The position numbers were made by a program, and so were the translations under genes. The notes beneath the pieces are model-generated. The model saw nothing but the letters and a program-made list of their open reading frames with translations, did not search any database and was not told where the DNA came from. A stretch of 64,000 nt of DNA from Desulfarculus baarsii DSM 2075 (GTDB taxonomy: Bacteria; Desulfobacterota; Desulfarculia; Desulfarculales; Desulfarculaceae), in contig NC_014365.1 of NCBI RefSeq assembly GCF_000143965.1, forward strand, positions 1,639,501 to 1,703,500. The letters are read 5' to 3'. Below are positions 1-64,000 of the stretch, piece by piece. Numbering within the stretch: the stretch's first letter is position 1; each line of letters begins with the position of its first letter.

Positions 1-1
1 G

Positions 2-1453
2 CCGATATTCATCGGCGAGGGCGATTCGCCCTTTGCCCAGCGCAAGTTCAACATGGGCGACCCCCAGGGCGGCTTCAAGGAAAACCCCACCAGCGTCTCG
101 GTGGGCGGCGCCTTTTTGGCCAAGAACAAATCCGGCGGCGAGGACTGGCTGTTTTATCTGGCCAAATACGAACTGACCGAGGGCCAATATTACGCCGTGA
201 TGGGCCTGCCCCAGGGCGCGGACAAGGCCCTTTTGCACAGCCGCAAACCCATGGCCGGGCTTAGTTGGTTCCAGGCCAACGAGTTTGTCGATCGTTACAA
301 TCAGTGGTTGTTCGCCAACGCCAAGGACAAGCTGCCGGCCCAGGGCGGCCAGCCGGGCTATGTCCGCCTGCCCAGCGAGGCCGAGTGGGAGTTTGCCGCC
401 CGGGGAGGCGCGGCGGTGTCATCCGATGTTTTCGACCGCCGTCACCCTTACGACAAGCCCCTGGAGCAGTGCGAGTGGTTCGCCGGGGCCAAGTCCTCGC
501 ACAACGTGGTCAAGGACGTGGGGTTGCTGGCCCCCAACCCCCTGGGCCTGCACGACATGCTGGGCAACGTCTGCGAGATGACCCACGGGCTCTATCAGGT
601 GGAGTACTATCAGGGCCGCAACGGCGGGTTCACGGCCAGGGGCGGCCACTTTCTGACCGACGAGAAAAGCCTGCGTTCGGCCATGCGCGCCGAGCAGCCG
701 TTTTACCTGGCTGGCGGCGGCCAGATCAAGGCCAACGCCAAGCCGACCATGGGCCTGCGCCTGGCCTTGGGCGGGGTGGTCTTTGCCGATCGCAACGCCG
801 TCCGCCAGATGGCCGAGGCCTGGGAAGGCTATCGAGCCGGCAAGGGCGCGGCGCTGCCGGCGGCGGTTTCGGTCAGTCCCACCAGCGCCCAGGCCGGCGT
901 CAAGGGCCGTGACGCCATGGAGCACCTGGCCCGGCTGAAAAAAGAGTTGGCCGGCCAGGCCCTTTCGCCGGGGGCGGCCCAGCAGTTGGGCTTGTTGGAG
1001 GCGTCGCTGGGCAATATCGAATTCGTGCTCAAGCAGGCCGATGAAGACTCGGCCTACGCCTGGGCCAAGATCGCCGCTGAGCGCGGATTTTTTCTGCAGC
1101 GCGAACTGGCCAAGTTGCCGACGATCCAGCGGCTGATGACCATTGCCCAGGACGGCGGGCGCACGGCCATGGTCGAGAAATACAAAGAGCGCCTGAACGA
1201 GTTCCAGGCCAACATCGACGAGGCCATGTCGACTTATTCCGAGTCGTTTCGCCAGCTAGACAAGATCAGCCCCCCGGCCGTGGACGCCGGCTTCACCAAG
1301 TACGCCAAGTTTTTGCTGGAGCGCCAGGCCGCTGCTCAACTCAGTTCGCTGAAGGTCGTGCGTGAGCAATACGCCGCCTTCAACAAGGAGAAACGGGCCA
1401 ACCCCGAGTTGTGGCGCAAGCAGTTCGAGGCCCTTGGTCAGGGGGCGCAATAG
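2..1453 (+). CDS. Sulfatase-modifying-factor-like (FGE/SUMF1 domain) protein, 5' truncated
   Basis: The frame is open to the window edge, so the true start lies upstream; the first ATG inside the window (53) is probably internal. The N-terminal half carries formylglycine-generating-enzyme-fold signatures: GLSWFQANEF, RLPSEAEWEFAARGG, GLHDMLGNVCEM and a late ARGGHF...RSAMR block. The last ~200 residues are a charged, mostly helical extension not normally part of this fold. Members either oxidise sulfatase cysteine to formylglycine or, more often in bacteria, act as ligand-binding or envelope proteins. No adjacent sulfatase is visible, and two lipoproteins and a protease follow on the same strand, so an envelope role is likelier than sulfatase maturation. 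The fold is clear; the function is inferred. Confidence 0.8.
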   Translation, partial: PIFIGEGDSPFAQRKFNMGDPQGGFKENPTSVSVGGAFLAKNKSGGEDWLFYLAKYELTEGQYYAVMGLPQGADKALLHSRKPMAGLSWFQANEFVDRYNQWLFANAKDKLPAQGGQPGYVRLPSEAEWEFAARGGAAVSSDVFDRRHPYDKPLEQCEWFAGAKSSHNVVKDVGLLAPNPLGLHDMLGNVCEMTHGLYQVEYYQGRNGGFTARGGHFLTDEKSLRSAMRAEQPFYLAGGGQIKANAKPTMGLRLALGGVVFADRNAVRQMAEAWEGYRAGKGAALPAAVSVSPTSAQAGVKGRDAMEHLARLKKELAGQALSPGAAQQLGLLEASLGNIEFVLKQADEDSAYAWAKIAAERGFFLQRELAKLPTIQRLMTIAQDGGRTAMVEKYKERLNEFQANIDEAMSTYSESFRQLDKISPPAVDAGFTKYAKFLLERQAAAQLSSLKVVREQYAAFNKEKRANPELWRKQFEALGQGAQ

Positions 1454-1455
1454 GC

Positions 1456-1484
1456 TTGGCAAAGGGCCTGGCGTGGCTGATAAT
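1456..1484 (+). promoter_or_regulatory. Candidate sigma70 promoter for the lipoprotein genes
   Basis: TTGGCA (1456-1461) and GATAAT (1479-1484) are separated by 17 bases. They lie just after the stop of the upstream gene and about 70 bases before the lipoprotein start at 1551. Confidence 0.5.
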
Positions 1485-1550
1485 TTTATATTACGATACA
1501 TGGCCGATGCTGATGAACACACCGGCGTTTGCCGTAATGGGAGGGCGATC

Positions 1551-2222
1551 ATGAAAAAAATCGGCGTGTTGATGTTGGTGGGCGCTTTCTTGCTTTCCTC
1601 GGTGGCTGGCTGCGCCAACATCCAGAACGACCAGACCCGCACCAAAACCGAAGGCACGCTGGTGGGCGCGGGCGCGGGCGCGGTGGTCGGCGGCGTGCTG
1701 GGTCAGCTCATTGGCGGCAACACCACGGCCACGCTGGTGGGCGCGGGCGTGGGCGCGCTGGTTGGTTCGGCGGCCGGATTCGCCTACGGCTCCCACGTGG
1801 CCAACGAAAAGGCCAAATACGCCAAGCAGGAAGACTGGCTCAACGCCTGCATCGCCAGCGCCCAGAAGGTCAACGCCGACACCAGGGCCTACAACGACCG
1901 CCTGGCCTCCGAAGTGCGCTCCCTGGACGCCGAAACACAACGTCTGGCCCGGGCCTACGATCAAAAGAAAGCCCAGAAATCCCAGTTGCTGGCCGAAAAG
2001 AAGAAGGTCGACAAGTCCCTGGCCACGGCCAAGCAGAAGTTGGAGCGGGCCAAGTACGAACTCAGCACGCAGCAAAAGGTTCTGGCCGACGCCAGGAGCG
2101 CGGGCAAGGCCCAGCACGCGGCCAGGCTGGACCAGCAGATCAATCAGCTCAAGGCCCAGATCGCCGAACTGGAGGGTCACACCCAGTCGCTGGCCTCGAT
2201 GTCGGCGCGCATGTCGGTCTGA
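1551..2222 (+). CDS. Glycine-zipper lipoprotein with coiled coil
   Basis: Predicted 223-residue lipoprotein. ATG 1551 was chosen because it follows GGGAGG and begins a typical lipoprotein signal (MKKIGVLMLVGAFLLSSVAGC, Cys about residue 21). Residues ~38-80 form a glycine-zipper hairpin: two Gly/Ala/Val-rich segments with GxGxG spacing, as in SlyB and OmpA-linked 2TM glycine-zipper proteins. The rest (~90-215) is charged and rich in Ala, Lys, Gln and Glu, strongly suggesting coiled coil. A similar coiled-coil lipoprotein follows directly. Probable role is membrane-anchored envelope structure; no enzyme motif is seen. Confidence 0.8.
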   Translation: MKKIGVLMLVGAFLLSSVAGCANIQNDQTRTKTEGTLVGAGAGAVVGGVLGQLIGGNTTATLVGAGVGALVGSAAGFAYGSHVANEKAKYAKQEDWLNACIASAQKVNADTRAYNDRLASEVRSLDAETQRLARAYDQKKAQKSQLLAEKKKVDKSLATAKQKLERAKYELSTQQKVLADARSAGKAQHAARLDQQINQLKAQIAELEGHTQSLASMSARMSV

Positions 2223-2267
2223 TAAGCTTTACTCATGCTATTTGGCACTGTTAGCCGGAGGTGCATC

Positions 2268-2762
2268 GTGCCTAAATATCTAGCGCCCTTGGCCCTGCTG
2301 GCCTGCCTGCTGGCGGCCGGCTGCGCCACCACCGAAGACCCGCGCACCGGCGGATTGTTCGGCTACAACCCCGAGGCCTATCAGCGGCGCGCCCAATCCC
2401 AGGAGGCCCAGCTTCAGGCCTTGCAGCAAGAACAGATGCAAGGCCAGCAGACCAGGGGCTACCTGGAGCAACAGCGCGCGCAAAAGCTCCAGGAAAAACA
2501 ACGGATGGAGCAAGATCTCGCCGCCTTGGAAGGCGATGTGGCCAAGCTCCAACGCAAGATCGATCGCGCCACGCTCGACACCAAGGCCCAACGCGATCGC
2601 TACGCGCGCATCAAGCGCGAGTTGAATAGCGTCAACGCCGAGATAGCCCGCCTGAAGAAGGCCGCCAGCCCGGCAAACGAGGCCAGGATTCAAGAGATCA
2701 AGCGCTTGCAGAAGAAACTCGACGGCCTGCTGCAAGAGGCCGAGGCCCTCTCCAGGATGTAA
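2268..2762 (+). CDS. Small coiled-coil lipoprotein
   Basis: About 164 residues. I prefer GTG 2268, placed after CCGGAGG, to the upstream in-frame ATG 2235, because it gives a normal signal peptide (VPKYLAPLALLACLLAAGC) with lipobox LAAGC. The mature part is nearly all Gln/Glu/Lys/Arg/Leu with heptad-like spacing, so one long coiled coil. It lies 45 bases behind the glycine-zipper lipoprotein and is probably co-transcribed. No family name is recognised; an envelope spacer or partner of the preceding protein is plausible but unproven. Confidence 0.75.
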   Translation: MPKYLAPLALLACLLAAGCATTEDPRTGGLFGYNPEAYQRRAQSQEAQLQALQQEQMQGQQTRGYLEQQRAQKLQEKQRMEQDLAALEGDVAKLQRKIDRATLDTKAQRDRYARIKRELNSVNAEIARLKKAASPANEARIQEIKRLQKKLDGLLQEAEALSRM

Positions 2763-2817
2763 AGCCGTCGCCGGCCCTGGCCTTGCGGCCGGGCAGCCGG
2801 CGACAAGGCCGAGTGCC

Positions 2818-3933
2818 ATGTTTCGCCTCAAATTGATCGTCGTGGCCCTGTGCCTGAGCGCGTTTTCGTGGGCCCAGGCCGCGGCCGACGACTTGGCCTG
2901 GACCTCCGACCGGGCCGCGCTTTTGTTTTACGAGGCCATGACCGCCCTGCAAAAAAACGCCCTGCGCCCGCCCGCGCCCCTGGATGAGGCCAGGCGGGCC
3001 ATCGGCGCGGCGGCCAGGGGCCTGGACGAGTTTTCGGCCTATTGGCCGCGCGAGGAGTACGAGGCCTTCAAGCGGGCGGCCGACCCCTCCTTCGCCGGCG
3101 TGGGCATGGAGATCTGGGCCGATGAAAGCGGCGCGGTGATCTGCATCCCCAAACCAGGCGGCCCGGCGCAAAAGGCTGGCGTGGCCTACGGCGACCGCCT
3201 GATCAGCGTCGACGGCAAACCCGTCGCGGCCGAGGCCGTCTATGCGGCCGGGGCCATGATCCGCGGCCAGGCCGGCTCCACCGTGCGTTTGGGCCTGTTG
3301 GGCCAGGGCGGCCGGCGCAAGAACGTTTCCATCATCCGCGCCAAACAGGCCTTTCGCACCGTGGAGTCGACCCGGGAAGGCGGCGCGCCGCGCCTGAGGA
3401 TCAGCTCTTTCACCAACAATACGCCGGCCGAACTGGCCGAGGCCCTGGGCCGGCTGGGCGCGGCCAAGGTCGTGGTCATCGATCTGCGGGGCAACGTGGG
3501 CGGCGACATGTTCGCGGCCATGGAGGCGGCGGGCAAGCTCTTGCCCGTGGGCGCGCCGTTGTTGACCCTGCGCCAGCGCGGCGGCGAAACGGCCTACAAA
3601 AACGTCGGGCGGCCGCTGAACCTGACCAGCCGGCTTTTTGTCTGGCAAGACAAGCGCACCGCCAGCGCGGCCGAGGTGTTTGTCGCGGCTTTGACGCGGA
3701 ACAAACGGGCGACGAGCATCGGCCAGACCAGCTTCGGCAAGGGCGTGGCCCAGAAAATCGTCGAGCTTTCGGATGGCTCGGCGCTTTTGGTCACCTACGC
3801 CGAGCTGATTCCGCCGGGCGGCCGGGCCTATCACGGCCATGGCCTGCGGCCCGACCGCGCCCTGGCCCCCGGCGCTGACGCCTCGGACAGGGCCTATGCC
3901 CTGGCCACCGCCGCCGCCATGAGCGCCAAATGA
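2818..3933 (+). CDS. S41 family C-terminal processing protease with PDZ domain
   Basis: A 371-residue exported protease. Residues 1-22 are a signal peptide (cleavage near AQAAADD). A PDZ domain covers ~92-160 (FAGVGMEI, GPAQKAGVAYGD), and the S41 catalytic domain runs ~190-345. IDLRGNVGGD (221-230) is the conserved strand. TASAAEVF supplies the expected nucleophile Ser283 and SFGKGVAQ the catalytic Lys308, matching the Ser-Lys dyad of CtpA/Tsp. It is shorter than typical CtpA because N- and C-terminal extensions are absent. The two coiled-coil lipoproteins directly upstream resemble adaptor or substrate partners, but that link is inference. Confidence 0.9.
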   Translation: MFRLKLIVVALCLSAFSWAQAAADDLAWTSDRAALLFYEAMTALQKNALRPPAPLDEARRAIGAAARGLDEFSAYWPREEYEAFKRAADPSFAGVGMEIWADESGAVICIPKPGGPAQKAGVAYGDRLISVDGKPVAAEAVYAAGAMIRGQAGSTVRLGLLGQGGRRKNVSIIRAKQAFRTVESTREGGAPRLRISSFTNNTPAELAEALGRLGAAKVVVIDLRGNVGGDMFAAMEAAGKLLPVGAPLLTLRQRGGETAYKNVGRPLNLTSRLFVWQDKRTASAAEVFVAALTRNKRATSIGQTSFGKGVAQKIVELSDGSALLVTYAELIPPGGRAYHGHGLRPDRALAPGADASDRAYALATAAAMSAK

Positions 3934-3948
3934 GGCCGTCCGTCGCCC

Positions 3949-3976
3949 TTGACAGCGCCGCGCGGTGTAGTATAAA
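3949..3976 (+). promoter_or_regulatory. Strong sigma70-type promoter
   Basis: Consensus TTGACA (3949-3954), 16-base spacer, TATAAA (3971-3976). Transcription should start near 3983, over 300 bases before rsgA, in a stretch with no long gene. This implies either an independent RNA or a long leader. Confidence 0.65.
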
Positions 3977-3982
3977 TCATCA

Positions 3983-4280
3983 ACGGAACCTGACAGTGAG
4001 GTTGGATGTTTAGCAAATCGATGGATATTGCCGCAATCGCCGCCGACAAGGGGGTCAACCCTCTGTTGGCCGATCGCTCATAGCGCGGCGCTATCCCCCC
4101 AAAAGCCCTTCGCTTTTGACGGCGGGCGGGACGCTCGTTCCGCCTTGCGCCGATCTCTGATCGACAGCCCATGGTTGTTCCCCTCGTTGGGCGGCCTTTC
4201 CCTACGCCAAAAATCAGGAATACGCCACAGCGCCTGACGCTTCACCACGCCTCCGCGTGGCCCGTCGCGCCGCGGTGAAA
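3983..4280 (+). other. Hairpin-rich non-coding segment, candidate RNA gene or rsgA leader
   Basis: No long convincing reading frame lies here. Several perfect or near-perfect stem-loops occur in series: GGTCAAC/GTTGGCC around 4055-4074 (one G-U pair), AGCG/CGCT at 4082-4092, AAAAGC/GCTTTT at 4101-4117, GGCGGGAC/GTTCCGCC at 4125-4144 (8 bp, four-base loop) and CCACG/CGTGG at 4245-4260. The strong promoter at 3949-3976 points into it. It lacks the landmarks of tmRNA, RNase P RNA and SRP RNA. A 6S-like RNA or a translated leader remains possible; I could not identify a family. Confidence 0.4.
4006..4083 (+). CDS. Possible 25-codon leader peptide
   Basis: ATG 4006 is preceded by TGAGG at suitable distance and encodes 25 residues (begins MFSKSMDIAA, ends LLADRS) before TAG. 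It starts ~23 bases after the predicted transcription start. Downstream hairpins begin just before its stop codon, an arrangement reminiscent of leader-peptide attenuators, but no run of regulatory codons is present. It may be a chance frame inside a structured RNA. Confidence 0.25.
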   Translation: MFSKSMDIAAIAADKGVNPLLADRS

Positions 4281-4309
4281 CCGTGGGTGAAAACCAATGG
4301 GATTCGGCA

Positions 4310-5410
4310 ATGAAAATCGAGAGTTATCCAGACACAAGCAGTAGCATCGAACACTTGACGCGCATGGGCTGGAACGCCCATTTCCAGGCGCGGGCGGAAT
4401 CGTTGGCCGGTGATGGGGCCAGCCCGGCCAGGGTTGTCGGGGTGAGCAAAAACAGCTTTCGCCTCGGCGACGGCCAAAGCGAATGGCTGGCCAGCCTGGC
4501 CGGCCGGCTCAAGCACGAGGCCGACGGCGCGCGGCCGGTCACGGGCGATTGGGTCATGGCGAGGGACTCGTTGATCAGCGGGGTGCTGGAGCGGCAAAAC
4601 GTCCTGTCCAGGGGCGCTTCGGGCGCGCGCGGCAGCCAAAACGCGCGGCCGCGCCATGAACAGGTGATCGCGGCCAATCTGGACGCCGTGTTCATCGTCT
4701 GCGGCCTTGACCGCGACTACAACCCGCGCCGCCTGGAGCGTTACCTGACCCTGGTCTACAACTGCGGCCTTAATCCCGTCATCGTCCTGACCAAGGCCGA
4801 CCTGCACGACGATCCAACGCTTTTTGTCGGCGAGGTGGAGGAGTTGGCGCTGGGCGTGCCCATCCATCTGGTTTCGGCGGCCGATGACGACGGCCTGGTC
4901 GCTCTGGCGCCGTATCTGTCGCCTGGCCGAACCGTCACGATGGTGGGCTCTTCCGGCGCGGGCAAGTCAACCCTGGTCAACCGGCTTTTCGGGCGAGCAG
5001 TGCAGCTTACCGGCGCCATCAGCAACCATGTGGGCAAGGGCAAACACACCACCACCTCTCGCGACCTAATCGTCATGCCCCAGGGAGGGATGCTCATCGA
5101 CAACCCCGGCATACGAGAAATAGCCTTCTGGGAGGTCGATAGCGGTGTCGAGTCCGTCTTTCCCGAGATCGAAAAGCTTGCTCTGGGATGCCGCTTTGCA
5201 GATTGTAGCCATATCAACGAGCCCGGTTGTCGGGTGCTGGAGGCGGTAGCCAGCGGCGAACTGGCCGAGGGCCGGCTGGAAAACTATCGCAAAATGAAGC
5301 GCGAAATGGAATACCTGGCCCAGCGCCAGCACAAAAGCGCCGAGCGCGTGGAAAAAGAGCGCTGGAAAGATGTCGCCTTGCAAGTCAAAGCCCTGAAAAA
5401 GAGGCGATGA
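4310..5410 (+). CDS. rsgA: Ribosome small subunit-dependent GTPase RsgA (YjeQ)
   Basis: A 366-residue ribosome-maturation GTPase acting on the 30S subunit. It shows the family's circularly permuted motif order: TKAD (G4, 161-164) comes before GSSGAGKST (P-loop, 213-221) and DNPG (G3, 264-267). The N-terminal ~110 residues match the OB-fold part. The C-terminal zinc site is C294, C299, H301, C307 (C-x4-C-x-H-x5-C). ATG 4310 was chosen over an in-frame GTG at 4283; neither has a strong ribosome site, GGGA before 4310 being the better. It is divergent from the kdsC operon and ends before a strong terminator stem. Confidence 0.93.
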   Translation: MKIESYPDTSSSIEHLTRMGWNAHFQARAESLAGDGASPARVVGVSKNSFRLGDGQSEWLASLAGRLKHEADGARPVTGDWVMARDSLISGVLERQNVLSRGASGARGSQNARPRHEQVIAANLDAVFIVCGLDRDYNPRRLERYLTLVYNCGLNPVIVLTKADLHDDPTLFVGEVEELALGVPIHLVSAADDDGLVALAPYLSPGRTVTMVGSSGAGKSTLVNRLFGRAVQLTGAISNHVGKGKHTTTSRDLIVMPQGGMLIDNPGIREIAFWEVDSGVESVFPEIEKLALGCRFADCSHINEPGCRVLEAVASGELAEGRLENYRKMKREMEYLAQRQHKSAERVEKERWKDVALQVKALKKRR

Positions 5411-5432
5411 GGCGCACGAGGCAATAAACAAA

Positions 5433-5473
5433 CCGCGCGGCGTCGGGCGAGCAACCCGTCCGACGCCGCGCGG
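5433..5473 (-). terminator. 14-bp stem terminator, mainly for pyrG-kdsA-kdsC
   Basis: CCGCGCGGCGTCGG (5433-5446) pairs perfectly with its complement at 5460-5473 around a 13-base loop. On the minus strand the stem is followed by a T-rich stretch (TTTGTTTATT), so it should terminate the kdsC operon; it also sits just beyond rsgA. Confidence 0.75.
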
Positions 5474-5501
5474 CCGATCAGCCTTGGCCCGCCGCTGGCG
5501 G

Positions 5502-6029
5502 CTAGTAATAGCGGGCGGTCACTTCGGCCCACTTGCCCTGGGCCTTGAGGATCAGCTCCACCGCCTGGCGCACCGCCCCCCGGCCGCCGGGCTTGTCGGC
5601 GACCCAGTGGGCCGCGCGGACGGCCTCCGGGTCGGCGTCGGCCGGGGCCATGGCCAGGCCGGCCACGCGCATGGGCGGCAGATCGATGAGATCATCGCCC
5701 ATGTAGGCCACCTGGCTGGGCTCCAGGCCGCGCTGGGCAATAACATCCAGAAAAACCGGCAGTTTGACCTTGGATTGCTCGATGAGCTGATCCACGCCCA
5801 GCTCCTGGGCGCGCACGCGGTTGGCCTGGCAGCCGCGGCCCGAAAGCCAGATCAGGCCATGGCCGGCCCTTTGCCACAGCTTGAGGCCGTGGCCGTCGCG
5901 CACGTCGAAGAACTTGATCTCGCCGCCGGACGCATCGTAGACCACCCGGCCGTCGGTGAGCACGCCGTCGACATCCAGCACCAACAATTTGATCCGGGCC
6001 GCCCGCTCTTGCACGTCGCCGCCGCTCAC
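5502..6029 (-). CDS. kdsC: 3-deoxy-D-manno-octulosonate 8-phosphate phosphatase KdsC
   Basis: A 175-residue HAD phosphatase that dephosphorylates Kdo-8-P to Kdo for lipid A core synthesis. Visible motifs are DVDGVLTDG (nucleophile D19, acid/base D21), LSGR (62-65), a lysine near 87-89 and GDDLID (111-116). There is no cap domain, as expected for this tetrameric subclass. The GTG start at 6029 overlaps the kdsA stop by four bases (GTGA), indicating translational coupling. It is last in the pyrG-kdsA-kdsC operon, directly after the enzyme making its substrate. Confidence 0.93.
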   Translation of the reverse strand: MSGGDVQERAARIKLLVLDVDGVLTDGRVVYDASGGEIKFFDVRDGHGLKLWQRAGHGLIWLSGRGCQANRVRAQELGVDQLIEQSKVKLPVFLDVIAQRGLEPSQVAYMGDDLIDLPPMRVAGLAMAPADADPEAVRAAHWVADKPGGRGAVRQAVELILKAQGKWAEVTARYY

Positions 6030-6862
6030 GCCTCGCCTCCGTTGATCAACTCGTAAATGGCCAGCAACTGCTTCATCAGCGCCTCGACTTGATCGAGAGG
6101 CAGGCTGTTGGGGCCGTCGCACAGGGCCTGGTCGGGGTTGGGGTGGACCTCCATGAACACGCCGTGGGCCCCGGCAGCCACGGCGGCCCGGGCCAGGGTG
6201 GCCACGAAACGCCGGTCGCCGCCGCTGCAACCGCCCTGGCCGCTGGGCAGTTGCACGCTGTGGGTGGCGTCGAAGACCACGGGGCAACCGCTCTGGCCCA
6301 TGATGGCCAGGCCGCGCATGTCCACCACCAGGTTGTTGTAGCCGAAGCTGAAGCCCCGTTCGGTCAGCCAGACGTCGCGGTTGCCGGTCTCCAACACCTT
6401 TTGCGCCAGCGGGCCCACGTCGTGGGGGGCCACGAACTGGCCCTTTTTGACGTTGACGGGCTTGCCTGTCCGGCCGGCGGCCTGCAACAGGTCGGTCTGG
6501 CGGCACAAAAAGGCCGGGATCTGCAACACGTCCAGCACCTGGGCCGCCGCCGCGGCCTGATCGGGGGCATGGACGTCGCTGATGACGGGCAGGCCGCTCT
6601 GGCGGCGGACGTCTTCGAGGATGCGCAGGCCCTGGTCCAGGCCCGGCCCGCGAAAGCTGCCCAGGCTGGTGCGGTTGGCCTTGTCGAAGCTGGACTTGAA
6701 CAACAGCGGCGCGCCGAGCCCATGGGCCACCTCGGCCAGACGTTCGGCCACGCCCAGGGCCAGGTCGCGGCTTTCCAGCACGCAGGGTCCGGCGATGAAA
6801 AACAGCCGGCGACGGCCAAAGGGCTGGCCGGCGATGATGGTCTGGTCGTTGGGCGCGCTCAT
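6026..6862 (-). CDS. kdsA: 2-dehydro-3-deoxyphosphooctonate aldolase KdsA (Kdo-8-P synthase)
   Basis: A 278-residue TIM-barrel enzyme condensing phosphoenolpyruvate and arabinose 5-phosphate to Kdo-8-P. Signatures include FFIAGPCVLES (21-31), KSSFDKANRTS, VKKGQFVAP and FDATHSVQ. Cys27 occupies the position that is Asn in the E. coli enzyme; in the family this Cys marks the metal-dependent class. The gene starts four bases after the pyrG stop and overlaps kdsC, so the three form one operon linking CTP supply (needed by KdsB) with Kdo synthesis. Confidence 0.96.
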   Translation of the reverse strand: MSAPNDQTIIAGQPFGRRRLFFIAGPCVLESRDLALGVAERLAEVAHGLGAPLLFKSSFDKANRTSLGSFRGPGLDQGLRILEDVRRQSGLPVISDVHAPDQAAAAAQVLDVLQIPAFLCRQTDLLQAAGRTGKPVNVKKGQFVAPHDVGPLAQKVLETGNRDVWLTERGFSFGYNNLVVDMRGLAIMGQSGCPVVFDATHSVQLPSGQGGCSGGDRRFVATLARAAVAAGAHGVFMEVHPNPDQALCDGPNSLPLDQVEALMKQLLAIYELINGGEA

Positions 6863-6866
6863 GGCT

Positions 6867-8507
<1,641 letters not shown>

Positions 8508-8817
8508 GGCCGCTCCAGGGCTGAAATGTGCACGCCGATGCTGGGCGTTATATTGTGCTCTACGTTATTTTTGTCGCCTAAGGTTCGTATATGACAAATA
8601 TAATGTCAAGCGGCAAAGTAAGTCCAGGCAAAAAAGGCGCGTTTGCTGGCGAGATAAAGTGCACTGTAACGCAAAGCGGTGATCATGGTTGACCTGTGAA
8701 GTAAACATGACCAATGGGTCAATGATGCTCTGACTGGTCGATTTTGTTCACACAAACGGGCTGAAACCTGCTATTTGATTAACAAGACAGTTACCTGCGC
8801 CAACAGGAGCCAGCCAG
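8508..8817. promoter_or_regulatory. Divergent intergenic region with inverted repeats
   Basis: This 310-base, AT-richer gap separates pyrG (minus) from the CBS-domain gene (plus) and must hold both promoters. Two small perfect inverted repeats stand out: TGACA-N7-TGTCA (8592-8608), overlapping TTGACA and TATATT elements read on the minus strand, and TGACC-N4-GGTCA (8708-8721). A further TGACC half site lies at 8690-8694. No confident -35/-10 pair could be assigned for either gene and no additional gene is seen. Confidence 0.45.
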
Positions 8818-9411
8818 ATGAAAGTGCGCGACCGCATGAGTTCGCCCGTGCAGACCACCACCCCCCAGGCGTCGGTGGATTCGGCCCTCAAAATGATGCG
8901 CGAACGGGACGTGCGTCACCTGCCCGTGCTGGAGCAGGGCCGCCTGGTGGGCCTGGTCACCGACACCGAACTGCGCACGGCCTGGTTCCCCTCGTTGCTG
9001 GACAAGCTAAACGTCAACGACGTCATGGTCAAACATCCCGTGACCATCGGGGCCGACGAGACGGTCTATCAGGCCGCCCGGCTGATCCACCACAACCGCA
9101 TCACCGGTCTGCCCGTGCTCGACGGCGGCAAGCTGGTGGGCATGATCACCCAGGCCGACATCCTGCAACTGCTCATCGAGACCCTGGGCCTGCTCGACGA
9201 AACCAGCCGCCTGGACGTGGTGCTCAGCGCCGACGAGGGCGCGCTGGAGCGGGCCCACGCGGTCATCGCCGCCAACGGCGGCCAGGTCATCAGCGTGGCC
9301 CAGCTTTCGGCGGCCCCCGCGCGGCGGGTCTATTCCTTCCGCCTGCGCCAGACCGACGTGGAGCCCATCAGGCAAGCTCTGCAAAAGGCCGGTCACCAGG
9401 TTATCAGTTGA
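8818..9411 (+). CDS. CBS-domain pair protein with C-terminal ACT-like domain
   Basis: A 197-residue predicted cytosolic regulator. Two CBS repeats (~1-55 and ~70-125) show DVRHLPVLEQGRLVGLVTD and ITGLPVLDGGKLVGMIT; CBS pairs usually bind adenine nucleotides or SAM. Residues ~140-197 look like an ACT or AcuB-type ligand-binding domain. Start is ATG 8818 after CAGGAG. The next gene (LarE-like) begins one base after the stop, so the two are co-transcribed. It may regulate a partner enzyme by energy state; the partner is not evident. Confidence 0.85.
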   Translation: MKVRDRMSSPVQTTTPQASVDSALKMMRERDVRHLPVLEQGRLVGLVTDTELRTAWFPSLLDKLNVNDVMVKHPVTIGADETVYQAARLIHHNRITGLPVLDGGKLVGMITQADILQLLIETLGLLDETSRLDVVLSADEGALERAHAVIAANGGQVISVAQLSAAPARRVYSFRLRQTDVEPIRQALQKAGHQVIS

Positions 9412-9412
9412 A

Positions 9413-10291
9413 ATGAACCACGGCTTTGATCCCGGCGGGCTCGCTCCGCCCCTGGCCGCGGCCTGGGCGCGGCTGACGGCGCGTTTGGCCGCCTTTCCGT
9501 CGCTGCTGGTCGCTTTTTCGGGCGGGGTGGATTCGGCGCTCTTGCTGGCGGCGGCGGCGCGGGCGCTGCCGGCCGAGCGTTTGGCCGCCGGCCTGTGCGT
9601 GGGCGCGTTCACGCCGTGGTGGGAGGCCCAGCGCGCGCGTGATCTGGCCCAAAGCCTTGGCGCGCGGCTGGTGGAGCTGGACGCCGATGAGCTGAGCCAG
9701 CCCTCGATCGCCGTCAACGACAGCCAGCGCTGTTATTATTGTAAGAAGCTGAGGTTGATGCTATTAACTCGACAGGCCCGCCAGATGGGACTGGCCGAGC
9801 TGGCCGAGGGCTCTCAGTTGGACGACGCCGGCGATTTTCGCCCCGGCGTCAAGGCCGTGCGCGAGCTTGGCGTGCACAGCCCCCTGGCCGAGGCCGGCCT
9901 GGATAAAGCCATGGTCCGCGCCCTCAGCCGGGCCCTGGGCCTGCCCACGGCCGATGTGCCGGCGGCGGCCTGCCTGGCCAGCCGCCTGCCCTGGGGCCGC
10001 CCGCTGGACGCGGCGGTTTTGGCGCGCATCCAGGCGGCCGAGGCGGGCGTGCGCGCGGTGTTGGGCGAGGCCCTGATCCGTGTGCGCGACCACTTTCCCC
10101 TGGCCAGGCTGGAGCTCGATCCGGCCCTGCTGGCCACGGCCGCCAGCGAGCCCGCCCGCGGGCGCATCGTCGCCGCCGTCGAGGCCAGCGGCTATGCGAG
10201 CGTGTGCCTGGACTTGAAAGGCTATCGCCAAGGCGGGGCCCAATCCAGCCGAGGCGATGCGAGCATTGATGTCGTCACCAAGGAGACATGA
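9413..10291 (+). CDS. larE: LarE-like ATP-dependent sulfur transferase (PP-loop family)
   Basis: A 292-residue adenine-nucleotide alpha-hydrolase-like enzyme. The PP-loop is SGGVDS (36-41), followed by NDSQRCYYCK and ACLASR. Cys187 in ACLASR aligns with the sacrificial Cys176 of Lactiplantibacillus LarE, which builds the nickel-pincer cofactor. In addition C107 and C110 form a CxxC pair; LarE variants with three such cysteines have been described as [4Fe-4S] enzymes that use sulfide catalytically. No larA, larB or larC lies in the window, so the substrate here is uncertain. It is translationally close to the CBS/ACT gene. Confidence 0.8.
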   Translation: MNHGFDPGGLAPPLAAAWARLTARLAAFPSLLVAFSGGVDSALLLAAAARALPAERLAAGLCVGAFTPWWEAQRARDLAQSLGARLVELDADELSQPSIAVNDSQRCYYCKKLRLMLLTRQARQMGLAELAEGSQLDDAGDFRPGVKAVRELGVHSPLAEAGLDKAMVRALSRALGLPTADVPAAACLASRLPWGRPLDAAVLARIQAAEAGVRAVLGEALIRVRDHFPLARLELDPALLATAASEPARGRIVAAVEASGYASVCLDLKGYRQGGAQSSRGDASIDVVTKET

Positions 10292-10294
10292 TCG

Positions 10295-11203
10295 ATGAAG
10301 CTGAATAAAATCGTGGCGTTTTTCGCGTTCATGACCCTGGCCCTCTTGCCGGTCGCGGCCAACGCCGCCAAAAATCCCTTTGTCATGCCCGATCCGCCCT
10401 TTGACACGGCCAAGGTGCAATACAAGCTCGGCGGCGCGCAGAAAGGCGCGGAGGTGCTCTACATCGATGGCAAGAAGCGGGCCACCCACACCGACGCCTC
10501 CATGTCGATGTTCGGCATGAGCACCGCCCAAAAGACCATCGTCATCACCACGCCCGACAAGATCGTCAATATCGACCTGGAAAAGGGCGAGGGCACGGAA
10601 ACCGGCAACATGCTCACCTACATGGCCCAGGAGTATGACAAGCTCAGCGCCGCCGAGCAGGCCACCGTGCGCAAAAACGCCGAGAAGATGGGCCGCAACC
10701 TCATGGGCATGATGCCCGGCGGCCAGATCAAGACCAGCAAGGGCACGCTCATGGGCAAGCCCGTCGACATCGTCAGCGCCATGGGCATCACGACCTATTC
10801 GTGGAGCGGGGCCGACGTCATGCTCAAGACCCAGGGCAGCCTGGGCCCCATGCAGGTCGACACCCAGGCCGTCAGCCTGGAGACCAACGTGGCCATCCCG
10901 GCCGACGCCTTCGCCATCCCCGCCGGCGTCAAGGTCACCTTTGACCAGCAGGCCGACGACATGCAGCGGACCATGGCCAAAAATTGGATCAACAACCTCA
11001 AAGACCCCAACTTTGGCAAAAACGGCGGCAACGCGGGCATGGGGGCCATGTTTGGCGCGCCCACGGGCCAGCAGGGCCACGGCCAGCCGGCGCCAGGCGC
11101 CTATGGGAGCTCCGGCGAGCACGGCGAGCAGCAGGGCGAGCCCGGGGCCGATGAAGCCATGGAGCAGGGGATGAAGGTGTTGCAGGGGCTGTTCGGCAAC
11201 TGA
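10295..11203 (+). CDS. Exported protein, DUF4412-like
   Basis: A 302-residue secreted protein. A signal peptide (MKLNKIVAFF...VAANA) spans ~1-24. Residues ~40-220 are beta-rich and resemble the LolA/DUF4412-type fold (strands such as VLYIDGKKRATHT and KIVNIDLEKGEG). The last ~60 residues are low complexity, rich in Gly, Gln, Pro and Ala. Start ATG 10295 follows AAGGAG at a good distance. It sits three bases after larE and may be co-transcribed, though no functional link is obvious. No catalytic motif is seen. Confidence 0.65.
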   Translation: MKLNKIVAFFAFMTLALLPVAANAAKNPFVMPDPPFDTAKVQYKLGGAQKGAEVLYIDGKKRATHTDASMSMFGMSTAQKTIVITTPDKIVNIDLEKGEGTETGNMLTYMAQEYDKLSAAEQATVRKNAEKMGRNLMGMMPGGQIKTSKGTLMGKPVDIVSAMGITTYSWSGADVMLKTQGSLGPMQVDTQAVSLETNVAIPADAFAIPAGVKVTFDQQADDMQRTMAKNWINNLKDPNFGKNGGNAGMGAMFGAPTGQQGHGQPAPGAYGSSGEHGEQQGEPGADEAMEQGMKVLQGLFGN

Positions 11204-11231
11204 GGCCAGGCCCTTTGGCCGACAATCAACC

Positions 11232-11258
11232 AGGCGCGGTCGGTCAGCGGCCGCGCCT
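11232..11258. terminator. Possible bidirectional terminator stem between convergent genes
   Basis: AGGCGCGG (11232-11239) and CCGCGCCT (11251-11258) form a perfect 8-bp stem with an 11-base loop between the secreted-protein gene and glgA; it overlaps the last bases of glgA. No strong T-run follows, so termination is uncertain. Confidence 0.35.
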
Positions 11259-12707
11259 CGCCATTGTTTGCTCGTACAGTTCCAGATATTGCCGGGCGCT
11301 CTGATTCCAGGAAAAATCGCGGGCCATGGCGTTTTGTTGCAGGATGCGCCACTGGTCGGGCTGGCCAAAGACCCACAGGGCGTGGCGGACGGCGCTCCAG
11401 AGGCTGTGGGCGTCGGCGTCGTGGAAGACAAAGCCCACGCCGCTACCGTGGCCATCGGGCTCGAAGGGCTCGACGGTGTCCTTGAGCCCGCCGGTGGCCC
11501 GCACCAGCGGGGCCGTGCCGTAACGCATGGCGTAGAGCTGGCTCAGGCCGCAGGGCTCGTAGCGGCTGGGCATTAGCAAAATATCGCAGCCGGCGGTGAG
11601 CAGGTGGGCCAGGTCTTCCTGGAAGGCCAGGCGCACGCCGATGCGCCCGGCATGCTCCTGACCCAGGCGCCAGAGCATGCCCTCCAGGTGTTGATCGCCC
11701 GTGCCGAAAAGGCACAACCGCACGTCTTGATCCATCAGCCGCCAGGCCATCTCGGCGATGAAATCCACGCCTTTTTGGTGGGTCAACCGGCCCAGGAAGC
11801 CGATCACCGCCGTGCGCTCGCCGGCCGGCTCCAGGCCGAAGGCCTCCAGGAGCTTGTCGCGGCAGATCCGTTTGCCGGTCAGGTCTTGGGCGCTGTAGTT
11901 GGCGGGCAGGTAGCGGTCTTTTTCGGGCGACCACTGATCGTAATCGGCCCCGTTGAGGATGCCGCGCAGCACGTCGCGCCTGGCGTGAAGCACGCCGTCC
12001 ATGCCGTGGCCGCCCTCGGGGGTCTGGATCTCCCAGGCGTAGGACGGGCTGACGGTGGTGATGGCGTCGGCGCAGACCAGGCCGGCCTTGAGCAGGCTGA
12101 TGTTGCCCCAATATTCGGCCCCGCCCACCGAGTCCATGTCGGCTGGCAACTCTGTTTGGCCAAACATTTCGCGACCATAGACGCCCTGATAGGCCATGTT
12201 GTGCACGGTCAGCACCGTGGCCGCGCTCCAGATTGGCCCCAGGTCAAAGGGCCGCGACTTGATGTAGGCCGGCAGCAGGGCGGTCTGCCAATCGTTGGCG
12301 TGGACGATGTCGGGCGCGAAATTCAGGGCGCGGCAAAGCTCGATGACGGCCTTGTTGAAGACCACGAAGCGCAGCAGATTGTCACCATAGGCCCCACCGG
12401 GCGGGCCGTAGAGGTCGGGTCGGTCGAAAAGGTCGTTGTGTTCCAGAAGATAGCAATCGCAGCCGCCCAGGCGCGCGCGCCAGACATCGATGCGTCGGCC
12501 CCAACCGCCACAGGCCCAGACCTCGTAGCTCAGGCCGGCATGCTCCAGGTTGTGGGCCTGGCGGTCGACCACGCCATAGAGAGGCATGGCCATGACCACT
12601 TGAGCCCCGCGAGCGGCCAGGGCCGGCGGCAGGCTACCGGCCACGTCGGCCAGGCCGCCGCTTTTGGCCAGGGGCGCTATCTCCGAGGAAACGAACAGGA
12701 CTTTCAT
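11244..12707 (-). CDS. glgA: Glycogen synthase (ADP-glucose type)
   Basis: A 487-residue GT5-family glycosyltransferase. The N-terminal KSGGLADV (15-22) loop binds ADP-glucose. The C-terminal Rossmann domain shows GFLGRLTHQKGVDF and the conserved acidic loop MPSRYEPCGLSQLYAMRYG. Length fits bacterial GlgA. It transfers glucose from ADP-glucose to growing alpha-1,4-glucan in the cytosol. It stands alone on the minus strand, with no glgB or glgC beside it. Confidence 0.95.
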   Translation of the reverse strand: MKVLFVSSEIAPLAKSGGLADVAGSLPPALAARGAQVVMAMPLYGVVDRQAHNLEHAGLSYEVWACGGWGRRIDVWRARLGGCDCYLLEHNDLFDRPDLYGPPGGAYGDNLLRFVVFNKAVIELCRALNFAPDIVHANDWQTALLPAYIKSRPFDLGPIWSAATVLTVHNMAYQGVYGREMFGQTELPADMDSVGGAEYWGNISLLKAGLVCADAITTVSPSYAWEIQTPEGGHGMDGVLHARRDVLRGILNGADYDQWSPEKDRYLPANYSAQDLTGKRICRDKLLEAFGLEPAGERTAVIGFLGRLTHQKGVDFIAEMAWRLMDQDVRLCLFGTGDQHLEGMLWRLGQEHAGRIGVRLAFQEDLAHLLTAGCDILLMPSRYEPCGLSQLYAMRYGTAPLVRATGGLKDTVEPFEPDGHGSGVGFVFHDADAHSLWSAVRHALWVFGQPDQWRILQQNAMARDFSWNQSARQYLELYEQTMARRGR

Positions 12708-12842
12708 CAGACCTCGACTCCGCTACGATGCTCTCGGCGGTGGGCGAACGATTCAATATTAGCAACTTGCGCCGCGCCGCGCCGGTCATTTTTGAAAGGC
12801 CAAAAAAAACAAGGCCATGGCGGCCAAAGGCGCTGTTTGCGC

Positions 12843-12871
12843 TTGTTTGGCGCGCCTTGCTGGCATAACAT
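12843..12871 (+). promoter_or_regulatory. Candidate promoter for the 12939 gene
   Basis: TTGTTT (12843-12848), 17-base spacer, TAACAT (12866-12871). The predicted start of transcription is about 60 bases before ATG 12939. Confidence 0.4.
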
Positions 12872-12938
12872 AAAAAATCAAGTTTTGTGTTGTTATTTGG
12901 TGCGAAAAAACAATCCCACCGGGCGGAGCAAGGGGCCG

Positions 12939-13391
12939 ATGAGTCTGGTCGACGGCATTTACCTCGAAGAAAAAAAAAGCAACCTCGGCACCGGCTCGAC
13001 GTCCTCGACGGTGGTTTTTCGCAACTACTACGCCGTGTTTTTTCGTGGCGAGACGGCCATATCGTTTCTGCTCGACGACAAATTGGCCCTGACCGGCATG
13101 ACCGAGAAAGGCCAGGCCTCGCGCTTTGCCGCCGGCATGACCCATCAGCCCGATCTGCACGAGCAGTTCGCCCAGATCAAACAGGCCCTGGCCCAACGCG
13201 CCGCCCAGGCCAAGCCGGCCCAATGCCAGCCGGCCGCGCCGCCGGCCACGGCCACCCCACCGGCCCAACCACAGCCGCCGCAAAGCGCCAAACCGGCCAA
13301 GCAGGTCAAACCGGCCGCGCCCAAGGAGGCGTCCGACGGCAATTGGTGGGATCTGACCAGCCGCGGGGCCGATCACCTGCTCAAGAAATGA
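12939..13391 (+). CDS. Hypothetical protein with Pro/Ala/Gln linker and WW-containing tail
   Basis: 150 residues, not recognised. Start ATG 12939 follows a GGAG-containing region. Residues 1-90 are a small folded part with strands such as TVVFRNYYAVFF and ETAISFLLDD plus a helix (DLHEQFAQIKQAL). Residues ~91-135 are a low-complexity Pro/Ala/Gln/Lys linker, and the last ~15 include NWWDLTSRG. There is no signal peptide or membrane segment. The 3' end overlaps the convergent MTHFS-like gene by 11 bases. A small domain tethered to a peptide motif is the visible architecture; function unknown. Confidence 0.6.
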   Translation: MSLVDGIYLEEKKSNLGTGSTSSTVVFRNYYAVFFRGETAISFLLDDKLALTGMTEKGQASRFAAGMTHQPDLHEQFAQIKQALAQRAAQAKPAQCQPAAPPATATPPAQPQPPQSAKPAKQVKPAAPKEASDGNWWDLTSRGADHLLKK

Positions 13392-14082
13392 CCCCCCGCG
13401 CCGCCCGCGCCAGCGGCAAGGCGGCCAGCTTGGGCGGCAGATCGTCCAAGCCGGGGTTTGGCCGGGCCTCGCCGTGCTCCAGCCGGATAACTTCATCGGG
13501 CGTGACGATCACGTCGGCGCGGGCGTCCCAGGGGTCTTGGGGCAGTTCGGCCACGACTTGGGCCGTGTCGACCAACACCACCACCTTGGCCCGATCACCC
13601 AGGCTGCCCAGGGCCCGCAAAATGGCGTGAAACAGATCGAGCAAGCCGCGGCCGTCACCCAGCATGCGGCCGCGTCCGTCCACGGCCATGGCCGCGCAGA
13701 CCAGCATGTCCACCCGGCCGGGTTTGTCCTGGGGCAGGCGCAGGGGCCGGCCAGCCCCGAACAAGGCCCCGCCGCGCAGATCCTTGGCCCGCTTGCCAAA
13801 GGGGACCATCTCGGGCCCCAGGCGCACCAGGCCCTGCTTGAGCCCCGGCGTGGCCGCCAGCAGCGATTTGCCGTCTTGCAGGGCGTTGATGCGCGCCTGC
13901 AGCAGCACCGGCTCCGGCGTGACGGCGATGGTGCGAGCCAGGCGATATTCCTGCAATGAACGCAGGCGTTGGGCGGCCTTGCCCGCGCCGGGGAACAGCG
14001 GCGCGCGGTCGTTCACGGCCGTTTGCGGCCACAACGCGCCCCAGCGCGCACCCAATTCCTGGCGCAGATCGTCTTTGTTCAT
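13381..14082 (-). CDS. 5-formyltetrahydrofolate cyclo-ligase family protein
   Basis: 233 residues resembling the MTHFS / 5-FTHF cyclo-ligase family, which converts 5-formyl-THF to 5,10-methenyl-THF with ATP. Supporting stretches are AGKAAQRLRSL near the N-terminus, DMLVCAAMAVDGRGRMLGDG (the family's D-x-V-x-x-G...G-x-R-x-G-x-G block, here partly changed) and a long central insertion around LARTIAVTPEPVLLQARINA typical of a divergent subgroup. The ATP-binding glycine loop is less canonical than in E. coli YgfA, so catalysis should not be assumed. It lies 19 bases behind the secreted LamG-like gene on the same strand. Confidence 0.65.
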   Translation of the reverse strand: MNKDDLRQELGARWGALWPQTAVNDRAPLFPGAGKAAQRLRSLQEYRLARTIAVTPEPVLLQARINALQDGKSLLAATPGLKQGLVRLGPEMVPFGKRAKDLRGGALFGAGRPLRLPQDKPGRVDMLVCAAMAVDGRGRMLGDGRGLLDLFHAILRALGSLGDRAKVVVLVDTAQVVAELPQDPWDARADVIVTPDEVIRLEHGEARPNPGLDDLPPKLAALPLARAARGVIS

Positions 14083-14101
14083 GGCTTCATCCGGCTTCTT
14101 T

Positions 14102-16744
14102 TCAGCGCTCCACCAAGCGGTTTTGCCCTTGAGCCCGCGTCAGGGCCTCGCGGAGCATCTGGTCGGGGTCGAGCTTTTCAGCGGTTTCTCGCAGCAAATC
14201 CGCATCGGCCCGGGGCGCGTTTTGGGCGACCTTGTGCAACTCGGTGACGGTGGGCGCGGGTTTTTTGAAGCGCACCAGGCGGCCGTCATCCATGGGCGCG
14301 GCCAAGCGCCAGGCGGTCAGTTTGATGCGCGGCCCCTCCGGCCCGTCGGCGATCAGCTCCAGGCGGTGGCGATAGTAAGTGGCTTCGGGCCCCGGCTTGC
14401 CCACCGCCAGGCCCTCGGCCGCGCGGCCGCCCGGCTCCAGGGCGTAGCGGCCGAAATAATGGGGGCCGCGGCGAGTGGAATAATACCAGAACATCACCAG
14501 ATGGCCGCCTTGGCGTTGGAGGAGGAAGCGGCCCCAGCCCTCGCCGCGCCAAGCGCCGTCCCAGCCTTGGTCGAAGGGCGGGGCCGCTTGGCGTTCGTCC
14601 AAGGGCTCGACGTGGGCCAGGACGACAGGTTCGGCGTAGCCCCAGGCTTGCAGGGCCTCGGTGAGGTCGGCCCTGGTAGTGCATAGTTGATCGGCGCGGT
14701 TTGCGCTGTCGTCGCCAGCGGGCATGGTCAGGGAGAGCAGGGGCTTGAGGCCTTGGCCGGCCTGGGCGCTGGCGTGGCCCAACGAGCCCCGCTCGGCGAA
14801 GCCGGGCGGGCTGTGGCGACTGGCGCTGACGACGACCTGGCCGGTCCGTTGGTGGATGTGGGCCCACAGTTCGACCATGCCCGGCCCGCCCTGGGCCCAC
14901 AGGCGGCAGATGGGCCCCTCGGGCAGAAAACCCTGGGCCTGAAGGGCCGCGCCGGCGGCGGGATCGCTGGCGTAGGCGTGGGCAAAGAGGCTTGGGTGTC
15001 GCCAACGCGCCAGGGTCAGCGTGGCTGGCCGACGATCCGGGGCGGCTTGGGCCGGGGCGTCGGCCGGCGGCGGCCCGTCGGGGTTCAGGCTGAAGGCCGG
15101 CGGGGCCGGGTGGTTGACGTCCTGGGCCTGATCCCACAGCTCCAGCGAGGTGATTTCGCCGCGAAACTCGCGGCCCGGCCAGCGACTGCCGCCGACGATG
15201 TAGGGCGAGTTGGAGCCGACCCACGGCGCGGCCATGTCCACGGCGTCTTGTTGCCGGCCATCCAGCCATAGTTTGGCCTGGCCGCCGTTCTGGTAGATCA
15301 GCCAGGCCTCGTGGGCGGTGTTTGGGGCGACGGCGTTATGGGAGCGCAACTCCAGGGCCCCGGCGGTGGTGGCGACGCGAGCGGCCAGATGGCCCGCGCG
15401 GTCGATGAACAGATCCATGTCACGGCCGTAGCCGCCTTGGGAGAAGATCGTGTTGTCGTTGGTTTGGCCGTCCATGCGCCAGACAAAACCCGCGCGCAGG
15501 GCCCCGCTTTCGGTCGAGGGCAGCCCGGGCCGGGCCGCGATGACCTGTGGCCAGCCTTGACGTTTGACATCGGCCTGGCCGCCCGAGGCGTCATCGTTGG
15601 CCCGTTGGATGACGAACGTCTGGCCGCGCGAGGGATCGGGCTGGGGCGCGCCCTTGGGCCACCACAGGGCGGTCACCTCCAGCGCGTCGTCGGCCAGCGG
15701 GCGGATGGTCACCCAGCCCTGATTGCCGCAACAATGGCCGTCGGCGTCCTGGGCGGGCCCGGAAAACGCGCCGCCCTGCCCGGCGGTCAGTTGGCCACGG
15801 GTCAGATAGCGCGGGTTTCGCGGCGAGCCGCCGTAGGCCGTCAGGCCCAGGCCCGTGGCCGAGGTGCCGATCTGATAGAAATCGCTGCCCGTGCGCGGAT
15901 CCACCCACAGGCCGTCCCACCGGCCGCCGCGGCTGCTACGCGCCTCCACCGCGCCCGGCGGATCGGCGGGCAGGCCCAGGCGGGTCAGTTGCAGTTGGCC
16001 AGCGCCCAGCGTCGAGCGAAAAGTCCCGCACAGGGCCAGGCCGCCGCTTTGTTCCCGCAGGTCGGCCTCCAGGCTGAAGCCGGCGGATTGGTCGCGGTAT
16101 TCCAGGCGCGCGCCGCCCGGCGCGGGGCTGAGCAGAACCTGGCCCGGCCGGCCGGACCACTGGCCACGCAGGGCGTCGCCGTCGGCGCGCAGGTCGATCT
16201 GGCCGTCGACCAGGTCGCTGGGTTGGTTGCCGGGCAGCAGGTCGGTGTGCCAATAGCGCAGACGCCATTGGCCGCCCAGCCGCAGGATGGCCTGGCCCTC
16301 GGCCGGACGGGCGACCAGGCCGAAAACCGTGTCCTCGGCGGCGGCCCATTGGCCCTGGCCGTCGGTGGGCGTGAAGGCGACCACGCGAAAAGACTCGGCG
16401 TTGCGCGGCAAAAGCTCCAGGCGGCCGTGCAGGGGGCAGCAAGACTGGGGCAGCGACTGGAACTGGCCCACCAAACGCCCGTCGGCGGCGACCAGCAGGC
16501 GGCCGGCCAGGGCGAAGCCATGCTCGTGGGGCTGGTTGGCCCCGCCTTGCCACATGTGCAGCGCATACGAGCCATCGGGCAGGATGGCCAACCGGCAACT
16601 GGCTTGAGCGTCGCGGCTCTGGTAGAGGCCCGCCTCCAACTCGACGGCGGCGGCCGGTAGGGCCATGGCCAGCGTCAACGCCAGAAGCAGGGCCGCCAGG
16701 CGCGGAAAGAACGGGCGGCGGATGGTTTGGGCGAGGACCGTCAT
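14102..16744 (-). CDS. Large secreted protein with LamG/concanavalin-like domain
   Basis: About 880 residues, exported: a signal peptide with an AxA site (ALPAAAVE) ends near residue 35. The N-terminal ~400 residues comprise repeated beta-rich blocks with lipocalin- or DUF2147-like features (LYQSRDAQASCRLAILPDG and later GRWDGLWVDPRTGSDFYQIG). Residues ~430-560 look like a LamG/concanavalin A-like fold (DMDLFIDRAGHLAARV, KLWLDGRQQDAV, YIVGGSRWPGREFRGEI). A further beta-rich module follows. ATG 16744 is preferred to TTG 16747; GGAG lies upstream. A cell-surface or carbohydrate-binding role is possible; no hydrolase motif was seen. Confidence 0.6.
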   Translation of the reverse strand: MTVLAQTIRRPFFPRLAALLLALTLAMALPAAAVELEAGLYQSRDAQASCRLAILPDGSYALHMWQGGANQPHEHGFALAGRLLVAADGRLVGQFQSLPQSCCPLHGRLELLPRNAESFRVVAFTPTDGQGQWAAAEDTVFGLVARPAEGQAILRLGGQWRLRYWHTDLLPGNQPSDLVDGQIDLRADGDALRGQWSGRPGQVLLSPAPGGARLEYRDQSAGFSLEADLREQSGGLALCGTFRSTLGAGQLQLTRLGLPADPPGAVEARSSRGGRWDGLWVDPRTGSDFYQIGTSATGLGLTAYGGSPRNPRYLTRGQLTAGQGGAFSGPAQDADGHCCGNQGWVTIRPLADDALEVTALWWPKGAPQPDPSRGQTFVIQRANDDASGGQADVKRQGWPQVIAARPGLPSTESGALRAGFVWRMDGQTNDNTIFSQGGYGRDMDLFIDRAGHLAARVATTAGALELRSHNAVAPNTAHEAWLIYQNGGQAKLWLDGRQQDAVDMAAPWVGSNSPYIVGGSRWPGREFRGEITSLELWDQAQDVNHPAPPAFSLNPDGPPPADAPAQAAPDRRPATLTLARWRHPSLFAHAYASDPAAGAALQAQGFLPEGPICRLWAQGGPGMVELWAHIHQRTGQVVVSASRHSPPGFAERGSLGHASAQAGQGLKPLLSLTMPAGDDSANRADQLCTTRADLTEALQAWGYAEPVVLAHVEPLDERQAAPPFDQGWDGAWRGEGWGRFLLQRQGGHLVMFWYYSTRRGPHYFGRYALEPGGRAAEGLAVGKPGPEATYYRHRLELIADGPEGPRIKLTAWRLAAPMDDGRLVRFKKPAPTVTELHKVAQNAPRADADLLRETAEKLDPDQMLREALTRAQGQNRLVER

Positions 16745-16846
16745 CAACTGGCTCCGGCTTTTGGGTTGATCGTGGCGGAGTTATTGTCCCCTCTGTCGCT
16801 TTGTCTTGTCAACAAAGGGCCGAACGAGCAAAAATCGCCGTCGGCC

Positions 16847-16875
16847 TTGCCACGGGGCGAAGGGGTGATTATAGT
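16847..16875 (+). promoter_or_regulatory. Promoter upstream of the HExxH protein gene
   Basis: TTGCCA (16847-16852), 17-base spacer, TATAGT (16870-16875). Transcription should begin near 16882, which makes an upstream TTG start at 16875 unlikely and supports the GTG at 16899. Confidence 0.55.
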
Positions 16876-16898
16876 TGCATAAAACTAGCTGCGAGGCG

Positions 16899-17432
16899 GT
16901 GTTGGCTGGTTTGCGCGCATTTGGTCGTTGGGAGTTGGGCCTGCTGGATCGGGCGATGAGCCTCTCCGAGGAGGCGGTGAGCGACTATTTCCGCCTGAGC
17001 GAAGGCTTTTGGGGCCGTCATCCCTTCGAGCTGCGCACGGCGGTGCAGCTTTTGCCCAATGAGATCAGCCACGAGTGCCTGGCCCAGGTGCTGCGCCTGC
17101 GGCGGCCGGCCAGCGAGGGACGGCTGCGTCACCGCGATTTTTACCGCATTTGCCTGCAGGACCACAACCTGCTGGGGTTGATCGAGCGCGAGGGCCAGCG
17201 CGAGCTGCTGGGGCCGCTGTTGGTCTACGTGCTGACCCACGAACTGGTGCACGTGGTGCGCTTTGGCAAATATTTGCGTCTGTTCGACGCTTCGGCCAAT
17301 GAGCGCCGCCGCGAGGAGGACACCGTTCACCGCTTGGCGGCCGACATCCTAACCGGGGTCAGCCTGCCCCGGCTGGAGACGGTGCTGAACTTTTACGAGA
17401 GCCGCGGCTCGATGCATTTTGCACAGCAATGA
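16899..17432 (+). CDS. Putative small zinc metalloprotease-like protein (HExxH)
   Basis: 177 residues from GTG 16899; an in-frame TTG at 16875 overlaps the -10 element and is discarded, and ATG 16956 is a further alternative. The notable motif is LTHELVHVV, an HExxH zinc-binding signature (H114, E115, H118 from this start) inside a predicted helix. A possible third ligand lies in ERRREEDTVH ~25 residues later. No signal peptide or membrane anchor. The rest resembles no family I can name. The FmdB zinc-ribbon gene follows 21 bases later. Activity is inferred from one motif only. Confidence 0.65.
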   Translation: MLAGLRAFGRWELGLLDRAMSLSEEAVSDYFRLSEGFWGRHPFELRTAVQLLPNEISHECLAQVLRLRRPASEGRLRHRDFYRICLQDHNLLGLIEREGQRELLGPLLVYVLTHELVHVVRFGKYLRLFDASANERRREEDTVHRLAADILTGVSLPRLETVLNFYESRGSMHFAQQ

Positions 17433-17453
17433 TCACAGCGAGGGGATGAGACC

Positions 17454-17753
17454 ATGCCGATCTACGAGTATCAATGCGAAGCATGCAGCCAGGTCACCGA
17501 GGCGTTGCAGCGTTTTTCCGATCCGCCGCTTGATACCTGTCCCAAGTGCGGCGGCAAGCTCAGCAAGCTTATCAGCCTAAACGCCTTCCACCTCAAGGGC
17601 GACGGTTGGTATGTCACCGACTACAAAGGTAAAAACAGCTCGACGTGCGCCAGCAAGAGCGAGGGCGAATCGGCGGGCGAGGCCTCGGCCAGCACGTCGT
17701 CGTGTGACTGCTCCTCTGGCTCGTGCGCCGCTTCCAGCGGCTCCGACGACTGA
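17454..17753 (+). CDS. FmdB-family zinc ribbon protein
   Basis: 99 residues. The N-terminal zinc ribbon has the typical family form: MPIYEYQCEAC, then TCPKCGGKL about 22 residues later (C8, C11, C29, C32). A GDGWYVTDYK segment follows, then a long Ser/Ala/Cys-rich tail with CDCSSGSC that may bind metal. FmdB proteins are often called putative regulators but their role is not established. Start ATG 17454 follows GAGGGGATGAG. It ends before a strong terminator and is probably co-transcribed with the HExxH gene. Confidence 0.88.
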   Translation: MPIYEYQCEACSQVTEALQRFSDPPLDTCPKCGGKLSKLISLNAFHLKGDGWYVTDYKGKNSSTCASKSEGESAGEASASTSSCDCSSGSCAASSGSDD

Positions 17754-17776
17754 ACGACCGCCGCGCCCGGCACGCC

Positions 17777-17806
17777 AAAGGACGCCTCGTGGCGTCCTTT
17801 TGGTTT
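17777..17806 (+). terminator. Rho-independent terminator
   Basis: A perfect 10-bp stem AAAGGACGCC / GGCGTCCTTT (17777-17786 and 17791-17800) around loop TCGT, followed by TGGTTTTGG. It ends the HExxH-FmdB transcript. Confidence 0.85.
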
Positions 17807-17817
17807 TGGTCCGATCG

Positions 17818-17847
17818 TTGACAGCTTGGGCGGACGGGAGATATCTT
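17818..17847 (+). promoter_or_regulatory. Promoter for the 17887-19733 gene group
   Basis: TTGACA (17818-17823), 18-base spacer, TATCTT (17842-17847), directly after the terminator and about 40 bases before the next start codon. Confidence 0.55.
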
Positions 17848-17886
17848 CACTCATCACCTCGGGGGTAGGGGCGGGAGGATTGTGTC

Positions 17887-18177
17887 ATGCGCTGCTTTGT
17901 CGTCATTTTCGGCTCTGGCGCGGTGCTGGTGGCGTCGTCGCACAAGTCGACCACCAACCCGGTCTTGGTCAAGCAGCTAAAGAGCAACGGCGTCGGCCGC
18001 ATGATTTTGATGCAAGCGCCCATCGAACTGTGCCGCGCGCGCTACGGCGAGCACTTCGAGGATATCGAGCGGCGGCTGGGCAAGGACGAATTCCGCGTGG
18101 TCGACTTCAATGGTTGCTCGGTGTTCGACAAATTTTCCTTCGCCGAGCTTGGCCAGCCCATTTTGGTCGAGCTGTGA
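17887..18177 (+). CDS. Small hypothetical protein upstream of the sirtuin
   Basis: 96 residues, start ATG 17887 behind GGGAGG. Begins with a hydrophobic strand (MRCFVVIFGSGAVLVASS) and contains KQLKSNGVGRMILMQAPIELCRARYGEHF, suggesting a small alpha/beta fold; not recognised. Its stop overlaps the start of the sirtuin gene (TGATG), so translation is probably coupled and a shared pathway is plausible. No catalytic or metal motif is clear; only two cysteines besides that near the start. Confidence 0.65.
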   Translation: MRCFVVIFGSGAVLVASSHKSTTNPVLVKQLKSNGVGRMILMQAPIELCRARYGEHFEDIERRLGKDEFRVVDFNGCSVFDKFSFAELGQPILVEL

Positions 18178-18899
18178 TGGATGCCCTGATCGCGCGGGCG
18201 CGGGCGTTGCTGGCCCGGGCCGAGAATGTGGCCGTGCTCTGCGGGGCCGGGGTTTCGGCCGAATCGGGCGTGCCCACCTTTCGCGGCCAAGGCGGCCTGT
18301 GGCAAGACCATCGCCCCGAGGACTTGGCCACGCCCCAGGCCTTTGATCGCGACCCGGAGTTGGTCTGGCGTTGGTACAACTGGCGGCGGGGGCTCATCGC
18401 CGCCTGCCGGCCCAACCCGGCCCACCTGGCCCTGGCCCGGCTGCAAGAACGCAAGCCGGGCCTTTGCCTGATCACCCAGAACGTCGACGGCCTGCAGCAA
18501 CTGGCCGGCAGCCGGGACGTCATCGAGTTGCACGGCTCGATCTGGCGGCTGCGCTGCACGGCCTGCGGGGCCGAGGCCGAAGACCGCCGCCCAGCCTTGC
18601 CGGCCTTGCCCCGTTGCGCGGCCTGCGGCGGCCTGCTGCGGCCGGGCGTGGTCTGGTTTGGCGAGCAGCTCGACCCGGTCCTGCTGGAGCGGGCCTGGCA
18701 GACGGCTGGCGCGTGCCAGGCCATGCTGGTGGTGGGCACCTCGGCGGTGGTGCAGCCGGTGGCCAGCCTGGCCGGCGTGGCCAAGGCCGCCGGCGCGGCG
18801 CTGATCGAGGTCAACCTGGTCACCACCGCCAACAGCCAAAGCGCCGACCTGACCCTGTTGGGCCCGGCCGGCCGCATTTTGCCCCAGTTGACGGCTTGA
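18177..18899 (+). CDS. cobB: NAD-dependent protein deacylase (Sir2 family, CobB-like)
   Basis: A 240-residue sirtuin removing acyl groups from lysine using NAD. Motifs: GAGVSAESGVPTFRG (23-37), TQNVDGL (100-106), catalytic His119 in ELHGS, a zinc site of C127, C130, C147, C150, and GTSAVVQPV. Tyr67 and Arg70 in WYNWRR match the Y-x-x-R pocket of class III sirtuins (SIRT5, E. coli CobB), which favours succinyl- or malonyl-lysine as substrates. The start codon overlaps the upstream stop, and the SAM hydroxide adenosyltransferase gene follows three bases after the stop. Confidence 0.93.
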   Translation: MDALIARARALLARAENVAVLCGAGVSAESGVPTFRGQGGLWQDHRPEDLATPQAFDRDPELVWRWYNWRRGLIAACRPNPAHLALARLQERKPGLCLITQNVDGLQQLAGSRDVIELHGSIWRLRCTACGAEAEDRRPALPALPRCAACGGLLRPGVVWFGEQLDPVLLERAWQTAGACQAMLVVGTSAVVQPVASLAGVAKAAGAALIEVNLVTTANSQSADLTLLGPAGRILPQLTA

Positions 18900-18902
18900 A
18901 CG

Positions 18903-19733
18903 ATGAAGCCCAGGCCCCTCATCACCCTGACCAGCGATTTTGGCGCGGGGTCCTTCGTGGGCCTGATGAAGGGCGTGATCTGGGGCGTTTGCCCCAGGGC
19001 CAACATCGTCGACCTTTGCCATGTCGTGGCCGCCCAAGACGTCTGGGGCGGGGCCGTGGTCATGGCCGAGGCCCTCGCTTCGTTCGAACCCGGCGCGGTG
19101 CACGTGGCGGTGGTCGACCCCGGCGTGGGCACGGAACGGCGCGGCCTGTGCCTGCGGGCCGGCGGACAGCTTTTCGTGGGGCCGGACAATGGCCTGTTCA
19201 CGGCGGCGCTGCAAACGCCTGGTGGCTGGCGGGCCTGGCGGCTGGATAACCGGCGCTTTTTTCGGCACAGCGTCTCCGACACCTTTCATGGCCGTGATAT
19301 CTTCGCGCCGGTGGCGGCCTGGCTGGCCAGGGGCGTGGCCCCCGAGGAGCTTGGCCCGGCCGTGGATGATCCCATCTGCCTGGATTGGCCTCGGCCCCAG
19401 CGGCGCGGACAGGCCTTGATCGGCCAGATCATCGACGCCGACCGCTTCGGCAACCTCACCAGCAACCTGGGCCGCGAATTGGTCTTGGGCTTCCTGGCCG
19501 GCGCGCCCGCCAGCGTGACCCTGGATGGGCCGGCCGGCCCGTTGGTCATCGATGGCCTGTCGCGGGCCTATGGCCAAGCCCCGCCGGGCCGGGCGGTGGC
19601 CTTGTTCGACTCGCTGGGCCGGCTGGAGCTGGCCCAGGTCAACGGTGATCTGGCCGCCGCCCTGGGCCTGGGCCCAGGCCGTGCCCGGGGGCTGGAGCTG
19701 CGAATCCTGCGCGGGGCCTGCCCGGCCGGTTGA
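18903..19733 (+). CDS. S-adenosyl-L-methionine hydroxide adenosyltransferase (DUF62 family)
   Basis: A 276-residue member of the chlorinase/fluorinase-like family in which the native activity is hydrolysis of SAM to adenosine and methionine. Seen motifs: LTSDFGAGSFVGLMKGV near the N-terminus, VVDPGVGTERR, PDNGLF, FHGRDIFAPVAAWL and a DRFGNLTSN block in the C-terminal domain. Length is normal. It follows the sirtuin by three bases, so the two are co-expressed. Its stop codon overlaps the -35 element of the next promoter. Confidence 0.92.
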   Translation: MKPRPLITLTSDFGAGSFVGLMKGVIWGVCPRANIVDLCHVVAAQDVWGGAVVMAEALASFEPGAVHVAVVDPGVGTERRGLCLRAGGQLFVGPDNGLFTAALQTPGGWRAWRLDNRRFFRHSVSDTFHGRDIFAPVAAWLARGVAPEELGPAVDDPICLDWPRPQRRGQALIGQIIDADRFGNLTSNLGRELVLGFLAGAPASVTLDGPAGPLVIDGLSRAYGQAPPGRAVALFDSLGRLELAQVNGDLAAALGLGPGRARGLELRILRGACPAG

Positions 19734-19758
19734 CAGCGCCGTGGCGGCGTCCTATACT
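19730..19758 (+). promoter_or_regulatory. Near-consensus promoter predicting a leaderless mRNA
   Basis: TTGACA (19730-19735), 17-base spacer, TATACT (19753-19758). Six bases separate the -10 from ATG 19765, so transcription should begin at or next to the A of the start codon. The -35 overlaps the stop of the preceding gene. Confidence 0.75.
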
Positions 19759-19764
19759 GGCCAA

Positions 19765-19998
19765 ATGCTGAAACTGCGCGATCTGCAATGGTTTAGGGAA
19801 TGGCTCGAATCGGGCGGATGGGCCGACGCCTTTCATCACGCCGGCGCTGAACTGCGCGGCGAGATGATCGAGGTGATCGAGGCCCTGTTGGACGCCGCCG
19901 ATCAGGCCGACAAGGTCGTGGGAGAGGTTCTTTTCGCCAAGGACGGTTTCGCCGCCACGGCCGCGACCGAGGAAATCGCCTCCAAGCAACGGGATTGA
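19765..19998 (+). CDS. Small acidic hypothetical protein, probably leaderless
   Basis: 77 residues (starts MLKLRDLQWFREWLE), predicted all-helical and acidic, with hydrophobic periodicity in GEMIEVIEALLDAADQADKVV. No signal peptide or membrane segment; family not recognised. The ATG has no Shine-Dalgarno sequence and lies exactly where the promoter at 19730-19758 should start transcription. The DUF2939-like gene begins four bases after its stop, so they form a two-gene transcript. Confidence 0.65.
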   Translation: MLKLRDLQWFREWLESGGWADAFHHAGAELRGEMIEVIEALLDAADQADKVVGEVLFAKDGFAATAATEEIASKQRD

Positions 19999-20002
19999 CG
20001 CC

Positions 20003-20536
20003 ATGCGCCGCATCATGACCATCACCTTGCCCATCGTCCTGGCCGTGGCCGCGTTCTGGGGCACTTACGGCGTCTTGCAGAGCCCGCGCTACGCCCTTTA
20101 TCAGATCGGCAAGGCCCTCAAGGACGGTGATTCGGCGATATTTTTGGCCTATGTGGACGTGCCGCGGATCATCGCCAACCAGCGCCCGGCCGCCGCGGAC
20201 GCCCGCGCCAACGAGGCGGAGGAAAACCTGCGCCGCGCCATCCAGGGCGTGATGGATGTCGTTGTCGGGGCCAATCCCCAGGCCTTTCACGCCCAGATGG
20301 CCCAGATCATGAACCAGTTGGAGACCGACCGCCTGCCTTCGCCGTTTTTGATCGCCTACGCCGCCAGCATCCAGCAAAACGGCGACCGCGCCCTGGTCGT
20401 GCTCAGCGATCCGCAAAGCGGCGACCGCCTGCGCCTGGGCATGCTGCGCCAGAACGACCAGTGGCGCGTGGTCCACGTCGACCAGCGCGACGTGCGCGAT
20501 CTGCTGCGCAAATACGCCGCCCAGACCGCCGGCTAG
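20003..20536 (+). CDS. Exported or membrane-anchored DUF2939-like protein
   Basis: 177 residues. One N-terminal hydrophobic segment (~5-24) acts as signal or anchor. SPRYALYQIGKALKDGDSAIFLAYVDVPRI matches the hallmark region of DUF2939 (a Y-x-L-Y-x-I-G-x-A stretch followed by a helix and YVD). The C-terminal ~60 residues are beta-rich (ALVVLSDPQSG, QWRVVHVDQRDV). No enzymatic motif. Transcribed with the 77-residue gene; its last four bases overlap the end of the convergent histidine kinase gene. Confidence 0.7.
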   Translation: MRRIMTITLPIVLAVAAFWGTYGVLQSPRYALYQIGKALKDGDSAIFLAYVDVPRIIANQRPAAADARANEAEENLRRAIQGVMDVVVGANPQAFHAQMAQIMNQLETDRLPSPFLIAYAASIQQNGDRALVVLSDPQSGDRLRLGMLRQNDQWRVVHVDQRDVRDLLRKYAAQTAG

Positions 20537-22896
20537 ACGCTCTCCGCCTCGCCTTCGTCGGGCTGGCTGGCCGGCAGGCGGACAAAAAACGTCGTTCCCT
20601 GGCCTTGCTCGCTCTCAAACCAGATCTCGCCGCCGTGGGCCTCCACGGCCAGCTTGCAGAACGTCAGCCCCAGGCCAGTGCTGGTGCGCGGGCCGCCGTC
20701 TTCGGTGGCCTGGACGAATTTCTTGAAGATCAGGCCGTGGGCCGCGCGGGGGATGCCGCCGCCGGTGTCGCTGACGCTGATGACGGCTTGGCCGTCGTCC
20801 TGGGTGCGGGCGGATAAAACGATCTGACCGGCGTCGGTGTGTTGCAGGGCGTTGGTCAGCAGGTTTTGCAACACGCGCGCCATGAGGTCCGGGTCAGCCA
20901 GGATCGGCGCGGTAGCGCCGTCCTCGACCCGCACGTCCAGTCCCTTGAGGCGAATCAGCGTGGTGAACTTGTCGCGCACCCTCTGGGCCAGCGGGCCGAA
21001 CGCCAACGGCTGGACGCGGGCGCGCAGGCGGTCTTCCTCCAGCCGGCCGATGTCCAGCAAGTTCATGATCATGCGCAGCAGATCCTGGCCGCCCATCTCG
21101 GCCATGTCCAGGGTTTCGTCGCGCTGGGCCTTGTCCAGGTCGTAGTGCAGCAGGTCCAGGTTGCCCATGAGTTCGGCCAGGGGGCCTTTCATGTCGTGAA
21201 CGACCATGTTGGTCAGGTCGTGGCGCAGTTGGTCCAGGCGGCGTAGTTCGCTGTTGGCCCGGGCCAGGCGGTCACGTTCTTGTTGCAGATCATCGCGGGC
21301 GCGGGTCAACTCTTGGGTGCGTTCGTCGACCATGCGCTCCAACTCGTCGTTGTATTTGCGGATCCGCAGCTCCATGCGTTTGAATTCGGTCACGTCATCG
21401 AAGTGAACGATGCCCAGGACCGTCTCGCCCCGGTCGTCGGCCACCGGCGTGACGGTCAGTTCGAAAAAGCGCGGGCCGTCGTCGTCGCCGGGCGCTTCGA
21501 CCAGCCGCCATTGGCGGCCCTGGCTTTGCAACATGGCCTGGAAGGCCTGGAGCGTGGTGTCGATGATTTTCGGCGGCAGGTCGGCCTGGCTAAGGAACGC
21601 TTGGCCGGACAGACCCACCAATTGACGGGGGTGCTGCTTGGTCATGCGCGCGGCGGCCAGGTTGAGCGATTCGATCTGGCCCTCGGCGGTGAGTGAGATG
21701 ATTGGGTCGGGCAGGCCGTCGAAGATGGCCTTGAGCTTGTTGCGGCTGTTTTGGATGAGCTGGCGGGTGTTATGCAACTCGTCGTAGGCGGCGGCCAGCT
21801 CTTGAGTTTTGCGCTCCAATTCCAGGGTGGCGCGTTTGCGCTTGGTGATGTCGCGGCTCATGCCGTGCAGGCCCAGGGGCCGGCCGTCCTCGCCGACGAC
21901 AAAGGCCGCGCTGACGCTGACCCAGACGTGGGAGCCATCCTTGTGCCGCAGGGGCATGTCCAATTGGCTGATCAGCCGCCAATCGCCGTCTTGCTTGCCA
22001 CGGCGCAGGGCCTGGCGGAAGATGTCCATCAACTGGGCGTAGGCCTCGGGCGTGGTCTGGTGGCTCAAGGGCTGAGCCATGGCCTCGGCGGCGCTGAAGC
22101 CGGTGACGCCCAGCACCGACGGGCTGATGTAGGTGTAGTTCAGGTCCAAATCCATGGACCAGATGATGTCCACGGCGTTTTCGGCCAGCATGCGAAAGCG
22201 CATTTCGCTTTGCCGCAGTTGAGCCTGGGTCGCTTGCAGGGCCTCGCGGCTATGCAAGAGATCGCTGACCGCGATCCGCTGATCGGCGATGACCCTCCGG
22301 TGGGTGGCCAGCAGCGCCGCCAAGACCACGGCCATGATCGCGTCCAGAAAAAACAACATCCCCGCGAAAAAACCGTATTGGTCGGCGGCCATTGTTTGCG
22401 GCGTCGACCAGAAGCCGCATTGACCCGAGACGCCGGCCAAGACCGCGGCGTTGAGGCACAACGACGCGGCCGTGGCCCACGGGCCCATGAACATGGCCGC
22501 CGCCAGCGGCGCGGCCAGCAGCCAGACCTCGCCCGGACCGATGGGCCCGGCCCAGCGCAACTGCAACCAAGCCATGACGTAAAAGCAGGCCAGGCCCAGG
22601 CCGGTCCGCCACCACAGCGAAAGCCGCCGCGCCAACAGCGGCGTCAAGGCGGCCAGGCACAACGCGGCCAGACCAAGGGCCTTCAGCCAGGCCCCGCCGG
22701 CCGCGGCCGCGATCAGCGGATCGGCCAGGGACCAGCAGGTCAGCGCCGCCGCCGCGCCGAAGACCAACGCGAAAGCCAACCTCCGCCAATGACGCAGGCG
22801 CTTTTTTTGCGCGGCCTCGAAGGCAAATGGCGGCGGTTGGCCAACCTCCGGCGCGGCGAGGTTTTCCCGTGGGCCTGATTTGTGGTTGTCGTCCAT
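20533..22896 (-). CDS. Membrane-bound PAS sensor histidine kinase
   Basis: 787 residues. Residues ~38-200 hold about five or six hydrophobic segments, a membrane sensor of MASE-like appearance. Two PAS domains follow (~232-352, with NAVDIIWSMD, and ~385-505), then a coiled coil (~510-560). The dimerisation/phosphoacceptor domain shows His567 in VVHDMKGPL, and the ATP-binding domain has GLGLTFCK near the C-terminus. It autophosphorylates and should pass phosphate to a response regulator, but none is encoded nearby, so it is an orphan kinase. No strong promoter was found in the 337 bases upstream. Confidence 0.92.
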   Translation of the reverse strand: MDDNHKSGPRENLAAPEVGQPPPFAFEAAQKKRLRHWRRLAFALVFGAAAALTCWSLADPLIAAAAGGAWLKALGLAALCLAALTPLLARRLSLWWRTGLGLACFYVMAWLQLRWAGPIGPGEVWLLAAPLAAAMFMGPWATAASLCLNAAVLAGVSGQCGFWSTPQTMAADQYGFFAGMLFFLDAIMAVVLAALLATHRRVIADQRIAVSDLLHSREALQATQAQLRQSEMRFRMLAENAVDIIWSMDLDLNYTYISPSVLGVTGFSAAEAMAQPLSHQTTPEAYAQLMDIFRQALRRGKQDGDWRLISQLDMPLRHKDGSHVWVSVSAAFVVGEDGRPLGLHGMSRDITKRKRATLELERKTQELAAAYDELHNTRQLIQNSRNKLKAIFDGLPDPIISLTAEGQIESLNLAAARMTKQHPRQLVGLSGQAFLSQADLPPKIIDTTLQAFQAMLQSQGRQWRLVEAPGDDDGPRFFELTVTPVADDRGETVLGIVHFDDVTEFKRMELRIRKYNDELERMVDERTQELTRARDDLQQERDRLARANSELRRLDQLRHDLTNMVVHDMKGPLAELMGNLDLLHYDLDKAQRDETLDMAEMGGQDLLRMIMNLLDIGRLEEDRLRARVQPLAFGPLAQRVRDKFTTLIRLKGLDVRVEDGATAPILADPDLMARVLQNLLTNALQHTDAGQIVLSARTQDDGQAVISVSDTGGGIPRAAHGLIFKKFVQATEDGGPRTSTGLGLTFCKLAVEAHGGEIWFESEQGQGTTFFVRLPASQPDEGEAESV

Positions 22897-23233
22897 CGAT
22901 GCTCCGTCGGGGTGATGCGGCCTGGCCGCGCGTGAAGCGCAGAGCGCGGGGCGGAGAGGGGCTCACCCCTGGCACAGGTTAGCCGAAGCCGCTTTTTCGG
23001 GCAAGCCTTGGCCAGGCCGGGCCGATAAAAACACGCGACCGCAATTTTGATGGGGCTCGGCCCTGGCTGGCCCTTGAAAAAACGCCGCTCATGTGATTAA
23101 GTTACTAATTCCAAATCGCGGGATCGGTGGTCAACTCTAGCCAGTTGGATCATGCAACAATCAGTCCGTCCATGCGCCGGCCTCTCGGCGTGGTGGATCA
23201 ATGCGTACATAAATTGTAGTTTGGGGAAGCGAC
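22897..23233. other. Intergenic region before citrate synthase
   Basis: 337 bases between two divergent genes with no credible gene. The best plus-strand promoter candidate is TTGAAA (23074-23079), 17 bases, TTAAGT (23097-23102). Small stems such as CGCCG/CGGCG near 23175-23195 occur. The 50 bases before gltA are AT-rich. Nothing else stands out. Confidence 0.35.
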
Positions 23234-24523
23234 ATGAGTGAAGTGGCCAAACTGACAATTGGGGACCAGACCATAGAATTGCCCGTGGTCATCGGCACCG
23301 AAGGCGAAAAAGCCATAGACATCAGCGTGTTGCGCCAGAAAACCGGCGTGATCACCCTCGACCCCGGCTTTGCCAACACCGGCAGTTGCACCAGCGCCAT
23401 CACCTTCATGGACGGCGAGCAGGGCATCTTGCGCTATCGGGGCATCCCCGTGCAGGAGCTGGCCGAAAAATCCACCTTCGTGGAGACGGCCTATCTGCTG
23501 ATCAACGGCGATCTGCCCACCAGGAATCAGCTCAGCCGCTTTTCCGAGCTGCTCAACGAGCATTCCCTGGTCCACGAAGACATGCATTTGTTCTTCAACA
23601 ACTTCCCCAGGAGCGCCCACCCCATGGGCATCCTGTCGTCGATGGTCAACGCCTTGCGCAGCTTTTATCCCACCCTGGAGGGGCTGACCGAAAAGGAAGA
23701 GATCAACATCACCCTGACCCGCCTGCTCTCCAAGGTGCGGACCATGGCCGCCATGGCCTACAAGATGTCGCGCGGTCACGCGGTGGTTTATCCCAGACCC
23801 AACCTGTCGTACTGCGCCAACTTCCTCAACATGATGTTCGACAGCCCGGTCAAGCCCTACAAAATGGACGAAGACCTGCTGCGGGCGCTCAACGTGTTCT
23901 GGATCCTCCACGCCGATCACGAGCAGAACTGCTCCACCGCCGCGGTGCGCCTGGTGGGCAGCGCCCGGGTCAACCTCTACGCGGCCATCTCGGCGGGCAT
24001 CGCCGCCCTGTGGGGCCCCCTGCACGGCGGGGCCAACCAGAAGGTCATCGAGATGCTGGAGATGATCCAGGAAAACGGCGGCGACGCCACGCCCTTCATC
24101 AAAAAGGCCAAGGATCGCAACGATCCCTTCCGCCTGATGGGCTTTGGCCACCGGGTCTACAAGACCTACGACCCCCGCGCCAAGATCATGAAGGAGATGT
24201 GCGACAAGGTTCTGCGGGTGCTAAACCTCCACGACCCGCTGCTCGACATCGCCAAGAAGCTCGAGGAAGTGGCCGTGGAAGACCCCTACTTCAAGGACCA
24301 CAATCTCTATCCCAACGTGGATTTTTACAGCGGCATCGTCCTGCGGGCCATGGGCATCCCCACCAACATGTTCACGGTCATGTTCGCCATCGGTCGGCTG
24401 CCCGGCTGGATCGCCCAGTGGAAGGAAGGGGCCAGCGACCCCAACTGGAAGCTCTATCGGCCGCGGCAGATCTACATCGGCCGCACCGATTCGCGCTTCG
24501 TGCCCATCGACGAGCGGGGCTGA
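23234..24523 (+). CDS. gltA: Citrate synthase
   Basis: 429 residues, normal for type II bacterial citrate synthase, condensing oxaloacetate and acetyl-CoA. Visible motifs: LDPGFANTGSCTSAITFMDG near the N-terminus, ILHADHEQNCST (with oxaloacetate-binding His), GPLHGGANQ (catalytic His) and GFGHRVYKTYDPR (catalytic region and Arg). The catalytic Asp lies in the later VDFYSG segment. The ribosome site GGGGAAG precedes ATG 23234. Single-gene transcript ending at a strong terminator. Confidence 0.97.
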   Translation: MSEVAKLTIGDQTIELPVVIGTEGEKAIDISVLRQKTGVITLDPGFANTGSCTSAITFMDGEQGILRYRGIPVQELAEKSTFVETAYLLINGDLPTRNQLSRFSELLNEHSLVHEDMHLFFNNFPRSAHPMGILSSMVNALRSFYPTLEGLTEKEEINITLTRLLSKVRTMAAMAYKMSRGHAVVYPRPNLSYCANFLNMMFDSPVKPYKMDEDLLRALNVFWILHADHEQNCSTAAVRLVGSARVNLYAAISAGIAALWGPLHGGANQKVIEMLEMIQENGGDATPFIKKAKDRNDPFRLMGFGHRVYKTYDPRAKIMKEMCDKVLRVLNLHDPLLDIAKKLEEVAVEDPYFKDHNLYPNVDFYSGIVLRAMGIPTNMFTVMFAIGRLPGWIAQWKEGASDPNWKLYRPRQIYIGRTDSRFVPIDERG

Positions 24524-24557
24524 GCGCCGGCCAGACAGGCGCATGTCAAACAAATCG

Positions 24558-24591
24558 GCGGGCTCCCCACGGCGGGGGGCCCGCTTTTTTT
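24558..24591 (+). terminator. Rho-independent terminator of gltA
   Basis: GCGGGC (24558-24563) pairs with GCCCGC (24579-24584), extended inward by a T-G pair and four C-G pairs around a five-base loop, followed by seven T (24585-24591). Confidence 0.9.
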
Positions 24592-24605
24592 GGCGCGGGC
24601 GGCCG

Positions 24606-24657
24606 AAAAAATAGGCGCGGGCGCGCGGGGAACATGGTCCTTCCTCGCGCCCGCGCC
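24606..24657 (-). terminator. Terminator of the minus-strand carboxyltransferase/flavoprotein operon
   Basis: A perfect 12-bp stem: GGCGCGGGCGCG (24614-24625) with its complement at 24646-24657, 20-base loop. On the minus strand it is followed by TATTTTTT (24606-24613), a proper termination tract 25 bases beyond the flavoprotein gene. Confidence 0.8.
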
Positions 24658-24681
24658 CGGGTGGGGGCTTTTTTTAGTCCG

Positions 24682-25836
24682 CTACTTGCAGGTCACGGCC
24701 GCGGGCAGCTTGCTGCAAAGGATCTCCACGGTCTCTTCGACCATTTCTTCCAGCACCTGCTTGGCGGGTTTGATCTCGTGGATGATGCCCGAGATCTGGC
24801 CGGCCAGGCCGCCGACGTATTCGTTTTTCTGGGCCTTGATGAAGCTGCCCAGCATGGCCGAGCTGAGCAGAACCTGGGTGGGGAAGGGCAGCGGCGGCAG
24901 GCCCGATTGATCCCACAGGTCGTGGAAGCCGTTGTAGCTGGCGCGCAGGGTCTTGCCGGAGTAGGCCCGGCTGACGCGGGTGTCCTCGTCGGTGGAGTCG
25001 ACGATGCGCTGCTTGTTGACCGGCAGGGCCCCGCCCTCGTTGGTGGCCAAAAAGCGCGTGCCGACCCAGACGCCGATGCAGCCCATGGCCAGGGCCGCGG
25101 CCACGCCACGGCCGTCGCCGATGCCGCCGGCGGCCAGCACGGGCACCGGCGCGGCGGCGTCGATGGCCGCCGGCAACAGGGCCATGGTGCCCACGCGGCC
25201 GGTGTGACCGCCACCCTCGTAGCCCTGGGCCACCAGCATGTCAATGCCCGATTCGGCCATGCGGCGAGCGTTTTTGGAGTTGCCGGTGATGCCCAGCACC
25301 TTCATGCCCCGGGCGTGGGCCTCGGCGACCATGAAGCCGGGGTTGCCCAGGCCGGCGGCGAACAGGGGCACTTTTTCTTCCAGACACACCTGCACGGCCT
25401 CGGCCGGGCGCATAGTGGTGGTGTTGAAGCGCACGATCACGTCGTCGTCGGGCAGGTCCATCTCGGTGCGGATCTTTTTGATCCAATCCTGATATTGCTT
25501 GGGCAGGCTGCCGAGGATTTCCTTGAGCGGCAGCTTGTCGGCGCCGGTGGCGCCAAGGGCGCCCTTGCTGTCGATGTGCTTGGGCAAAAGCAGGTCCACG
25601 CCAAAGGGCTTGCTGGTGAGCTTTTTGATCTCGCGGATGGCCTCGCGCAGCTCGTCGACGGTAAAGCCGCTGCCGCCCAGCACGCCCAAGCCGCCGGCCT
25701 CGCTGACGGCCACCACCAGCTCCACCGGCGCGCCGGTGGTTTCGCCCATCAGGGTGGGGCCCATGCCCGCGCTGAGGATCGGGTATTCGATGCCCAGCAT
25801 GTCGCAGAGTTTGGTCCTAAGCACTCTCTTGCCCAT
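24682..25836 (-). CDS. Nitronate monooxygenase / 2-nitropropane dioxygenase family flavoprotein
   Basis: 384 residues, FMN-binding TIM barrel. ATG 25834-25836 was chosen because GGAGG precedes it; an open frame continues upstream but is only the shadow of the neighbouring gene. Motifs: LGIEYPILSAGMG (N-terminal), YEGGGHTGR (flavin/active-site His), AAGGIGDGRGVAAALAMG and GTRFLATNE (phosphate-binding). Relatives include nitronate oxidases, enoyl reductase FabK and uncharacterised proteins in acyl-CoA operons. Its position 17 bases after an acyl-CoA carboxyltransferase favours a role in acyl-CoA metabolism; the substrate is unknown. Confidence 0.88.
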   Translation of the reverse strand: MGKRVLRTKLCDMLGIEYPILSAGMGPTLMGETTGAPVELVVAVSEAGGLGVLGGSGFTVDELREAIREIKKLTSKPFGVDLLLPKHIDSKGALGATGADKLPLKEILGSLPKQYQDWIKKIRTEMDLPDDDVIVRFNTTTMRPAEAVQVCLEEKVPLFAAGLGNPGFMVAEAHARGMKVLGITGNSKNARRMAESGIDMLVAQGYEGGGHTGRVGTMALLPAAIDAAAPVPVLAAGGIGDGRGVAAALAMGCIGVWVGTRFLATNEGGALPVNKQRIVDSTDEDTRVSRAYSGKTLRASYNGFHDLWDQSGLPPLPFPTQVLLSSAMLGSFIKAQKNEYVGGLAGQISGIIHEIKPAKQVLEEMVEETVEILCSKLPAAVTCK

Positions 25837-25853
25837 CACGACCTCCAAATGGA

Positions 25854-27416
25854 TCAGAATTTCGTCGGCCAGTTGGCCAATCGGTGTTGGCTCAAGCCTC
25901 CCGTGCGGGAGTCCTGGCAAATGTCTAGGCACTTGACTATGAATTCCCTGGTGTCCCGGGGATCGATGACGTCGTGGATCAAATGATGGCCGGCCGCGGC
26001 GTAGGGCGTGGCGTCGTCGACCATGCTGTCGACCATGCCTTGCCATTTTTCCTTGTCGCGCTCGTCCTGGGGCAGCTTGCCGCCGAAGACCACGTTGGCG
26101 GCGATCTCCGGGGCCACGAAGCTCATCTCGGCCGTGGGCCAGGCCACCAGGAAGTCGGCCCCCGAGCCCGAGCCCATCATGTTCCAGAAGGCCATGCCGT
26201 AGGTCTTGCGCACGATGATCGAAAGCCGCGGCACACTGAGCTGGCCCAGGGCGTTCATGAAGTTCATCACCCGCGCGCCCACCCGCTTGCGCTCGGCGGC
26301 CTTGCCCACCAAAAAGCCCGGCGTGTCGTGGAAAAAGATCAGCGGCACGTTGAACGAATCGCACAGGCACAAAAAGCTGATGACCTTGTCGATGCCGTCG
26401 GTGTCCATGGCCCCGGCCCCGAACATGGGCTGGTTGGCCACCAGGCCCACCGACTTGCCGCCGATGCGGGCCAGGGCGGTGATGACGTTGCGGCCGAACA
26501 TGGGCTTCAAGGGAAAGAGGCTGCCCTCGTCGACGACGCAGTTCAGGATGCGATGCATGTCGTAGGCCCGGTTGCGGGCCTCGGGCAGGATGTCGAGAAT
26601 TTTGGCCATGCCCTGGCCCGAGCCGGCCGGCGTCTCGACCACCGGCGGCAGCTGCTCGCGGTGGGAGGGCAGGTAGCCAAGGAATTGCCGGATGACCGCG
26701 AAGCACTCGTCCTCGTTTTCGACGGTGCGGTCGGCCATGCCGGTGACCTCGGCGTGGACTTTCCAGCCGCCCAGTTCCTCGTCGGTGGTTTTTTCGCCCA
26801 GGGCGATTTCGAGGATGCGCGGGCCGGAGACGCCCATGGCCGAGCCCTTGACCTGCACGACGAAATCGGCCAGGCAAGCCATCCAGGTGGGCATGCCGTA
26901 GCATTCGCCCATCACCGCCGCCACCATGGGGCTCTGGCGCACGCGGCTCATTATCTTTAGATAAGAATCCAGATCGCCGCCGCCAAAGGAGGCCAGGCCC
27001 TGGGAGCCCATGATGTCGGGCATGCGCGCGCCGCCGGCCTCGCCCAGGTAGATCAGGGGCATGCCGTGGGCGGCCGAATGATGCTTGAGGTGGCCTTCCT
27101 TGCGCCCGGCGATGCGGCTGGAGGTGGCGGCCATGACCGTGAAGTCGTTGGCCGCGATGGCCACCCAGCGGCCGTCGATCTTGCCGAAACCGCCGATTTT
27201 GGAGTCGGCTGGCGTCTTTTGCTCCATGCCCGGCACGTCGGAGTGATTTAGCATGCCGATTTCCATGAAGCTGTCGGCGTCCAGCAGGCGCTGGATGCGC
27301 TGGCGAGCGTCGTACTTGCCCGCGTCGTATTGACGTTGCAGTTTGGCCGGCCCGCCCATGGCCAGGGCGCGCTCCCGCCGCTTTTGCAATTGCTCCAGTT
27401 CTTTTTCAAACGCCAT
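25854..27416 (-). CDS. Acyl-CoA carboxyltransferase (propionyl/methylmalonyl-CoA type beta subunit)
   Basis: 520 residues with the two crotonase-like halves of the carboxyltransferase family. Signatures: GGFGKIDGRWVAIAANDFTV, YLGEAGGARMPD, CYGMPTWMACLADFVV in the first half; NQPMFGAGAMDTDGIDK, FFHDTPGFLVG and RKTYGMAFWNMMGSG in the second. It transfers carboxyl between biotin and an acyl-CoA. No biotin carboxylase, biotin carrier or decarboxylase membrane subunit is adjacent, so partners are elsewhere; propionyl-CoA carboxylase, methylmalonyl-CoA decarboxylase and glutaconyl-CoA decarboxylase alpha types cannot be separated by eye. The flavoprotein gene follows in the same operon. Confidence 0.88.
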   Translation of the reverse strand: MAFEKELEQLQKRRERALAMGGPAKLQRQYDAGKYDARQRIQRLLDADSFMEIGMLNHSDVPGMEQKTPADSKIGGFGKIDGRWVAIAANDFTVMAATSSRIAGRKEGHLKHHSAAHGMPLIYLGEAGGARMPDIMGSQGLASFGGGDLDSYLKIMSRVRQSPMVAAVMGECYGMPTWMACLADFVVQVKGSAMGVSGPRILEIALGEKTTDEELGGWKVHAEVTGMADRTVENEDECFAVIRQFLGYLPSHREQLPPVVETPAGSGQGMAKILDILPEARNRAYDMHRILNCVVDEGSLFPLKPMFGRNVITALARIGGKSVGLVANQPMFGAGAMDTDGIDKVISFLCLCDSFNVPLIFFHDTPGFLVGKAAERKRVGARVMNFMNALGQLSVPRLSIIVRKTYGMAFWNMMGSGSGADFLVAWPTAEMSFVAPEIAANVVFGGKLPQDERDKEKWQGMVDSMVDDATPYAAAGHHLIHDVIDPRDTREFIVKCLDICQDSRTGGLSQHRLANWPTKF

Positions 27417-27682
27417 CTACTTGGTCTCCAGGAACATCACGATGCAAAAACCGGGTAAAAAATGAGAGCCAGTATGTTTCATGATGAAATATCATGCCGC
27501 CAGAGCAATATTCAACTAAAAAATAAAATTAATATAGGCAAGATGGGCGTAATGTAAAGGGGGCGTAAGGTATTTTTTGTAAAATCTAATGGCCAATTTC
27601 TCGTTGACTGGTGGAATTAGGGCGTCGTCCGGAAATGGGCGCCCTGGTCGGAGGCCGTGGGCAAAAGCTCCCCGCGGCCCAC
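27417..27682. promoter_or_regulatory. AT-rich divergent region with a 17-bp palindrome
   Basis: The region between the carboxyltransferase (minus) and parA (plus) is markedly AT-rich at 27440-27600. CATGAT-N5-ATCATG (27480-27496) is a perfect 6+6 palindrome about 65 bases before the carboxyltransferase start, where an operator could sit; a minus-strand TTGAAT with ATATTT 17 bases on brackets it. No gene is seen. Confidence 0.4.
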
Positions 27683-27711
27683 TTGACCGCCGGGTCGGCT
27701 CCTGTTATTTT
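27683..27711 (+). promoter_or_regulatory. Promoter of the parA-RHH pair
   Basis: TTGACC (27683-27688), 17-base spacer, TATTTT (27706-27711), 22 bases before ATG 27734. Confidence 0.55.
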
Positions 27712-27733
27712 CGCAACGGACGCGGGAGGAGCT

Positions 27734-28402
27734 ATGCCAAAAATCATCGCGGTGGCCAACCTCAAGGGCGGCGTGGGCAAAACCACCATCGCCCTGAACC
27801 TGGCCTCGGCCCTGGCTGGCCGACGCAAGGCCAAGGTGGGGGTCATCGACCTGGACCTGCAAAAATCGGCCATGCGCTGGGCGCGCCAGGGCCAGGGTCA
27901 GGCCTTGGGCTTTCCGGTGGCCTTTCTGGGGGCCGGGGCCGGGGCCATCAAGTTCAAAAACACCCTGGATCAAGCCATCGCCCAATCCAAGACCGACATT
28001 TTGATCCTCGACACGCCGCCCCAACTGGCCGACCCGACCATGCTGGCCGCCCTGACCGCCGATTTCGTGCTGACGCCGGTGGGGGCCTCGCCCCTGGATC
28101 TGTGGGCCGCCGGCGAGGCCGTGGCCCTCGTCGACGAGGCCCGCCAGGAGCGTGGCGACAAGCTGCCGTTGCTGGCCCTGGTCCCCTCCAAGCTCAAGGC
28201 CGGCACGGTCCTGGCCCGCGAGTTGCCGGCCCGTCTGGCCGAGATGGGCCCGGTCGCCCCGATCATCCACGACCGGGTGGCCATCATCGAATCGGCCGTG
28301 CTGGGCCAGACGGTCACGTCCTACGCGCCGGGCAGCCCGGCCCACCTGGAGTTCGAGGAACTGGGCCGCTATGTCCTGCAAAGATTGAAGGAGGCCGATT
28401 GA
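27734..28402 (+). CDS. ParA-family ATPase
   Basis: 222 residues, start ATG 27734 after GGGAGGAG. Deviant Walker A KGGVGKTT at residues 11-18, DLDLQKSAMRWA (Walker A' region) and LILDTPPQLADP (Walker B). It is shorter than chromosomal Soj/ParA and lacks an N-terminal HTH, as in plasmid type Ib ParA, MinD-like or cargo-positioning ParA proteins. The next gene overlaps by one base (TGATG) and encodes a ribbon-helix-helix-like protein, giving a complete two-gene partition-like unit. No plasmid genes surround it. Confidence 0.9.
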   Translation: MPKIIAVANLKGGVGKTTIALNLASALAGRRKAKVGVIDLDLQKSAMRWARQGQGQALGFPVAFLGAGAGAIKFKNTLDQAIAQSKTDILILDTPPQLADPTMLAALTADFVLTPVGASPLDLWAAGEAVALVDEARQERGDKLPLLALVPSKLKAGTVLARELPARLAEMGPVAPIIHDRVAIIESAVLGQTVTSYAPGSPAHLEFEELGRYVLQRLKEAD

Positions 28403-28665
28403 TGGCCAAGCGCGCCAGGCTCAGCCAACTGAAAAAAGACCTGGATCAGGCCAGGCCGACGCCGCCGGGCGGCCTTTCGCCGGCCGCCCCGGCCATCCGC
28501 AAGACCGACAAGAGCACCACCCCCGGCGGCCTGTTGCGCCGGACGATCTACGTCACCGAGGCCGAATGGGCCGCCCTGCTGGAGCGCTCCTACACCAGCG
28601 GCCAGAGCGTCTCGGAGATCATCCGCCAGGCCGTGCGCCAGCGTTTGGGCCTCGATCAAGAATAG
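28402..28665 (+). CDS. Ribbon-helix-helix-like partner of the ParA protein
   Basis: 87 residues. The N-terminal half is basic and Pro-rich (KRARLSQLKKDLDQ, then a flexible linker). The C-terminal ~40 residues fit a ribbon-helix-helix fold: a short strand RTIYVTEAEW, then helices ALLERSYTSG and SEIIRQAVRQRL. This matches the layout of small centromere-binding partners of type Ib ParA proteins (ParG-like: flexible N-terminus that stimulates the ATPase, RHH at the C-terminus). Translation is coupled to parA. The last 10 bases overlap the convergent dehydrogenase gene. Confidence 0.75.
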   Translation: MAKRARLSQLKKDLDQARPTPPGGLSPAAPAIRKTDKSTTPGGLLRRTIYVTEAEWAALLERSYTSGQSVSEIIRQAVRQRLGLDQE

Positions 28666-29636
28666 TCGATGAGCACCTTGCCCGCGCCACCCCGCCGGGC
28701 GGCCTCAATGGCCAGGGGCAGCTCGTCGAAGGCCATCACCCGCTCGATCAGAGGCTCCACAGCCAAACGGCCGGCCGCCAGATGGGCCAGGGCCAAAGCC
28801 ATGTCGCCGCAGCGCGAGCCGATTATCTGAATTTCATCGACCACCACCCGGGCCAGGTTGATCGTCGAAGGCAGGCGCGAGGTTGTCTTGGCCACCACCA
28901 CGCCCTCGGGCCGGACCAGCTCCAGGGCGGCGTTTATGCCCTCGGGCCGGCCGGTGGCCTCCACCACCACGTCGAAGGCGCCCAGCTTGGCGGCCAACTC
29001 CGGCCAAGACGCTTCGGCCGGCGTCAGCTCGACGGCCACGCCCTGGGCGGCGGCCTTGGCCAGGTTCGCGGCGTGGCGGCCGATGAGCAAAAGCCCCGGG
29101 CACCACTGGCGCAGGGCCAGGGCCGAAAGCAGCCCCAGCTTGCCGTCGCCCAGCACGCACAGGCGGTGGCGGGCCTTCAGATGCAGTTGCTGGCTGGGCT
29201 CCAGGGCCGCGGCCAGGGGTTCGGCGAAAACGGCCTGGCGGTCGGGCAGCTTGTCGGGGACGCGGTGCAGGTTGGCGATGGGCGCCAGCAGCCGCTCGGC
29301 GAAGGCGCCGTCCCAGCCCTTGATGCCGATGGCCCGGCGGGTGGGGCAGTGGCGGGCGTCGCCGGCCAGGCAGTTCGCGCAGCCGCCGCAGCCGATGTTG
29401 ATCTCGGCCACCACCCGTTTGCCTTCCCACTGGGGCGCGTCGGGAGCGCGTTCGACCACGGCCACGAACTCGTGGCCGGCCACGCCGGCAAAAGCGTAGT
29501 AGCCCGAAAGCAGCTCCACGTCGGTGTTGCAGACGCCGGCCAGCATTGGCCGCAAGAGGGCCTGGCCGGGGCCGGGCGTGGGCGGGGCGATCTGGGCGCG
29601 CTCGATGCGGCCGTCTTGAAAGCGCCAGGCAAGCAT
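28656..29636 (-). CDS. Zinc-dependent alcohol dehydrogenase (MDR superfamily)
   Basis: 326 residues from ATG 29636, chosen because GTGGAG lies about nine bases upstream (ATG 29642 and GTG 29651 are alternatives). Catalytic zinc ligands C36, H55 and E56 (VAGHEF); structural zinc lobe C83, C86, C89, C97. The nucleotide-binding domain shows VLGDGKLGLLSALALR. Related enzymes oxidise secondary alcohols, polyols or sugars with NAD(P). Single gene with no pathway neighbours that fix the substrate. Confidence 0.88.
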   Translation of the reverse strand: MLAWRFQDGRIERAQIAPPTPGPGQALLRPMLAGVCNTDVELLSGYYAFAGVAGHEFVAVVERAPDAPQWEGKRVVAEINIGCGGCANCLAGDARHCPTRRAIGIKGWDGAFAERLLAPIANLHRVPDKLPDRQAVFAEPLAAALEPSQQLHLKARHRLCVLGDGKLGLLSALALRQWCPGLLLIGRHAANLAKAAAQGVAVELTPAEASWPELAAKLGAFDVVVEATGRPEGINAALELVRPEGVVVAKTTSRLPSTINLARVVVDEIQIIGSRCGDMALALAHLAAGRLAVEPLIERVMAFDELPLAIEAARRGGAGKVLIDYS

Positions 29637-29708
29637 GGACATTGGCTCCACTTTGATATTATGCTGTCAAGCCAAGATATTACGCCGGCCAAGCGCGGAA
29701 GGGAAGCC

Positions 29709-30335
29709 ATGAAATATCTAGACATCACCTTGCCCCTGCGGCCGGGGATGATCGCCTTTCCCGGCGACCCGGTCTTTGCCATGGAGCCGGTCAGTTCGCT
29801 GGCGGCCGGCGACGCCTGCAATCTGGCCCGCCTGACCATGGCCAGCCACAGCGGCACCCACGTCGACCCGCCGGCCCATTATCTGCCAGGCGCCCCCACC
29901 GTCGAGGCGCTGGAGTTGGAGCGCCTGATCGGCCCGGCCACGGTGCTGGACCTGCGCGGCGGGCGGCGCATCGATCGCGCGAGCCTGCAACGGGCCGGCT
30001 TTACGGGGCAAAAACGCGTGCTGCTCAAGACCGACAACGGCCCGCTGTTGGACGCCGGCGTCTTTCGCGACGACTACGCCTGCCTGGAGCTGGACGGCGC
30101 GCGTTTTTTGGTCGAGGCCGGCGTGTGGTTGGTGGGCGTGGATTATCTGAGCGTGGAGGATCACGCCGACGGCGGCTCGCCGGTGCACAAGCTGCTGCTG
30201 GCGGCCGGGGTGATCATCGTCGAGTGCCTGCGCCTGGGCCAGGCCCCGGCCGGCGACTACGAGTTGCTCTGCCTGCCGCTTTTGATCACTGGCGCAGACG
30301 GCGCGCCGGCGCGGGTGGTTTTGCGCCGGCCCTAG
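29709..30335 (+). CDS. Cyclase-family metal-dependent hydrolase (kynurenine formamidase-like)
   Basis: 208 residues. The defining motif SHSGTHVDPPAHYL gives H47, H51, D53 and H57, the metal-binding HxGTHxDxPxH signature of KynB-like amidohydrolases and isatin hydrolases. The C-terminal half contains LVGVDYLSVE and HKLLLAAGVIIVE, standard for the fold. Start ATG 29709 follows GGGAAG. No tryptophan catabolism genes are nearby, so kynurenine formamidase activity should not be assumed. The last 50 bases overlap the convergent lnt gene. Confidence 0.88.
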   Translation: MKYLDITLPLRPGMIAFPGDPVFAMEPVSSLAAGDACNLARLTMASHSGTHVDPPAHYLPGAPTVEALELERLIGPATVLDLRGGRRIDRASLQRAGFTGQKRVLLKTDNGPLLDAGVFRDDYACLELDGARFLVEAGVWLVGVDYLSVEDHADGGSPVHKLLLAAGVIIVECLRLGQAPAGDYELLCLPLLITGADGAPARVVLRRP

Positions 30336-31851
30336 CGGCCAGGAAAGTCAGCGCGGCCAAGGCCAGGCTCAGGCCGATGGTCGGCCAGGGCCAGTGGCGG
30401 TCATAGAGGGTGCGCGTGTTCATCAGCGGGGCCACGGCGTAAAGGCTGGGGCCGTCGGTGAGCCGGGCCGCGCCGTCGGGGCCGATCAGGCCGCTGGGGC
30501 CACGGTTGGCCGCGCGCAGGCAAGCGCGGCGATTTTCCACGGCCCGCAGGCGCAGTTGCTCCACGGCTTGACGCGGGGCGGCTTGGTCGTCGAACCAGGC
30601 CTCGTTGGCCACGTTCAGCAGCAGGTCGGCCCCGGCCATGGTCTGGCGCCGGGCCAGGCCGGCAAAGGCGCTTTCAAAGCAGATCAGCGCGCCGATCTTG
30701 GCCGGGCCCAGGTCCAGGGGCGCGATGCTCTGGCCGGGCCAAAGATCCTGGCCACCGGCCAAGGGCGGCAGCCATTGGCGTGGCCAACCAGGGGGCGCGA
30801 ACTCGCCGTAAGGGGCCAGCTTGGTTTTGTCGTAGTGGGCCACGGCCGCGCCGTCGGGGTTGAGCAGCCAGAGGCGGTTGGTGGGCTTTAGCCCTTGGTC
30901 GGTCTCCACCGCGCCCCGCGCGCCCAGGGCCAGGTAGGTCTTCAGCTCCATGGCCAGATAGCGGACAGCCAGGCCGCCGGAGACGGTCTGGAACAGATAA
31001 TAAGGCGCGGCGGTTTCGGGCCAGGCCACCAGCAGCGGCCGTTGGGGGCGCTGATCCACGGCGGCGCGGGTCAACTGCTCCAGGCGGGCCACCACGGCCC
31101 TGGCGGCGGATTTGTCGCGCAACTGGGCCAGGTCGAAGTCGCCCTGCACCGCGCAAACGGCCAGCTTGGGCGCGGCCGCGGCCATGCCGTGGATGACGGC
31201 CCGTCGCTCCTGGCCCCACAGCCACGGCGCGATCAGGCACATGGCGGCCAGGGTCAGGCAGATGAAACGGCTGAAAAAAACGCGCCTGGGCCACAACGCC
31301 GCCCAGAACAGGGCGTTGACGCCGGCGGCCAGGGTCGAAAGCCCCATCACGCCCCAAAGCTCGGCCGATTGCAGCAGAAAGGGCTCGGCGGCCAGGGCCT
31401 GACCCAGGGGCAGCCACGGCAGGCGCAGGCCCACCAAGGCCCGGGCTTGCTCCATGGCCACCCAGGCCAGCGGCGCGGCGGCCAGGGTTAAGGCCGGCCA
31501 ACGGCGCGGCAGGCGCAAGGCCACGGCGAAGGCCGCGGTGAACAGGCCCTGATAAACATAGCCCAGCGTGGCCATGGCCCAGGTCAACGGCCAACTCAGG
31601 CCGCCGTGGGCGGCGATCACCCCGGGCAGCCAGGCAAAGACCACCGCCGCCTGGGCCACGCCCCAGGCCAGGCCGCAAAGCGCCGCTTTCCACCAGCTCA
31701 GCAACCGCGCGGCCCAAAGCAGCGGCCCCAGGCAGACCAGGGCCAACGGCCACAGATCGTGGGGCGGCAGGGCCAGGCCGCCGGCCGCGCCGCCCACGGC
31801 GCAAAGCAGGGCCAGTGGCAAAACCGAGGCGGTGGCGCGATCTTGGTTCAT
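30286..31851 (-). CDS. lnt: Apolipoprotein N-acyltransferase
   Basis: 521 residues. About eight N-terminal hydrophobic segments (to ~205) precede a periplasmic nitrilase-like domain. The triad is recognisable: Glu in AWPETAAP, Lys in KTKLAPYGEF, Cys in ICFESAFAGL. Lnt adds the third acyl chain to bacterial lipoproteins at the inner membrane. It lies nine bases after an Slp-type lipoprotein gene and probably shares its transcript. The 3' end overlaps the cyclase gene by 50 bases, an unusually deep convergent overlap. Confidence 0.94.
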   Translation of the reverse strand: MNQDRATASVLPLALLCAVGGAAGGLALPPHDLWPLALVCLGPLLWAARLLSWWKAALCGLAWGVAQAAVVFAWLPGVIAAHGGLSWPLTWAMATLGYVYQGLFTAAFAVALRLPRRWPALTLAAAPLAWVAMEQARALVGLRLPWLPLGQALAAEPFLLQSAELWGVMGLSTLAAGVNALFWAALWPRRVFFSRFICLTLAAMCLIAPWLWGQERRAVIHGMAAAAPKLAVCAVQGDFDLAQLRDKSAARAVVARLEQLTRAAVDQRPQRPLLVAWPETAAPYYLFQTVSGGLAVRYLAMELKTYLALGARGAVETDQGLKPTNRLWLLNPDGAAVAHYDKTKLAPYGEFAPPGWPRQWLPPLAGGQDLWPGQSIAPLDLGPAKIGALICFESAFAGLARRQTMAGADLLLNVANEAWFDDQAAPRQAVEQLRLRAVENRRACLRAANRGPSGLIGPDGAARLTDGPSLYAVAPLMNTRTLYDRHWPWPTIGLSLALAALTFLAARAGAKPPAPARRLRQ

Positions 31852-31860
31852 GCGGGCAAA

Positions 31861-32400
31861 TTACCACCACATGTAGGGCGACCAATACCAATACATGGCC
31901 GGCGGGCCGGGGTAGAGCGGCGGCATGGGGTCGTCGAAACGCACGTTCACCGGCCGCTTGGGCCACAGGTGGACGACCTTGCCGCGCAACAGGGCGTAGG
32001 TGTATTTGATCTCGCCCAGGGGCAGTTCCTCCACGCCGACCACCTGGCCGGCCACGCTGACCTCGCGGCCGGCCGCGTAGATGGCCGGGTCCAAAAACTG
32101 GGGCAGCGAGACGATGAAGCGGCCGTGGCTTTTGTCCACGTCCTGTGGCTGGCCGTTTTGGTCCAGGGGCAGTTGCACCACCTCGACCACCGTGCCCTGG
32201 GGCTTGTTGATGGTTTTGATCACCCGGCCGCCCCAGAGGACCGTTTTACCCTTGAAGGCGTCGGGTTGGGCCAGGACTTGATCCAGGCTCAGGTCGGGGC
32301 TGAGTTCGGCCTGGATTTGCTGGGGCAGGAAGGTCGGGCCGCAGGCGCTGAGGCCCAGCGCGGCCAGGAGCAGAAGCGTCGTCGTGAAGATGCGGGGCAT
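31861..32400 (-). CDS. Slp-family outer membrane lipoprotein
   Basis: 179 residues. ATG 32400 is preceded by GGAGGAC at good spacing. Signal peptide with lipobox GLSAC (Cys20). The mature part follows the Slp pattern: FKGKTVLWGGRVI, then GRFIVSLP, and a GREVSVAGQVVG segment, an OB-like beta fold. The C-terminus is rich in Tyr, Trp and Pro (ending YWSPYMWW). Slp proteins are outer membrane lipoproteins linked to starvation or acid responses in enterics; here the role is unknown. Operon with lnt. A TTGCCA and TAGCCT pair 17 bases apart lies upstream on the minus strand. Confidence 0.85.
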   Translation of the reverse strand: MPRIFTTTLLLLAALGLSACGPTFLPQQIQAELSPDLSLDQVLAQPDAFKGKTVLWGGRVIKTINKPQGTVVEVVQLPLDQNGQPQDVDKSHGRFIVSLPQFLDPAIYAAGREVSVAGQVVGVEELPLGEIKYTYALLRGKVVHLWPKRPVNVRFDDPMPPLYPGPPAMYWYWSPYMWW

Positions 32401-32487
32401 GACAGTCCTCCGACCGCGTGAATGAATTGTCATGTCGGTAGGCTACATCATTGGCCCGTGCTTGGCAACAGCCTTGATCGACCGCCT

Positions 32488-33753
32488 TCACGCCGCCATC
32501 GGGGCTGGTTTTTTCGCCCACAGCACCAGCCCCGCCGCCACCACGTCGAGGACGATGAAGATGACGAAGGCCCAGTCATAAGAGCCGGTGTATTCGAAAA
32601 CATGGCCCATGATGATCGAACCCACGCCCTCCAGGGCCAGAAACAGGGCCATGAAGCGAAAGACCCGGGCAAAAGCCAGCCGGCCATAAAGATAGCGCGC
32701 CACGATGGGGAAGGTGGACATGATCCCGCCCATGGCGAAGCCGAAAACCAGCACGAAGGCCAGGCTGATGGCCATGCCGCCGGGGACCAGCCCCAGGGCC
32801 AGGCCGACGACGTTGCAGATGTTGAGGCAGGCCACGACCTTCAGCGTGTCCAGGCGGTCGCAGATCATGCCCCAGAGGTATTTGCCGGCCGTGCCGGCCA
32901 GGGCCGTGGCCGACATCAAGAGCATGGCCGTGTGGTTGTCAAAGCCCACGTCACGCATGCGCGGGCCAAGCTGGAACATCACCCCCACCACGCCCATGGT
33001 CGAAAAGGCGTAGGACACGCCGACCTTCCAGAAAGACGGCTCGCGCATGATGCGCGCCGGCGTCCAGGCCATGGCCGCGGCCAGGGATTCGCCCGGCGGC
33101 GGCGGCGTGGCCGCCACGTCGCTGGCCAGTTGCTCGGGCGGCTGGCCGTCGACGTATTGGCCCACCGCTTCCGGGCTGTCGCGCACCAGCAGCCAGTTGA
33201 GCGGCGCGCCCAGCAGGATGAACAAACCCACCGCCAGGAATGTCGTGGGCAGGTCGCTGCGCTCCAGAATGACCATGGCCGCATAGGGCAGCACCGCCCC
33301 GGACAGCGAGATGCCCGCCGCGGCCAGGCCCATGGCCGAGCCCAGCCGTGGGCCGAACCAATTGGACACCGCCGTGTTGGCCACGATGCCGTTCATGGCC
33401 CCGTTGCCCCAGACCAGCACGACGAACAGGCCATAAAACAACAGCAGCCCGTCTACCTGACCCAGCATGATGAAGGCCGCCGCCGACACGATGGGCCCGA
33501 TGGCCATCAGGCGGCGCGGGCCCACCACGCCCACGAAGGTGCCGTAGACCACCTGGGAGATCAGGCCCAGGCCAAAGCCCAGCATCGGCGCATAGTTGAG
33601 CTCGGCCCGGCTCCAGCCGTGGGTCTGGCACAGGGGCAACATCAGGGCGTTGAAGATGTAAAACGCCGAGCCGGTGGCCATGAAGTTGGACGTAAAGGCC
33701 GCCGCCACCACCCGCCAGCCCCAAAACGGCGTGGCGCTTTCGATTTTCCGCAT
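32488..33753 (-). CDS. MFS transporter, OFA (oxalate/formate antiporter)-like
   Basis: 421 residues with about 12 hydrophobic helices, typical of major facilitator transporters. The N-terminus (TPFWGWRVVAAAFTSNFM, then GWSRAELNYAPMLGFGLG) matches the oxalate/formate/monocarboxylate group, with an A-loop GPRRLMAIGP between helices 2 and 3 and a central charged loop (~200-230). The substrate is probably an organic anion, not determinable here. ATG 33753 has only a weak ribosome site. The 16-bp palindrome upstream (33832-33847) probably controls it. Confidence 0.88.
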   Translation of the reverse strand: MRKIESATPFWGWRVVAAAFTSNFMATGSAFYIFNALMLPLCQTHGWSRAELNYAPMLGFGLGLISQVVYGTFVGVVGPRRLMAIGPIVSAAAFIMLGQVDGLLLFYGLFVVLVWGNGAMNGIVANTAVSNWFGPRLGSAMGLAAAGISLSGAVLPYAAMVILERSDLPTTFLAVGLFILLGAPLNWLLVRDSPEAVGQYVDGQPPEQLASDVAATPPPPGESLAAAMAWTPARIMREPSFWKVGVSYAFSTMGVVGVMFQLGPRMRDVGFDNHTAMLLMSATALAGTAGKYLWGMICDRLDTLKVVACLNICNVVGLALGLVPGGMAISLAFVLVFGFAMGGIMSTFPIVARYLYGRLAFARVFRFMALFLALEGVGSIIMGHVFEYTGSYDWAFVIFIVLDVVAAGLVLWAKKPAPMAA

Positions 33754-33796
33754 GGGCCGACTCGCTGTTTGCTTACACGTTTGAATGGCTTGTTTG

Positions 33797-33825
33797 AGTG
33801 TGGCAGGCGGCGCGGGCCCAGTCAA
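33797..33825 (-). promoter_or_regulatory. Possible minus-strand promoter of the MFS gene
   Basis: Read on the minus strand: TTGACT (33820-33825), 17-base spacer, CACACT (33797-33802). The -10 is weak. The palindromic operator lies immediately upstream. Confidence 0.3.
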
Positions 33826-33831
33826 CATTGA

Positions 33832-33847
33832 ACGAACGATCGTTCGT
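33832..33847. promoter_or_regulatory. Perfect 16-bp palindrome, TetR-type operator candidate
   Basis: ACGAACGATCGTTCGT is fully self-complementary and lies between the divergent MFS and beta-barrel genes. Uninterrupted palindromes of this size and flavour are typical operators of TetR-family repressors. No TetR gene is in the window, so the regulator must be encoded elsewhere. Confidence 0.6.
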
Positions 33848-33971
33848 AATATCTCAAGGCCACTTTCGCCGGAAGCGGTTTTGCGTCTTGGCCGCCGAAA
33901 CGGATCAGTGCTATTATCGCCGCCAAGCCTGCCCCGCCAAGCAAACGCGATCACCCGGAGTGTGTCGAAAG

Positions 33972-34994
33972 ATGTCGGTCAGACGCTTTCATGTTTTACT
34001 TTTCGCGTGTTGTCTGACTTTGGGCGCCTGCTTGATCGGCGGCCCGGCCAGGGCGGAGCTAAGCCAGGACGAAAGAAAATTCCTGCACGAGATCTACCGC
34101 GAACAGACCAGGCGCGACGTGGGCTTTTTCAAGGTGCTGGCCGGGTTGACCAACATGGTGCTTTCACCCGACCTGTCGTCGGCCTTTTTGCGCACCGACG
34201 ATGACGAATACGGCGTTTCGGGCGTGCGCTTTTCCAGCACCAAGCTGCCGTTTTATCACACCTTCAAATCGGAAAAGCACGATTGGTCCATCTTTGCCGG
34301 GCTGACCCTGGGCTATCTGAACGCCGCCCAAGATATCGACGCGCCGGCGGTTTTCAACGATCAGGACGAGCGCCTGGCGGTCAATTCCAGGTGGAAGGGC
34401 TACTCGGGCAACGTCGAGGCGGGGCTCAACTATCCGTTGGGACTGGGCTTTACCGTCAGCCCGTCGCTGGGCTTTGGCTTGGCCCAGTTGCGCAACAGCG
34501 TTGATTACCTCAACGCCTTCGGCAAAAACGAACTGGCCCCCATCATCGATGGCGTCACGGCCAACTTTTACGTGGACACCCTCAACTACAGCGCCGGCCT
34601 GGCCCTGGCCTACGATCTGGCCCTGGGCCCGGTGGATTTGCAGGCCAAGGCCAAATACAGCTACGTCTACACCCAGGCCTACGACAGCACCGACGAGGTC
34701 CAGCGTTTTCACGAACACACCGGCGTTGCCAGCGGCCGCCTGCAATTGCGCGGGCCCACCGGCCTGTCGCCCTGGGGCCTGCCCCTGGGCTGGGAGCTGT
34801 TCACGGCCCAGAACTGGCTGCCCGACATCGACAAGGAAGTCTTGGGCTTTACGTATTATTGCGAATTCGGCGGGGCCTTGGCGGTGGAGATAGCCAAGGC
34901 CGGCCTGCCGGTGCGCGCGCTGAAGTTGGGCGGCTCGGGGCTGGTGGGCGACGGCGTCAGCGGCTGGTCGTTGATCCTGGGCTATTCGTTCTAG
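33972..34994 (+). CDS. Exported beta-barrel-like outer membrane protein
   Basis: 340 residues from ATG 33972, with a signal peptide ending near PARA-ELS. After a helical segment (~32-70) the protein is a series of alternating, aromatic-rich amphipathic strands with Gly turns (IFAGLTLGYLNAA, WKGYSGNVEAGLNY, FTVSPSLGFGLAQL, LNYSAGLALAYDL) and ends in GYSF, a terminal phenylalanine as expected for outer membrane barrels. No family name is recognised. It is divergent from an organic-anion-type transporter across the palindrome, so the two may be a co-regulated uptake pair (inference). A terminator follows. Confidence 0.72.
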   Translation: MSVRRFHVLLFACCLTLGACLIGGPARAELSQDERKFLHEIYREQTRRDVGFFKVLAGLTNMVLSPDLSSAFLRTDDDEYGVSGVRFSSTKLPFYHTFKSEKHDWSIFAGLTLGYLNAAQDIDAPAVFNDQDERLAVNSRWKGYSGNVEAGLNYPLGLGFTVSPSLGFGLAQLRNSVDYLNAFGKNELAPIIDGVTANFYVDTLNYSAGLALAYDLALGPVDLQAKAKYSYVYTQAYDSTDEVQRFHEHTGVASGRLQLRGPTGLSPWGLPLGWELFTAQNWLPDIDKEVLGFTYYCEFGGALAVEIAKAGLPVRALKLGGSGLVGDGVSGWSLILGYSF

Positions 34995-35005
34995 GCGTGG
35001 CGCGC

Positions 35006-35046
35006 AAAAAACGGCCGCGACCCCATCGACGGGGCCGCGGCTTTTT
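35006..35046. terminator. Bidirectional terminator
   Basis: GCCGCG-A-CCCC (35014-35024) pairs with GGGG-C-CGCGGC (35031-35041) around a six-base loop, with an A-run before and a T-run after. It serves the beta-barrel gene (plus) and the acyl-CoA dehydrogenase gene (minus). Confidence 0.85.
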
Positions 35047-35064
35047 GATTCAGGCGCTTTGACG

Positions 35065-36768
35065 CTAGTCGTTCATCTCGTAGAGGCCTTCCAGGGCGTA
35101 GACGTGTTCGGCCCAGATCGTGCCGAAGCGGGCCATGTCCACGTTGGGTCGGCGGATCATCTTCATGCACAGGTCCATCTGCTGGTCGGTGCTGCTGGGC
35201 TTTTGATAAAGCTCCATGGCGAACTTGGAGAAATCGCGCACGAAGCAGTCGAAGATCTGGTCGATGAGCGCCTCTTCCAGGCCCTCATGGGCGGCCGCCT
35301 CCAGGATGAGCTGGCCGTAGGGCACCAGGGTGAAGATCTCGCCTAGGCTGAGCAGGAAGTCGGTGTCGCGGGCCTGGTCCTTGCTGGGCGTGGCCTGGGA
35401 CAGGAATCGCTCGAGCACCTTGACCTGCTCGCTGAAGATCTTGACGTTGGGCAGATGCTCCCACTTGGCCAGCACCGGCCGGAAGTCGTGGAACTGGATC
35501 TGGCCCAGGCCACGGGTGGGGCCCTGATCCCAGAGGAACGAGTCGCAGGCGGCGTCGCCGCGCTTGGGCGTCTCGGGGTAGGCCTTGGGGTTGAAGAAAT
35601 AGTTGGCCATGAACTTGACGATCAGGGCCATGTTGACGTGGGCGGTGCCCTCCAGCTTGGGCAGGCCGCGAATGTCCGAGGCGGCCGAGGAGAAATACAT
35701 CTCGTTCTCGAAGCCCTTGGCCGCGATGACGTTCCAGAGCATGTCGATGATGTTTTCGCCCTGGACGGTGACCTTCATCTTGACGATGGGGTTGTAGAGC
35801 AGATAGCGGCGGTCGTCGGCGTTGGCCGAGCGGAAGTAGTCGGAGGCCCTTTGGGCGAAGAGCTTCATGGCCACCAAGCGGGCGTAGGCGTCGACGAAGA
35901 TCTGGCGCACGTGGGGGAAGTCGGTGACGAACATCTTGTAGAGCCGACGGTTGGCCGCGTGGTTGATCGACTCGTAGAGGGCGTGGGTGCAGATGCCCAC
36001 CGAGGCCCAACCCAGGTTGTATTTGCCCACGTTTACCGTGTTCAGCGCCGAATCCCAGGCGTGGGGGCCCCGGGCGATGATGTCGGCCTCGCCGACGGGA
36101 TAATCGTGCAGGGCGTACTCGGCCACGTACATCTGGCTGTCGACGACGTTTTTGACCAGCTCGAACTTCTCGTGGCCCGGCTGGGCGGCGAAAAAGACGT
36201 ATTCGTTGTCGGTGCCGGCCATGCGGCCGAAGGTGCTGAGGATGGCCGCCTTGTTGCCGTTGCCGATGTAATACTTGCCGCCACGGGCCTTGTAGCCGCC
36301 CTGGCCGTCGCCGGAGAGGGTCATGTCGGTGGTGTAGATGTCGGCGCCGTGCTCGCGCTCGCTGAGGCCAAAGCCAAAGATCGCCCCGTCCTTGAGCAAC
36401 TGGGCGGTGCGTTTTTTGATGGCCTCGTTATGGCTCATCCACAGCGGCCCCAGGCCCAGGATGGTCACCTGCCAGGTATACCAATAGACCAAGCCATAAA
36501 AGCCCAGGATCTCGTTGAACTCGCAGTTGCGGTAGGTGTCCCAGCGGGTCTGGCCGTCGCCGTAGGCCTGGGGCGTCAGCAGGTTGTAGAAGATCTGGTT
36601 GTCCTTCTGAAACTCCAGGAAATCGTCGTACCAGATGCGGTCGCGGTAGTCGGCCTTGAGGTTGCGTTTGCCCTTGCGCTCAAAGAAATCGATGGTCTTG
36701 ACCATGATTTCCTTTGAGATTGCGTCGGGATAGGCCCTGGTGTGGTTTTTGGGATTTAAAAGGATCAT
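35065..36768 (-). CDS. Acyl-CoA dehydrogenase family protein
   Basis: 567 residues, longer than the ~380 of classical short/medium-chain enzymes and in the range of long, fused-tail types. The mid region carries ACAD features: FGFGLSEREHGADI (flavin and substrate strand), GGYKARGGKYYIGNG, LGWASVGICTHALYESI, and in the C-terminal half IRGLPKLEGTAHVNMALI. The ~120-residue C-terminal extension is helical. Expected to be an FAD enzyme passing electrons to ETF. Single gene with its own promoter. AAGGGA lies before ATG 36768. Confidence 0.87.
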   Translation of the reverse strand: MILLNPKNHTRAYPDAISKEIMVKTIDFFERKGKRNLKADYRDRIWYDDFLEFQKDNQIFYNLLTPQAYGDGQTRWDTYRNCEFNEILGFYGLVYWYTWQVTILGLGPLWMSHNEAIKKRTAQLLKDGAIFGFGLSEREHGADIYTTDMTLSGDGQGGYKARGGKYYIGNGNKAAILSTFGRMAGTDNEYVFFAAQPGHEKFELVKNVVDSQMYVAEYALHDYPVGEADIIARGPHAWDSALNTVNVGKYNLGWASVGICTHALYESINHAANRRLYKMFVTDFPHVRQIFVDAYARLVAMKLFAQRASDYFRSANADDRRYLLYNPIVKMKVTVQGENIIDMLWNVIAAKGFENEMYFSSAASDIRGLPKLEGTAHVNMALIVKFMANYFFNPKAYPETPKRGDAACDSFLWDQGPTRGLGQIQFHDFRPVLAKWEHLPNVKIFSEQVKVLERFLSQATPSKDQARDTDFLLSLGEIFTLVPYGQLILEAAAHEGLEEALIDQIFDCFVRDFSKFAMELYQKPSSTDQQMDLCMKMIRRPNVDMARFGTIWAEHVYALEGLYEMND

Positions 36769-36819
36769 GGTGTTCCCTTTGCGTGGAGCTGCGAGAGCGT
36801 TGGCGATTGTTGGGCAAAA

Positions 36820-36847
36820 TCTATAGGCCGTGGCCGCGCTTTGTCAA
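36820..36847 (-). promoter_or_regulatory. Promoter of the acyl-CoA dehydrogenase gene
   Basis: On the minus strand TTGACA (36842-36847), 16-base spacer, TATAGA (36820-36825). Predicted untranslated leader about 45 bases. Confidence 0.6.
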
Positions 36848-37156
36848 TATCGAACAGTCCGGCCTGGTTGAATGGCCAGAACCCGTGGCCCGGCTCGCCC
36901 GTGACGATCAATAAAACACGGTTTCGTTTTGAGGCCGCTGCACGGGGCAGGATGCCCCCCGTGCGCACTCTCGTTTTGGGATATTGTGTCATGCCGGAGC
37001 GGCCGGCGTCACGCCCAATATGCGAGGCCTGACCGCGCATGATTTTCGCTTTGTTTCCGAGAAAAAATCCTGATACTTCGTCGCGGCCATTGGCAAAGCC
37101 CTGGGCTGAACTTATGTTTATGCGTAACAGCCTGACTCAAACGAGAAGGAGCAGCC
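36848..37156. other. Intergenic region upstream of the methyltransferase
   Basis: About 310 bases with no convincing gene. A hairpin (GCACGGGG and CCCCCGTGC arms, about 36938-36963) lacks a T-run. The last 100 bases are AT-richer and contain the AGAAGGAG ribosome site of the 37157 gene. No confident promoter was assigned. Confidence 0.3.
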
Positions 37157-38179
37157 ATGTCAGCGCAACAGTTCATGTTCGGCCCGCAAGACTTTTGCCG
37201 GCAGGACGAAACCGACGACAAGCTATTTTACGCCAAGCCGCGCCTGGTCTCGCACCTGGACCGCACGGCCCTGGCCACGGTGGAGCGGCTCATCGGCAGC
37301 TTGGTGATCGAGGAGCGCCCGGTGATCCTGGACCTGATGGCCAGTTGGGACAGCCACCTGCCGCCGGCGCTCGCGCCCGGCCGAGTGGTGGGTTTGGGGC
37401 TTAACGCGGAGGAGCTGCGGGCCAACCCGGCCTTGGACGAATTCGTCGTGGCCGACCTGAACCAGAGCCCCACCTTGCCCTGGCCCGACGCGACCTTTGA
37501 CGTGGTTTTGAACACCGTCTCGGTGGACTACCTCACCCGGCCGCTGGAGGTCTTCGCCGAGGCGGGCAGGGTGCTCAAGCCCGGCGGGCTGTTTTTGGTG
37601 ACGTTCTCGGACCGCTGGTTCGAGCCCAAGGTCACCCGCGTCTGGCGCGGCTCCAGCGAGGCCGAGCGCATCTTTTTGGTCGAGGAGCTATTTCGCGCCG
37701 CCGGCTGCTTTGGCCCGACCAGGGTTTTCACCAGCCGGGGCAAGGACCGCCCGGCCGACGACAAGTACGCCGCTTTGGGCCTGCCCAGCGACCCCATCGT
37801 CGCCATCTTTGCCGACAAGGCCGGCGGCGATCCGACGCGGCGGCCCAGGCCTCTGCCGGCCGACGATCGCCACGCCCCGGACAAGGCCGAACTGGCCCGG
37901 CGCTACGCGGCCGTGGGCCAAACCCTGGCCTGCCCTCACTGCGGCCAGGGCCTGCGCAAGTGGGCCGTGCCCCAGACGCCCTTCACCGAGTGGGACAACG
38001 ACTTCATGTACGTCTGCTTCAACGACGCCTGCCCCTATCTGCGGGCCGGTTGGGACGCCATGAGCCGCCAGGGCAACCACGGCGTGTCGTATCGCTTGAT
38101 GTACAACCCCGAAAATGGCGGCTGCATGCCCATCCCCGTGCAGAGCCTGAGCACCTTGCGTGACGGCCTGATCGACTGA
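37157..38179 (+). CDS. SAM-dependent methyltransferase fused to an Ogr/Delta-like zinc ribbon
   Basis: 340 residues. Residues ~35-200 are a class I methyltransferase-like domain (VILDLMASWDSHLP as motif I, although its usual GxGxG is degenerate; WPDATFDVVLNTVSVDYL; RVLKPGGLFLVTFSDRWFEP). Residues ~250-340 carry a zinc-ribbon-like module, C259/C262 (ACPHCG) and C287/C292 (VCFNDACPY), followed by SYRLMYNP and PIPVQS. That module resembles stand-alone Ogr/Delta-like zinc-finger proteins of deltaproteobacteria. AGAAGGAG precedes ATG. Substrate unknown. Confidence 0.8.
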   Translation: MSAQQFMFGPQDFCRQDETDDKLFYAKPRLVSHLDRTALATVERLIGSLVIEERPVILDLMASWDSHLPPALAPGRVVGLGLNAEELRANPALDEFVVADLNQSPTLPWPDATFDVVLNTVSVDYLTRPLEVFAEAGRVLKPGGLFLVTFSDRWFEPKVTRVWRGSSEAERIFLVEELFRAAGCFGPTRVFTSRGKDRPADDKYAALGLPSDPIVAIFADKAGGDPTRRPRPLPADDRHAPDKAELARRYAAVGQTLACPHCGQGLRKWAVPQTPFTEWDNDFMYVCFNDACPYLRAGWDAMSRQGNHGVSYRLMYNPENGGCMPIPVQSLSTLRDGLID

Positions 38180-38204
38180 ACCGCCCGCCGCCGCGTGTTT
38201 CGCG

Positions 38205-38232
38205 CCGCCCTCGACGAGGGGGCGGTTTTTTT
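38205..38232 (+). terminator. Terminator after the methyltransferase gene
   Basis: CCGCCCTC (38205-38212) pairs with a GAGGGGGCGG arm ending at 38225 around a short loop, followed by seven T (38226-38232). Confidence 0.8.
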
Positions 38233-38263
38233 GTGCCGACACTCTGGTAATATTTGTGTGGCA

Positions 38264-38280
38264 ATCAGGTAATACCTGAT
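38264..38280. promoter_or_regulatory. 17-bp palindromic operator of FadR/GntR type
   Basis: ATCAGGT-AAT-ACCTGAT is a perfect 7+7 palindrome 43 bases before the GntR start codon. Length and GGT-N3-ACC core match FadR-subfamily operators. A related half site (CTGGTAATA) lies at 38244-38252. Autoregulation of the operon is the simplest reading. Confidence 0.65.
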
Positions 38281-38323
38281 GTTACGATAAGTCAGATGAC
38301 AACCCAGTGGCGAGGAGCGGCCC

Positions 38324-39052
38324 GTGGAGCAAAGCAAACAGCCGGCCAAACGGCTTTCCGACATAATCGAGGACAGGCTCGTCGAGATGATCCTCGGCGG
38401 CGATTTTCCGCCCGGCGCGGCCCTGCCCCTGGAGCGCGATCTGGCCGCCGGCCTGGGCGTGGGCCGGCCGACCCTGCGCGAGGCGCTCCAGCGCCTGGAG
38501 CGCGACGGCTGGCTCAGCGTGCGCAAGGGCCAGCCCACCAGGGTCAACGACTATTGGCGCGATGGCAATCTGAACATCATGGCCGCCCTGGCCCGCCATC
38601 ACGCCAAGGCTCCGGCCCTGTTCATCGACTATCTGCTGGAGCTGCGCGTGGCCCTGACGCCCGCCTACGTCCGTCAGGCCGTGGAGGCCGACGCGGCCAG
38701 GGTGGTGGCCATGCTGGTCGAGCACGACCAACTGGCCGACGATCCGGCCAGCTTTGCCGATTTCGACTGGCGCTTGCAGAAAAACCTGGCCCGCGCGGCG
38801 GCCAACCCGGTCTACGCCCTGATGCTCAACAGTTTTGACACGGCCTATCTGCCGCTGGCCACGGAATATTTTGGCGGCGCGGCCAACCGCCGGGCCTCGG
38901 CGCGCTTTTATCGGCGGCTGATGGAGGCGGCCATGGCCCGCGATGGCGCTTTGGCCGCCGAGGTGGCCAGGGCGGCCATGACCGCGGCCATGGAAAATTG
39001 GCGGGCCGACCGCGCGGCGTTGGACCGCGCCGCCGGCGAGGAGCTCTCATGA
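38324..39052 (+). CDS. GntR-family regulator, FadR subfamily
   Basis: 242 residues from GTG 38324 (AGGAG upstream). Winged HTH at ~10-77 with the GntR signature: LSDIIEDRLVEMILGGDF, GAALPLERDLA, VGRPTLREALQRLERDGWL. Residues ~90-235 are an all-helical FadR-like effector domain with FDWRLQKNLARAAANP. Such proteins bind acyl-CoA or organic acids and repress neighbouring genes. It heads a four-gene operon and overlaps the next gene by four bases (ATGA). Confidence 0.9.
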   Translation: MEQSKQPAKRLSDIIEDRLVEMILGGDFPPGAALPLERDLAAGLGVGRPTLREALQRLERDGWLSVRKGQPTRVNDYWRDGNLNIMAALARHHAKAPALFIDYLLELRVALTPAYVRQAVEADAARVVAMLVEHDQLADDPASFADFDWRLQKNLARAAANPVYALMLNSFDTAYLPLATEYFGGAANRRASARFYRRLMEAAMARDGALAAEVARAAMTAAMENWRADRAALDRAAGEELS

Positions 39053-40641
39053 GGCGCTGGAATGGCTGGGGCGACGAAGGCGTGTTGCTGGACGCGCCCG
39101 AGAGCGCCGTGGTTTTCATCGAAGGCAAGGTCGGTCCGGGCCGGCCGCCGGCCGACGCCAGCCTGGAGCGGGCCTTGGCCGCCGTACCCACGCCGCGCCT
39201 GAGCGCGCCGGCGTTCGTGGATCAAAGCCCCCTGGCCCGCCTGCGCCACAGCCTGGGCGAGAGCCTGCCCGACATGATCGCCGTGCGCGCCGGTCGTTTG
39301 CCGGGCTACGTCGACGGCGTGGCCTGGCCCACCTCAGCCGACGAAGTCCGCCAGGCCCTGGCCTGGGCCGCCCAGGCCGGCGCGGCGGTGATCCCCTATG
39401 GCGGCGGCACCAGCGTGGTGGGCCACCTGGACCCTGGCGGGTTGGACAGGCCGACGCTTTCGCTGGACATGTCGCGCTGCTCGGCCCTGCAAGAGCTCGA
39501 CGGCGATGGCCGCCTGGCCGTTTTCGGCGCGGGCGCGGCCGGCCCGGACGTGGAGGCGGCCTTGCGGGCCCACGGCTTCACCCTGGGCCACTTTCCCCAA
39601 TCGTGGGAATACTCCACCCTGGGCGGCTGGATCGCCGCGCGGTCGTCTGGCCAGTTTTCGCTGGGCTATGGCCGCATCGAGGCGCTGTTTGTCGGCGGTC
39701 GGCTGGAGACGCCGCGGGGCGAGCTGGTTCTGCCGGCCCTGCCGGCCTCGGCGGCCGGGCCCGATCTGCGTCAGGTCGTGCTGGGCTCGGAGGGCCGCTT
39801 GGGCGTGATCACCCAGGCCACGGTCAAGATCAGCCCCGCGCCCCAGGTCGAGGATTTGCGCGGCGCATTTTTCGCCGACCAGGGCCAGGCCGTCGACGCG
39901 GCGCGGTCCCTGGCCCAGAGCGGGCTGCCGCTGACCATGGTCCGGCTGAGCCTGCCCGCCGAGACCGAAACGAGCCTGCGCCTGGCCGGCGGCGGGCGGG
40001 CCATGGTGGCGCTGCGCAAATACCTGGCCTGGCGCGGCGTGGGCCAGGGCATGTGCCTGATGCTTTACGGCTTTTGCGGCGGGCGGCGGGCGGCGCGCTG
40101 GGTCATGGCCGAGGCCGGGCGCGTCGTGGCCCGCGCGGGCGGGGTGGCCGTGGGCCGGCGGCCGGGTCGGCAGTGGCTGCGAAACCGTTTCAGCTTGCCA
40201 TATTTGCGCAATAATCTCTGGGCCATGGGCTACGCGGCCGACACCCTGGAGACCGCCACGCCCTGGCGGGCGGTCCTACCGATGGCCCAGGCCATCGAAG
40301 AGGCCTTGGCCGGCAGCCTGGCCGACGAAGGCGAGCGCGTCCACGCCTTTACCCATTTGTCGCACGTCTATGCCCACGGGGCCAGCGTCTACACCTCTTA
40401 CGTTTTTCGTCTGGGCCAGGGCCCAGAGCAGACGCTGGCGCGCTGGCGCAAGCTCAAAGCCGCCGCCAGCCGGACCATCGTGGCCAATGGCGGCACGATC
40501 AGCCATCAGCACGGCGTGGGCCTCGATCACAAGGCCTATCTGCCGGCCGAAAAAGGCCCCTTGGGCCTGGATCTGCTGCGCGCCCAATGCGCGGCCATGG
40601 ACCCAAAGGGCATGATGAACCCCGGGAAGTTACTCGATTAA
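39049..40641 (+). CDS. FAD-binding oxidase, alkyldihydroxyacetonephosphate-synthase-like
   Basis: 530 residues. Start ATG 39049 overlaps the regulator's stop. Vanillyl-alcohol-oxidase-type FAD domain at ~88-260 with PYGGGTSVVGH (116-126). The region GHFPQSWEYSTLGGWIAARS and the late HQHGVGLDH (486-494) closely match AGPS, the peroxisomal enzyme that swaps an acyl for an alkyl chain on DHAP to make ether lipids. Similar bacterial proteins can also be glycolate or lactate oxidase-like. Next to GlpD- and FGGY-type genes, a glycerol ether or glycerol phosphate pathway is favoured. Confidence 0.85.
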   Translation: MRRWNGWGDEGVLLDAPESAVVFIEGKVGPGRPPADASLERALAAVPTPRLSAPAFVDQSPLARLRHSLGESLPDMIAVRAGRLPGYVDGVAWPTSADEVRQALAWAAQAGAAVIPYGGGTSVVGHLDPGGLDRPTLSLDMSRCSALQELDGDGRLAVFGAGAAGPDVEAALRAHGFTLGHFPQSWEYSTLGGWIAARSSGQFSLGYGRIEALFVGGRLETPRGELVLPALPASAAGPDLRQVVLGSEGRLGVITQATVKISPAPQVEDLRGAFFADQGQAVDAARSLAQSGLPLTMVRLSLPAETETSLRLAGGGRAMVALRKYLAWRGVGQGMCLMLYGFCGGRRAARWVMAEAGRVVARAGGVAVGRRPGRQWLRNRFSLPYLRNNLWAMGYAADTLETATPWRAVLPMAQAIEEALAGSLADEGERVHAFTHLSHVYAHGASVYTSYVFRLGQGPEQTLARWRKLKAAASRTIVANGGTISHQHGVGLDHKAYLPAEKGPLGLDLLRAQCAAMDPKGMMNPGKLLD

Positions 40642-40656
40642 CGAAAGGACCGCGTC

Positions 40657-42225
40657 ATGGAGCGCCAAGCGGCGTTGGAAAGCCTGGGCCGGCCCTGGGA
40701 CGTGATCGTCATCGGCGGCGGGATCAACGGCGCGGGGGTCTTTCGTCTGGCCGCCGCCAGCGGGTTGCGCACGCTTTTGCTCGAACAGCGCGATTTCAGT
40801 TGGGGCGCTTCCAGCCGCACGGGCAAGCTGGTGCACGGCGGCTTGCGTTATCTGCTGCAAGGCCAACCGCGCACGACCTGGCGCTCGGTGCACGAGCGCG
40901 AGCGTCTCTTGCGCGGCTACGGCGGCCTGGTGGAGGGCTTGGGTTTTTTGTTTCCGCTGAGCAAGCGTCTGCGCCTGGCCAAGCCGTTGGTGCATCTGGC
41001 CCTGACCGGCTACGAACTGATGGCCGGCCGCTGGAGTTACAAGTTCCACCGTCCGGCCGCCTTCGCCATGTTGGCCCCGCGTTGCGATCAAGGGCGCCTC
41101 TGCGGCGGTTTCGCCTTCCAAGACGCCACCGCCGACGACGCCCGGCTGGTCTATCGCCTGTTGCAGGAGGGCCGGGCCATGGGCGGGGTCGCCGTCAACT
41201 ACTGCTCGGCGCGGGCCTTTGACCGCGCTCACGACGGTCAGGCGCGGGGTCTGGAGGCCGTCGATGAACTGACCGGCCGTTCGTATCTGGCCCGGGGCAG
41301 GGTGATCTTGAACGCCAGCGGAGCCTGGACCGACGACGTGCGGGCCCATCTGGGCCAACGGCCCCGCCTGCGCCGTCTGCGGGGCAGTCATCTGATCCTG
41401 CCCCGTTGGCGCTTGCCGCTGGGCCAGGCCGTGGGCCTGCAACATCCGGCCGACGGTCGGGCCATGTACGTCATGCCCTGGGAAGGGGCCACGCTGGTGG
41501 GCACCACCGACATCGACCACGAGCAGGACATGACCGCCGAGCCGCGCATCCAGCCGGAAGAGGGGGCTTATCTGCTGGAGGCGTTGGCCTATTGGTTTCC
41601 CTCGCGGGGCATGGGGCCTGGCGACGTGCTCTCCACCTACGCCGGCGTGCGGCCGGTGATCGACAGCGGCAAGAAAGACCCCTCCAAGGAGTCTCGCGAC
41701 CACGCCGTCTGGAGCGAGCACGGCGTGGTGACCATGACCGGCGGCAAGCTGACCACCTTTGGTCTGGTGGCCCGCCAAGGCCTGGCCGCCGCCGCCAAGT
41801 GGCTGCGCCTGTCGCGCCGGGTGGAGGGGCCGGGGCTGGTCGCGCCCCGGCCAACGGCCGCCGACGAAGATGCCCTGGCCGCGTTGCCGTCACGTCAGGC
41901 CAGGCGTTTGCTGGGGCGCTACGGAGAACTGGCCCCGCTGGTGGCCGCCCTGGGCGACGGCCAGGTGGTGGCCGGGACGGACGTGCTTTTGGCCGAACTG
42001 CGCTGGGCCGCCGCCAACGAAAACGTGGCCCGCCTGGAAGACCTGATGCTGCGACGCACCAGGCTGGGCCTGTTGTCGTCCGACGGTGGCGAGTCCGTGC
42101 TCGACCAGATCGGGGCGGCGATCCAGGCCGCCGCCGGCTGGGACGAGGCCCGCTGGCGAAAAGAGCGCCAAGATTATCGCCGAGCCTGGCGCGAGGCCTA
42201 CAGTCCGGGGTTGCTGACGTGCTAA
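40657..42225 (+). CDS. FAD-dependent glycerol-3-phosphate dehydrogenase (GlpD-like)
   Basis: 522 residues. FAD-binding VIGGGINGAG (18-27), RDFSWGASSRTGKLVHGGLRYL, LNASGAWTDDV, VMPWEGATLVGTTDIDHEQD and TMTGGKLTTFGL are standard GlpD blocks. It oxidises glycerol 3-phosphate to DHAP, giving electrons to quinone at the membrane. DHAP is the backbone used by AGPS-like enzymes, so it complements the upstream gene. ATG 40657 follows GAAAGGA. Confidence 0.92.
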   Translation: MERQAALESLGRPWDVIVIGGGINGAGVFRLAAASGLRTLLLEQRDFSWGASSRTGKLVHGGLRYLLQGQPRTTWRSVHERERLLRGYGGLVEGLGFLFPLSKRLRLAKPLVHLALTGYELMAGRWSYKFHRPAAFAMLAPRCDQGRLCGGFAFQDATADDARLVYRLLQEGRAMGGVAVNYCSARAFDRAHDGQARGLEAVDELTGRSYLARGRVILNASGAWTDDVRAHLGQRPRLRRLRGSHLILPRWRLPLGQAVGLQHPADGRAMYVMPWEGATLVGTTDIDHEQDMTAEPRIQPEEGAYLLEALAYWFPSRGMGPGDVLSTYAGVRPVIDSGKKDPSKESRDHAVWSEHGVVTMTGGKLTTFGLVARQGLAAAAKWLRLSRRVEGPGLVAPRPTAADEDALAALPSRQARRLLGRYGELAPLVAALGDGQVVAGTDVLLAELRWAAANENVARLEDLMLRRTRLGLLSSDGGESVLDQIGAAIQAAAGWDEARWRKERQDYRRAWREAYSPGLLTC

Positions 42226-42263
42226 AATCGTGGCCGTTCATGGCTTGAGCGCGGGAGGGGCCG

Positions 42264-43841
42264 ATGAGCGAAGAGCACAACGTCCTGGCCATCGACGTGG
42301 GCACGCAAAGCGCGCGGGCCTTTGTGTTCGGGGCCGATGGCGCAATGATCGACGGCGCGCGGGCGGTCTACGATCAACCCTATCATTCGCCCCAGCCTGG
42401 CTGGGCCGAGCAAGACCCGCGCATGTATTGGGACAAGCTGGCCGAGGCCTGTCACGGCCTGTGGCGGCGCGATCTGGCCCGGCCCGAGAGCCTGGCCGCC
42501 GTGGCCGTGACCACCCAACGCAATACCGTCGTCTGCCTCGACGCCCAGGCCAGGCCCCTGCGGCCGGCCATCGTCTGGCTGGACCAGCGCCGCGCCAGCG
42601 ATTTGCGTCACTTGAGCCGGCTTTGGCGGGCGCTGTTCGGCGTGGCGGGCCTGGGCGGCACCATCGATTACCTCATGGCCGAAGCCGAGGCCAACTGGCT
42701 GCGCCAGCATCAGCCCGAGATTTGGCGCGACACGGCCCACTACCTGTTTCTTTCGGGCTATATCAACCACAAGCTGACCGGGCGTTTCGCCGATTCCACG
42801 GCATGTACGGTCGGCTACATGCCATTCGACTACAAGGCCCAGCGTTGGGCCGGCGATCTTTCGTGGAAGTGGAGCGCCATCCCCGTGCCGCGGCGGGCCT
42901 TGCCGGAGCTTGTGTCGCCGGGCCGCGAGCTGGGCCGCGTCAGCGCCGAGGCGGCCGGCTACACCGGGTTGCCCGTGGGCCTGCCGGTGATCGCCGGGGC
43001 CTCGGACAAATCTTGCGAGGTGCTGGGCGCGGGCTGCCTGTCGCCGCACCAGGGCTGCATCGGCTATGGCACCACCGCCACCATCAACGTCAACTGCGAC
43101 AAATACATCGAGCCCATCGCCCTGGTGCCGCCGTACCCCAGCGCCAAGGCCGGGTCGTACAACCTGGAAGTCCAAATATTTCGCGGCTTTTGGATGGTCA
43201 GTTGGTTCAAGGAGCAGTTTGCCCAGCTCGAGCAGGAAGCGGCCAGGCTGCGGGGCGTGGAGGCCGAGGTGCTGCTGGAGGAACTGGCCAGCGATGTGCC
43301 GGCCGGCTCCATGGGCCTTGTTTTGCAGCCGTTCTGGAGCCCCGGCCTGCGCCACCCCGGCCCGGAGGCCAAGGGGGCGATCATCGGTTTTGGCGGCGCG
43401 CACAAAAAACAGCATCTCTACCGGGCCATGTTGGAAGGCCTGGCCTTTGCCCTGCGCGACGGCCGCGAGCGCATCCAGCGCCGCGACAAAACCAAACTGA
43501 GCGAGCTATACGTCTGCGGCGGCGGTTCGCGCAGCGACTTGGCCATGCAGATCACCGCCGATGTCTTCAATCTGCCGGCCAGCCGCCCGGCCCATTTCGA
43601 GGCCTCGGGCCTGGGCGCGGCCATGCTGGCCTGCCTGGGTTGCGGCCTGCATGAAGACCTGTCCGGAGCGGTGCGGGCCATGACCGCAACGGGCCGCACT
43701 TTCGAGCCGGACCGGTCTAACGTGGGCGTCTACGACGAACTCTACGACAAGGTGTATCGCCGGATGTACAAGCGCCTGCGGCCGTTTTACCAGCGCATCA
43801 TGGCCGTCACCGGCTATCCCGCGCCGGCGGGAAAAGATTAG
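42264..43841 (+). CDS. FGGY-family carbohydrate kinase
   Basis: 525 residues with both ribonuclease-H-like kinase domains: AIDVGTQSARAFVF (phosphate-1 loop), GWAEQDPRMYWD, TTQRNTVVCLD, IVWLDQRRA, and a C-terminal YVCGGGSRSDLAMQITADV (adenosine loop). Relatives phosphorylate glycerol, xylulose, erythritol and similar polyols. Its place behind GlpD suggests glycerol or an alkylglycerol as substrate, but the sequence is not a clear GlpK. Last gene of the regulator-AGPS-GlpD-FGGY operon. Confidence 0.9.
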   Translation: MSEEHNVLAIDVGTQSARAFVFGADGAMIDGARAVYDQPYHSPQPGWAEQDPRMYWDKLAEACHGLWRRDLARPESLAAVAVTTQRNTVVCLDAQARPLRPAIVWLDQRRASDLRHLSRLWRALFGVAGLGGTIDYLMAEAEANWLRQHQPEIWRDTAHYLFLSGYINHKLTGRFADSTACTVGYMPFDYKAQRWAGDLSWKWSAIPVPRRALPELVSPGRELGRVSAEAAGYTGLPVGLPVIAGASDKSCEVLGAGCLSPHQGCIGYGTTATINVNCDKYIEPIALVPPYPSAKAGSYNLEVQIFRGFWMVSWFKEQFAQLEQEAARLRGVEAEVLLEELASDVPAGSMGLVLQPFWSPGLRHPGPEAKGAIIGFGGAHKKQHLYRAMLEGLAFALRDGRERIQRRDKTKLSELYVCGGGSRSDLAMQITADVFNLPASRPAHFEASGLGAAMLACLGCGLHEDLSGAVRAMTATGRTFEPDRSNVGVYDELYDKVYRRMYKRLRPFYQRIMAVTGYPAPAGKD

Positions 43842-43879
43842 GACGGGCTAACCATCTGGCCAGCCGACCCGATATGATC

Positions 43880-43908
43880 TTGACAAAGGGGCGTGTTCGT
43901 TCTATTTT
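43880..43908 (+). promoter_or_regulatory. Promoter of the TPR protein gene
   Basis: TTGACA (43880-43885), 17-base spacer, TATTTT (43903-43908). Transcription should begin near 43915, about 45 bases before the assigned start. Confidence 0.6.
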
Positions 43909-43959
43909 TCAATAATCGAAATCGTTGTCCGCTTGTGAGCAATCTTCATCGAAACGGAT

Positions 43960-44739
43960 TTGATCAAGACTCGGAAGTCAACATTGAACGCTCGCTGCCT
44001 GTTCGTCGCGTTAGTTGTTTGTTGCATATGCGCATGCTTGCCGCCGACGGCCTTGGCGGTCGATGAATGTTCGCTGATGAAGCAGGCCGAGTGCCTGTTT
44101 GTCCAGCGAAACGACCTGCCCAAGGCCCGGGCCGCGGTTGAATCCTATCGCCAAGTGCTCAAAGAAGATCCCCAACAGGTCGAGGCCTCGATCAAGCTGG
44201 CCAGGTTGCTGATATTCATCGGCTCCCAAAAAGATTTGCAAAACGAGGGCCGTTATTACATGGAGGCCATCGAGGTCTCGCGACAGGCCCTGCGTTATCA
44301 TCCCAACGACCCAGGGCCCCACTATTGGCTGGGCGTGGCCTGCGGCCTGATGGCCGACGTCTCCGGCGGCTTCACGGCCTTGGGCCTGGTCGACGACACC
44401 AAGCAGCAGATGGAGACGGTGATCAAGCTCGACCCCACCTACGATTACGGCGGGGCCTACCGCGTGCTGGGCCGGTTGCACACCAAATTGCCTTTCATCG
44501 TCGGCGGCGATAAAGAAAAAGCCGAACGCTACCTGCGCTTGGCCCTCAAGCTGGGCCCCACCTACATGCTCAACCACCTCTACCTGGCCGACCTGCTGAT
44601 GGTCACCGACCGTTACGCCGAGGCCGAAGTCGTTCTGCGCCAGGTGCTGGCCGCCTCGGCCCAGCGCGGCCTGGAGCCCGAGGACAAGCTCTGGAAGATG
44701 CACGCCGGCGACGCCCTGGCCCATCGCATCGTCCGCTGA
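43960..44739 (+). CDS. Exported tetratricopeptide-repeat-like protein
   Basis: About 259 residues from TTG 43960, the earliest start giving a full signal peptide (basic N-terminus, CLFVALVVCC core, cleavage near TALAVDE); TTG 43984 is an alternative. Neither has a clear Shine-Dalgarno site, so the start is uncertain. The mature part contains about four TPR-type helix pairs: KARAAVESYRQVLKEDPQQ, VSRQALRYHPNDPGPHYWLG, KQQMETVIKLDPTYDYGGAY and AERYLRLALKLGPTYML. Likely a periplasmic interaction scaffold; partner unknown. Confidence 0.7.
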   Translation: MIKTRKSTLNARCLFVALVVCCICACLPPTALAVDECSLMKQAECLFVQRNDLPKARAAVESYRQVLKEDPQQVEASIKLARLLIFIGSQKDLQNEGRYYMEAIEVSRQALRYHPNDPGPHYWLGVACGLMADVSGGFTALGLVDDTKQQMETVIKLDPTYDYGGAYRVLGRLHTKLPFIVGGDKEKAERYLRLALKLGPTYMLNHLYLADLLMVTDRYAEAEVVLRQVLAASAQRGLEPEDKLWKMHAGDALAHRIVR

Positions 44740-44789
44740 AGGCCGCTCGTCGGCGGCCCGTCCGCTGCCCACACCACAATATAATGCGC

Positions 44790-44818
44790 TTGACGTCTTC
44801 GGGGCCGGCTTATATAGT
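44790..44818 (+). promoter_or_regulatory. Promoter predicting a leaderless recJ mRNA
   Basis: TTGACG (44790-44795), 17-base spacer, TATAGT (44813-44818), then six bases to ATG 44825. No Shine-Dalgarno sequence is present. Confidence 0.65.
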
Positions 44819-44824
44819 GCCGAC

Positions 44825-46546
44825 ATGATCGACACCCTGCCCGAAAAAAAATGGCGCGTGCGCAACCAATCGCCGAGCGAGGCCGCCCGGCTGGCCCGTG
44901 AGCTTGGCCTGCCGCCGCTGGCCGGCCAGTTGTTGTGCAATCGTGGTCTGGTGGACGCGGCGTCCGCCCGCGATTTTCTGCGGCCGCGCCTGGCCGATCT
45001 GCCCGGGCCGGATGGCTTTCAGGGCATGGGCAAGGCCGCGAGCCTGGTGGCCGAGGCCGTGCAAGCTGGCCAAGTGATCGGCGTGGCCGGTGATTACGAC
45101 GCCGACGGCGTGACGGCCACGGCCCTGCTGGTCGATTTTCTGCGCCAATGCGGCGGCAAGGTGGTCTGGGATCTGCCCCACCGCCTCAGCGAAGGCTATG
45201 GCTTCTTGCCGCCCAGGGCCCAACGCCTGGCCCAGGCCGGGGCGCGCCTGGTGATCACCGTCGATTGCGGCGTCTCCGATATCGACGGCGTCGGCGCGGC
45301 CAAGGAGTTGGGCCTTACCGTGATCGTCACCGATCACCACCAACTGCCGCCCGGCGTGGCCGCGCCGGCCGACGCCATGGTCAACCCCCAACAAGACGCC
45401 TGCGCCTTGGCCAAGCACCTGGCCGGCGTTGGCGTGGCCTTTTACCTGGCCGCCGCCTGCCGGGCCGAGCTGCGGGCCAGGGGCTGGTTCGCCACGCGCC
45501 CCGCGCCAAATCTGCGCCAAAGCCTGGACTTGGTGGCCGTGGGCACCTGCGCCGACGTGGTGCCGCTGGTCGGCCACAACCGCATTTTGGTTCGCGAGGG
45601 CCTGCTGGTGCTGAATCAGGGCGGCCGGCGAGGTCTGCGAGCCCTGGCCGACGCCTCCGGGGCGCGCGGCCCGCTGGACGCCAAGGATCTGGCCTTTGCC
45701 TTGGCCCCGCGCATCAACGCCGCTGGCCGGATCGATCATCCGGCCCAGGCCCTGGAGCTTCTGCTCTGCCAAGACGAGCCCCAGGCCGCCCAACGGGCCC
45801 GCCTGCTCGATCAGCTCAACCAACAGCGCCGGGCCATCGAGCAGGAAATGCTCGGCCAGGCCCTGGAGGACGTGGCCAGCGAGCCACGCCATCAGCGGGC
45901 GCGGTTGTTGGTGTTGGGCCGCGCGGGTTGGCACCGTGGGGTGCTGGGCATCGTGGCCAGCCGGGTGGTGGAGGCCACCGGCAAACCGGCGCTTTTGTTT
46001 GCCATCGAAAACGGCACGGCCGTGGGCTCGGGCCGTTCGGTGGAGGGCTTTCATCTGCAAAGGGCCTTGGTGGGGGTCAAACATTTGCTGCAACACTTCG
46101 GCGGCCACGCTCAGGCCGCCGGCATGACCACGGCCACGGCCAATCTGCCCGAGTTGTGGCGTCAACTCGACCAGGCCGCCCAGGCCGCCCTGCCGCCCGG
46201 TGAGGGCGCGGCGTCGCTGGAGTTGGAGACGGCCGCCCACGTCAGCCAGCTTGGCCCGGGCCTGGTGGATTTTCTGGCCGACTTGGCTCCCCACGGCCAG
46301 GCCAACCCCGAACCGCTGCTTTTGGTCGAAGGGGCGACGGTGCTGAGCGCCTCCAGCGTGGGCCGTGGGCATCTGCGCCTGCTGTTGGGCGGGGCGGCCG
46401 CGCCGCTGCCGGCGTTCTGGCTTGGCCACGGCGAACTGGCCGCCGACATTGGCGGGCCGCTCAGCCTGGCCTGCCAGCCGCGCGTCTCGACTTACGGCGG
46501 CAGACATCTGGAGCTTTTCATTCACGATCTGCGGCCCGGCGTCTGA
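44825..46546 (+). CDS. recJ: Single-stranded-DNA-specific exonuclease RecJ
   Basis: 573 residues, 5'-3' ssDNA exonuclease of recombination and repair. DHH-phosphodiesterase motifs: GDYDADGVTATALL (I), VITVDCGVSD (II), VIVTDHHQLP (III, DHH), VAVGTCADVVPL (IV), then the DHHA1 domain with GRSVEGFHLQRAL and HFGGHAQAAGMT and an OB-fold C-terminus. The start codon sits at the predicted transcription start, so translation is probably leaderless. Confidence 0.95.
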   Translation: MIDTLPEKKWRVRNQSPSEAARLARELGLPPLAGQLLCNRGLVDAASARDFLRPRLADLPGPDGFQGMGKAASLVAEAVQAGQVIGVAGDYDADGVTATALLVDFLRQCGGKVVWDLPHRLSEGYGFLPPRAQRLAQAGARLVITVDCGVSDIDGVGAAKELGLTVIVTDHHQLPPGVAAPADAMVNPQQDACALAKHLAGVGVAFYLAAACRAELRARGWFATRPAPNLRQSLDLVAVGTCADVVPLVGHNRILVREGLLVLNQGGRRGLRALADASGARGPLDAKDLAFALAPRINAAGRIDHPAQALELLLCQDEPQAAQRARLLDQLNQQRRAIEQEMLGQALEDVASEPRHQRARLLVLGRAGWHRGVLGIVASRVVEATGKPALLFAIENGTAVGSGRSVEGFHLQRALVGVKHLLQHFGGHAQAAGMTTATANLPELWRQLDQAAQAALPPGEGAASLELETAAHVSQLGPGLVDFLADLAPHGQANPEPLLLVEGATVLSASSVGRGHLRLLLGGAAAPLPAFWLGHGELAADIGGPLSLACQPRVSTYGGRHLELFIHDLRPGV

Positions 46547-46610
46547 GCCGGCCGCCCATTGGCGCGGCCTTTCCCTGGCCCGCCGCCGTGCGCTCGGCCA
46601 CAATGGCCCC

Positions 46611-47204
46611 ATGAATGATCCGCGCGTCGAAATCATCAAAACCGTGGGAACGGCCCGATTTTTTGGCCGGCGACTGCGGCCGCTGCAGTGGCGGCCGTTG
46701 CTTGGCCGCGAGGCGGGCCATGCCGTCCAGGCCCTGGCCATCCTGGAGGCGGCCGGGCTGTTCTGGCGTGGCCTCGCCTGGCCAGACGGTCGTGCGGCCG
46801 ACGAGCGGAGCGCGCCGGGCGACCTGCCGGCCGTGTTGGGGCTGGAGTTGGCCTCGTTGTGCCGCGCGCCTTGGCTCGATGACGATGACCGCGATGATTT
46901 GCTCAGCCTGGATAAGCACTTGCGCTCGGCGCGCGATTATCCCCAATTGTCGTGCGCCGCTTGCGCCCAGCAACGGGCCGCTGGCGAGGACGCGGCCGAT
47001 TGCCGGGGCTGCCCCCATCAGCCACCGCCGGACGCGGCCCTGGCCGCCCTGGAGTTCGTCTCGCTGTTGGCCGACCTGCCAAAGGAACTGCGCGCGGTGA
47101 CGTTGGCCGCAGCCGGCGCTTGCGCCGACCCAGCCCGGCCGTGGGCGCTGCCGGCCCAATTGGCGTTGATCCATCGCTATCGGCGAGGCGAGGAGCGGCG
47201 TTGA
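46611..47204 (+). CDS. Hypothetical protein with four-cysteine cluster
   Basis: 197 residues, not recognised. C115/C118 and C131/C134 (C-x2-C-x12-C-x2-C) suggest a zinc or iron-sulfur site in the middle of an otherwise helical, Ala/Leu-rich protein. No signal peptide. ATG 46611 has no Shine-Dalgarno; a CACAAT hexamer ends six bases upstream, resembling the leaderless layout elsewhere in the window, but its -35 is poor. It follows recJ by 64 bases. Confidence 0.6.
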   Translation: MNDPRVEIIKTVGTARFFGRRLRPLQWRPLLGREAGHAVQALAILEAAGLFWRGLAWPDGRAADERSAPGDLPAVLGLELASLCRAPWLDDDDRDDLLSLDKHLRSARDYPQLSCAACAQQRAAGEDAADCRGCPHQPPPDAALAALEFVSLLADLPKELRAVTLAAAGACADPARPWALPAQLALIHRYRRGEERR

Positions 47205-47261
47205 AAATCGACTCGACCATTGTTAGCCGTGCTATGATAAAGAACTCGCAGGGGAGGGGCC

Positions 47262-47708
47262 ATGTTCGGGGCAATCGGTCGGCGGCTCGACGACGAGGAA
47301 ATGCGCCGTATCTTGGCGCAATGCAAGGCGATCGCCATCGTTGGGCTGTCGCCGAGGGCCGAGCGCGACAGCAACATGGTCGCCCGCTATCTGCAAGGGG
47401 CCGGATACCAGATCATCCCGATCAATCCGGCCGAGGAAAGCATTCTGGGCCAACGCTGCTACCCCGACTTGCTATCCGTGCCACAACACATCGATATTGT
47501 TGATGTGTTTCGTCGGCCAGACGCCGTTGGCCCCATCGCCAGCCAGGCCGTGGCTTGCGGCGCTGGAGCTCTTTGGCTGCAGCTGGGCGTGAGCAACCAG
47601 CCGGCCGAGGACCAGGCCCGAGCGGCCGGCTTGGCGGTTATCAGCGACAGTTGCATCAAGGTCGAACACATGCGTTTGCTTGGTCGGGCCAATGATGCGC
47701 TATTATGA
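47262..47708 (+). CDS. CoA-binding domain protein (YccU-like)
   Basis: 148 residues forming a single Rossmann-like CoA-binding domain: KAIAIVGLSPRAERDSNMVARYLQGAGY, VNP-type INPAEESILGQRCYPDL, IDIVDVFRRP and GALWLQLGV. Family members bind CoA but have no established reaction. GGGGAGGGG precedes ATG 47262. The next gene overlaps its 3' end by 17 bases. Confidence 0.88.
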   Translation: MFGAIGRRLDDEEMRRILAQCKAIAIVGLSPRAERDSNMVARYLQGAGYQIIPINPAEESILGQRCYPDLLSVPQHIDIVDVFRRPDAVGPIASQAVACGAGALWLQLGVSNQPAEDQARAAGLAVISDSCIKVEHMRLLGRANDALL

Positions 47709-47943
47709 CAAAGATCGGCCCGGCCCACGGCAAGGGCCCCAGGCGACGGGTTTCTGGCGTCGGGCGCGCCTGCGGGCGCGGGCGATCCTGTTTGGTCGGG
47801 TCTCGCGGGAGATGGTCTTGTGGCTGGGCGCGGCGTTGATCGTCCTGGCCTTGGCCCTGGCCCTGCTGGGGTTGAGCAATCTGGCCGGCGGGCGCTACCA
47901 GCCGGTGCACGACCCGGCCGCGCAGATGATGATTCGGCGCTAA
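47692..47943 (+). CDS. Small single-span membrane protein
   Basis: About 83 residues from ATG 47692 (or 47695), overlapping the end of the CoA-binding gene. A basic N-terminal half (FWRRARLRARAILFGR) precedes one strong transmembrane helix (VLWLGAALIVLALALALLGL, ~48-68) and a short polar tail, so the N-terminus should be cytoplasmic. Not recognised. Confidence 0.55.
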   Translation: MMRYYDKDRPGPRQGPQATGFWRRARLRARAILFGRVSREMVLWLGAALIVLALALALLGLSNLAGGRYQPVHDPAAQMMIRR

Positions 47944-47982
47944 TTGTTAATCATCGCCGAAATGGCTGCCGATAGGTTGATC

Positions 47983-48474
47983 ATGAAAACAATGCTACGC
48001 CTCAGCATCGCTTCGTTGTTTTGCTTGGCCGCGCTGCTCGCCGGCTGCGCCGACGGGACCACGCCCATCACCACCAGGGCCATTGAGGAGCGCTACCTGG
48101 GCATGGGCGAAGCGGTGCGCATGTACGAATACGGCGAGTTGTTGTTGGCCGATGGCCGCTACAAAGAGGCCTACACCGCTTTTTTGAGCGCCGAGCAAAA
48201 CGCCTACACCAGCGACCTGCGTGAGGCCGCCCGCAAGCGCCGCATGTGGCTGGGCGAATCGATAAAGGCCATGGAGGCTGGCGGCCAGCCCTTGCCGCCG
48301 CCGGCGGACCTGGGCGAAAAACCCGATTTGCGCGCCGCCGCGCCCCAGAGGCCGTCCACATCGCCGTCCACGACCATGCTGGAGCCGCCCCTGGAAAGCC
48401 AGCAACTCTTGCCGGGCCTTCGCCCCGGCGACCCGCCGATCATCATCCCCGCCGCGCCAGCCAGCCCGCGCTGA
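47983..48474 (+). CDS. Lipoprotein with TPR-like helical region
   Basis: 163 residues from ATG 47983, with a lipobox LLAGC (Cys ~22). Residues ~35-95 contain a TPR-like helix pair (MYEYGELLLADGRYKEAYTAF); the C-terminal ~65 are Pro/Ser-rich and probably disordered. No enzymatic motif. Convergent with thyX 19 bases away. Confidence 0.68.
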   Translation: MKTMLRLSIASLFCLAALLAGCADGTTPITTRAIEERYLGMGEAVRMYEYGELLLADGRYKEAYTAFLSAEQNAYTSDLREAARKRRMWLGESIKAMEAGGQPLPPPADLGEKPDLRAAAPQRPSTSPSTTMLEPPLESQQLLPGLRPGDPPIIIPAAPASPR

Positions 48475-48493
48475 GGCGTGCCGCGCGTCAGGT

Positions 48494-49153
48494 TCAGGCG
48501 TTGAGCGCCGCCTTGACGTCGGGCCTGTATTTTTCGTGGATGTCGTCGAAGGCCACGGGGACGCGGTCTTTCAGTTCGGCCAGCAACGGCAGCATGACCT
48601 GCCTGATCTGGGGGTGCGACGGCTTTCCGCAGCGCAGATCCAGCACGTGCCGCCACTCGCGCAGATTGGCCGTCATCACCACTTCGGTTTTCAGGCTGTT
48701 GGGCAGGACGCTACGCGCCTCCTGAGGTTTGGCGCCCATGGTCAACAGCGTCAGGTAGGCCGCCTCGGCTTGTCGCATGGACTGGAGCCACAATCCGTAG
48801 GCCTCGGAGTCCTCCGGCCAGAAAGGCGGCTTGATCACCGTGATTTCGTTGCCGAACTTGTCTTTGGCGTAATTGGCGTAACGGGTGCTTTCCTGGCTGA
48901 AGGAGGCCAGGCGATGCCGCACCAACTCGTGGGATACGCCGCGATCGCAGACAAAGCGCACCGTGCAACTGGAGTGCTCCAGCACGCTGTGGTGCTTGGA
49001 CGCAATGATGCGACCGACAAAGGCGTCGGCCGAGTCGGCGGACATCATGTCTTCGGATTTGTAACAGGTGCGCCCGGCCAGCTCGATGAGTTTGAGCACG
49101 GACGCGCCGTCGGGCAGGCTGAGAATCTGGTGGTAGGGCTCGATAATCCTCAT
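48494..49153 (-). CDS. thyX: FAD-dependent thymidylate synthase ThyX
   Basis: 219 residues, makes dTMP from dUMP with NADPH and methylene-THF. The ThyX motif is present as RHRLASFSQESTRY (R79, H80, R81, S84, S89, R91), preceded by HHSVLEHSSCTVRF. Start ATG 49153 is preferred; an in-frame ATG at 49180 adds nine residues. ThyX replaces ThyA in many anaerobes. No thyA is seen in the window. Confidence 0.95.
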   Translation of the reverse strand: MRIIEPYHQILSLPDGASVLKLIELAGRTCYKSEDMMSADSADAFVGRIIASKHHSVLEHSSCTVRFVCDRGVSHELVRHRLASFSQESTRYANYAKDKFGNEITVIKPPFWPEDSEAYGLWLQSMRQAEAAYLTLLTMGAKPQEARSVLPNSLKTEVVMTANLREWRHVLDLRCGKPSHPQIRQVMLPLLAELKDRVPVAFDDIHEKYRPDVKAALNA

Positions 49154-49201
49154 TGGCGCTTTCAAGCGGCGGGCCGTCATCCTTGGCGGCCCGCCACCCG
49201 G

Positions 49202-50536
49202 CTACTGACGCGTGGTCAGATAATTTTTCACCGCTGGCGAATCAAGCTGGACCAGCATGTCTTTCATTGCCGGCCATTGCCGGCCGATGGCCTTGTCGGC
49301 GATCTCCAGCATCATGCTTTGCAGCAGGGGATCGCCTTTGAGCTTTTGCACCAGGGCGTCGGCCACCTGCCCCCGAATCCGGGTCGCGTCGGCGGATTCG
49401 GCCGTCGCGGCTGACCGGGCGCCGGGCCCCTGTTTGGTTTTGGACCTGAGCGGCGGCAGCATGGCGCTGGCGGCGAACTCCAGAATGGTCCTGTCCATCT
49501 CGTCGATGGCCATGTCGGTGAACAAGCTGGTGTCGTCGAGCAACCGCCTGACTTGTTCGGGGGTCAGGCGCTGGCTGGCCGGCATTTCCTCGGCATCGTC
49601 GAAGCCCAGAATCCTGGCGCGGTATTGGTTGAACAAGTTGGCCCTGACTTCGTCGTCAAACAATTCGTCGTGCAGCAGCTTGACTTCACTGGCGGTGTAG
49701 GTGACAGGCCTGACCAGCGACAAAAGCTCGATGGCCGCGTCGGCCTTGGCCTGGAGAGTGTTCTTTTGCCTGGCGACCCTCTGGGCCATGGCGATGCGGC
49801 GATACTCGGGAACCAGCTTCCACGAGGGATCGCGGGCGATCATGTCGGCCAGATCGGCTATCGCCTTGGCGCCCTGGGCCTTGCCCACCGCCACGCCGTA
49901 ATAGCCGAAACCGTCGCCGCCCTCGAACAGCTCCCGCTGGCTGACCGCACCGAGCTTGATGCGGGTCTGGTAGCTGCGTTTGACGATCAGCAGGGTTTGT
50001 CCTTTGTCGATCAGGAAGACGTCGGCCTGCAAGGAAGTGACGATGTTGGTGCTGGGCATGACATAGCCGCCCATGTCGACTTGGCCCTTGGTGGCCACGT
50101 TGGTGGCGGCATAAACTGGCAACAGAGCCCCGTTGGCGAGGACTTGCGGCACCCGATAGGCATTGGAGCCGGCCTCCTCGATGCCGAAAGCGTTGACCAC
50201 GACCTTGAGGCTAAGCGGAGCGCTTTCGTCGTTGGACACCGACGCCGAAGGCAGGTCGGCGAACAGCTTGGTGGCCGCCAAATCGGCGCGGAGTTGGCTG
50301 GTGATTTCCGGCGCGAAAATGCGGACGTTGTAATTGGGCGCTTCCCACGTGCCTTCTTCCCAGGTGCGCTTGTCGATCACCGTGGGCATTTCGGTCGCCG
50401 CGTCGATGCTCATTACCGGGCCGCGCAGGGGGTCGCGGGCCTCGCGCTGTATCTTCAGGTACGCGCAGCCAGTCGACGCAAGGGAAATGGCTGCGATGGC
50501 CACAATAAAAAACAGCTTTGCCAAGCCGAGCTTCAC
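49202..50536 (-). CDS. Large hypothetical lipoprotein
   Basis: 444 residues, signal peptide with lipobox LASTGC (Cys ~24), start ATG 50536 after GGAGGA. The N-terminal half is beta-rich with strands such as PLSLKVVVNAFGIEE and QADVFLIDKGQTLLIVKRSYQT; the C-terminal half is helical (SEVKLLHDELFDDEVRANLF, EMDRTILEFAASAML). No family is recognised. It is transcribed towards thyX and behind the S24 gene, separated from it by 109 bases. Confidence 0.65.
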   Translation of the reverse strand: MKLGLAKLFFIVAIAAISLASTGCAYLKIQREARDPLRGPVMSIDAATEMPTVIDKRTWEEGTWEAPNYNVRIFAPEITSQLRADLAATKLFADLPSASVSNDESAPLSLKVVVNAFGIEEAGSNAYRVPQVLANGALLPVYAATNVATKGQVDMGGYVMPSTNIVTSLQADVFLIDKGQTLLIVKRSYQTRIKLGAVSQRELFEGGDGFGYYGVAVGKAQGAKAIADLADMIARDPSWKLVPEYRRIAMAQRVARQKNTLQAKADAAIELLSLVRPVTYTASEVKLLHDELFDDEVRANLFNQYRARILGFDDAEEMPASQRLTPEQVRRLLDDTSLFTDMAIDEMDRTILEFAASAMLPPLRSKTKQGPGARSAATAESADATRIRGQVADALVQKLKGDPLLQSMMLEIADKAIGRQWPAMKDMLVQLDSPAVKNYLTTRQ

Positions 50537-50645
50537 CGCATCCTCCTACCGTGGATAGAGTTCTGCCCGAGGCTAAACTCAATGCCCCCATCTTGTCAAG
50601 AAAGGGTTGCTTGGCCGGGCCAGAAAAGCGATGTCAGCGCCCCGC

Positions 50646-51074
50646 TCAGTGATGCCGATAGTGGCGGATTAGCCCGGCCACCACGCCAAGCACCCGCACG
50701 TCCTCATGCCGCAGGATGATCGGCTCCATGCCCGGGTTGGCTGGTTGAAGCCTGATGTGGTCGCGCTCCAGATAAAATTTCTTCAGCGTCACGTCACTTT
50801 GGTTGATCAGCGCCACGACCATTTGCCCGTTTTCGGCCGTTTGACGCTCCTCGACGACGATCACGTCGCCCGGCGCGATGTGTTCGTCGATCATCGACGT
50901 GCCGCGCACTTCCAGGGCGAAGGTGCGGAAACGCCCCACCATGTCCTTGGGGATGGCGATGGCGCGCTCCTCGGGCACGGCCTCGATGGGCATGCCCGCG
51001 GCCACCACGCCCATAAACGGTATCTCCACATCCTGGATGTCGATTTCCTCGAAACCAATGTCGCACAGACGCAT
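50646..51074 (-). CDS. Stand-alone LexA/UmuD-type S24 peptidase domain
   Basis: 142 residues. The whole protein is an S24 self-cleavage domain: candidate cleavage bond A26-G27 in VVAAGMP, nucleophile Ser60 in RGTSMID, general base Lys98 in TLKKF. Size and residue spacing are nearly those of UmuD (139 residues, Ser60, Lys97). The LexA N-terminal HTH is missing, and the upstream 70 bases are promoter, so it is not a truncated LexA frame. No umuC/DNA polymerase V gene is near. GGAGGG precedes ATG 51074. Confidence 0.85.
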   Translation of the reverse strand: MRLCDIGFEEIDIQDVEIPFMGVVAAGMPIEAVPEERAIAIPKDMVGRFRTFALEVRGTSMIDEHIAPGDVIVVEERQTAENGQMVVALINQSDVTLKKFYLERDHIRLQPANPGMEPIILRHEDVRVLGVVAGLIRHYRHH

Positions 51075-51096
51075 GACGCCCTCCGTTGCTATTTTT

Positions 51097-51129
51097 GTAT
51101 AGCATACGTGTGGCTAATATAGCGGTCAA
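51097..51129 (-). promoter_or_regulatory. Promoter with two dyads upstream of the S24 gene
   Basis: Minus strand: TTGACC (51124-51129), 17 bases, TATGCT (51101-51106). Two 11-base dyads overlap it: GTAT-N3-ATAC (51097-51107) at the -10 and GCTA-N3-TAGC (51113-51123) in the spacer. These are good positions for repressor binding. Confidence 0.55.
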
Positions 51130-51151
51130 GCGAAAAGCGACTGAATGCTTC

Positions 51152-51180
51152 TTGTGGAGCCCGCTGAAGGTTGTTATATT
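51152..51180 (+). promoter_or_regulatory. Promoter predicting a leaderless amidohydrolase mRNA
   Basis: TTGTGG (51152-51157), 17-base spacer, TATATT (51175-51180), then six bases to ATG 51187. No Shine-Dalgarno site precedes the start. Confidence 0.55.
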
Positions 51181-51186
51181 TCATGC

Positions 51187-52020
51187 ATGATCATTGATGT
51201 GCATACCCATATCTTTCCGCCGGAAGTGATCGCCGATCGCGGCCGCTTCCTGGATGGCGAGCCGGCCTTCGCCGCCATCTACGCCGACCCGCAGGCCCCC
51301 ATGGTCGATGGCCCCGGCTTGGTGCGAGCCATGGACGCCGACGGTGTGGACGTCTCGTGGGCCATGGGTTTCCCGTGGGTCAAGCGCGAAAACGCCCGCC
51401 TGCACAACGACTACCTGGCCCAGGCCGTGGCCGGGAGCGGCGGTCGCCTGCGGGGCATGGCCTGCGTGCGGCCGCCGGCCGACTGGGCCCTGGCCGAGGC
51501 CGAACGCGCCCTGGCCGCCGGCCTGCACGGCCTGGGCGAACTGGCCTTCTACGACTCCGACCTGGATAACCAGAGCCTCAACCCGCTCTGCGCCCTCTGC
51601 GCCGAGGCCGACAAACCCTTGCTCTTGCACACCAACGAGCCCGTCGGCCACATCTACCCCGGCAAAGCGCCCATGACCTTGGCCGCCCTTTATCGCCTGG
51701 TCAAGGACAACCCGCGCACCAAACTCGTCCTGGCCCACATGGCCGGCGGATTGTTCTTTTACGCCCTGCTCAAAAAAGAAGTGAGCGCGGTTTTGGCCAA
51801 TGTCTGGCTGGACACGGCGGCCAGCCCGTTTTTGTACAAGCCCCGCGCCTATGGTTTGGCCGTCGAACTATTGGGCGCGGACAAATTGCTATATGGTTCC
51901 GATTATCCTTTGCTGCGCCTGCCGCGTTACAAAAAAGAATTCAGCGCCCCCGACAGCGGCCTGGACGACTCCACATTGGCGTTGGTTCTGGGCCGCTCGG
52001 CCAGTCGTTTGATCGCCTGA
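51187..52020 (+). CDS. Metal-dependent amidohydrolase (amidohydrolase-2 / TatD-like)
   Basis: 277 residues. IIDVHTHIFP (HxH metal site, H6 and H8), PLLLHTNEP (third His), LVLAHMAGG (fourth His) and LLYGSDYPLLRL (catalytic Asp) define the TIM-barrel amidohydrolase-2 family, whose members hydrolyse or decarboxylate small substrates. Start ATG 51187 fits the first catalytic motif directly and the leaderless promoter. Divergent from the S24 gene. Substrate unknown. Confidence 0.88.
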   Translation: MIIDVHTHIFPPEVIADRGRFLDGEPAFAAIYADPQAPMVDGPGLVRAMDADGVDVSWAMGFPWVKRENARLHNDYLAQAVAGSGGRLRGMACVRPPADWALAEAERALAAGLHGLGELAFYDSDLDNQSLNPLCALCAEADKPLLLHTNEPVGHIYPGKAPMTLAALYRLVKDNPRTKLVLAHMAGGLFFYALLKKEVSAVLANVWLDTAASPFLYKPRAYGLAVELLGADKLLYGSDYPLLRLPRYKKEFSAPDSGLDDSTLALVLGRSASRLIA

Positions 52021-52385
52021 CTTTTCGCTTTTTTCCCATGCCCGCATCACGGCGCGAGTCATATCGCGTGTCGCTAATTATATCTGTCTTCTATAAAACA
52101 CATTGGTAAGTTTTAGTCGTAATAAAGGTTGTACGGCTGGCCGGTTTTGCGCGACCTTGGCGAGTGTGGTCGCGCAACGATTTGCCATCACTATCATTCA
52201 GCGTTGAATATGAATCGGCGATGGCGTGTGGGAGTTGTCCGATTATTTACTTGAACTAAGGCACAAACAAAATGCTAGCATAATAGTAAAGAGCAATTGG
52301 CGTGCGGGCCGCCCCAGTTTTTGTCCGCGCCAACCGCCAAGCGTAACTGCATCTTTGGTTGTTCGTTTCATCAAGGGAGGAACCC
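52021..52385. other. AT-rich intergenic region with a strong stem-loop
   Basis: 365 bases between the amidohydrolase and the chemoreceptor genes. A perfect 10-bp stem TTGCGCGACC / GGTCGCGCAA (52147-52156 and 52168-52177, 11-base loop) stands in the middle. Several AT-rich hexamers (TATAAA near 52092, CATAAT near 52278) could be -10 elements, but no full promoter could be assigned. I looked for sigma54 and sigma28 sites before the chemoreceptor and found none that convince. No protein gene is seen. Confidence 0.45.
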
Positions 52386-54308
52386 ATGCAAAAGCGCAGT
52401 TTGGCCTTCAAGCTGATTTTCGGCGGGCTGCTTTTGGCGCTTGCGCCAATGGCGTTGGTTGGCGTGTTGGCTGTTTGGAACGCTTCCGACGCCTTGGAAG
52501 CGTCAGCCCGCCAGCAGTCCGAAAATTTGGCCGCTTCCATCGCGGCCGCCGTGCAGGAAACCCTGGCCGAGGAAATGAAGTCGGCCGTAGCCACGGCCGC
52601 CAACCCGCTGGTGGTGGCCGCCGTCACCGCCGATGGTGAACAGCAAGCCACCAGCGCCAAGGAGGTCAGTAACTGGTTCCAAGCCGCTTTCAAGGACTAT
52701 TCGTGGCTCTACGAGGCCAATCTGCTGGCCAACGCCCAGGGCCTGTTGATCGCCGACGGCGCCGGCGGCAAGCACTTGGGCGTCAACGTCACCGAACGCG
52801 AATACTTCAAGCAGGCCATGGCCGGCAAGGCGTCCATCTCGCCGCCGCTGCGCTCGTTGCTCTCGGGCAAGCCCATCGTGGTCATCGCCGCGCCGGTGTT
52901 GGACGGCAACGGCAAGCCGCGCGGCGTGATCATCAACACCATGAAGACCGACAACCTCTCGGCCACCGCCACCAAGGCCCGCGTCGGCCAGACCGGCTAT
53001 CCCTGGATGATCGACCGCCAGGGCGTGGTGGTGGCCCACCCCGACGCCAAGCACATCCTCGAGACCAACCTGGCCAAGTCGCCGGGCATGGAGGGCATAA
53101 CCACCAAGATGCTGGCCGGGCAAGACGGCGTGGATACTTATGTTTTCCAGGGATTCGACAAGATCTGTGGTTTCGCGCCGGTGCCCTTGGTGGGCTGGTC
53201 GGTGGGCTTTACGCAAAATGTCGATGAATTCCTGGCCCCGGCGCACGCCATCCGCAACCTTGTGCTGGTCATCGCCGGGGTGGTGGCCCTGCTGGTGGGC
53301 GTGGGCGTGTTTTTCTTTGCCCGTGGCGTTTCGCGGCCGGTGATGGCCGCGGTGGTGGAGCTCAACGACGGCTCGTCCCAGGTCTCGGTGGCCTCCACCC
53401 AACTGGCCAAGGCTGGTCACTCCCTGGCCGAAGGCACCTCCGAGCAGGCCGCCTCGCTGGAGGAATCCTCGGCCAGCCTGGAAGAACTGACATCCATGAC
53501 CCGCCAGAACGCCGACAACGCCAGCCAGGCCGATAGCCTCATGCGCGAGGTGCACAACATGGCCACCCAGGCCGGCTCGACCATGGCCGAAATGCTGGGC
53601 TCGATGAATGACATCTCGTCGGCCGGCATGCAGATCAGCAAGATCATAAAGAGCATCGACGAGATCGCCTTCCAGACCAACCTGCTGGCCCTCAACGCCG
53701 CCGTGGAGGCCGCCCGGGCCGGCGAGGCCGGGGCCGGCTTCGCCGTGGTGGCCGACGAGGTGCGCTCCTTGGCCATGCGCGCCGCCGAGGCGGCCAAGAA
53801 CACCGCCGAGCTGATCACCGGCACGATCGAAAAGATCAACCATGGCACCAACCTGGCCGGCATCATGGACAAGGCCTTCGCCGGCGTCACGGCCAATGCC
53901 GGCAAGGTGGCCGAGTTGATCAGCGAGATTTCGGCCGCCTCGCGCGAGCAATCCCAGGGCATCACCCAACTCAACACCGCCGTCGGCGAAATGGACCGCG
54001 TCACCCAGACCATCGCCGCCAACGCCGAAGAGTCGGCCTCGGCCGCCGAGGAGCTCAACGCCCAGGCAGCGGCCATGCACGACATCGCCGCCGTCCTCAG
54101 CACCATCGTTTCCGGCGGCGTGGCCCAATCGGCGCAACCGGCCCGGCGCATCACGGCCCAGCCCCAGCGCGCGCTGCCCGCGCCCAAGGCCGCCGCGTCG
54201 GCCAAGCCGGCCCAGGTCAAGGCCGGCGCCGCGCCCAAGGCCCCGGCCAAGAAGCCAAACCCCAAGACCGAGATTCCCCTCGATGAAAGCGATTTCGTCG
54301 ATTTCTGA
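52386..54308 (+). CDS. Methyl-accepting chemotaxis protein with dCache-like sensor
   Basis: 640 residues, start ATG 52386 after AAGGGAGGAA. TM1 at ~10-30, periplasmic sensor ~31-289 with dCache features ([49 protein letters not shown]), TM2 ~290-312. After TM2 only a short piece resembling the first HAMP helix ([12 protein letters not shown]) precedes the signalling coiled coil, so a full HAMP domain seems absent. The conserved hairpin tip is [20 protein letters not shown] and onward. The C-terminus is Ala/Pro/Lys-rich and lacks a CheR-binding pentapeptide. No che genes are nearby. Confidence 0.92.
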
Positions 54309-54330
54309 GCCAACGGCCGCGCCAACGCCA

Positions 54331-54360
54331 AGGGCCCGCCCCCGCGCGGGGACGGGCCCT
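54331..54360. terminator. Terminator-like stem between convergent genes
   Basis: AGGGCCCG-CCCC pairs with GGGG-A-CGGGCCCT (54331-54360), a 12-bp stem with one bulge between the chemoreceptor and hndC ends. T-tracts are weak on both strands. Confidence 0.6.
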
Positions 54361-54381
54361 AAACTTTACTGCGGCCGTCGT

Positions 54382-56172
<1,791 letters not shown>

Positions 56173-56182
56173 GGGTAAGCCC

Positions 56183-56560
56183 TTACTGCTCGGAGCCCTT
56201 GGCCAGCGCCCACTGGGTCTGCACTTCGCCCTCGACGGCGTGGCGGTTGAAAATCTGGCGCATCTTGGCGTTGTCGACGAAGACGTATTTGATCGGCTCT
56301 TCGTTGAGGCGCTCGACGGTGATCATGGGCTCCTGGCTACACAGCCCGGCGCAGCCGCTGGTGGTGATGATGATGTCGGTGCGGCCGGATTTGTCCAGTT
56401 CGTCCATGGCGGCGTTGAGGACATCGCGCGCGCCGCTGGCGATGCCACATGTCCCCATATGAACGGTGATTTTTACTTGCGCGCCGTCTTCACGCAGATT
56501 GATCTGCTCGTGAACCCGGTCGCGGATCTTGGCCAGGTCGCTAATTTTGAGTTTTGCCAT
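56183..56560 (-). CDS. hndB: HndB-like thioredoxin-fold [2Fe-2S] protein
   Basis: 125 residues from ATG 56560 (GGGGAG upstream). Motifs VHMGTCGIASGAR (C38) and TTSGCAGLCSQEP (C70, C74) match the HndB family of NADP-reducing hydrogenases. Only three of the usual four cluster-ligand positions are cysteine in what I can see, so cluster binding may be altered or use another residue. It ends ten bases before hndC and shares its transcript. Confidence 0.88.
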   Translation of the reverse strand: MAKLKISDLAKIRDRVHEQINLREDGAQVKITVHMGTCGIASGARDVLNAAMDELDKSGRTDIIITTSGCAGLCSQEPMITVERLNEEPIKYVFVDNAKMRQIFNRHAVEGEVQTQWALAKGSEQ

Positions 56561-56608
56561 GGGTATAATTCTCCCCTTCACGGCGTTGGGGGTGATGACT
56601 AGTTTGGG

Positions 56609-56637
56609 AATATAACAACAGAATCTCCCACTGTCCA
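56609..56637 (-). promoter_or_regulatory. Internal promoter for hndB-hndC
   Basis: Minus strand: TGGACA (56632-56637), 17-base spacer, TATATT (56609-56614), about 45 bases before hndB. It would allow HndBC to be made independently of the upstream sensor genes. Confidence 0.55.
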
Positions 56638-56671
56638 CGACTTTTAACGCCGGTTTCAGGGTGATTCACGT

Positions 56672-57220
56672 TCAGGCCGTTGAGCCCAATTCATCAAGGG
56701 CCCCGCGCACCTGTGGCCGAAGCAAATTGACCACGGCGGGGCTTTGCAGGGCCTCGGGGCCAAGCTCCCGGCGCAGTTCGCGGGTGTCCATCTCGAAATC
56801 GTTTTCGCCCACCCTGTGCCGATAAACAAACTCCACCCCCGGCCGCGACATGATCAGCCCCAGCAGCGTGCCCGGCCAGTCGCCCAGAGGTTGGCGGTCG
56901 ATGTGGCCCAACTGAAACCAAAAGTGCAACCGTGTCCCCACGCCCGGCGCGCTGGAAAGCTCCATGCCGCCGCCCCAGGCCTCGGCGTTGGCCTTGATCA
57001 GGCTCAGCCCCAGGCCGATGCGGCGGGTCGTGCGCGTGGTGAAAAAAGGATCACTGGCCCGGGCCAGGGTCTGGGCGTCCATGCCCTTGCCGTTGTCGTT
57101 GATCGTCACCGTCATGCGATCGGCCAGCGGTTGCTCATCGATGTCGATCTCGACCAGGTTGGCCCCGGCGTTGAGCGAGTTTTCCACCAAATCCAGCAGG
57201 TGCAAGGACAGGTCTTCCAC
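56672..57220 (-). CDS. Histidine-kinase-like ATPase without a phosphoacceptor domain
   Basis: 182 residues. An isolated GHKL ATP-binding domain: N-box LLDLVENSLNAGA (no upstream HisKA), G1 INDNGKGM, FFTTRTTRRIGLGLSLIKANA, and GVGTRLHFWFQL. The last ~75 residues (LGHIDRQPLGD...) form a small extra domain. Similar ATPases lie in clostridial and deltaproteobacterial [FeFe]-hydrogenase operons. Without a phospho-His it may act as an anti-sigma-type or accessory kinase. Two bases separate it from the PHP gene. Confidence 0.82.
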   Translation of the reverse strand: MEDLSLHLLDLVENSLNAGANLVEIDIDEQPLADRMTVTINDNGKGMDAQTLARASDPFFTTRTTRRIGLGLSLIKANAEAWGGGMELSSAPGVGTRLHFWFQLGHIDRQPLGDWPGTLLGLIMSRPGVEFVYRHRVGENDFEMDTRELRRELGPEALQSPAVVNLLRPQVRGALDELGSTA

Positions 57221-57222
57221 GT

Positions 57223-57990
57223 TCAGGCGCCTCCTTCCCGGCGGCCGTGACCCAACACGCGCCGTCCCCCTTGACCGGCCAGGGCCAGGGCCAGTTCGGC
57301 CAGGCAGGGCCGGGCCAGTTCCAGCTCGGTCCAGGCCGCGCCCACGTCGCGCAGAAAATGGGCGTCGCTGGATGTGAGCACCGGCAGGCGCGCGCCCATC
57401 AGCCAGCGGTCGGCCTGAGCCGGGTCGCCCGCCCGCGAGATCTCCACGGCGTCCAGGGGCAGATCGGGCGGGATCAGGCCCAACTGGCCCACCAGGCTGT
57501 AGGACGGCCGGTCGATGTGGGCCGCCACCAGCAACCCGCCCAGTTCATGCGTGCGGCGCGCCACCTCCGAAACGGCCAGGTCGGTGGCCCCGATCAACAG
57601 GCGGGGGTTGAAGTACTCCACTTCGTCGTCGGCGTTGGCCACGATCTGCATGCCAAAGATGTCGGGGTCGTTGGGCTCTTTTTGCAGGTGATCAAAGACC
57701 ATGGCCTGCATGGTCAGGGCGGCCTTCAGGTCATCGAACAGGGTCAGCACGTGGGCCTCCTCGGCGGTGGTGACCTCCAGGCCGGCCAGCACGTGGGGCG
57801 CCGACGGGCCCAGCCGGCGGGCGGCCACCAGGGCGGCGGCGACGTTTTCGGCGCTGTTGTGGTCGCAGATGGCGATCAGCCCCAGGCCCAACTCGGCGGC
57901 GCGGCCCACCACCGCCGCCGGCGTGACGTCGAAGTCTCCGCAGGGGCTCAGGCAGGTGTGCAGATGCAGGTCGGCCCGGACGGCGCGCAC
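57223..57990 (-). CDS. PHP-domain phosphoesterase
   Basis: 255 residues from GTG 57990. ADLHLHTCLSPCGD (HxH metal site), AICDHNSAEN, LAGLEVTT, VAAHIDRPSY and a late TSSDAHFL give the metal-binding residues of the PHP family (trinuclear phosphoesterases). PHP genes recur in modular [FeFe]-hydrogenase clusters and are thought to have a regulatory or nucleotide-related role, not shown. Packed between the H-cluster protein (four-base gap) and the GHKL ATPase. Confidence 0.88.
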   Translation of the reverse strand: MRAVRADLHLHTCLSPCGDFDVTPAAVVGRAAELGLGLIAICDHNSAENVAAALVAARRLGPSAPHVLAGLEVTTAEEAHVLTLFDDLKAALTMQAMVFDHLQKEPNDPDIFGMQIVANADDEVEYFNPRLLIGATDLAVSEVARRTHELGGLLVAAHIDRPSYSLVGQLGLIPPDLPLDAVEISRAGDPAQADRWLMGARLPVLTSSDAHFLRDVGAAWTELELARPCLAELALALAGQGGRRVLGHGRREGGA

Positions 57991-57994
57991 GGCC

Positions 57995-59647
57995 CTAGGC
58001 CTGCCCGCGCAGGCCGATCTCGCTCAGGCGGCTGGCCAGGCTGTAGGCGTCCAGTTCCGAGCGCAAAAGCGGCAAGCCCTCCTCGGCGGCCTTGGCCAGG
58101 GTGTCGTCGTTTGGCCGGCGGCCGCCCACCAGGCAGACCGCGGCCAGATCCTTGAGCACCGCCACGGCGGCCACGTTCTGGTGAGTCTGCACGGTGAGCC
58201 AAAGACACTCGGCCGGGGCCTTGGCCATCACGTCGGAAAGCAGGTCGGAGACATATCCGGCCGAGACCCGGCGGCCCAGGCCACCCGCGCCGGCCAGCAC
58301 CTCCAGGCCGAGTTTGTCAACGATGTCCTTCACGGTCACGGTGTCCTCCCGGTCGGAGCCACGCGTTTCCCCCGAAGGCATGGGCTTGATGTAGGGGCAC
58401 GAGCCCTCCTGGGCCCGGCCCAGGGCCACGTCCTCGGCGAAAGTGTGGCAGTTTGGCGCGCCGCAGACGCCGCATTCCAGCATCGGCAGGCGCGATTTGA
58501 TCTCTTGAATCTGCTGGACTTTCTGCAAGGCCTCCAGGGGATCGGGGGCCAGAGGCGGCAAGGGGTGGGGCAACAGCTTGGTTTCCCAACCAAAAGCGCC
58601 CAGGCGGCACAATTCGCGAATCTTGTCCCGGTCGACATCGGAGTGAAGGCCGAAGCGCTTGATGAACGAATCCTTGACGCTGGCGGCGCGGTAGCGGTTC
58701 TCGACCGTCAACGGCCCGCCCAGGCAACCGCCGGCGCAGATGTGAGCCTCGACGAAGCTCAACTCGGGAAAGCGGCCGGCTTCGAGCATCTCGAGCATGT
58801 TGACGACTTCGCTGAAGCCGCTGACCGACAGCGAATAGTCGCAATCGACCGAGTTGACCTGGCCGCCCGCCCCGGCCCAGGCGATGCCCACGCCCGAGGC
58901 GCGCTGGATGCGCTGGGAGTCGTCCTTCAGCCGCGGCAAGGCGTGGAGGATGTGGCCGTAGATCTCGGAGGCGCAGATGATGCCGTCCACGTAGGGCCGT
59001 TTGACTGAAAGCGGATCCTCCACCGTGGGCCGGATAGCCACGCACGGCGAAATAATGAACACGCCGACGCTTTTGATGTCCCAGCCCCGCTCGATGGACG
59101 TGCGCGTCTTGATCCACTTGGCGGCAAGGGTCTGGGGCGAAAGCAGGGGCATGACGTTTGGCACCAGGCTGGGAAAGCGCATGGCGATAAGGCGCACCAC
59201 CGCCGGGCAGGTGGGGCTGATGCCCGGCCGCGTTTCGGGGTGGGTTTGCAGATATTCCGTCATGGCCGTGGCCACCATTTCGGCGGTCCAGCAGGTGTCG
59301 ACCACTTCCTCGAAGCCCAACGCGCGCAGGGCAAGCATGACCTGGTTTGGCGTGACCTTGTAGCCGAATTGGGCGAACAACGCCGGGCTGGGCACGGCCA
59401 CCGGGTGGGCGAAGTCCTTGATGCGCTTGAGGCTGCTGCTGATGGGCTCGATAGCGTCGGCCGGGCAGACGCGGTAGCAGGCCCCGCAGGCCACGCAATG
59501 GTCGAAACGGATGACCGCCTTGCCGTCATGCACGCGGATGGCCTGATTGGGGCAGGCCTTCATGCACAGCACGCAACCGGTGCATTTTTCGGGCAGGATG
59601 CGCAGGGCGTGGATGGGCCTGTTATGTGCGCTGACTGCTTGGTTCAA
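57995..59647 (-). CDS. H-cluster protein, putative sensory [FeFe]-hydrogenase (HydS-like)
   Basis: 550 residues. 2[4Fe-4S] ferredoxin domain (C22, C25, C28, C32; C51, C54, C57, C61), [FeFe]-hydrogenase large-subunit-like domain (~80-360), a further [4Fe-4S] domain (C392, C395, C400, C417) and a C-terminal DRTGG domain (~437-548). The H-cluster ligands are all kept: C147, C202, C304 and C308. The proton-relay Cys of the TSCCP motif is Thr146 (sequence SPTCP), and the Lys and Glu of the MPCxxKxxE motif are lost (SPCVAIRPT). This pattern is known from sensory or low-activity hydrogenases, so a hydrogen or redox sensor is likelier than a working catalyst. Confidence 0.85.
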   Translation of the reverse strand: MNQAVSAHNRPIHALRILPEKCTGCVLCMKACPNQAIRVHDGKAVIRFDHCVACGACYRVCPADAIEPISSSLKRIKDFAHPVAVPSPALFAQFGYKVTPNQVMLALRALGFEEVVDTCWTAEMVATAMTEYLQTHPETRPGISPTCPAVVRLIAMRFPSLVPNVMPLLSPQTLAAKWIKTRTSIERGWDIKSVGVFIISPCVAIRPTVEDPLSVKRPYVDGIICASEIYGHILHALPRLKDDSQRIQRASGVGIAWAGAGGQVNSVDCDYSLSVSGFSEVVNMLEMLEAGRFPELSFVEAHICAGGCLGGPLTVENRYRAASVKDSFIKRFGLHSDVDRDKIRELCRLGAFGWETKLLPHPLPPLAPDPLEALQKVQQIQEIKSRLPMLECGVCGAPNCHTFAEDVALGRAQEGSCPYIKPMPSGETRGSDREDTVTVKDIVDKLGLEVLAGAGGLGRRVSAGYVSDLLSDVMAKAPAECLWLTVQTHQNVAAVAVLKDLAAVCLVGGRRPNDDTLAKAAEEGLPLLRSELDAYSLASRLSEIGLRGQA

Positions 59648-59696
59648 CTATAGACCGCCCATAACCCGTTGGCCGCCGGCGGCGGCGCATCGTGGA

Positions 59697-60152
59697 TCAG
59701 TTACATATGTCGATCTCGACGTTGACGCTGGTGCCGCCGCCAATGGCGGTGTGGATGTCCAAGCGGTCGCTGTTGCGTTTGATGTTGGGCAGGCCCATGC
59801 CCGCGCCGAAGCCCATCTCGCGCATCTCGTGGGTGGCGGTGGACCAGCCCTCGGTCATGGCCAACTCCAGGTTGGGGATGCCAGGACCGTGGTCTTGCGT
59901 CTCCACGCGGATCTTGGTCGGCGAGACGTAGAGGCGCACCTCGCCGCCAGCCTCGCCGCCGTACATCACCACGTTCATCTCGGCCTCGAAGGCGGCGATG
60001 GCCGCCCGTCGCAGCACCTGGGACGGCAGGCCGATGCCCTTGAGCAGCTTCTTGACCATGATCGAGACGGACCCGGCCGAAGCGAAATCGCCGCCCTTGA
60101 TGGGGAAAGTCTGGACCAGCTTCAAGTTTTCGTTCGTCGCCGCCTGGGCCAT
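59697..60152 (-). CDS. Anti-sigma-factor-like serine kinase ATPase (RsbW/RsbT type)
   Basis: 151 residues from ATG 60152. GHKL fold: AAIAAFEAEMNVVMYGG (N-box), ETQDHGPGIPN (G1), GFGAGMGLPNIKRNSD (G2), and IGGGTSVNVEI. The size and motif spacing match small RsbW/RsbT-like kinases, which phosphorylate an STAS protein or bind a sigma factor, rather than two-component kinases. No STAS or sigma gene is adjacent. It lies between the DRTGG gene and the H-cluster gene. Confidence 0.85.
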   Translation of the reverse strand: MAQAATNENLKLVQTFPIKGGDFASAGSVSIMVKKLLKGIGLPSQVLRRAAIAAFEAEMNVVMYGGEAGGEVRLYVSPTKIRVETQDHGPGIPNLELAMTEGWSTATHEMREMGFGAGMGLPNIKRNSDRLDIHTAIGGGTSVNVEIDICN

Positions 60153-60159
60153 CCGCGCG

Positions 60160-60504
60160 CTACCTGCATCCTTTGACGCCACTTTGGAAAAGTCGGCCGC
60201 TGGCCTCGAACATCGAATAATTACACGCCAAAAGCGGCAGATTAAACTGCTCGGCCAACTCGATGACCTGCTGGCCCGGCACCTTGCCGCGGACAAAAAG
60301 CACCGCGCAGATGCCCGATATCTCGCAGGTGCGCACCACCTGGATGTTGGTCAGCCCCGTGAGCAACAGCGTGCCTTCGGGCGAAAAGGCCAGCACATCG
60401 CTCATCAGGTCGGAGCTGAAAGCTCGGCCAATGTCGATGTCCAGCCAACGCCGGCCGCTGAGAACCACGGCGTCCAGCAGGGGGACTATATCGCGCAGCA
60501 GAAT
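60160..60504 (-). CDS. Stand-alone DRTGG-domain protein, unusual start codon
   Basis: 114 residues if started at ATT 60504. It is a paralogue of the DRTGG domain at the C-terminus of the H-cluster protein (compare SDLMSDVLAFSPEG with SDLLSDVMAKAPAE). The conserved N-terminal part (LLRDIVPLLDAVVLSG) lies upstream of the first usable GTG (60468), so the gene must begin earlier. Between the hndA stop and that region only ATT (60504) or CTG (60501) can serve; GGAG lies seven bases before the ATT. DRTGG domains also occur in phosphotransacetylase regulators and may bind nucleotides. Confidence 0.75.
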   Translation of the reverse strand: MLLRDIVPLLDAVVLSGRRWLDIDIGRAFSSDLMSDVLAFSPEGTLLLTGLTNIQVVRTCEISGICAVLFVRGKVPGQQVIELAEQFNLPLLACNYSMFEASGRLFQSGVKGCR

Positions 60505-60519
60505 GTTCCCGCTCCGACG

Positions 60520-61026
60520 CTATTGATAGCGCTCGACCAGGTTGATCACGCTGTCGGCCATGATCTTGCGGTGGGTGTCTTCGTTGATCACCACCACCGG
60601 GGCCACGCCGCAGGCGCCCAGACAGCGCACGCCCTCGACCGTGAAACGACGGTCCTCGGTGGTGCCGTCGGCGTTGAGGGTCAGGTGCTGTGTCAGGCGA
60701 TCCATGGTTTCCTTGCCGCCGCGCACGTAACAGGCCGTGCCCAGGCAGACGCGCACCACGTTGCGGCCGCGCGGCTTCATGGTGAAGAAAGAGTAGAACG
60801 TGGCCACGCCAAAGACCTCGTGGCCGGCCATGCCCAAACCGTCGGCGATGCGCTGTTGGACGGCCTCCGGCAGGTAACCCACCACGCCCTGACAGGCCTG
60901 CAGCACCGGGATCAGCGCGCCTGGCTTGCCGCGATAATCGGCGCAGATCTGGTCGATCTTGGTCAGCATTTCGGGCGTGACGTCGGCGGGCATTTCGGTG
61001 TAGGCGGATTTTTCGGCCAGACTCAT
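60520..61026 (-). CDS. hndA: HndA / NuoE-like [2Fe-2S] subunit
   Basis: 168 residues with the thioredoxin-like NuoE fold. Cluster ligands C94, C99 (VCLGTACYVRGG) and C135, C139 (CLGACGVAP). The N-terminal helical bundle shows LIPVLQACQGVVGYLPE and FGVATFYSFF, as in NuoE, HydC and HndA. It passes electrons between the flavin subunit and partners. First gene of the minus-strand operon; AAGGGAG precedes ATG 61026. Confidence 0.95.
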   Translation of the reverse strand: MSLAEKSAYTEMPADVTPEMLTKIDQICADYRGKPGALIPVLQACQGVVGYLPEAVQQRIADGLGMAGHEVFGVATFYSFFTMKPRGRNVVRVCLGTACYVRGGKETMDRLTQHLTLNADGTTEDRRFTVEGVRCLGACGVAPVVVINEDTHRKIMADSVINLVERYQ

Positions 61027-61133
61027 GGTGCGCTCCCTTACGCTAAAGGCCCAAGCGGCGGGCTATTTGACGGCCAAGACGCCACGCGCGAGTCGTCGCG
61101 CCCCGGTCGAATGCAAGTCTCTGATTAGGGCTT

Positions 61134-61162
61134 TTATTAACACAAGTTACAAGCCCTGACAA
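61134..61162 (-). promoter_or_regulatory. Main promoter of the hydrogenase-like operon
   Basis: Minus strand: TTGTCA (61157-61162), 17-base spacer, TAATAA (61134-61139). This predicts a ~100-base untranslated leader before hndA, long enough for regulation. Confidence 0.6.
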
Positions 61163-61168
61163 GGTCTT

Positions 61169-61906
61169 TCAGAAAACGCCCACGGCCAGCAGCGCCGACA
61201 GCTCGCATAGCTCCACCGAGGCGCCAAGCGTGTCGCCGGTATAGCCGCCCAAACGCCGCCGATACCACAGGCCCAGGCCCCAGCCGGCCGCCAGCACGGC
61301 CAGCGCCGCCAGCGCGCCGGCCGGCCCGGCCGCGATCAGGGCGATGGCCAGGGCCGAGGCCCCGCAGGCGAACTCGCGGCCCAGGCCGGGGCCGCCGGCC
61401 ACCGCCGCGCCCAGGCCCTTGTCGCCCCGGGCCGGCGGCAGCATTCCGCTGATGAACACCGGCGCGACTCTGGCCAGGGCCGGTGCGGCCACCAGCGCCC
61501 CGGGCAACGCGGCCCCTTCCAGCGAGGCCAGCGCGGCGAATTTCAGCAAGAGCACGCCCGAAACCGCCGCCACGGCGAACGAGCCGGCGTGGGTGTCCTT
61601 CATGATCTCCAGGGCGCGTCCACGATCGGCGGTGGTGCCCAGGGCGTCGGCGGTGTCGGCCACGCCGTCAAGGTGCAACAACCGCGTCAGCAGGCCCCAC
61701 AAGGCCACCAGCAGCCCGGCCACGGCCAGCGCCGGCAGGCCCATGGCCCGCAGCAGCAGAGCCGCGCCGGCCAGGGCCAGGCCCAGCAAGCCGCCGACCA
61801 CGCCGTACCAGGCTCGGCTGCGCGCGAAATCATCGGCGTCGGCGGCCAGGTCGCGGCTGGGCATGGCCACGGTCAAAAATTGCAGGGCCAGCAAAAAGGC
61901 CTTCAT
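61169..61906 (-). CDS. cobS: Adenosylcobinamide-GDP ribazoletransferase
   Basis: 245 residues from ATG 61906, an integral membrane protein with about six hydrophobic segments. Characteristic motifs: LLALQFLTVAMP near the N-terminus, RLLHLDGVADTADAL and MKDTHAGSFAV (the family's LDGxADxxDxL and DxxxGxxG blocks), GGYTGDTLGASVELCEL at the C-terminus. It joins alpha-ribazole to AdoCbi-GDP in cobalamin assembly. Last of cobU-cobT-cobS. Confidence 0.94.
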   Translation of the reverse strand: MKAFLLALQFLTVAMPSRDLAADADDFARSRAWYGVVGGLLGLALAGAALLLRAMGLPALAVAGLLVALWGLLTRLLHLDGVADTADALGTTADRGRALEIMKDTHAGSFAVAAVSGVLLLKFAALASLEGAALPGALVAAPALARVAPVFISGMLPPARGDKGLGAAVAGGPGLGREFACGASALAIALIAAGPAGALAALAVLAAGWGLGLWYRRRLGGYTGDTLGASVELCELSALLAVGVF

Positions 61907-61916
61907 CGACCCGTTC

Positions 61917-62972
61917 CTAATGGCCGGTGACGCCGGCCTCGGCAAAGGTGGCCATTTCGGAATAGATGGCCACGGCCGCGCGCAGCACGTTCATGGCCAC
62001 GGCCGCGCCGGTGCCTTCGCCCAAGCGCATCTCCAGCGTCAGGATCGGCCGCAGGCCCAGCTTTTCCAGTTGGGCGCGGTGGCCGATCTCCACCGAGCCG
62101 TGGCCCGAGAAGCAATAATCAATGGCCGTGGGGCACAGGCCGCCGGCCACCAGGGCCGCGGTGGTGCTGATGAAGCCGTCGAGCATCACCGGCACGCCCC
62201 GGGCCGCCGCCTCCAAAATGTAGCCGCACATGGCCGCAATCTCCAGGCCGCCCACCTTGCACAGCACTTCCAAGGGGTTGGCCGGGTCGGGCTTGTTGAC
62301 GTCCAGGGCGGTTTTCAGCGCGGCCAGCTTGCGCGAAAGCCCCGCGTCGTCGACGCCCGTGCCCCGGCCCATGACCTGCTCGGGCCGCAGGCCGCAGATC
62401 ACGGCGGTGATGGCCGAGCACGGCGTGGTGTTGCCGATGCCCATCTCGCCGGGGATCAGCAGGTCGTAGCCTTTTTCGATCAGGCGCTGGGCGGTCTGGG
62501 CCCCGACGACGATGGCGTCCAGGGCCTGGTTCATGGTCATGACCGGGCCCTTGGTCATGTCGGCGGTGCCGTGGGCCACCTTGGCCTGGATCAGCCCCTG
62601 GGCCTGGCTCATGTCGCCGGCCACGCCCACGTCGATGACCCAGACGTCGGCCCCGGCCTGGCGGCAGAGCACGTTGATGCCCGCGCCGCCGGCCAGGAAG
62701 TTGTAAATCATCTGCTGGGTCACTTCCTGGGGATAGGCGCTGACCCCGCCGGCGGCCACGCCGTGATCGGCGGCGAATACCGCCGCGGCCGGCTTGGGCT
62801 GGGCCAGCTTGGCCGCGCCGCCGCGAATGATGCAGAGCTGTTTGGCGATATCTTCCAGACGGCCCAACGAGCCCTGGGGTTTGGTCAGGCTATCCAGGCG
62901 GCGTTGGGCCTCCTGGCCGATGGCGTAGTCGGGCAATTTGACGCGGTTGATGATGTTTTCGAGTCTATCCAC
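61917..62972 (-). CDS. cobT: Nicotinate-nucleotide-dimethylbenzimidazole phosphoribosyltransferase
   Basis: 351 residues, normal length. SLTKPQGSLGRLEDIA, VFAADHGVAAGGVSAYPQEVT, GEMGIGNTTPCSAI and a C-terminal LRLGEGTGAAVAM with catalytic Glu match the family. It makes alpha-ribazole phosphate for the lower ligand of B12. The GTG start at 62972 lies inside the end of cobU (8-base overlap), so translation is coupled. Confidence 0.96.
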   Translation of the reverse strand: MDRLENIINRVKLPDYAIGQEAQRRLDSLTKPQGSLGRLEDIAKQLCIIRGGAAKLAQPKPAAAVFAADHGVAAGGVSAYPQEVTQQMIYNFLAGGAGINVLCRQAGADVWVIDVGVAGDMSQAQGLIQAKVAHGTADMTKGPVMTMNQALDAIVVGAQTAQRLIEKGYDLLIPGEMGIGNTTPCSAITAVICGLRPEQVMGRGTGVDDAGLSRKLAALKTALDVNKPDPANPLEVLCKVGGLEIAAMCGYILEAAARGVPVMLDGFISTTAALVAGGLCPTAIDYCFSGHGSVEIGHRAQLEKLGLRPILTLEMRLGEGTGAAVAMNVLRAAVAIYSEMATFAEAGVTGH

Positions 62973-63528
62973 GGGAAAGATCCTCCGGGGTCGAGCCGGC
63001 GGGCCGGCCTTTCAGGGCCAGGGCCAGGCCGGCGGCGACGAACAAGACGCGGGGGCAACTGGCGGCCATGGTTTGATGCAGCGCGCCGGCCAGATCCCTG
63101 AACCGGCGGGCAAGGGCGTTTTCGGGCACGATGCCCAGGCCCACTTCGTTGGAGACGAACAAGACCTGGCCGCCAAGCTCGCCCAGCAGGCCGGCCAGGG
63201 CGTCGAAGCGCTCGATGAGCTGGGCGTCGCCGGCCGGGGTTTGCAGCATGAGGTTGGTCAGCCACAGGCTCAGGCAATCGACCAGAACCAGCCGGTGGTT
63301 TCGCGCGGCGGCGCGCAGGGCGTCCTCCAGGGCCAGGGGCTCCTCGATGGTGGTCCAGGCCGGGCCGCGACGTTGGATGTGCTTGGCCACGCGCTGGCGC
63401 ATCTCGTCGTCCCAGGCCTGGGCCGTGGCGATGTAGGCCGGTCGGGGGCACAGGGCCAGGGCCAGGCGTTCGGCGTAGGCGCTTTTGCCGCTGGATGCTC
63501 CGCCCAATATCAGGGTATGCTCGGTCAT
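62965..63528 (-). CDS. cobU: Adenosylcobinamide kinase / adenosylcobinamide-phosphate guanylyltransferase
   Basis: 187 residues. P-loop GGASSGKSAYAE (9-20), ATAQAWDDEMRQRVAKH (with the guanylylated His region), LVDCLSLWLTNLM and FVSNEVGLGIVPENALARRFRD are classic CobU motifs. It phosphorylates adenosylcobinamide and adds GMP. First gene of the cob group. No room for a cobalamin riboswitch exists before the divergent gene, and none was seen. Confidence 0.96.
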   Translation of the reverse strand: MTEHTLILGGASSGKSAYAERLALALCPRPAYIATAQAWDDEMRQRVAKHIQRRGPAWTTIEEPLALEDALRAAARNHRLVLVDCLSLWLTNLMLQTPAGDAQLIERFDALAGLLGELGGQVLFVSNEVGLGIVPENALARRFRDLAGALHQTMAASCPRVLFVAAGLALALKGRPAGSTPEDLSRG

Positions 63529-63609
63529 GGATCAGAGTCTTATAACAAAATCCACCGCCGCGCAACGCCCCAGACCGAGACGCCGGCGGCGGGGAAGGGC
63601 GGGCCAGCG

Positions 63610-63960
63610 TTGCTTTCCTGGCAAGAACTGAAAAACAGCCCCCAGATCATCGGCCTCATCGACTGGGAGATGACCCCGGCCCAGGCCTTCGAGGCCTATC
63701 AGATCAAATCCATCGACGCCTGGAAACATCGCGGCCTGGAGGACGTTTATTATTTTTACGTCTCGACCTGGCAAGGCCGGGGCCAGGTGATCCTGGTGCG
63801 ACGAACCATGGTCGACAGCCAGGAAATCGCCGTGGCCCCGGCCCCCGAGACGCTGGTGGCCGCCTGCCTGGCCGCCGGCGACGGCCAGCAATATCCTCGG
63901 GGCCAACTGCCCCTGGACGAAGCCTTGCGCCAGTGGCTGCGCGCCGAACTGGGGCTTTGA
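63610..63960 (+). CDS. DVU0772-family small protein
   Basis: 116 residues. The frame is open upstream but without ATG or GTG in the right region; TTG 63610 is the best start, with GGGGAAGGG ~11 bases before and the conserved part (SWQELKNSPQIIGLIDWEMTP) beginning at once. The body (FEAYQIKSIDAW, YYFYVSTWQGRGQVILVRR) resembles a family of unknown function known from sulfate-reducing deltaproteobacteria (DVU0772-like). Divergent from cobU. Confidence 0.7.
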   Translation: MLSWQELKNSPQIIGLIDWEMTPAQAFEAYQIKSIDAWKHRGLEDVYYFYVSTWQGRGQVILVRRTMVDSQEIAVAPAPETLVAACLAAGDGQQYPRGQLPLDEALRQWLRAELGL

Positions 63961-63973
63961 GCGGCGGCCGCCG

Positions 63974-64000
63974 TCATTTGGCGCGGATGGTCTTGCCGAT
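63974..64000 (-). CDS. 3' end of a minus-strand gene cut by the window
   Basis: Read on the minus strand from the window edge, an open frame gives IGKTIRAK and then TGA. It follows 13 bases after the convergent DVU0772-like gene. Too short to identify; it may equally be a chance frame. Confidence 0.35.
   Translation of the reverse strand: MGKTIRAK

Follow-up and report, generated by a model that had tools for sequence, protein, structure and literature searches.

The window, i.e., the entire 64,000-nucleotide stretch of the Desulfarculus baarsii DSM 2075 genome analyzed here, carries on its minus strand an operon with the gene order NuoE, DRTGG, GHKL ATPase, HydS-like protein, PHP, GHKL ATPase, Trx-ferredoxin, NuoF. 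The coordinates of the genes and of the domains of the HydS-like protein are listed in Table 1, together with the basis of each assignment. Neither a DNA-binding protein nor a response regulator was detected among the operon genes, and PADLOC gave no defense-system match for its small genes. Upstream of the operon lie cobalamin-like ORFs (CobS, CobT, and CobU types by eye; window positions 61169-63528, minus strand).

Table 1. Genes of the operon and domains of the HydS-like protein (window positions)
Feature	Position	Strand	Basis
NuoE/HydC/BfuC-like [2Fe-2S] subunit	60520..61026	-	Pfam; PDB matches of the L065 orthologue are C subunits of bifurcating hydrogenases
Stand-alone DRTGG/PucR-type domain protein	60160..60468	-	sub-threshold match (20.3 bits); 68/79 related loci have an upstream orthologue
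Single-domain GHKL ATPase, RsbW/SpoIIAB-like	59697..60152	-	Pfam, gene order; ATG at 60152, the ORF itself extending up to 60296
Group D HydS-like protein carrying a fused DRTGG domain (550 aa; start codon TTG)	57995..59647	-	ORF, Pfam, alignment, tree, predicted structure
N-terminal 2x[4Fe-4S] ferredoxin domain, residues 16-68, 8/8 Cys present	59444..59602	-	Pfam 2x Fer4 (residues 16-67), Cys alignment
H-domain Fe_hyd_lg_C, residues 82-312, 104 bits, E 1e-29	58712..59404	-	Pfam and alignment
C-terminal [4Fe-4S] motif C-x2-C-x4-C-x16-C (C392, C395, C400, C417), Pfam FeS PF04060 residues 387-419	58391..58489	-	Pfam, alignment
DRTGG domain, residues 442-543, weak match: 23.0 bits vs cut-off 25.2	58019..58324	-	Pfam and gene-order comparison
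PHP-domain protein, putative phosphoesterase	57223..57990	-	Pfam, gene order
Second GHKL protein (HATPase_c) without a detected HisKA domain	56672..57220	-	Pfam, gene order
Thioredoxin-like [2Fe-2S] ferredoxin-type protein	56183..56638	-	20.1 bits, below cut-off
NuoF/HydB/BfuB-like NADH-FMN subunit, N-terminal Trx, C-terminal 2x[4Fe-4S], bifurcating type	54382..56172	-	Pfam; 7t2r_B 893 bits, 7q4v_B 858 bits

The TTG codon at 59647 comes immediately after a stop codon, and no other start would retain the first cysteine motif of the HydS-like protein. Group D (M2e) proteins such as TamHydS combine two N-terminal [4Fe-4S] motifs, an H-domain, and a C-terminal Cx2Cx4Cx16C motif, and lack both a PAS domain and the group A proton relay (Land et al. 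2020; PMC8163306); the C-terminal motif is a hallmark of groups C and D (PMC8163306). The same layout is found here, with four [4Fe-4S] clusters predicted in total, and Pfam returned no PAS match in the protein, its C terminus being formed by the FeS domain followed by DRTGG. Relatives have homologous stand-alone DRTGG-type genes at the equivalent place, which backs the DRTGG assignment. The original prediction had the [4Fe-4S] and DRTGG domains fused on in place of a PAS domain; both domains are present, but DRTGG represents a fused neighboring gene, and no PAS domain was replaced. The AlphaFold model (89-sequence alignment) displays a hydrogenase fold with a pLDDT of 94, and the best 50 PDB matches listed for it are all [FeFe]-hydrogenases.

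Alignment with solved [FeFe]-hydrogenases bore out the ligand assignment of the original prediction: Cys147, Cys202, Cys304, and Cys308 align with the four H-cluster cysteines, i.e., the ligands of the cubane are present, and T146 indeed occupies the position of the proton-transfer cysteine, C299 of CpI. The replacements of the conserved Lys and Glu by Ile and Thr are likewise real (I205 at K358, T208 at E361), but many family members have lost the Glu. Specifically, the alignment of relatives identifies Thr/Ala/Ser at C299, Ser/Thr at M353 (S200 here), and the loss of E361 as family traits, and only K358 to Ile is peculiar to the D. baarsii protein, with Lys in nearly all relatives. Group D uses a replacement relay, E252-E289-S249-D265, and in TamHydS the E252V exchange and even the conservative E252D exchange abolish H2 oxidation, Gln not being among the variants there (Cabotaje et al. 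2023; PMC10407848). With the register for the TamHydS relay positions fixed from the primer sequences in that paper, the corresponding residues here are Q263, E300, A260, and S276, so that E289 alone is kept. Overall, T146, I205, T208, and Q263/S276 stand in for relay and diiron-contacting residues of the H-domain, and both known proton pathways are lost.

The outer genes of the operon encode a module of bifurcating type. The closest solved structures to the NuoF-like subunit are 7t2r_B and 7q4v_B; bifurcating-type NuoF corresponds to BfuB of the Bfu family (PMC9304861), and the products of 54382-56172 and 60520-61026 have the features of BfuB (Trx [2Fe-2S], FMN, 2x[4Fe-4S]) and BfuC, respectively, a comparison that does not concern the HydS-like protein. 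HydA is absent from the operon after NuoF, so the group A bifurcating hydrogenase that shares the operon in group D is missing, and no BfuA subunit is adjacent as it is in Types 1-3. Instead, a dCache chemoreceptor gene (window 52359-54308, plus strand) converges on the NuoF end, where HydA would be expected. Three FDH/NuoG-type proteins encoded elsewhere in the genome are candidate partners.

The core of the operon is conserved in 79 related loci, with the first ATPase gene upstream in 76, the PHP gene downstream in 73, the second ATPase gene in 69, and the upstream DRTGG gene in 68. A downstream DRTGG gene is separate in 70 of these loci and fused to the H-domain gene in nine, namely seven Desulfarculaceae-type loci plus L114 and L115. 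The latter two, HydF-negative and basal in the tree, represent a second, separate DRTGG-H-domain fusion, again with Ser at position 276. In one genome (G038; L075 2999-8278), the same operon has the H-domain gene cleanly missing and a 120-aa DRTGG gene in its place, and the genome contains no PF02906 gene; the H-domain is thus dispensable to the module. The partners of NuoF vary among the clade genomes as well. In L113 (13537-16617) and similar proteins of 1020-1050 aa, bifurcating-type NuoF carries a fused NADPH-binding module (Fer4_20 and Pyr_redox_2), a likely transhydrogenase, and in three other clade loci (L141, L135, L098) NuoF is followed by Fer2_4/Fer4 or formate dehydrogenase-like subunits. 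The regulatory set therefore accompanies the NADH/ferredoxin core whatever the third substrate.

A functional [FeFe]-hydrogenase requires the maturases HydE, HydF, and HydG, which build its diiron subcluster, and none of them was found in the D. baarsii genome, a single closed contig of 3,655,731 bases that is 99.98% complete. The best HydF match reached 79.9 bits, in the GTPase part only (cut-off, 325.6), HydE reached 24.9 bits (cut-off, 254.6), and HydG gave no match, with Thermotoga maritima as the positive control detected in each maturase search. Nor does the closed genome encode another [FeFe]-hydrogenase: the gene at 57995-59647 is its only PF02906 (Fe_hyd_lg_C) gene, alongside two NiFe-hydrogenases. 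Across the class, 63 genomes were surveyed for HydF, HydG, and PF02906, HydE having been searched in the D. baarsii genome only. The 12 genomes that carry a close homologue (G000, G040, G041, G045, G051, G053-G058, G061) all lacked HydF and HydG and had one PF02906 gene each. Most class genomes with catalytic hydrogenases possess maturases; one member of the same family, G059, has a catalytic hydrogenase, HydF, and HydG, which indicates that the search works within the family. Note that draft genomes give some false negatives (e.g., G032), and weight was therefore placed on the closed genome and on consistency. Apparent in-frame stops in class relatives proved to be terminal stops.

Relatives were collected by an alignment-based search, which found 393 sequences, of which 80 were kept; a single-sequence search of the same contigs found none. 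Among 50 genomes from several phyla, drawn from those of the 80 relatives, HydF accompanied catalytic HydA in 19/21, whereas it occurred in none of the 29 genomes without HydA (Fisher test, 7e-12). HydG was found in 20/21 of the former, and a single HydG-type match (G081) in the latter. The HydF-negative set includes complete chromosomes, four from WOR-3 and one from Gemmatimonadota. The tree (115 rows, a quick build with SH-aLRT support only) places the family of 82 rows on one side of a branch with support 100, apart from groups A, B, and C, as expected for a monophyletic group D; HydA-linked Bacillota members served as stand-ins for TamHydS, which is itself not in the tree. The D. baarsii gene thus belongs to a group D-type family, and within it to a clade of 54 rows (SH-aLRT 99) that spans many phyla. 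Almost every maturase-free member belongs to this clade; members linked to HydA, which are mostly Bacillota and Bacteroidota, do not. HydA lies next to the gene in none of 42 clade loci, and it shares the locus in most basal members that have NuoF. Two clade members (L102 and L109) come from HydF/HydG-positive genomes with no HydA in the locus. Maturases are present in the outgroups A, B, and C and in the basal rows, which makes a loss within the clade the more parsimonious direction; on the tree it is essentially one event (three label changes).

The residue patterns have to be read against this single loss, because correlations with it are not independent; when residues were tested against HydF status by independent contrasts, there were only three independent pairs and no power, so that the differences below are clade differences rather than repeated co-loss. 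At the D265 position (276), 20/28 basal rows have an acidic residue, as against 0/49 in the clade. The Lys that binds the diiron site (CpI K358) persists in 46/49 clade rows, and a Glu equivalent to E252 in 36/49, so these residues alone do not demonstrate loss of the diiron site clade-wide. Since most clade members keep them, they were rejected as universal markers of that loss, and simple decay does not explain their persistence. C147, C202, and C304 are invariant across 77 rows, so that a [4Fe-4S] site is kept, and the cysteines of the N-terminal, H-, and C-terminal domains are almost fully conserved in the 49 clade rows from many phyla. The bridging Cys308 (CpI C503) is Ser in two relatives, L068 5226-6914 (G051) and L069 1421-3070 (G045), with the other three ligands kept.

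By architecture and phylogeny the protein is a group D derivative, one that departs from the group in its relay and its missing HydA partner, and whose genome does not supply the HydEFG that [FeFe]-hydrogenases generally require. The lack of the three maturases and of another [FeFe]-hydrogenase makes it more likely an iron-sulfur redox sensor for the NADH/ferredoxin electron-splitting enzyme. We therefore favor, with a probability of roughly 0.55, a group D derivative that holds only a four-cysteine [4Fe-4S] cluster in its H-domain and serves the NADH/ferredoxin module as a redox sensor or regulator, DRTGG being the output. That the diiron site is absent in D. baarsii is very probable. Retention of the four cysteines fits a plain [4Fe-4S] cluster, as is present on the four cysteines of apo-HydA. 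Cluster content, sensing, signal, and output are what we infer from these data, as follows. The hydrogenase-like H-domain would hold a plain [4Fe-4S] cluster in addition to the two N-terminal clusters and the C-terminal one, and the protein may monitor the NuoE-TrxFd-NuoF module, i.e., BfuBC, of its own operon. Electrons entering its clusters would cause a change of shape, which the fused DRTGG domain might relay to the GHKL ATPases and the PHP protein, and these in turn would adjust expression or activity of the BfuBC complex. The C-terminal cluster of TamHydS is not reduced by H2 (PMC13104023), a point against this reading that leaves signaling through that cluster putative; the lack of a DNA-binding protein or response regulator gene in the operon also counts against it.

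That the protein is an electron-transfer subunit, taking the place of HydA/BfuA in a 'Type 4'-like Bfu complex and linking the NADH module to a redox partner, seems unlikely. The shared operon with BfuBC, the four predicted clusters, and the lack of an adjacent BfuA gene would suit such a role, and Type 4 Bfu enzymes without BfuA have been described (PMC9304861). However, relatives with HydA or an NADPH/formate-type BfuA beside NuoF still carry the HydS-like gene, so it is no BfuA substitute; G038 has the complex without an H-domain gene; and the N-terminal Fer2_4/NADH-G domains of BfuA are missing from the HydS-like protein. An Fe-S assembly factor for the bifurcating complex, comparable to Nar1/NARFL, is improbable too. 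Nar1/NARFL/IOP1 is a eukaryotic Fe-S assembly factor with a hydrogenase-like fold, no diiron site, and no HydEFG, and the D. baarsii protein resembles it in its fold, its cysteine sites, and the missing maturases, with an operon partner very rich in Fe-S clusters. In contrast to the D. baarsii locus, Nar1/NARFL is not known to have a DRTGG domain, ATPase, or NADH operon; the accompanying ATPase, PHP, and DRTGG genes are typical of regulation, and G038 retains the Fe-S-rich complex without the gene.

A sensor of H2 with a complete H-cluster including the diiron site, signaling via DRTGG, represents the original view, which spoke of a hydrogen or redox sensor. The lost proton relay and the missing PAS domain do not by themselves imply it: group D HydS proteins regularly show both traits (PMC8163306, PMC10407848), and artificially matured TamHydS is active even though it has no group A relay (PMC8163306). 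A sensory or regulatory role with DRTGG as the likely output fits the gene context; sensing of H2 by an H-cluster is not supported in D. baarsii and has little probability, even though the four ligands are kept, the hydrogenase fold is predicted at high confidence, and two NiFe-hydrogenases suggest that H2 matters to the cell. Against it stand the absence of HydE, HydF, and HydG from a practically complete genome, Ile at K358 and Gln at the E252 equivalent, and the 12/12 class carriers without HydF/HydG, two of them also without the bridging cysteine. It is highly improbable that the clade H-domain has retained a second metal subcluster made independently of HydEFG, with a novel cofactor or assembly pathway; this would account for the retention of the diiron-contacting Lys and the E252-type Glu by most HydEFG-less clade members, though not in the D. 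baarsii protein. Least probable is a functionless, decaying remnant of a hydrogenase locus, to which the lost HydA and maturases, K358I, and the bridging cysteine lost in two relatives would point, but which does not agree with the conserved cysteines of all three domains and the preserved operon order.

While the lost group A relay and the missing PAS domain are ordinary group D traits and thus already known, a closed genome without HydE, HydF, and HydG whose sole Fe_hyd_lg_C protein belongs to a group D sub-clade spanning many phyla is new, as are the lack of HydF and HydG in the 12 class carriers, the confinement of HydF to HydA genomes in the set of 50, and the absence of HydA from the clade loci; no report of HydEFG-less group D proteins was found in the open-access literature. 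Group D proteins have been described as putative H2 sensors, and here a large, deep branch with the same operon occurs in genomes of which nearly all those tested lack both the ability to make an H-cluster and a catalytic [FeFe]-hydrogenase that could be regulated. A scaffold that senses the redox state of NADH/ferredoxin bifurcation would change how group D as a whole is understood; otherwise, a novel cofactor would be implied. Both alternatives are directly testable in cultivable organisms. PF02906 counts taken as hydrogenases overstate H2 metabolism in metagenomes.

Among known systems, the protein most resembles TamHydS of Thermoanaerobacter mathranii, with which it shares the two Fer4 motifs, the H-domain, the C-terminal motif, and the absence of PAS domain and group A relay. 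TamHydS has Ser/Thr for M353, a histidine kinase-like ATPase next door, and a position upstream of a bifurcating hydrogenase (PMC8163306), which correspond here to the Ser, the neighboring GHKL ATPase, and the bifurcating NADH module. Unlike TamHydS, however, the D. baarsii protein has an operon without HydA and a genome without HydEFG, has lost E252 (to Gln), S249, and D265 of the relay as well as K358 (to Ile), and carries the fused DRTGG domain. With the group C (M2f) protein TmHydS of Thermotoga maritima it has in common the N- and C-terminal [4Fe-4S] domains and an H-domain without C299, but TmHydS contains a PAS domain and its genome encodes HydF and HydG. Separately, group C-type H-domain proteins were noted in two HydF/HydG-less genomes (L209 789-2849 and L210 1345-3402), their last cysteine motif being one residue shorter (C-x2-C) and the one in L209 being fused to HisKA and HATPase; in L205 (10081-12360), a group C-type H-domain is fused to a sigma-54 activator and an HTH domain, plausibly a one-protein transcription regulator. 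The NuoE/NuoF-like BfuBC core is like that of the Bfu family (HydABC type; 'Type 4' without BfuA), while differing from Types 1-3 in the missing adjacent BfuA, for which the three FDH/NuoG-type candidates lie elsewhere. Hydrogenase-like genes without HydEFG are known from Rhodospirillum rubrum and Entamoeba (PMC4967309); in contrast to these isolated organisms, an entire group D sub-clade spread over many phyla is concerned here.
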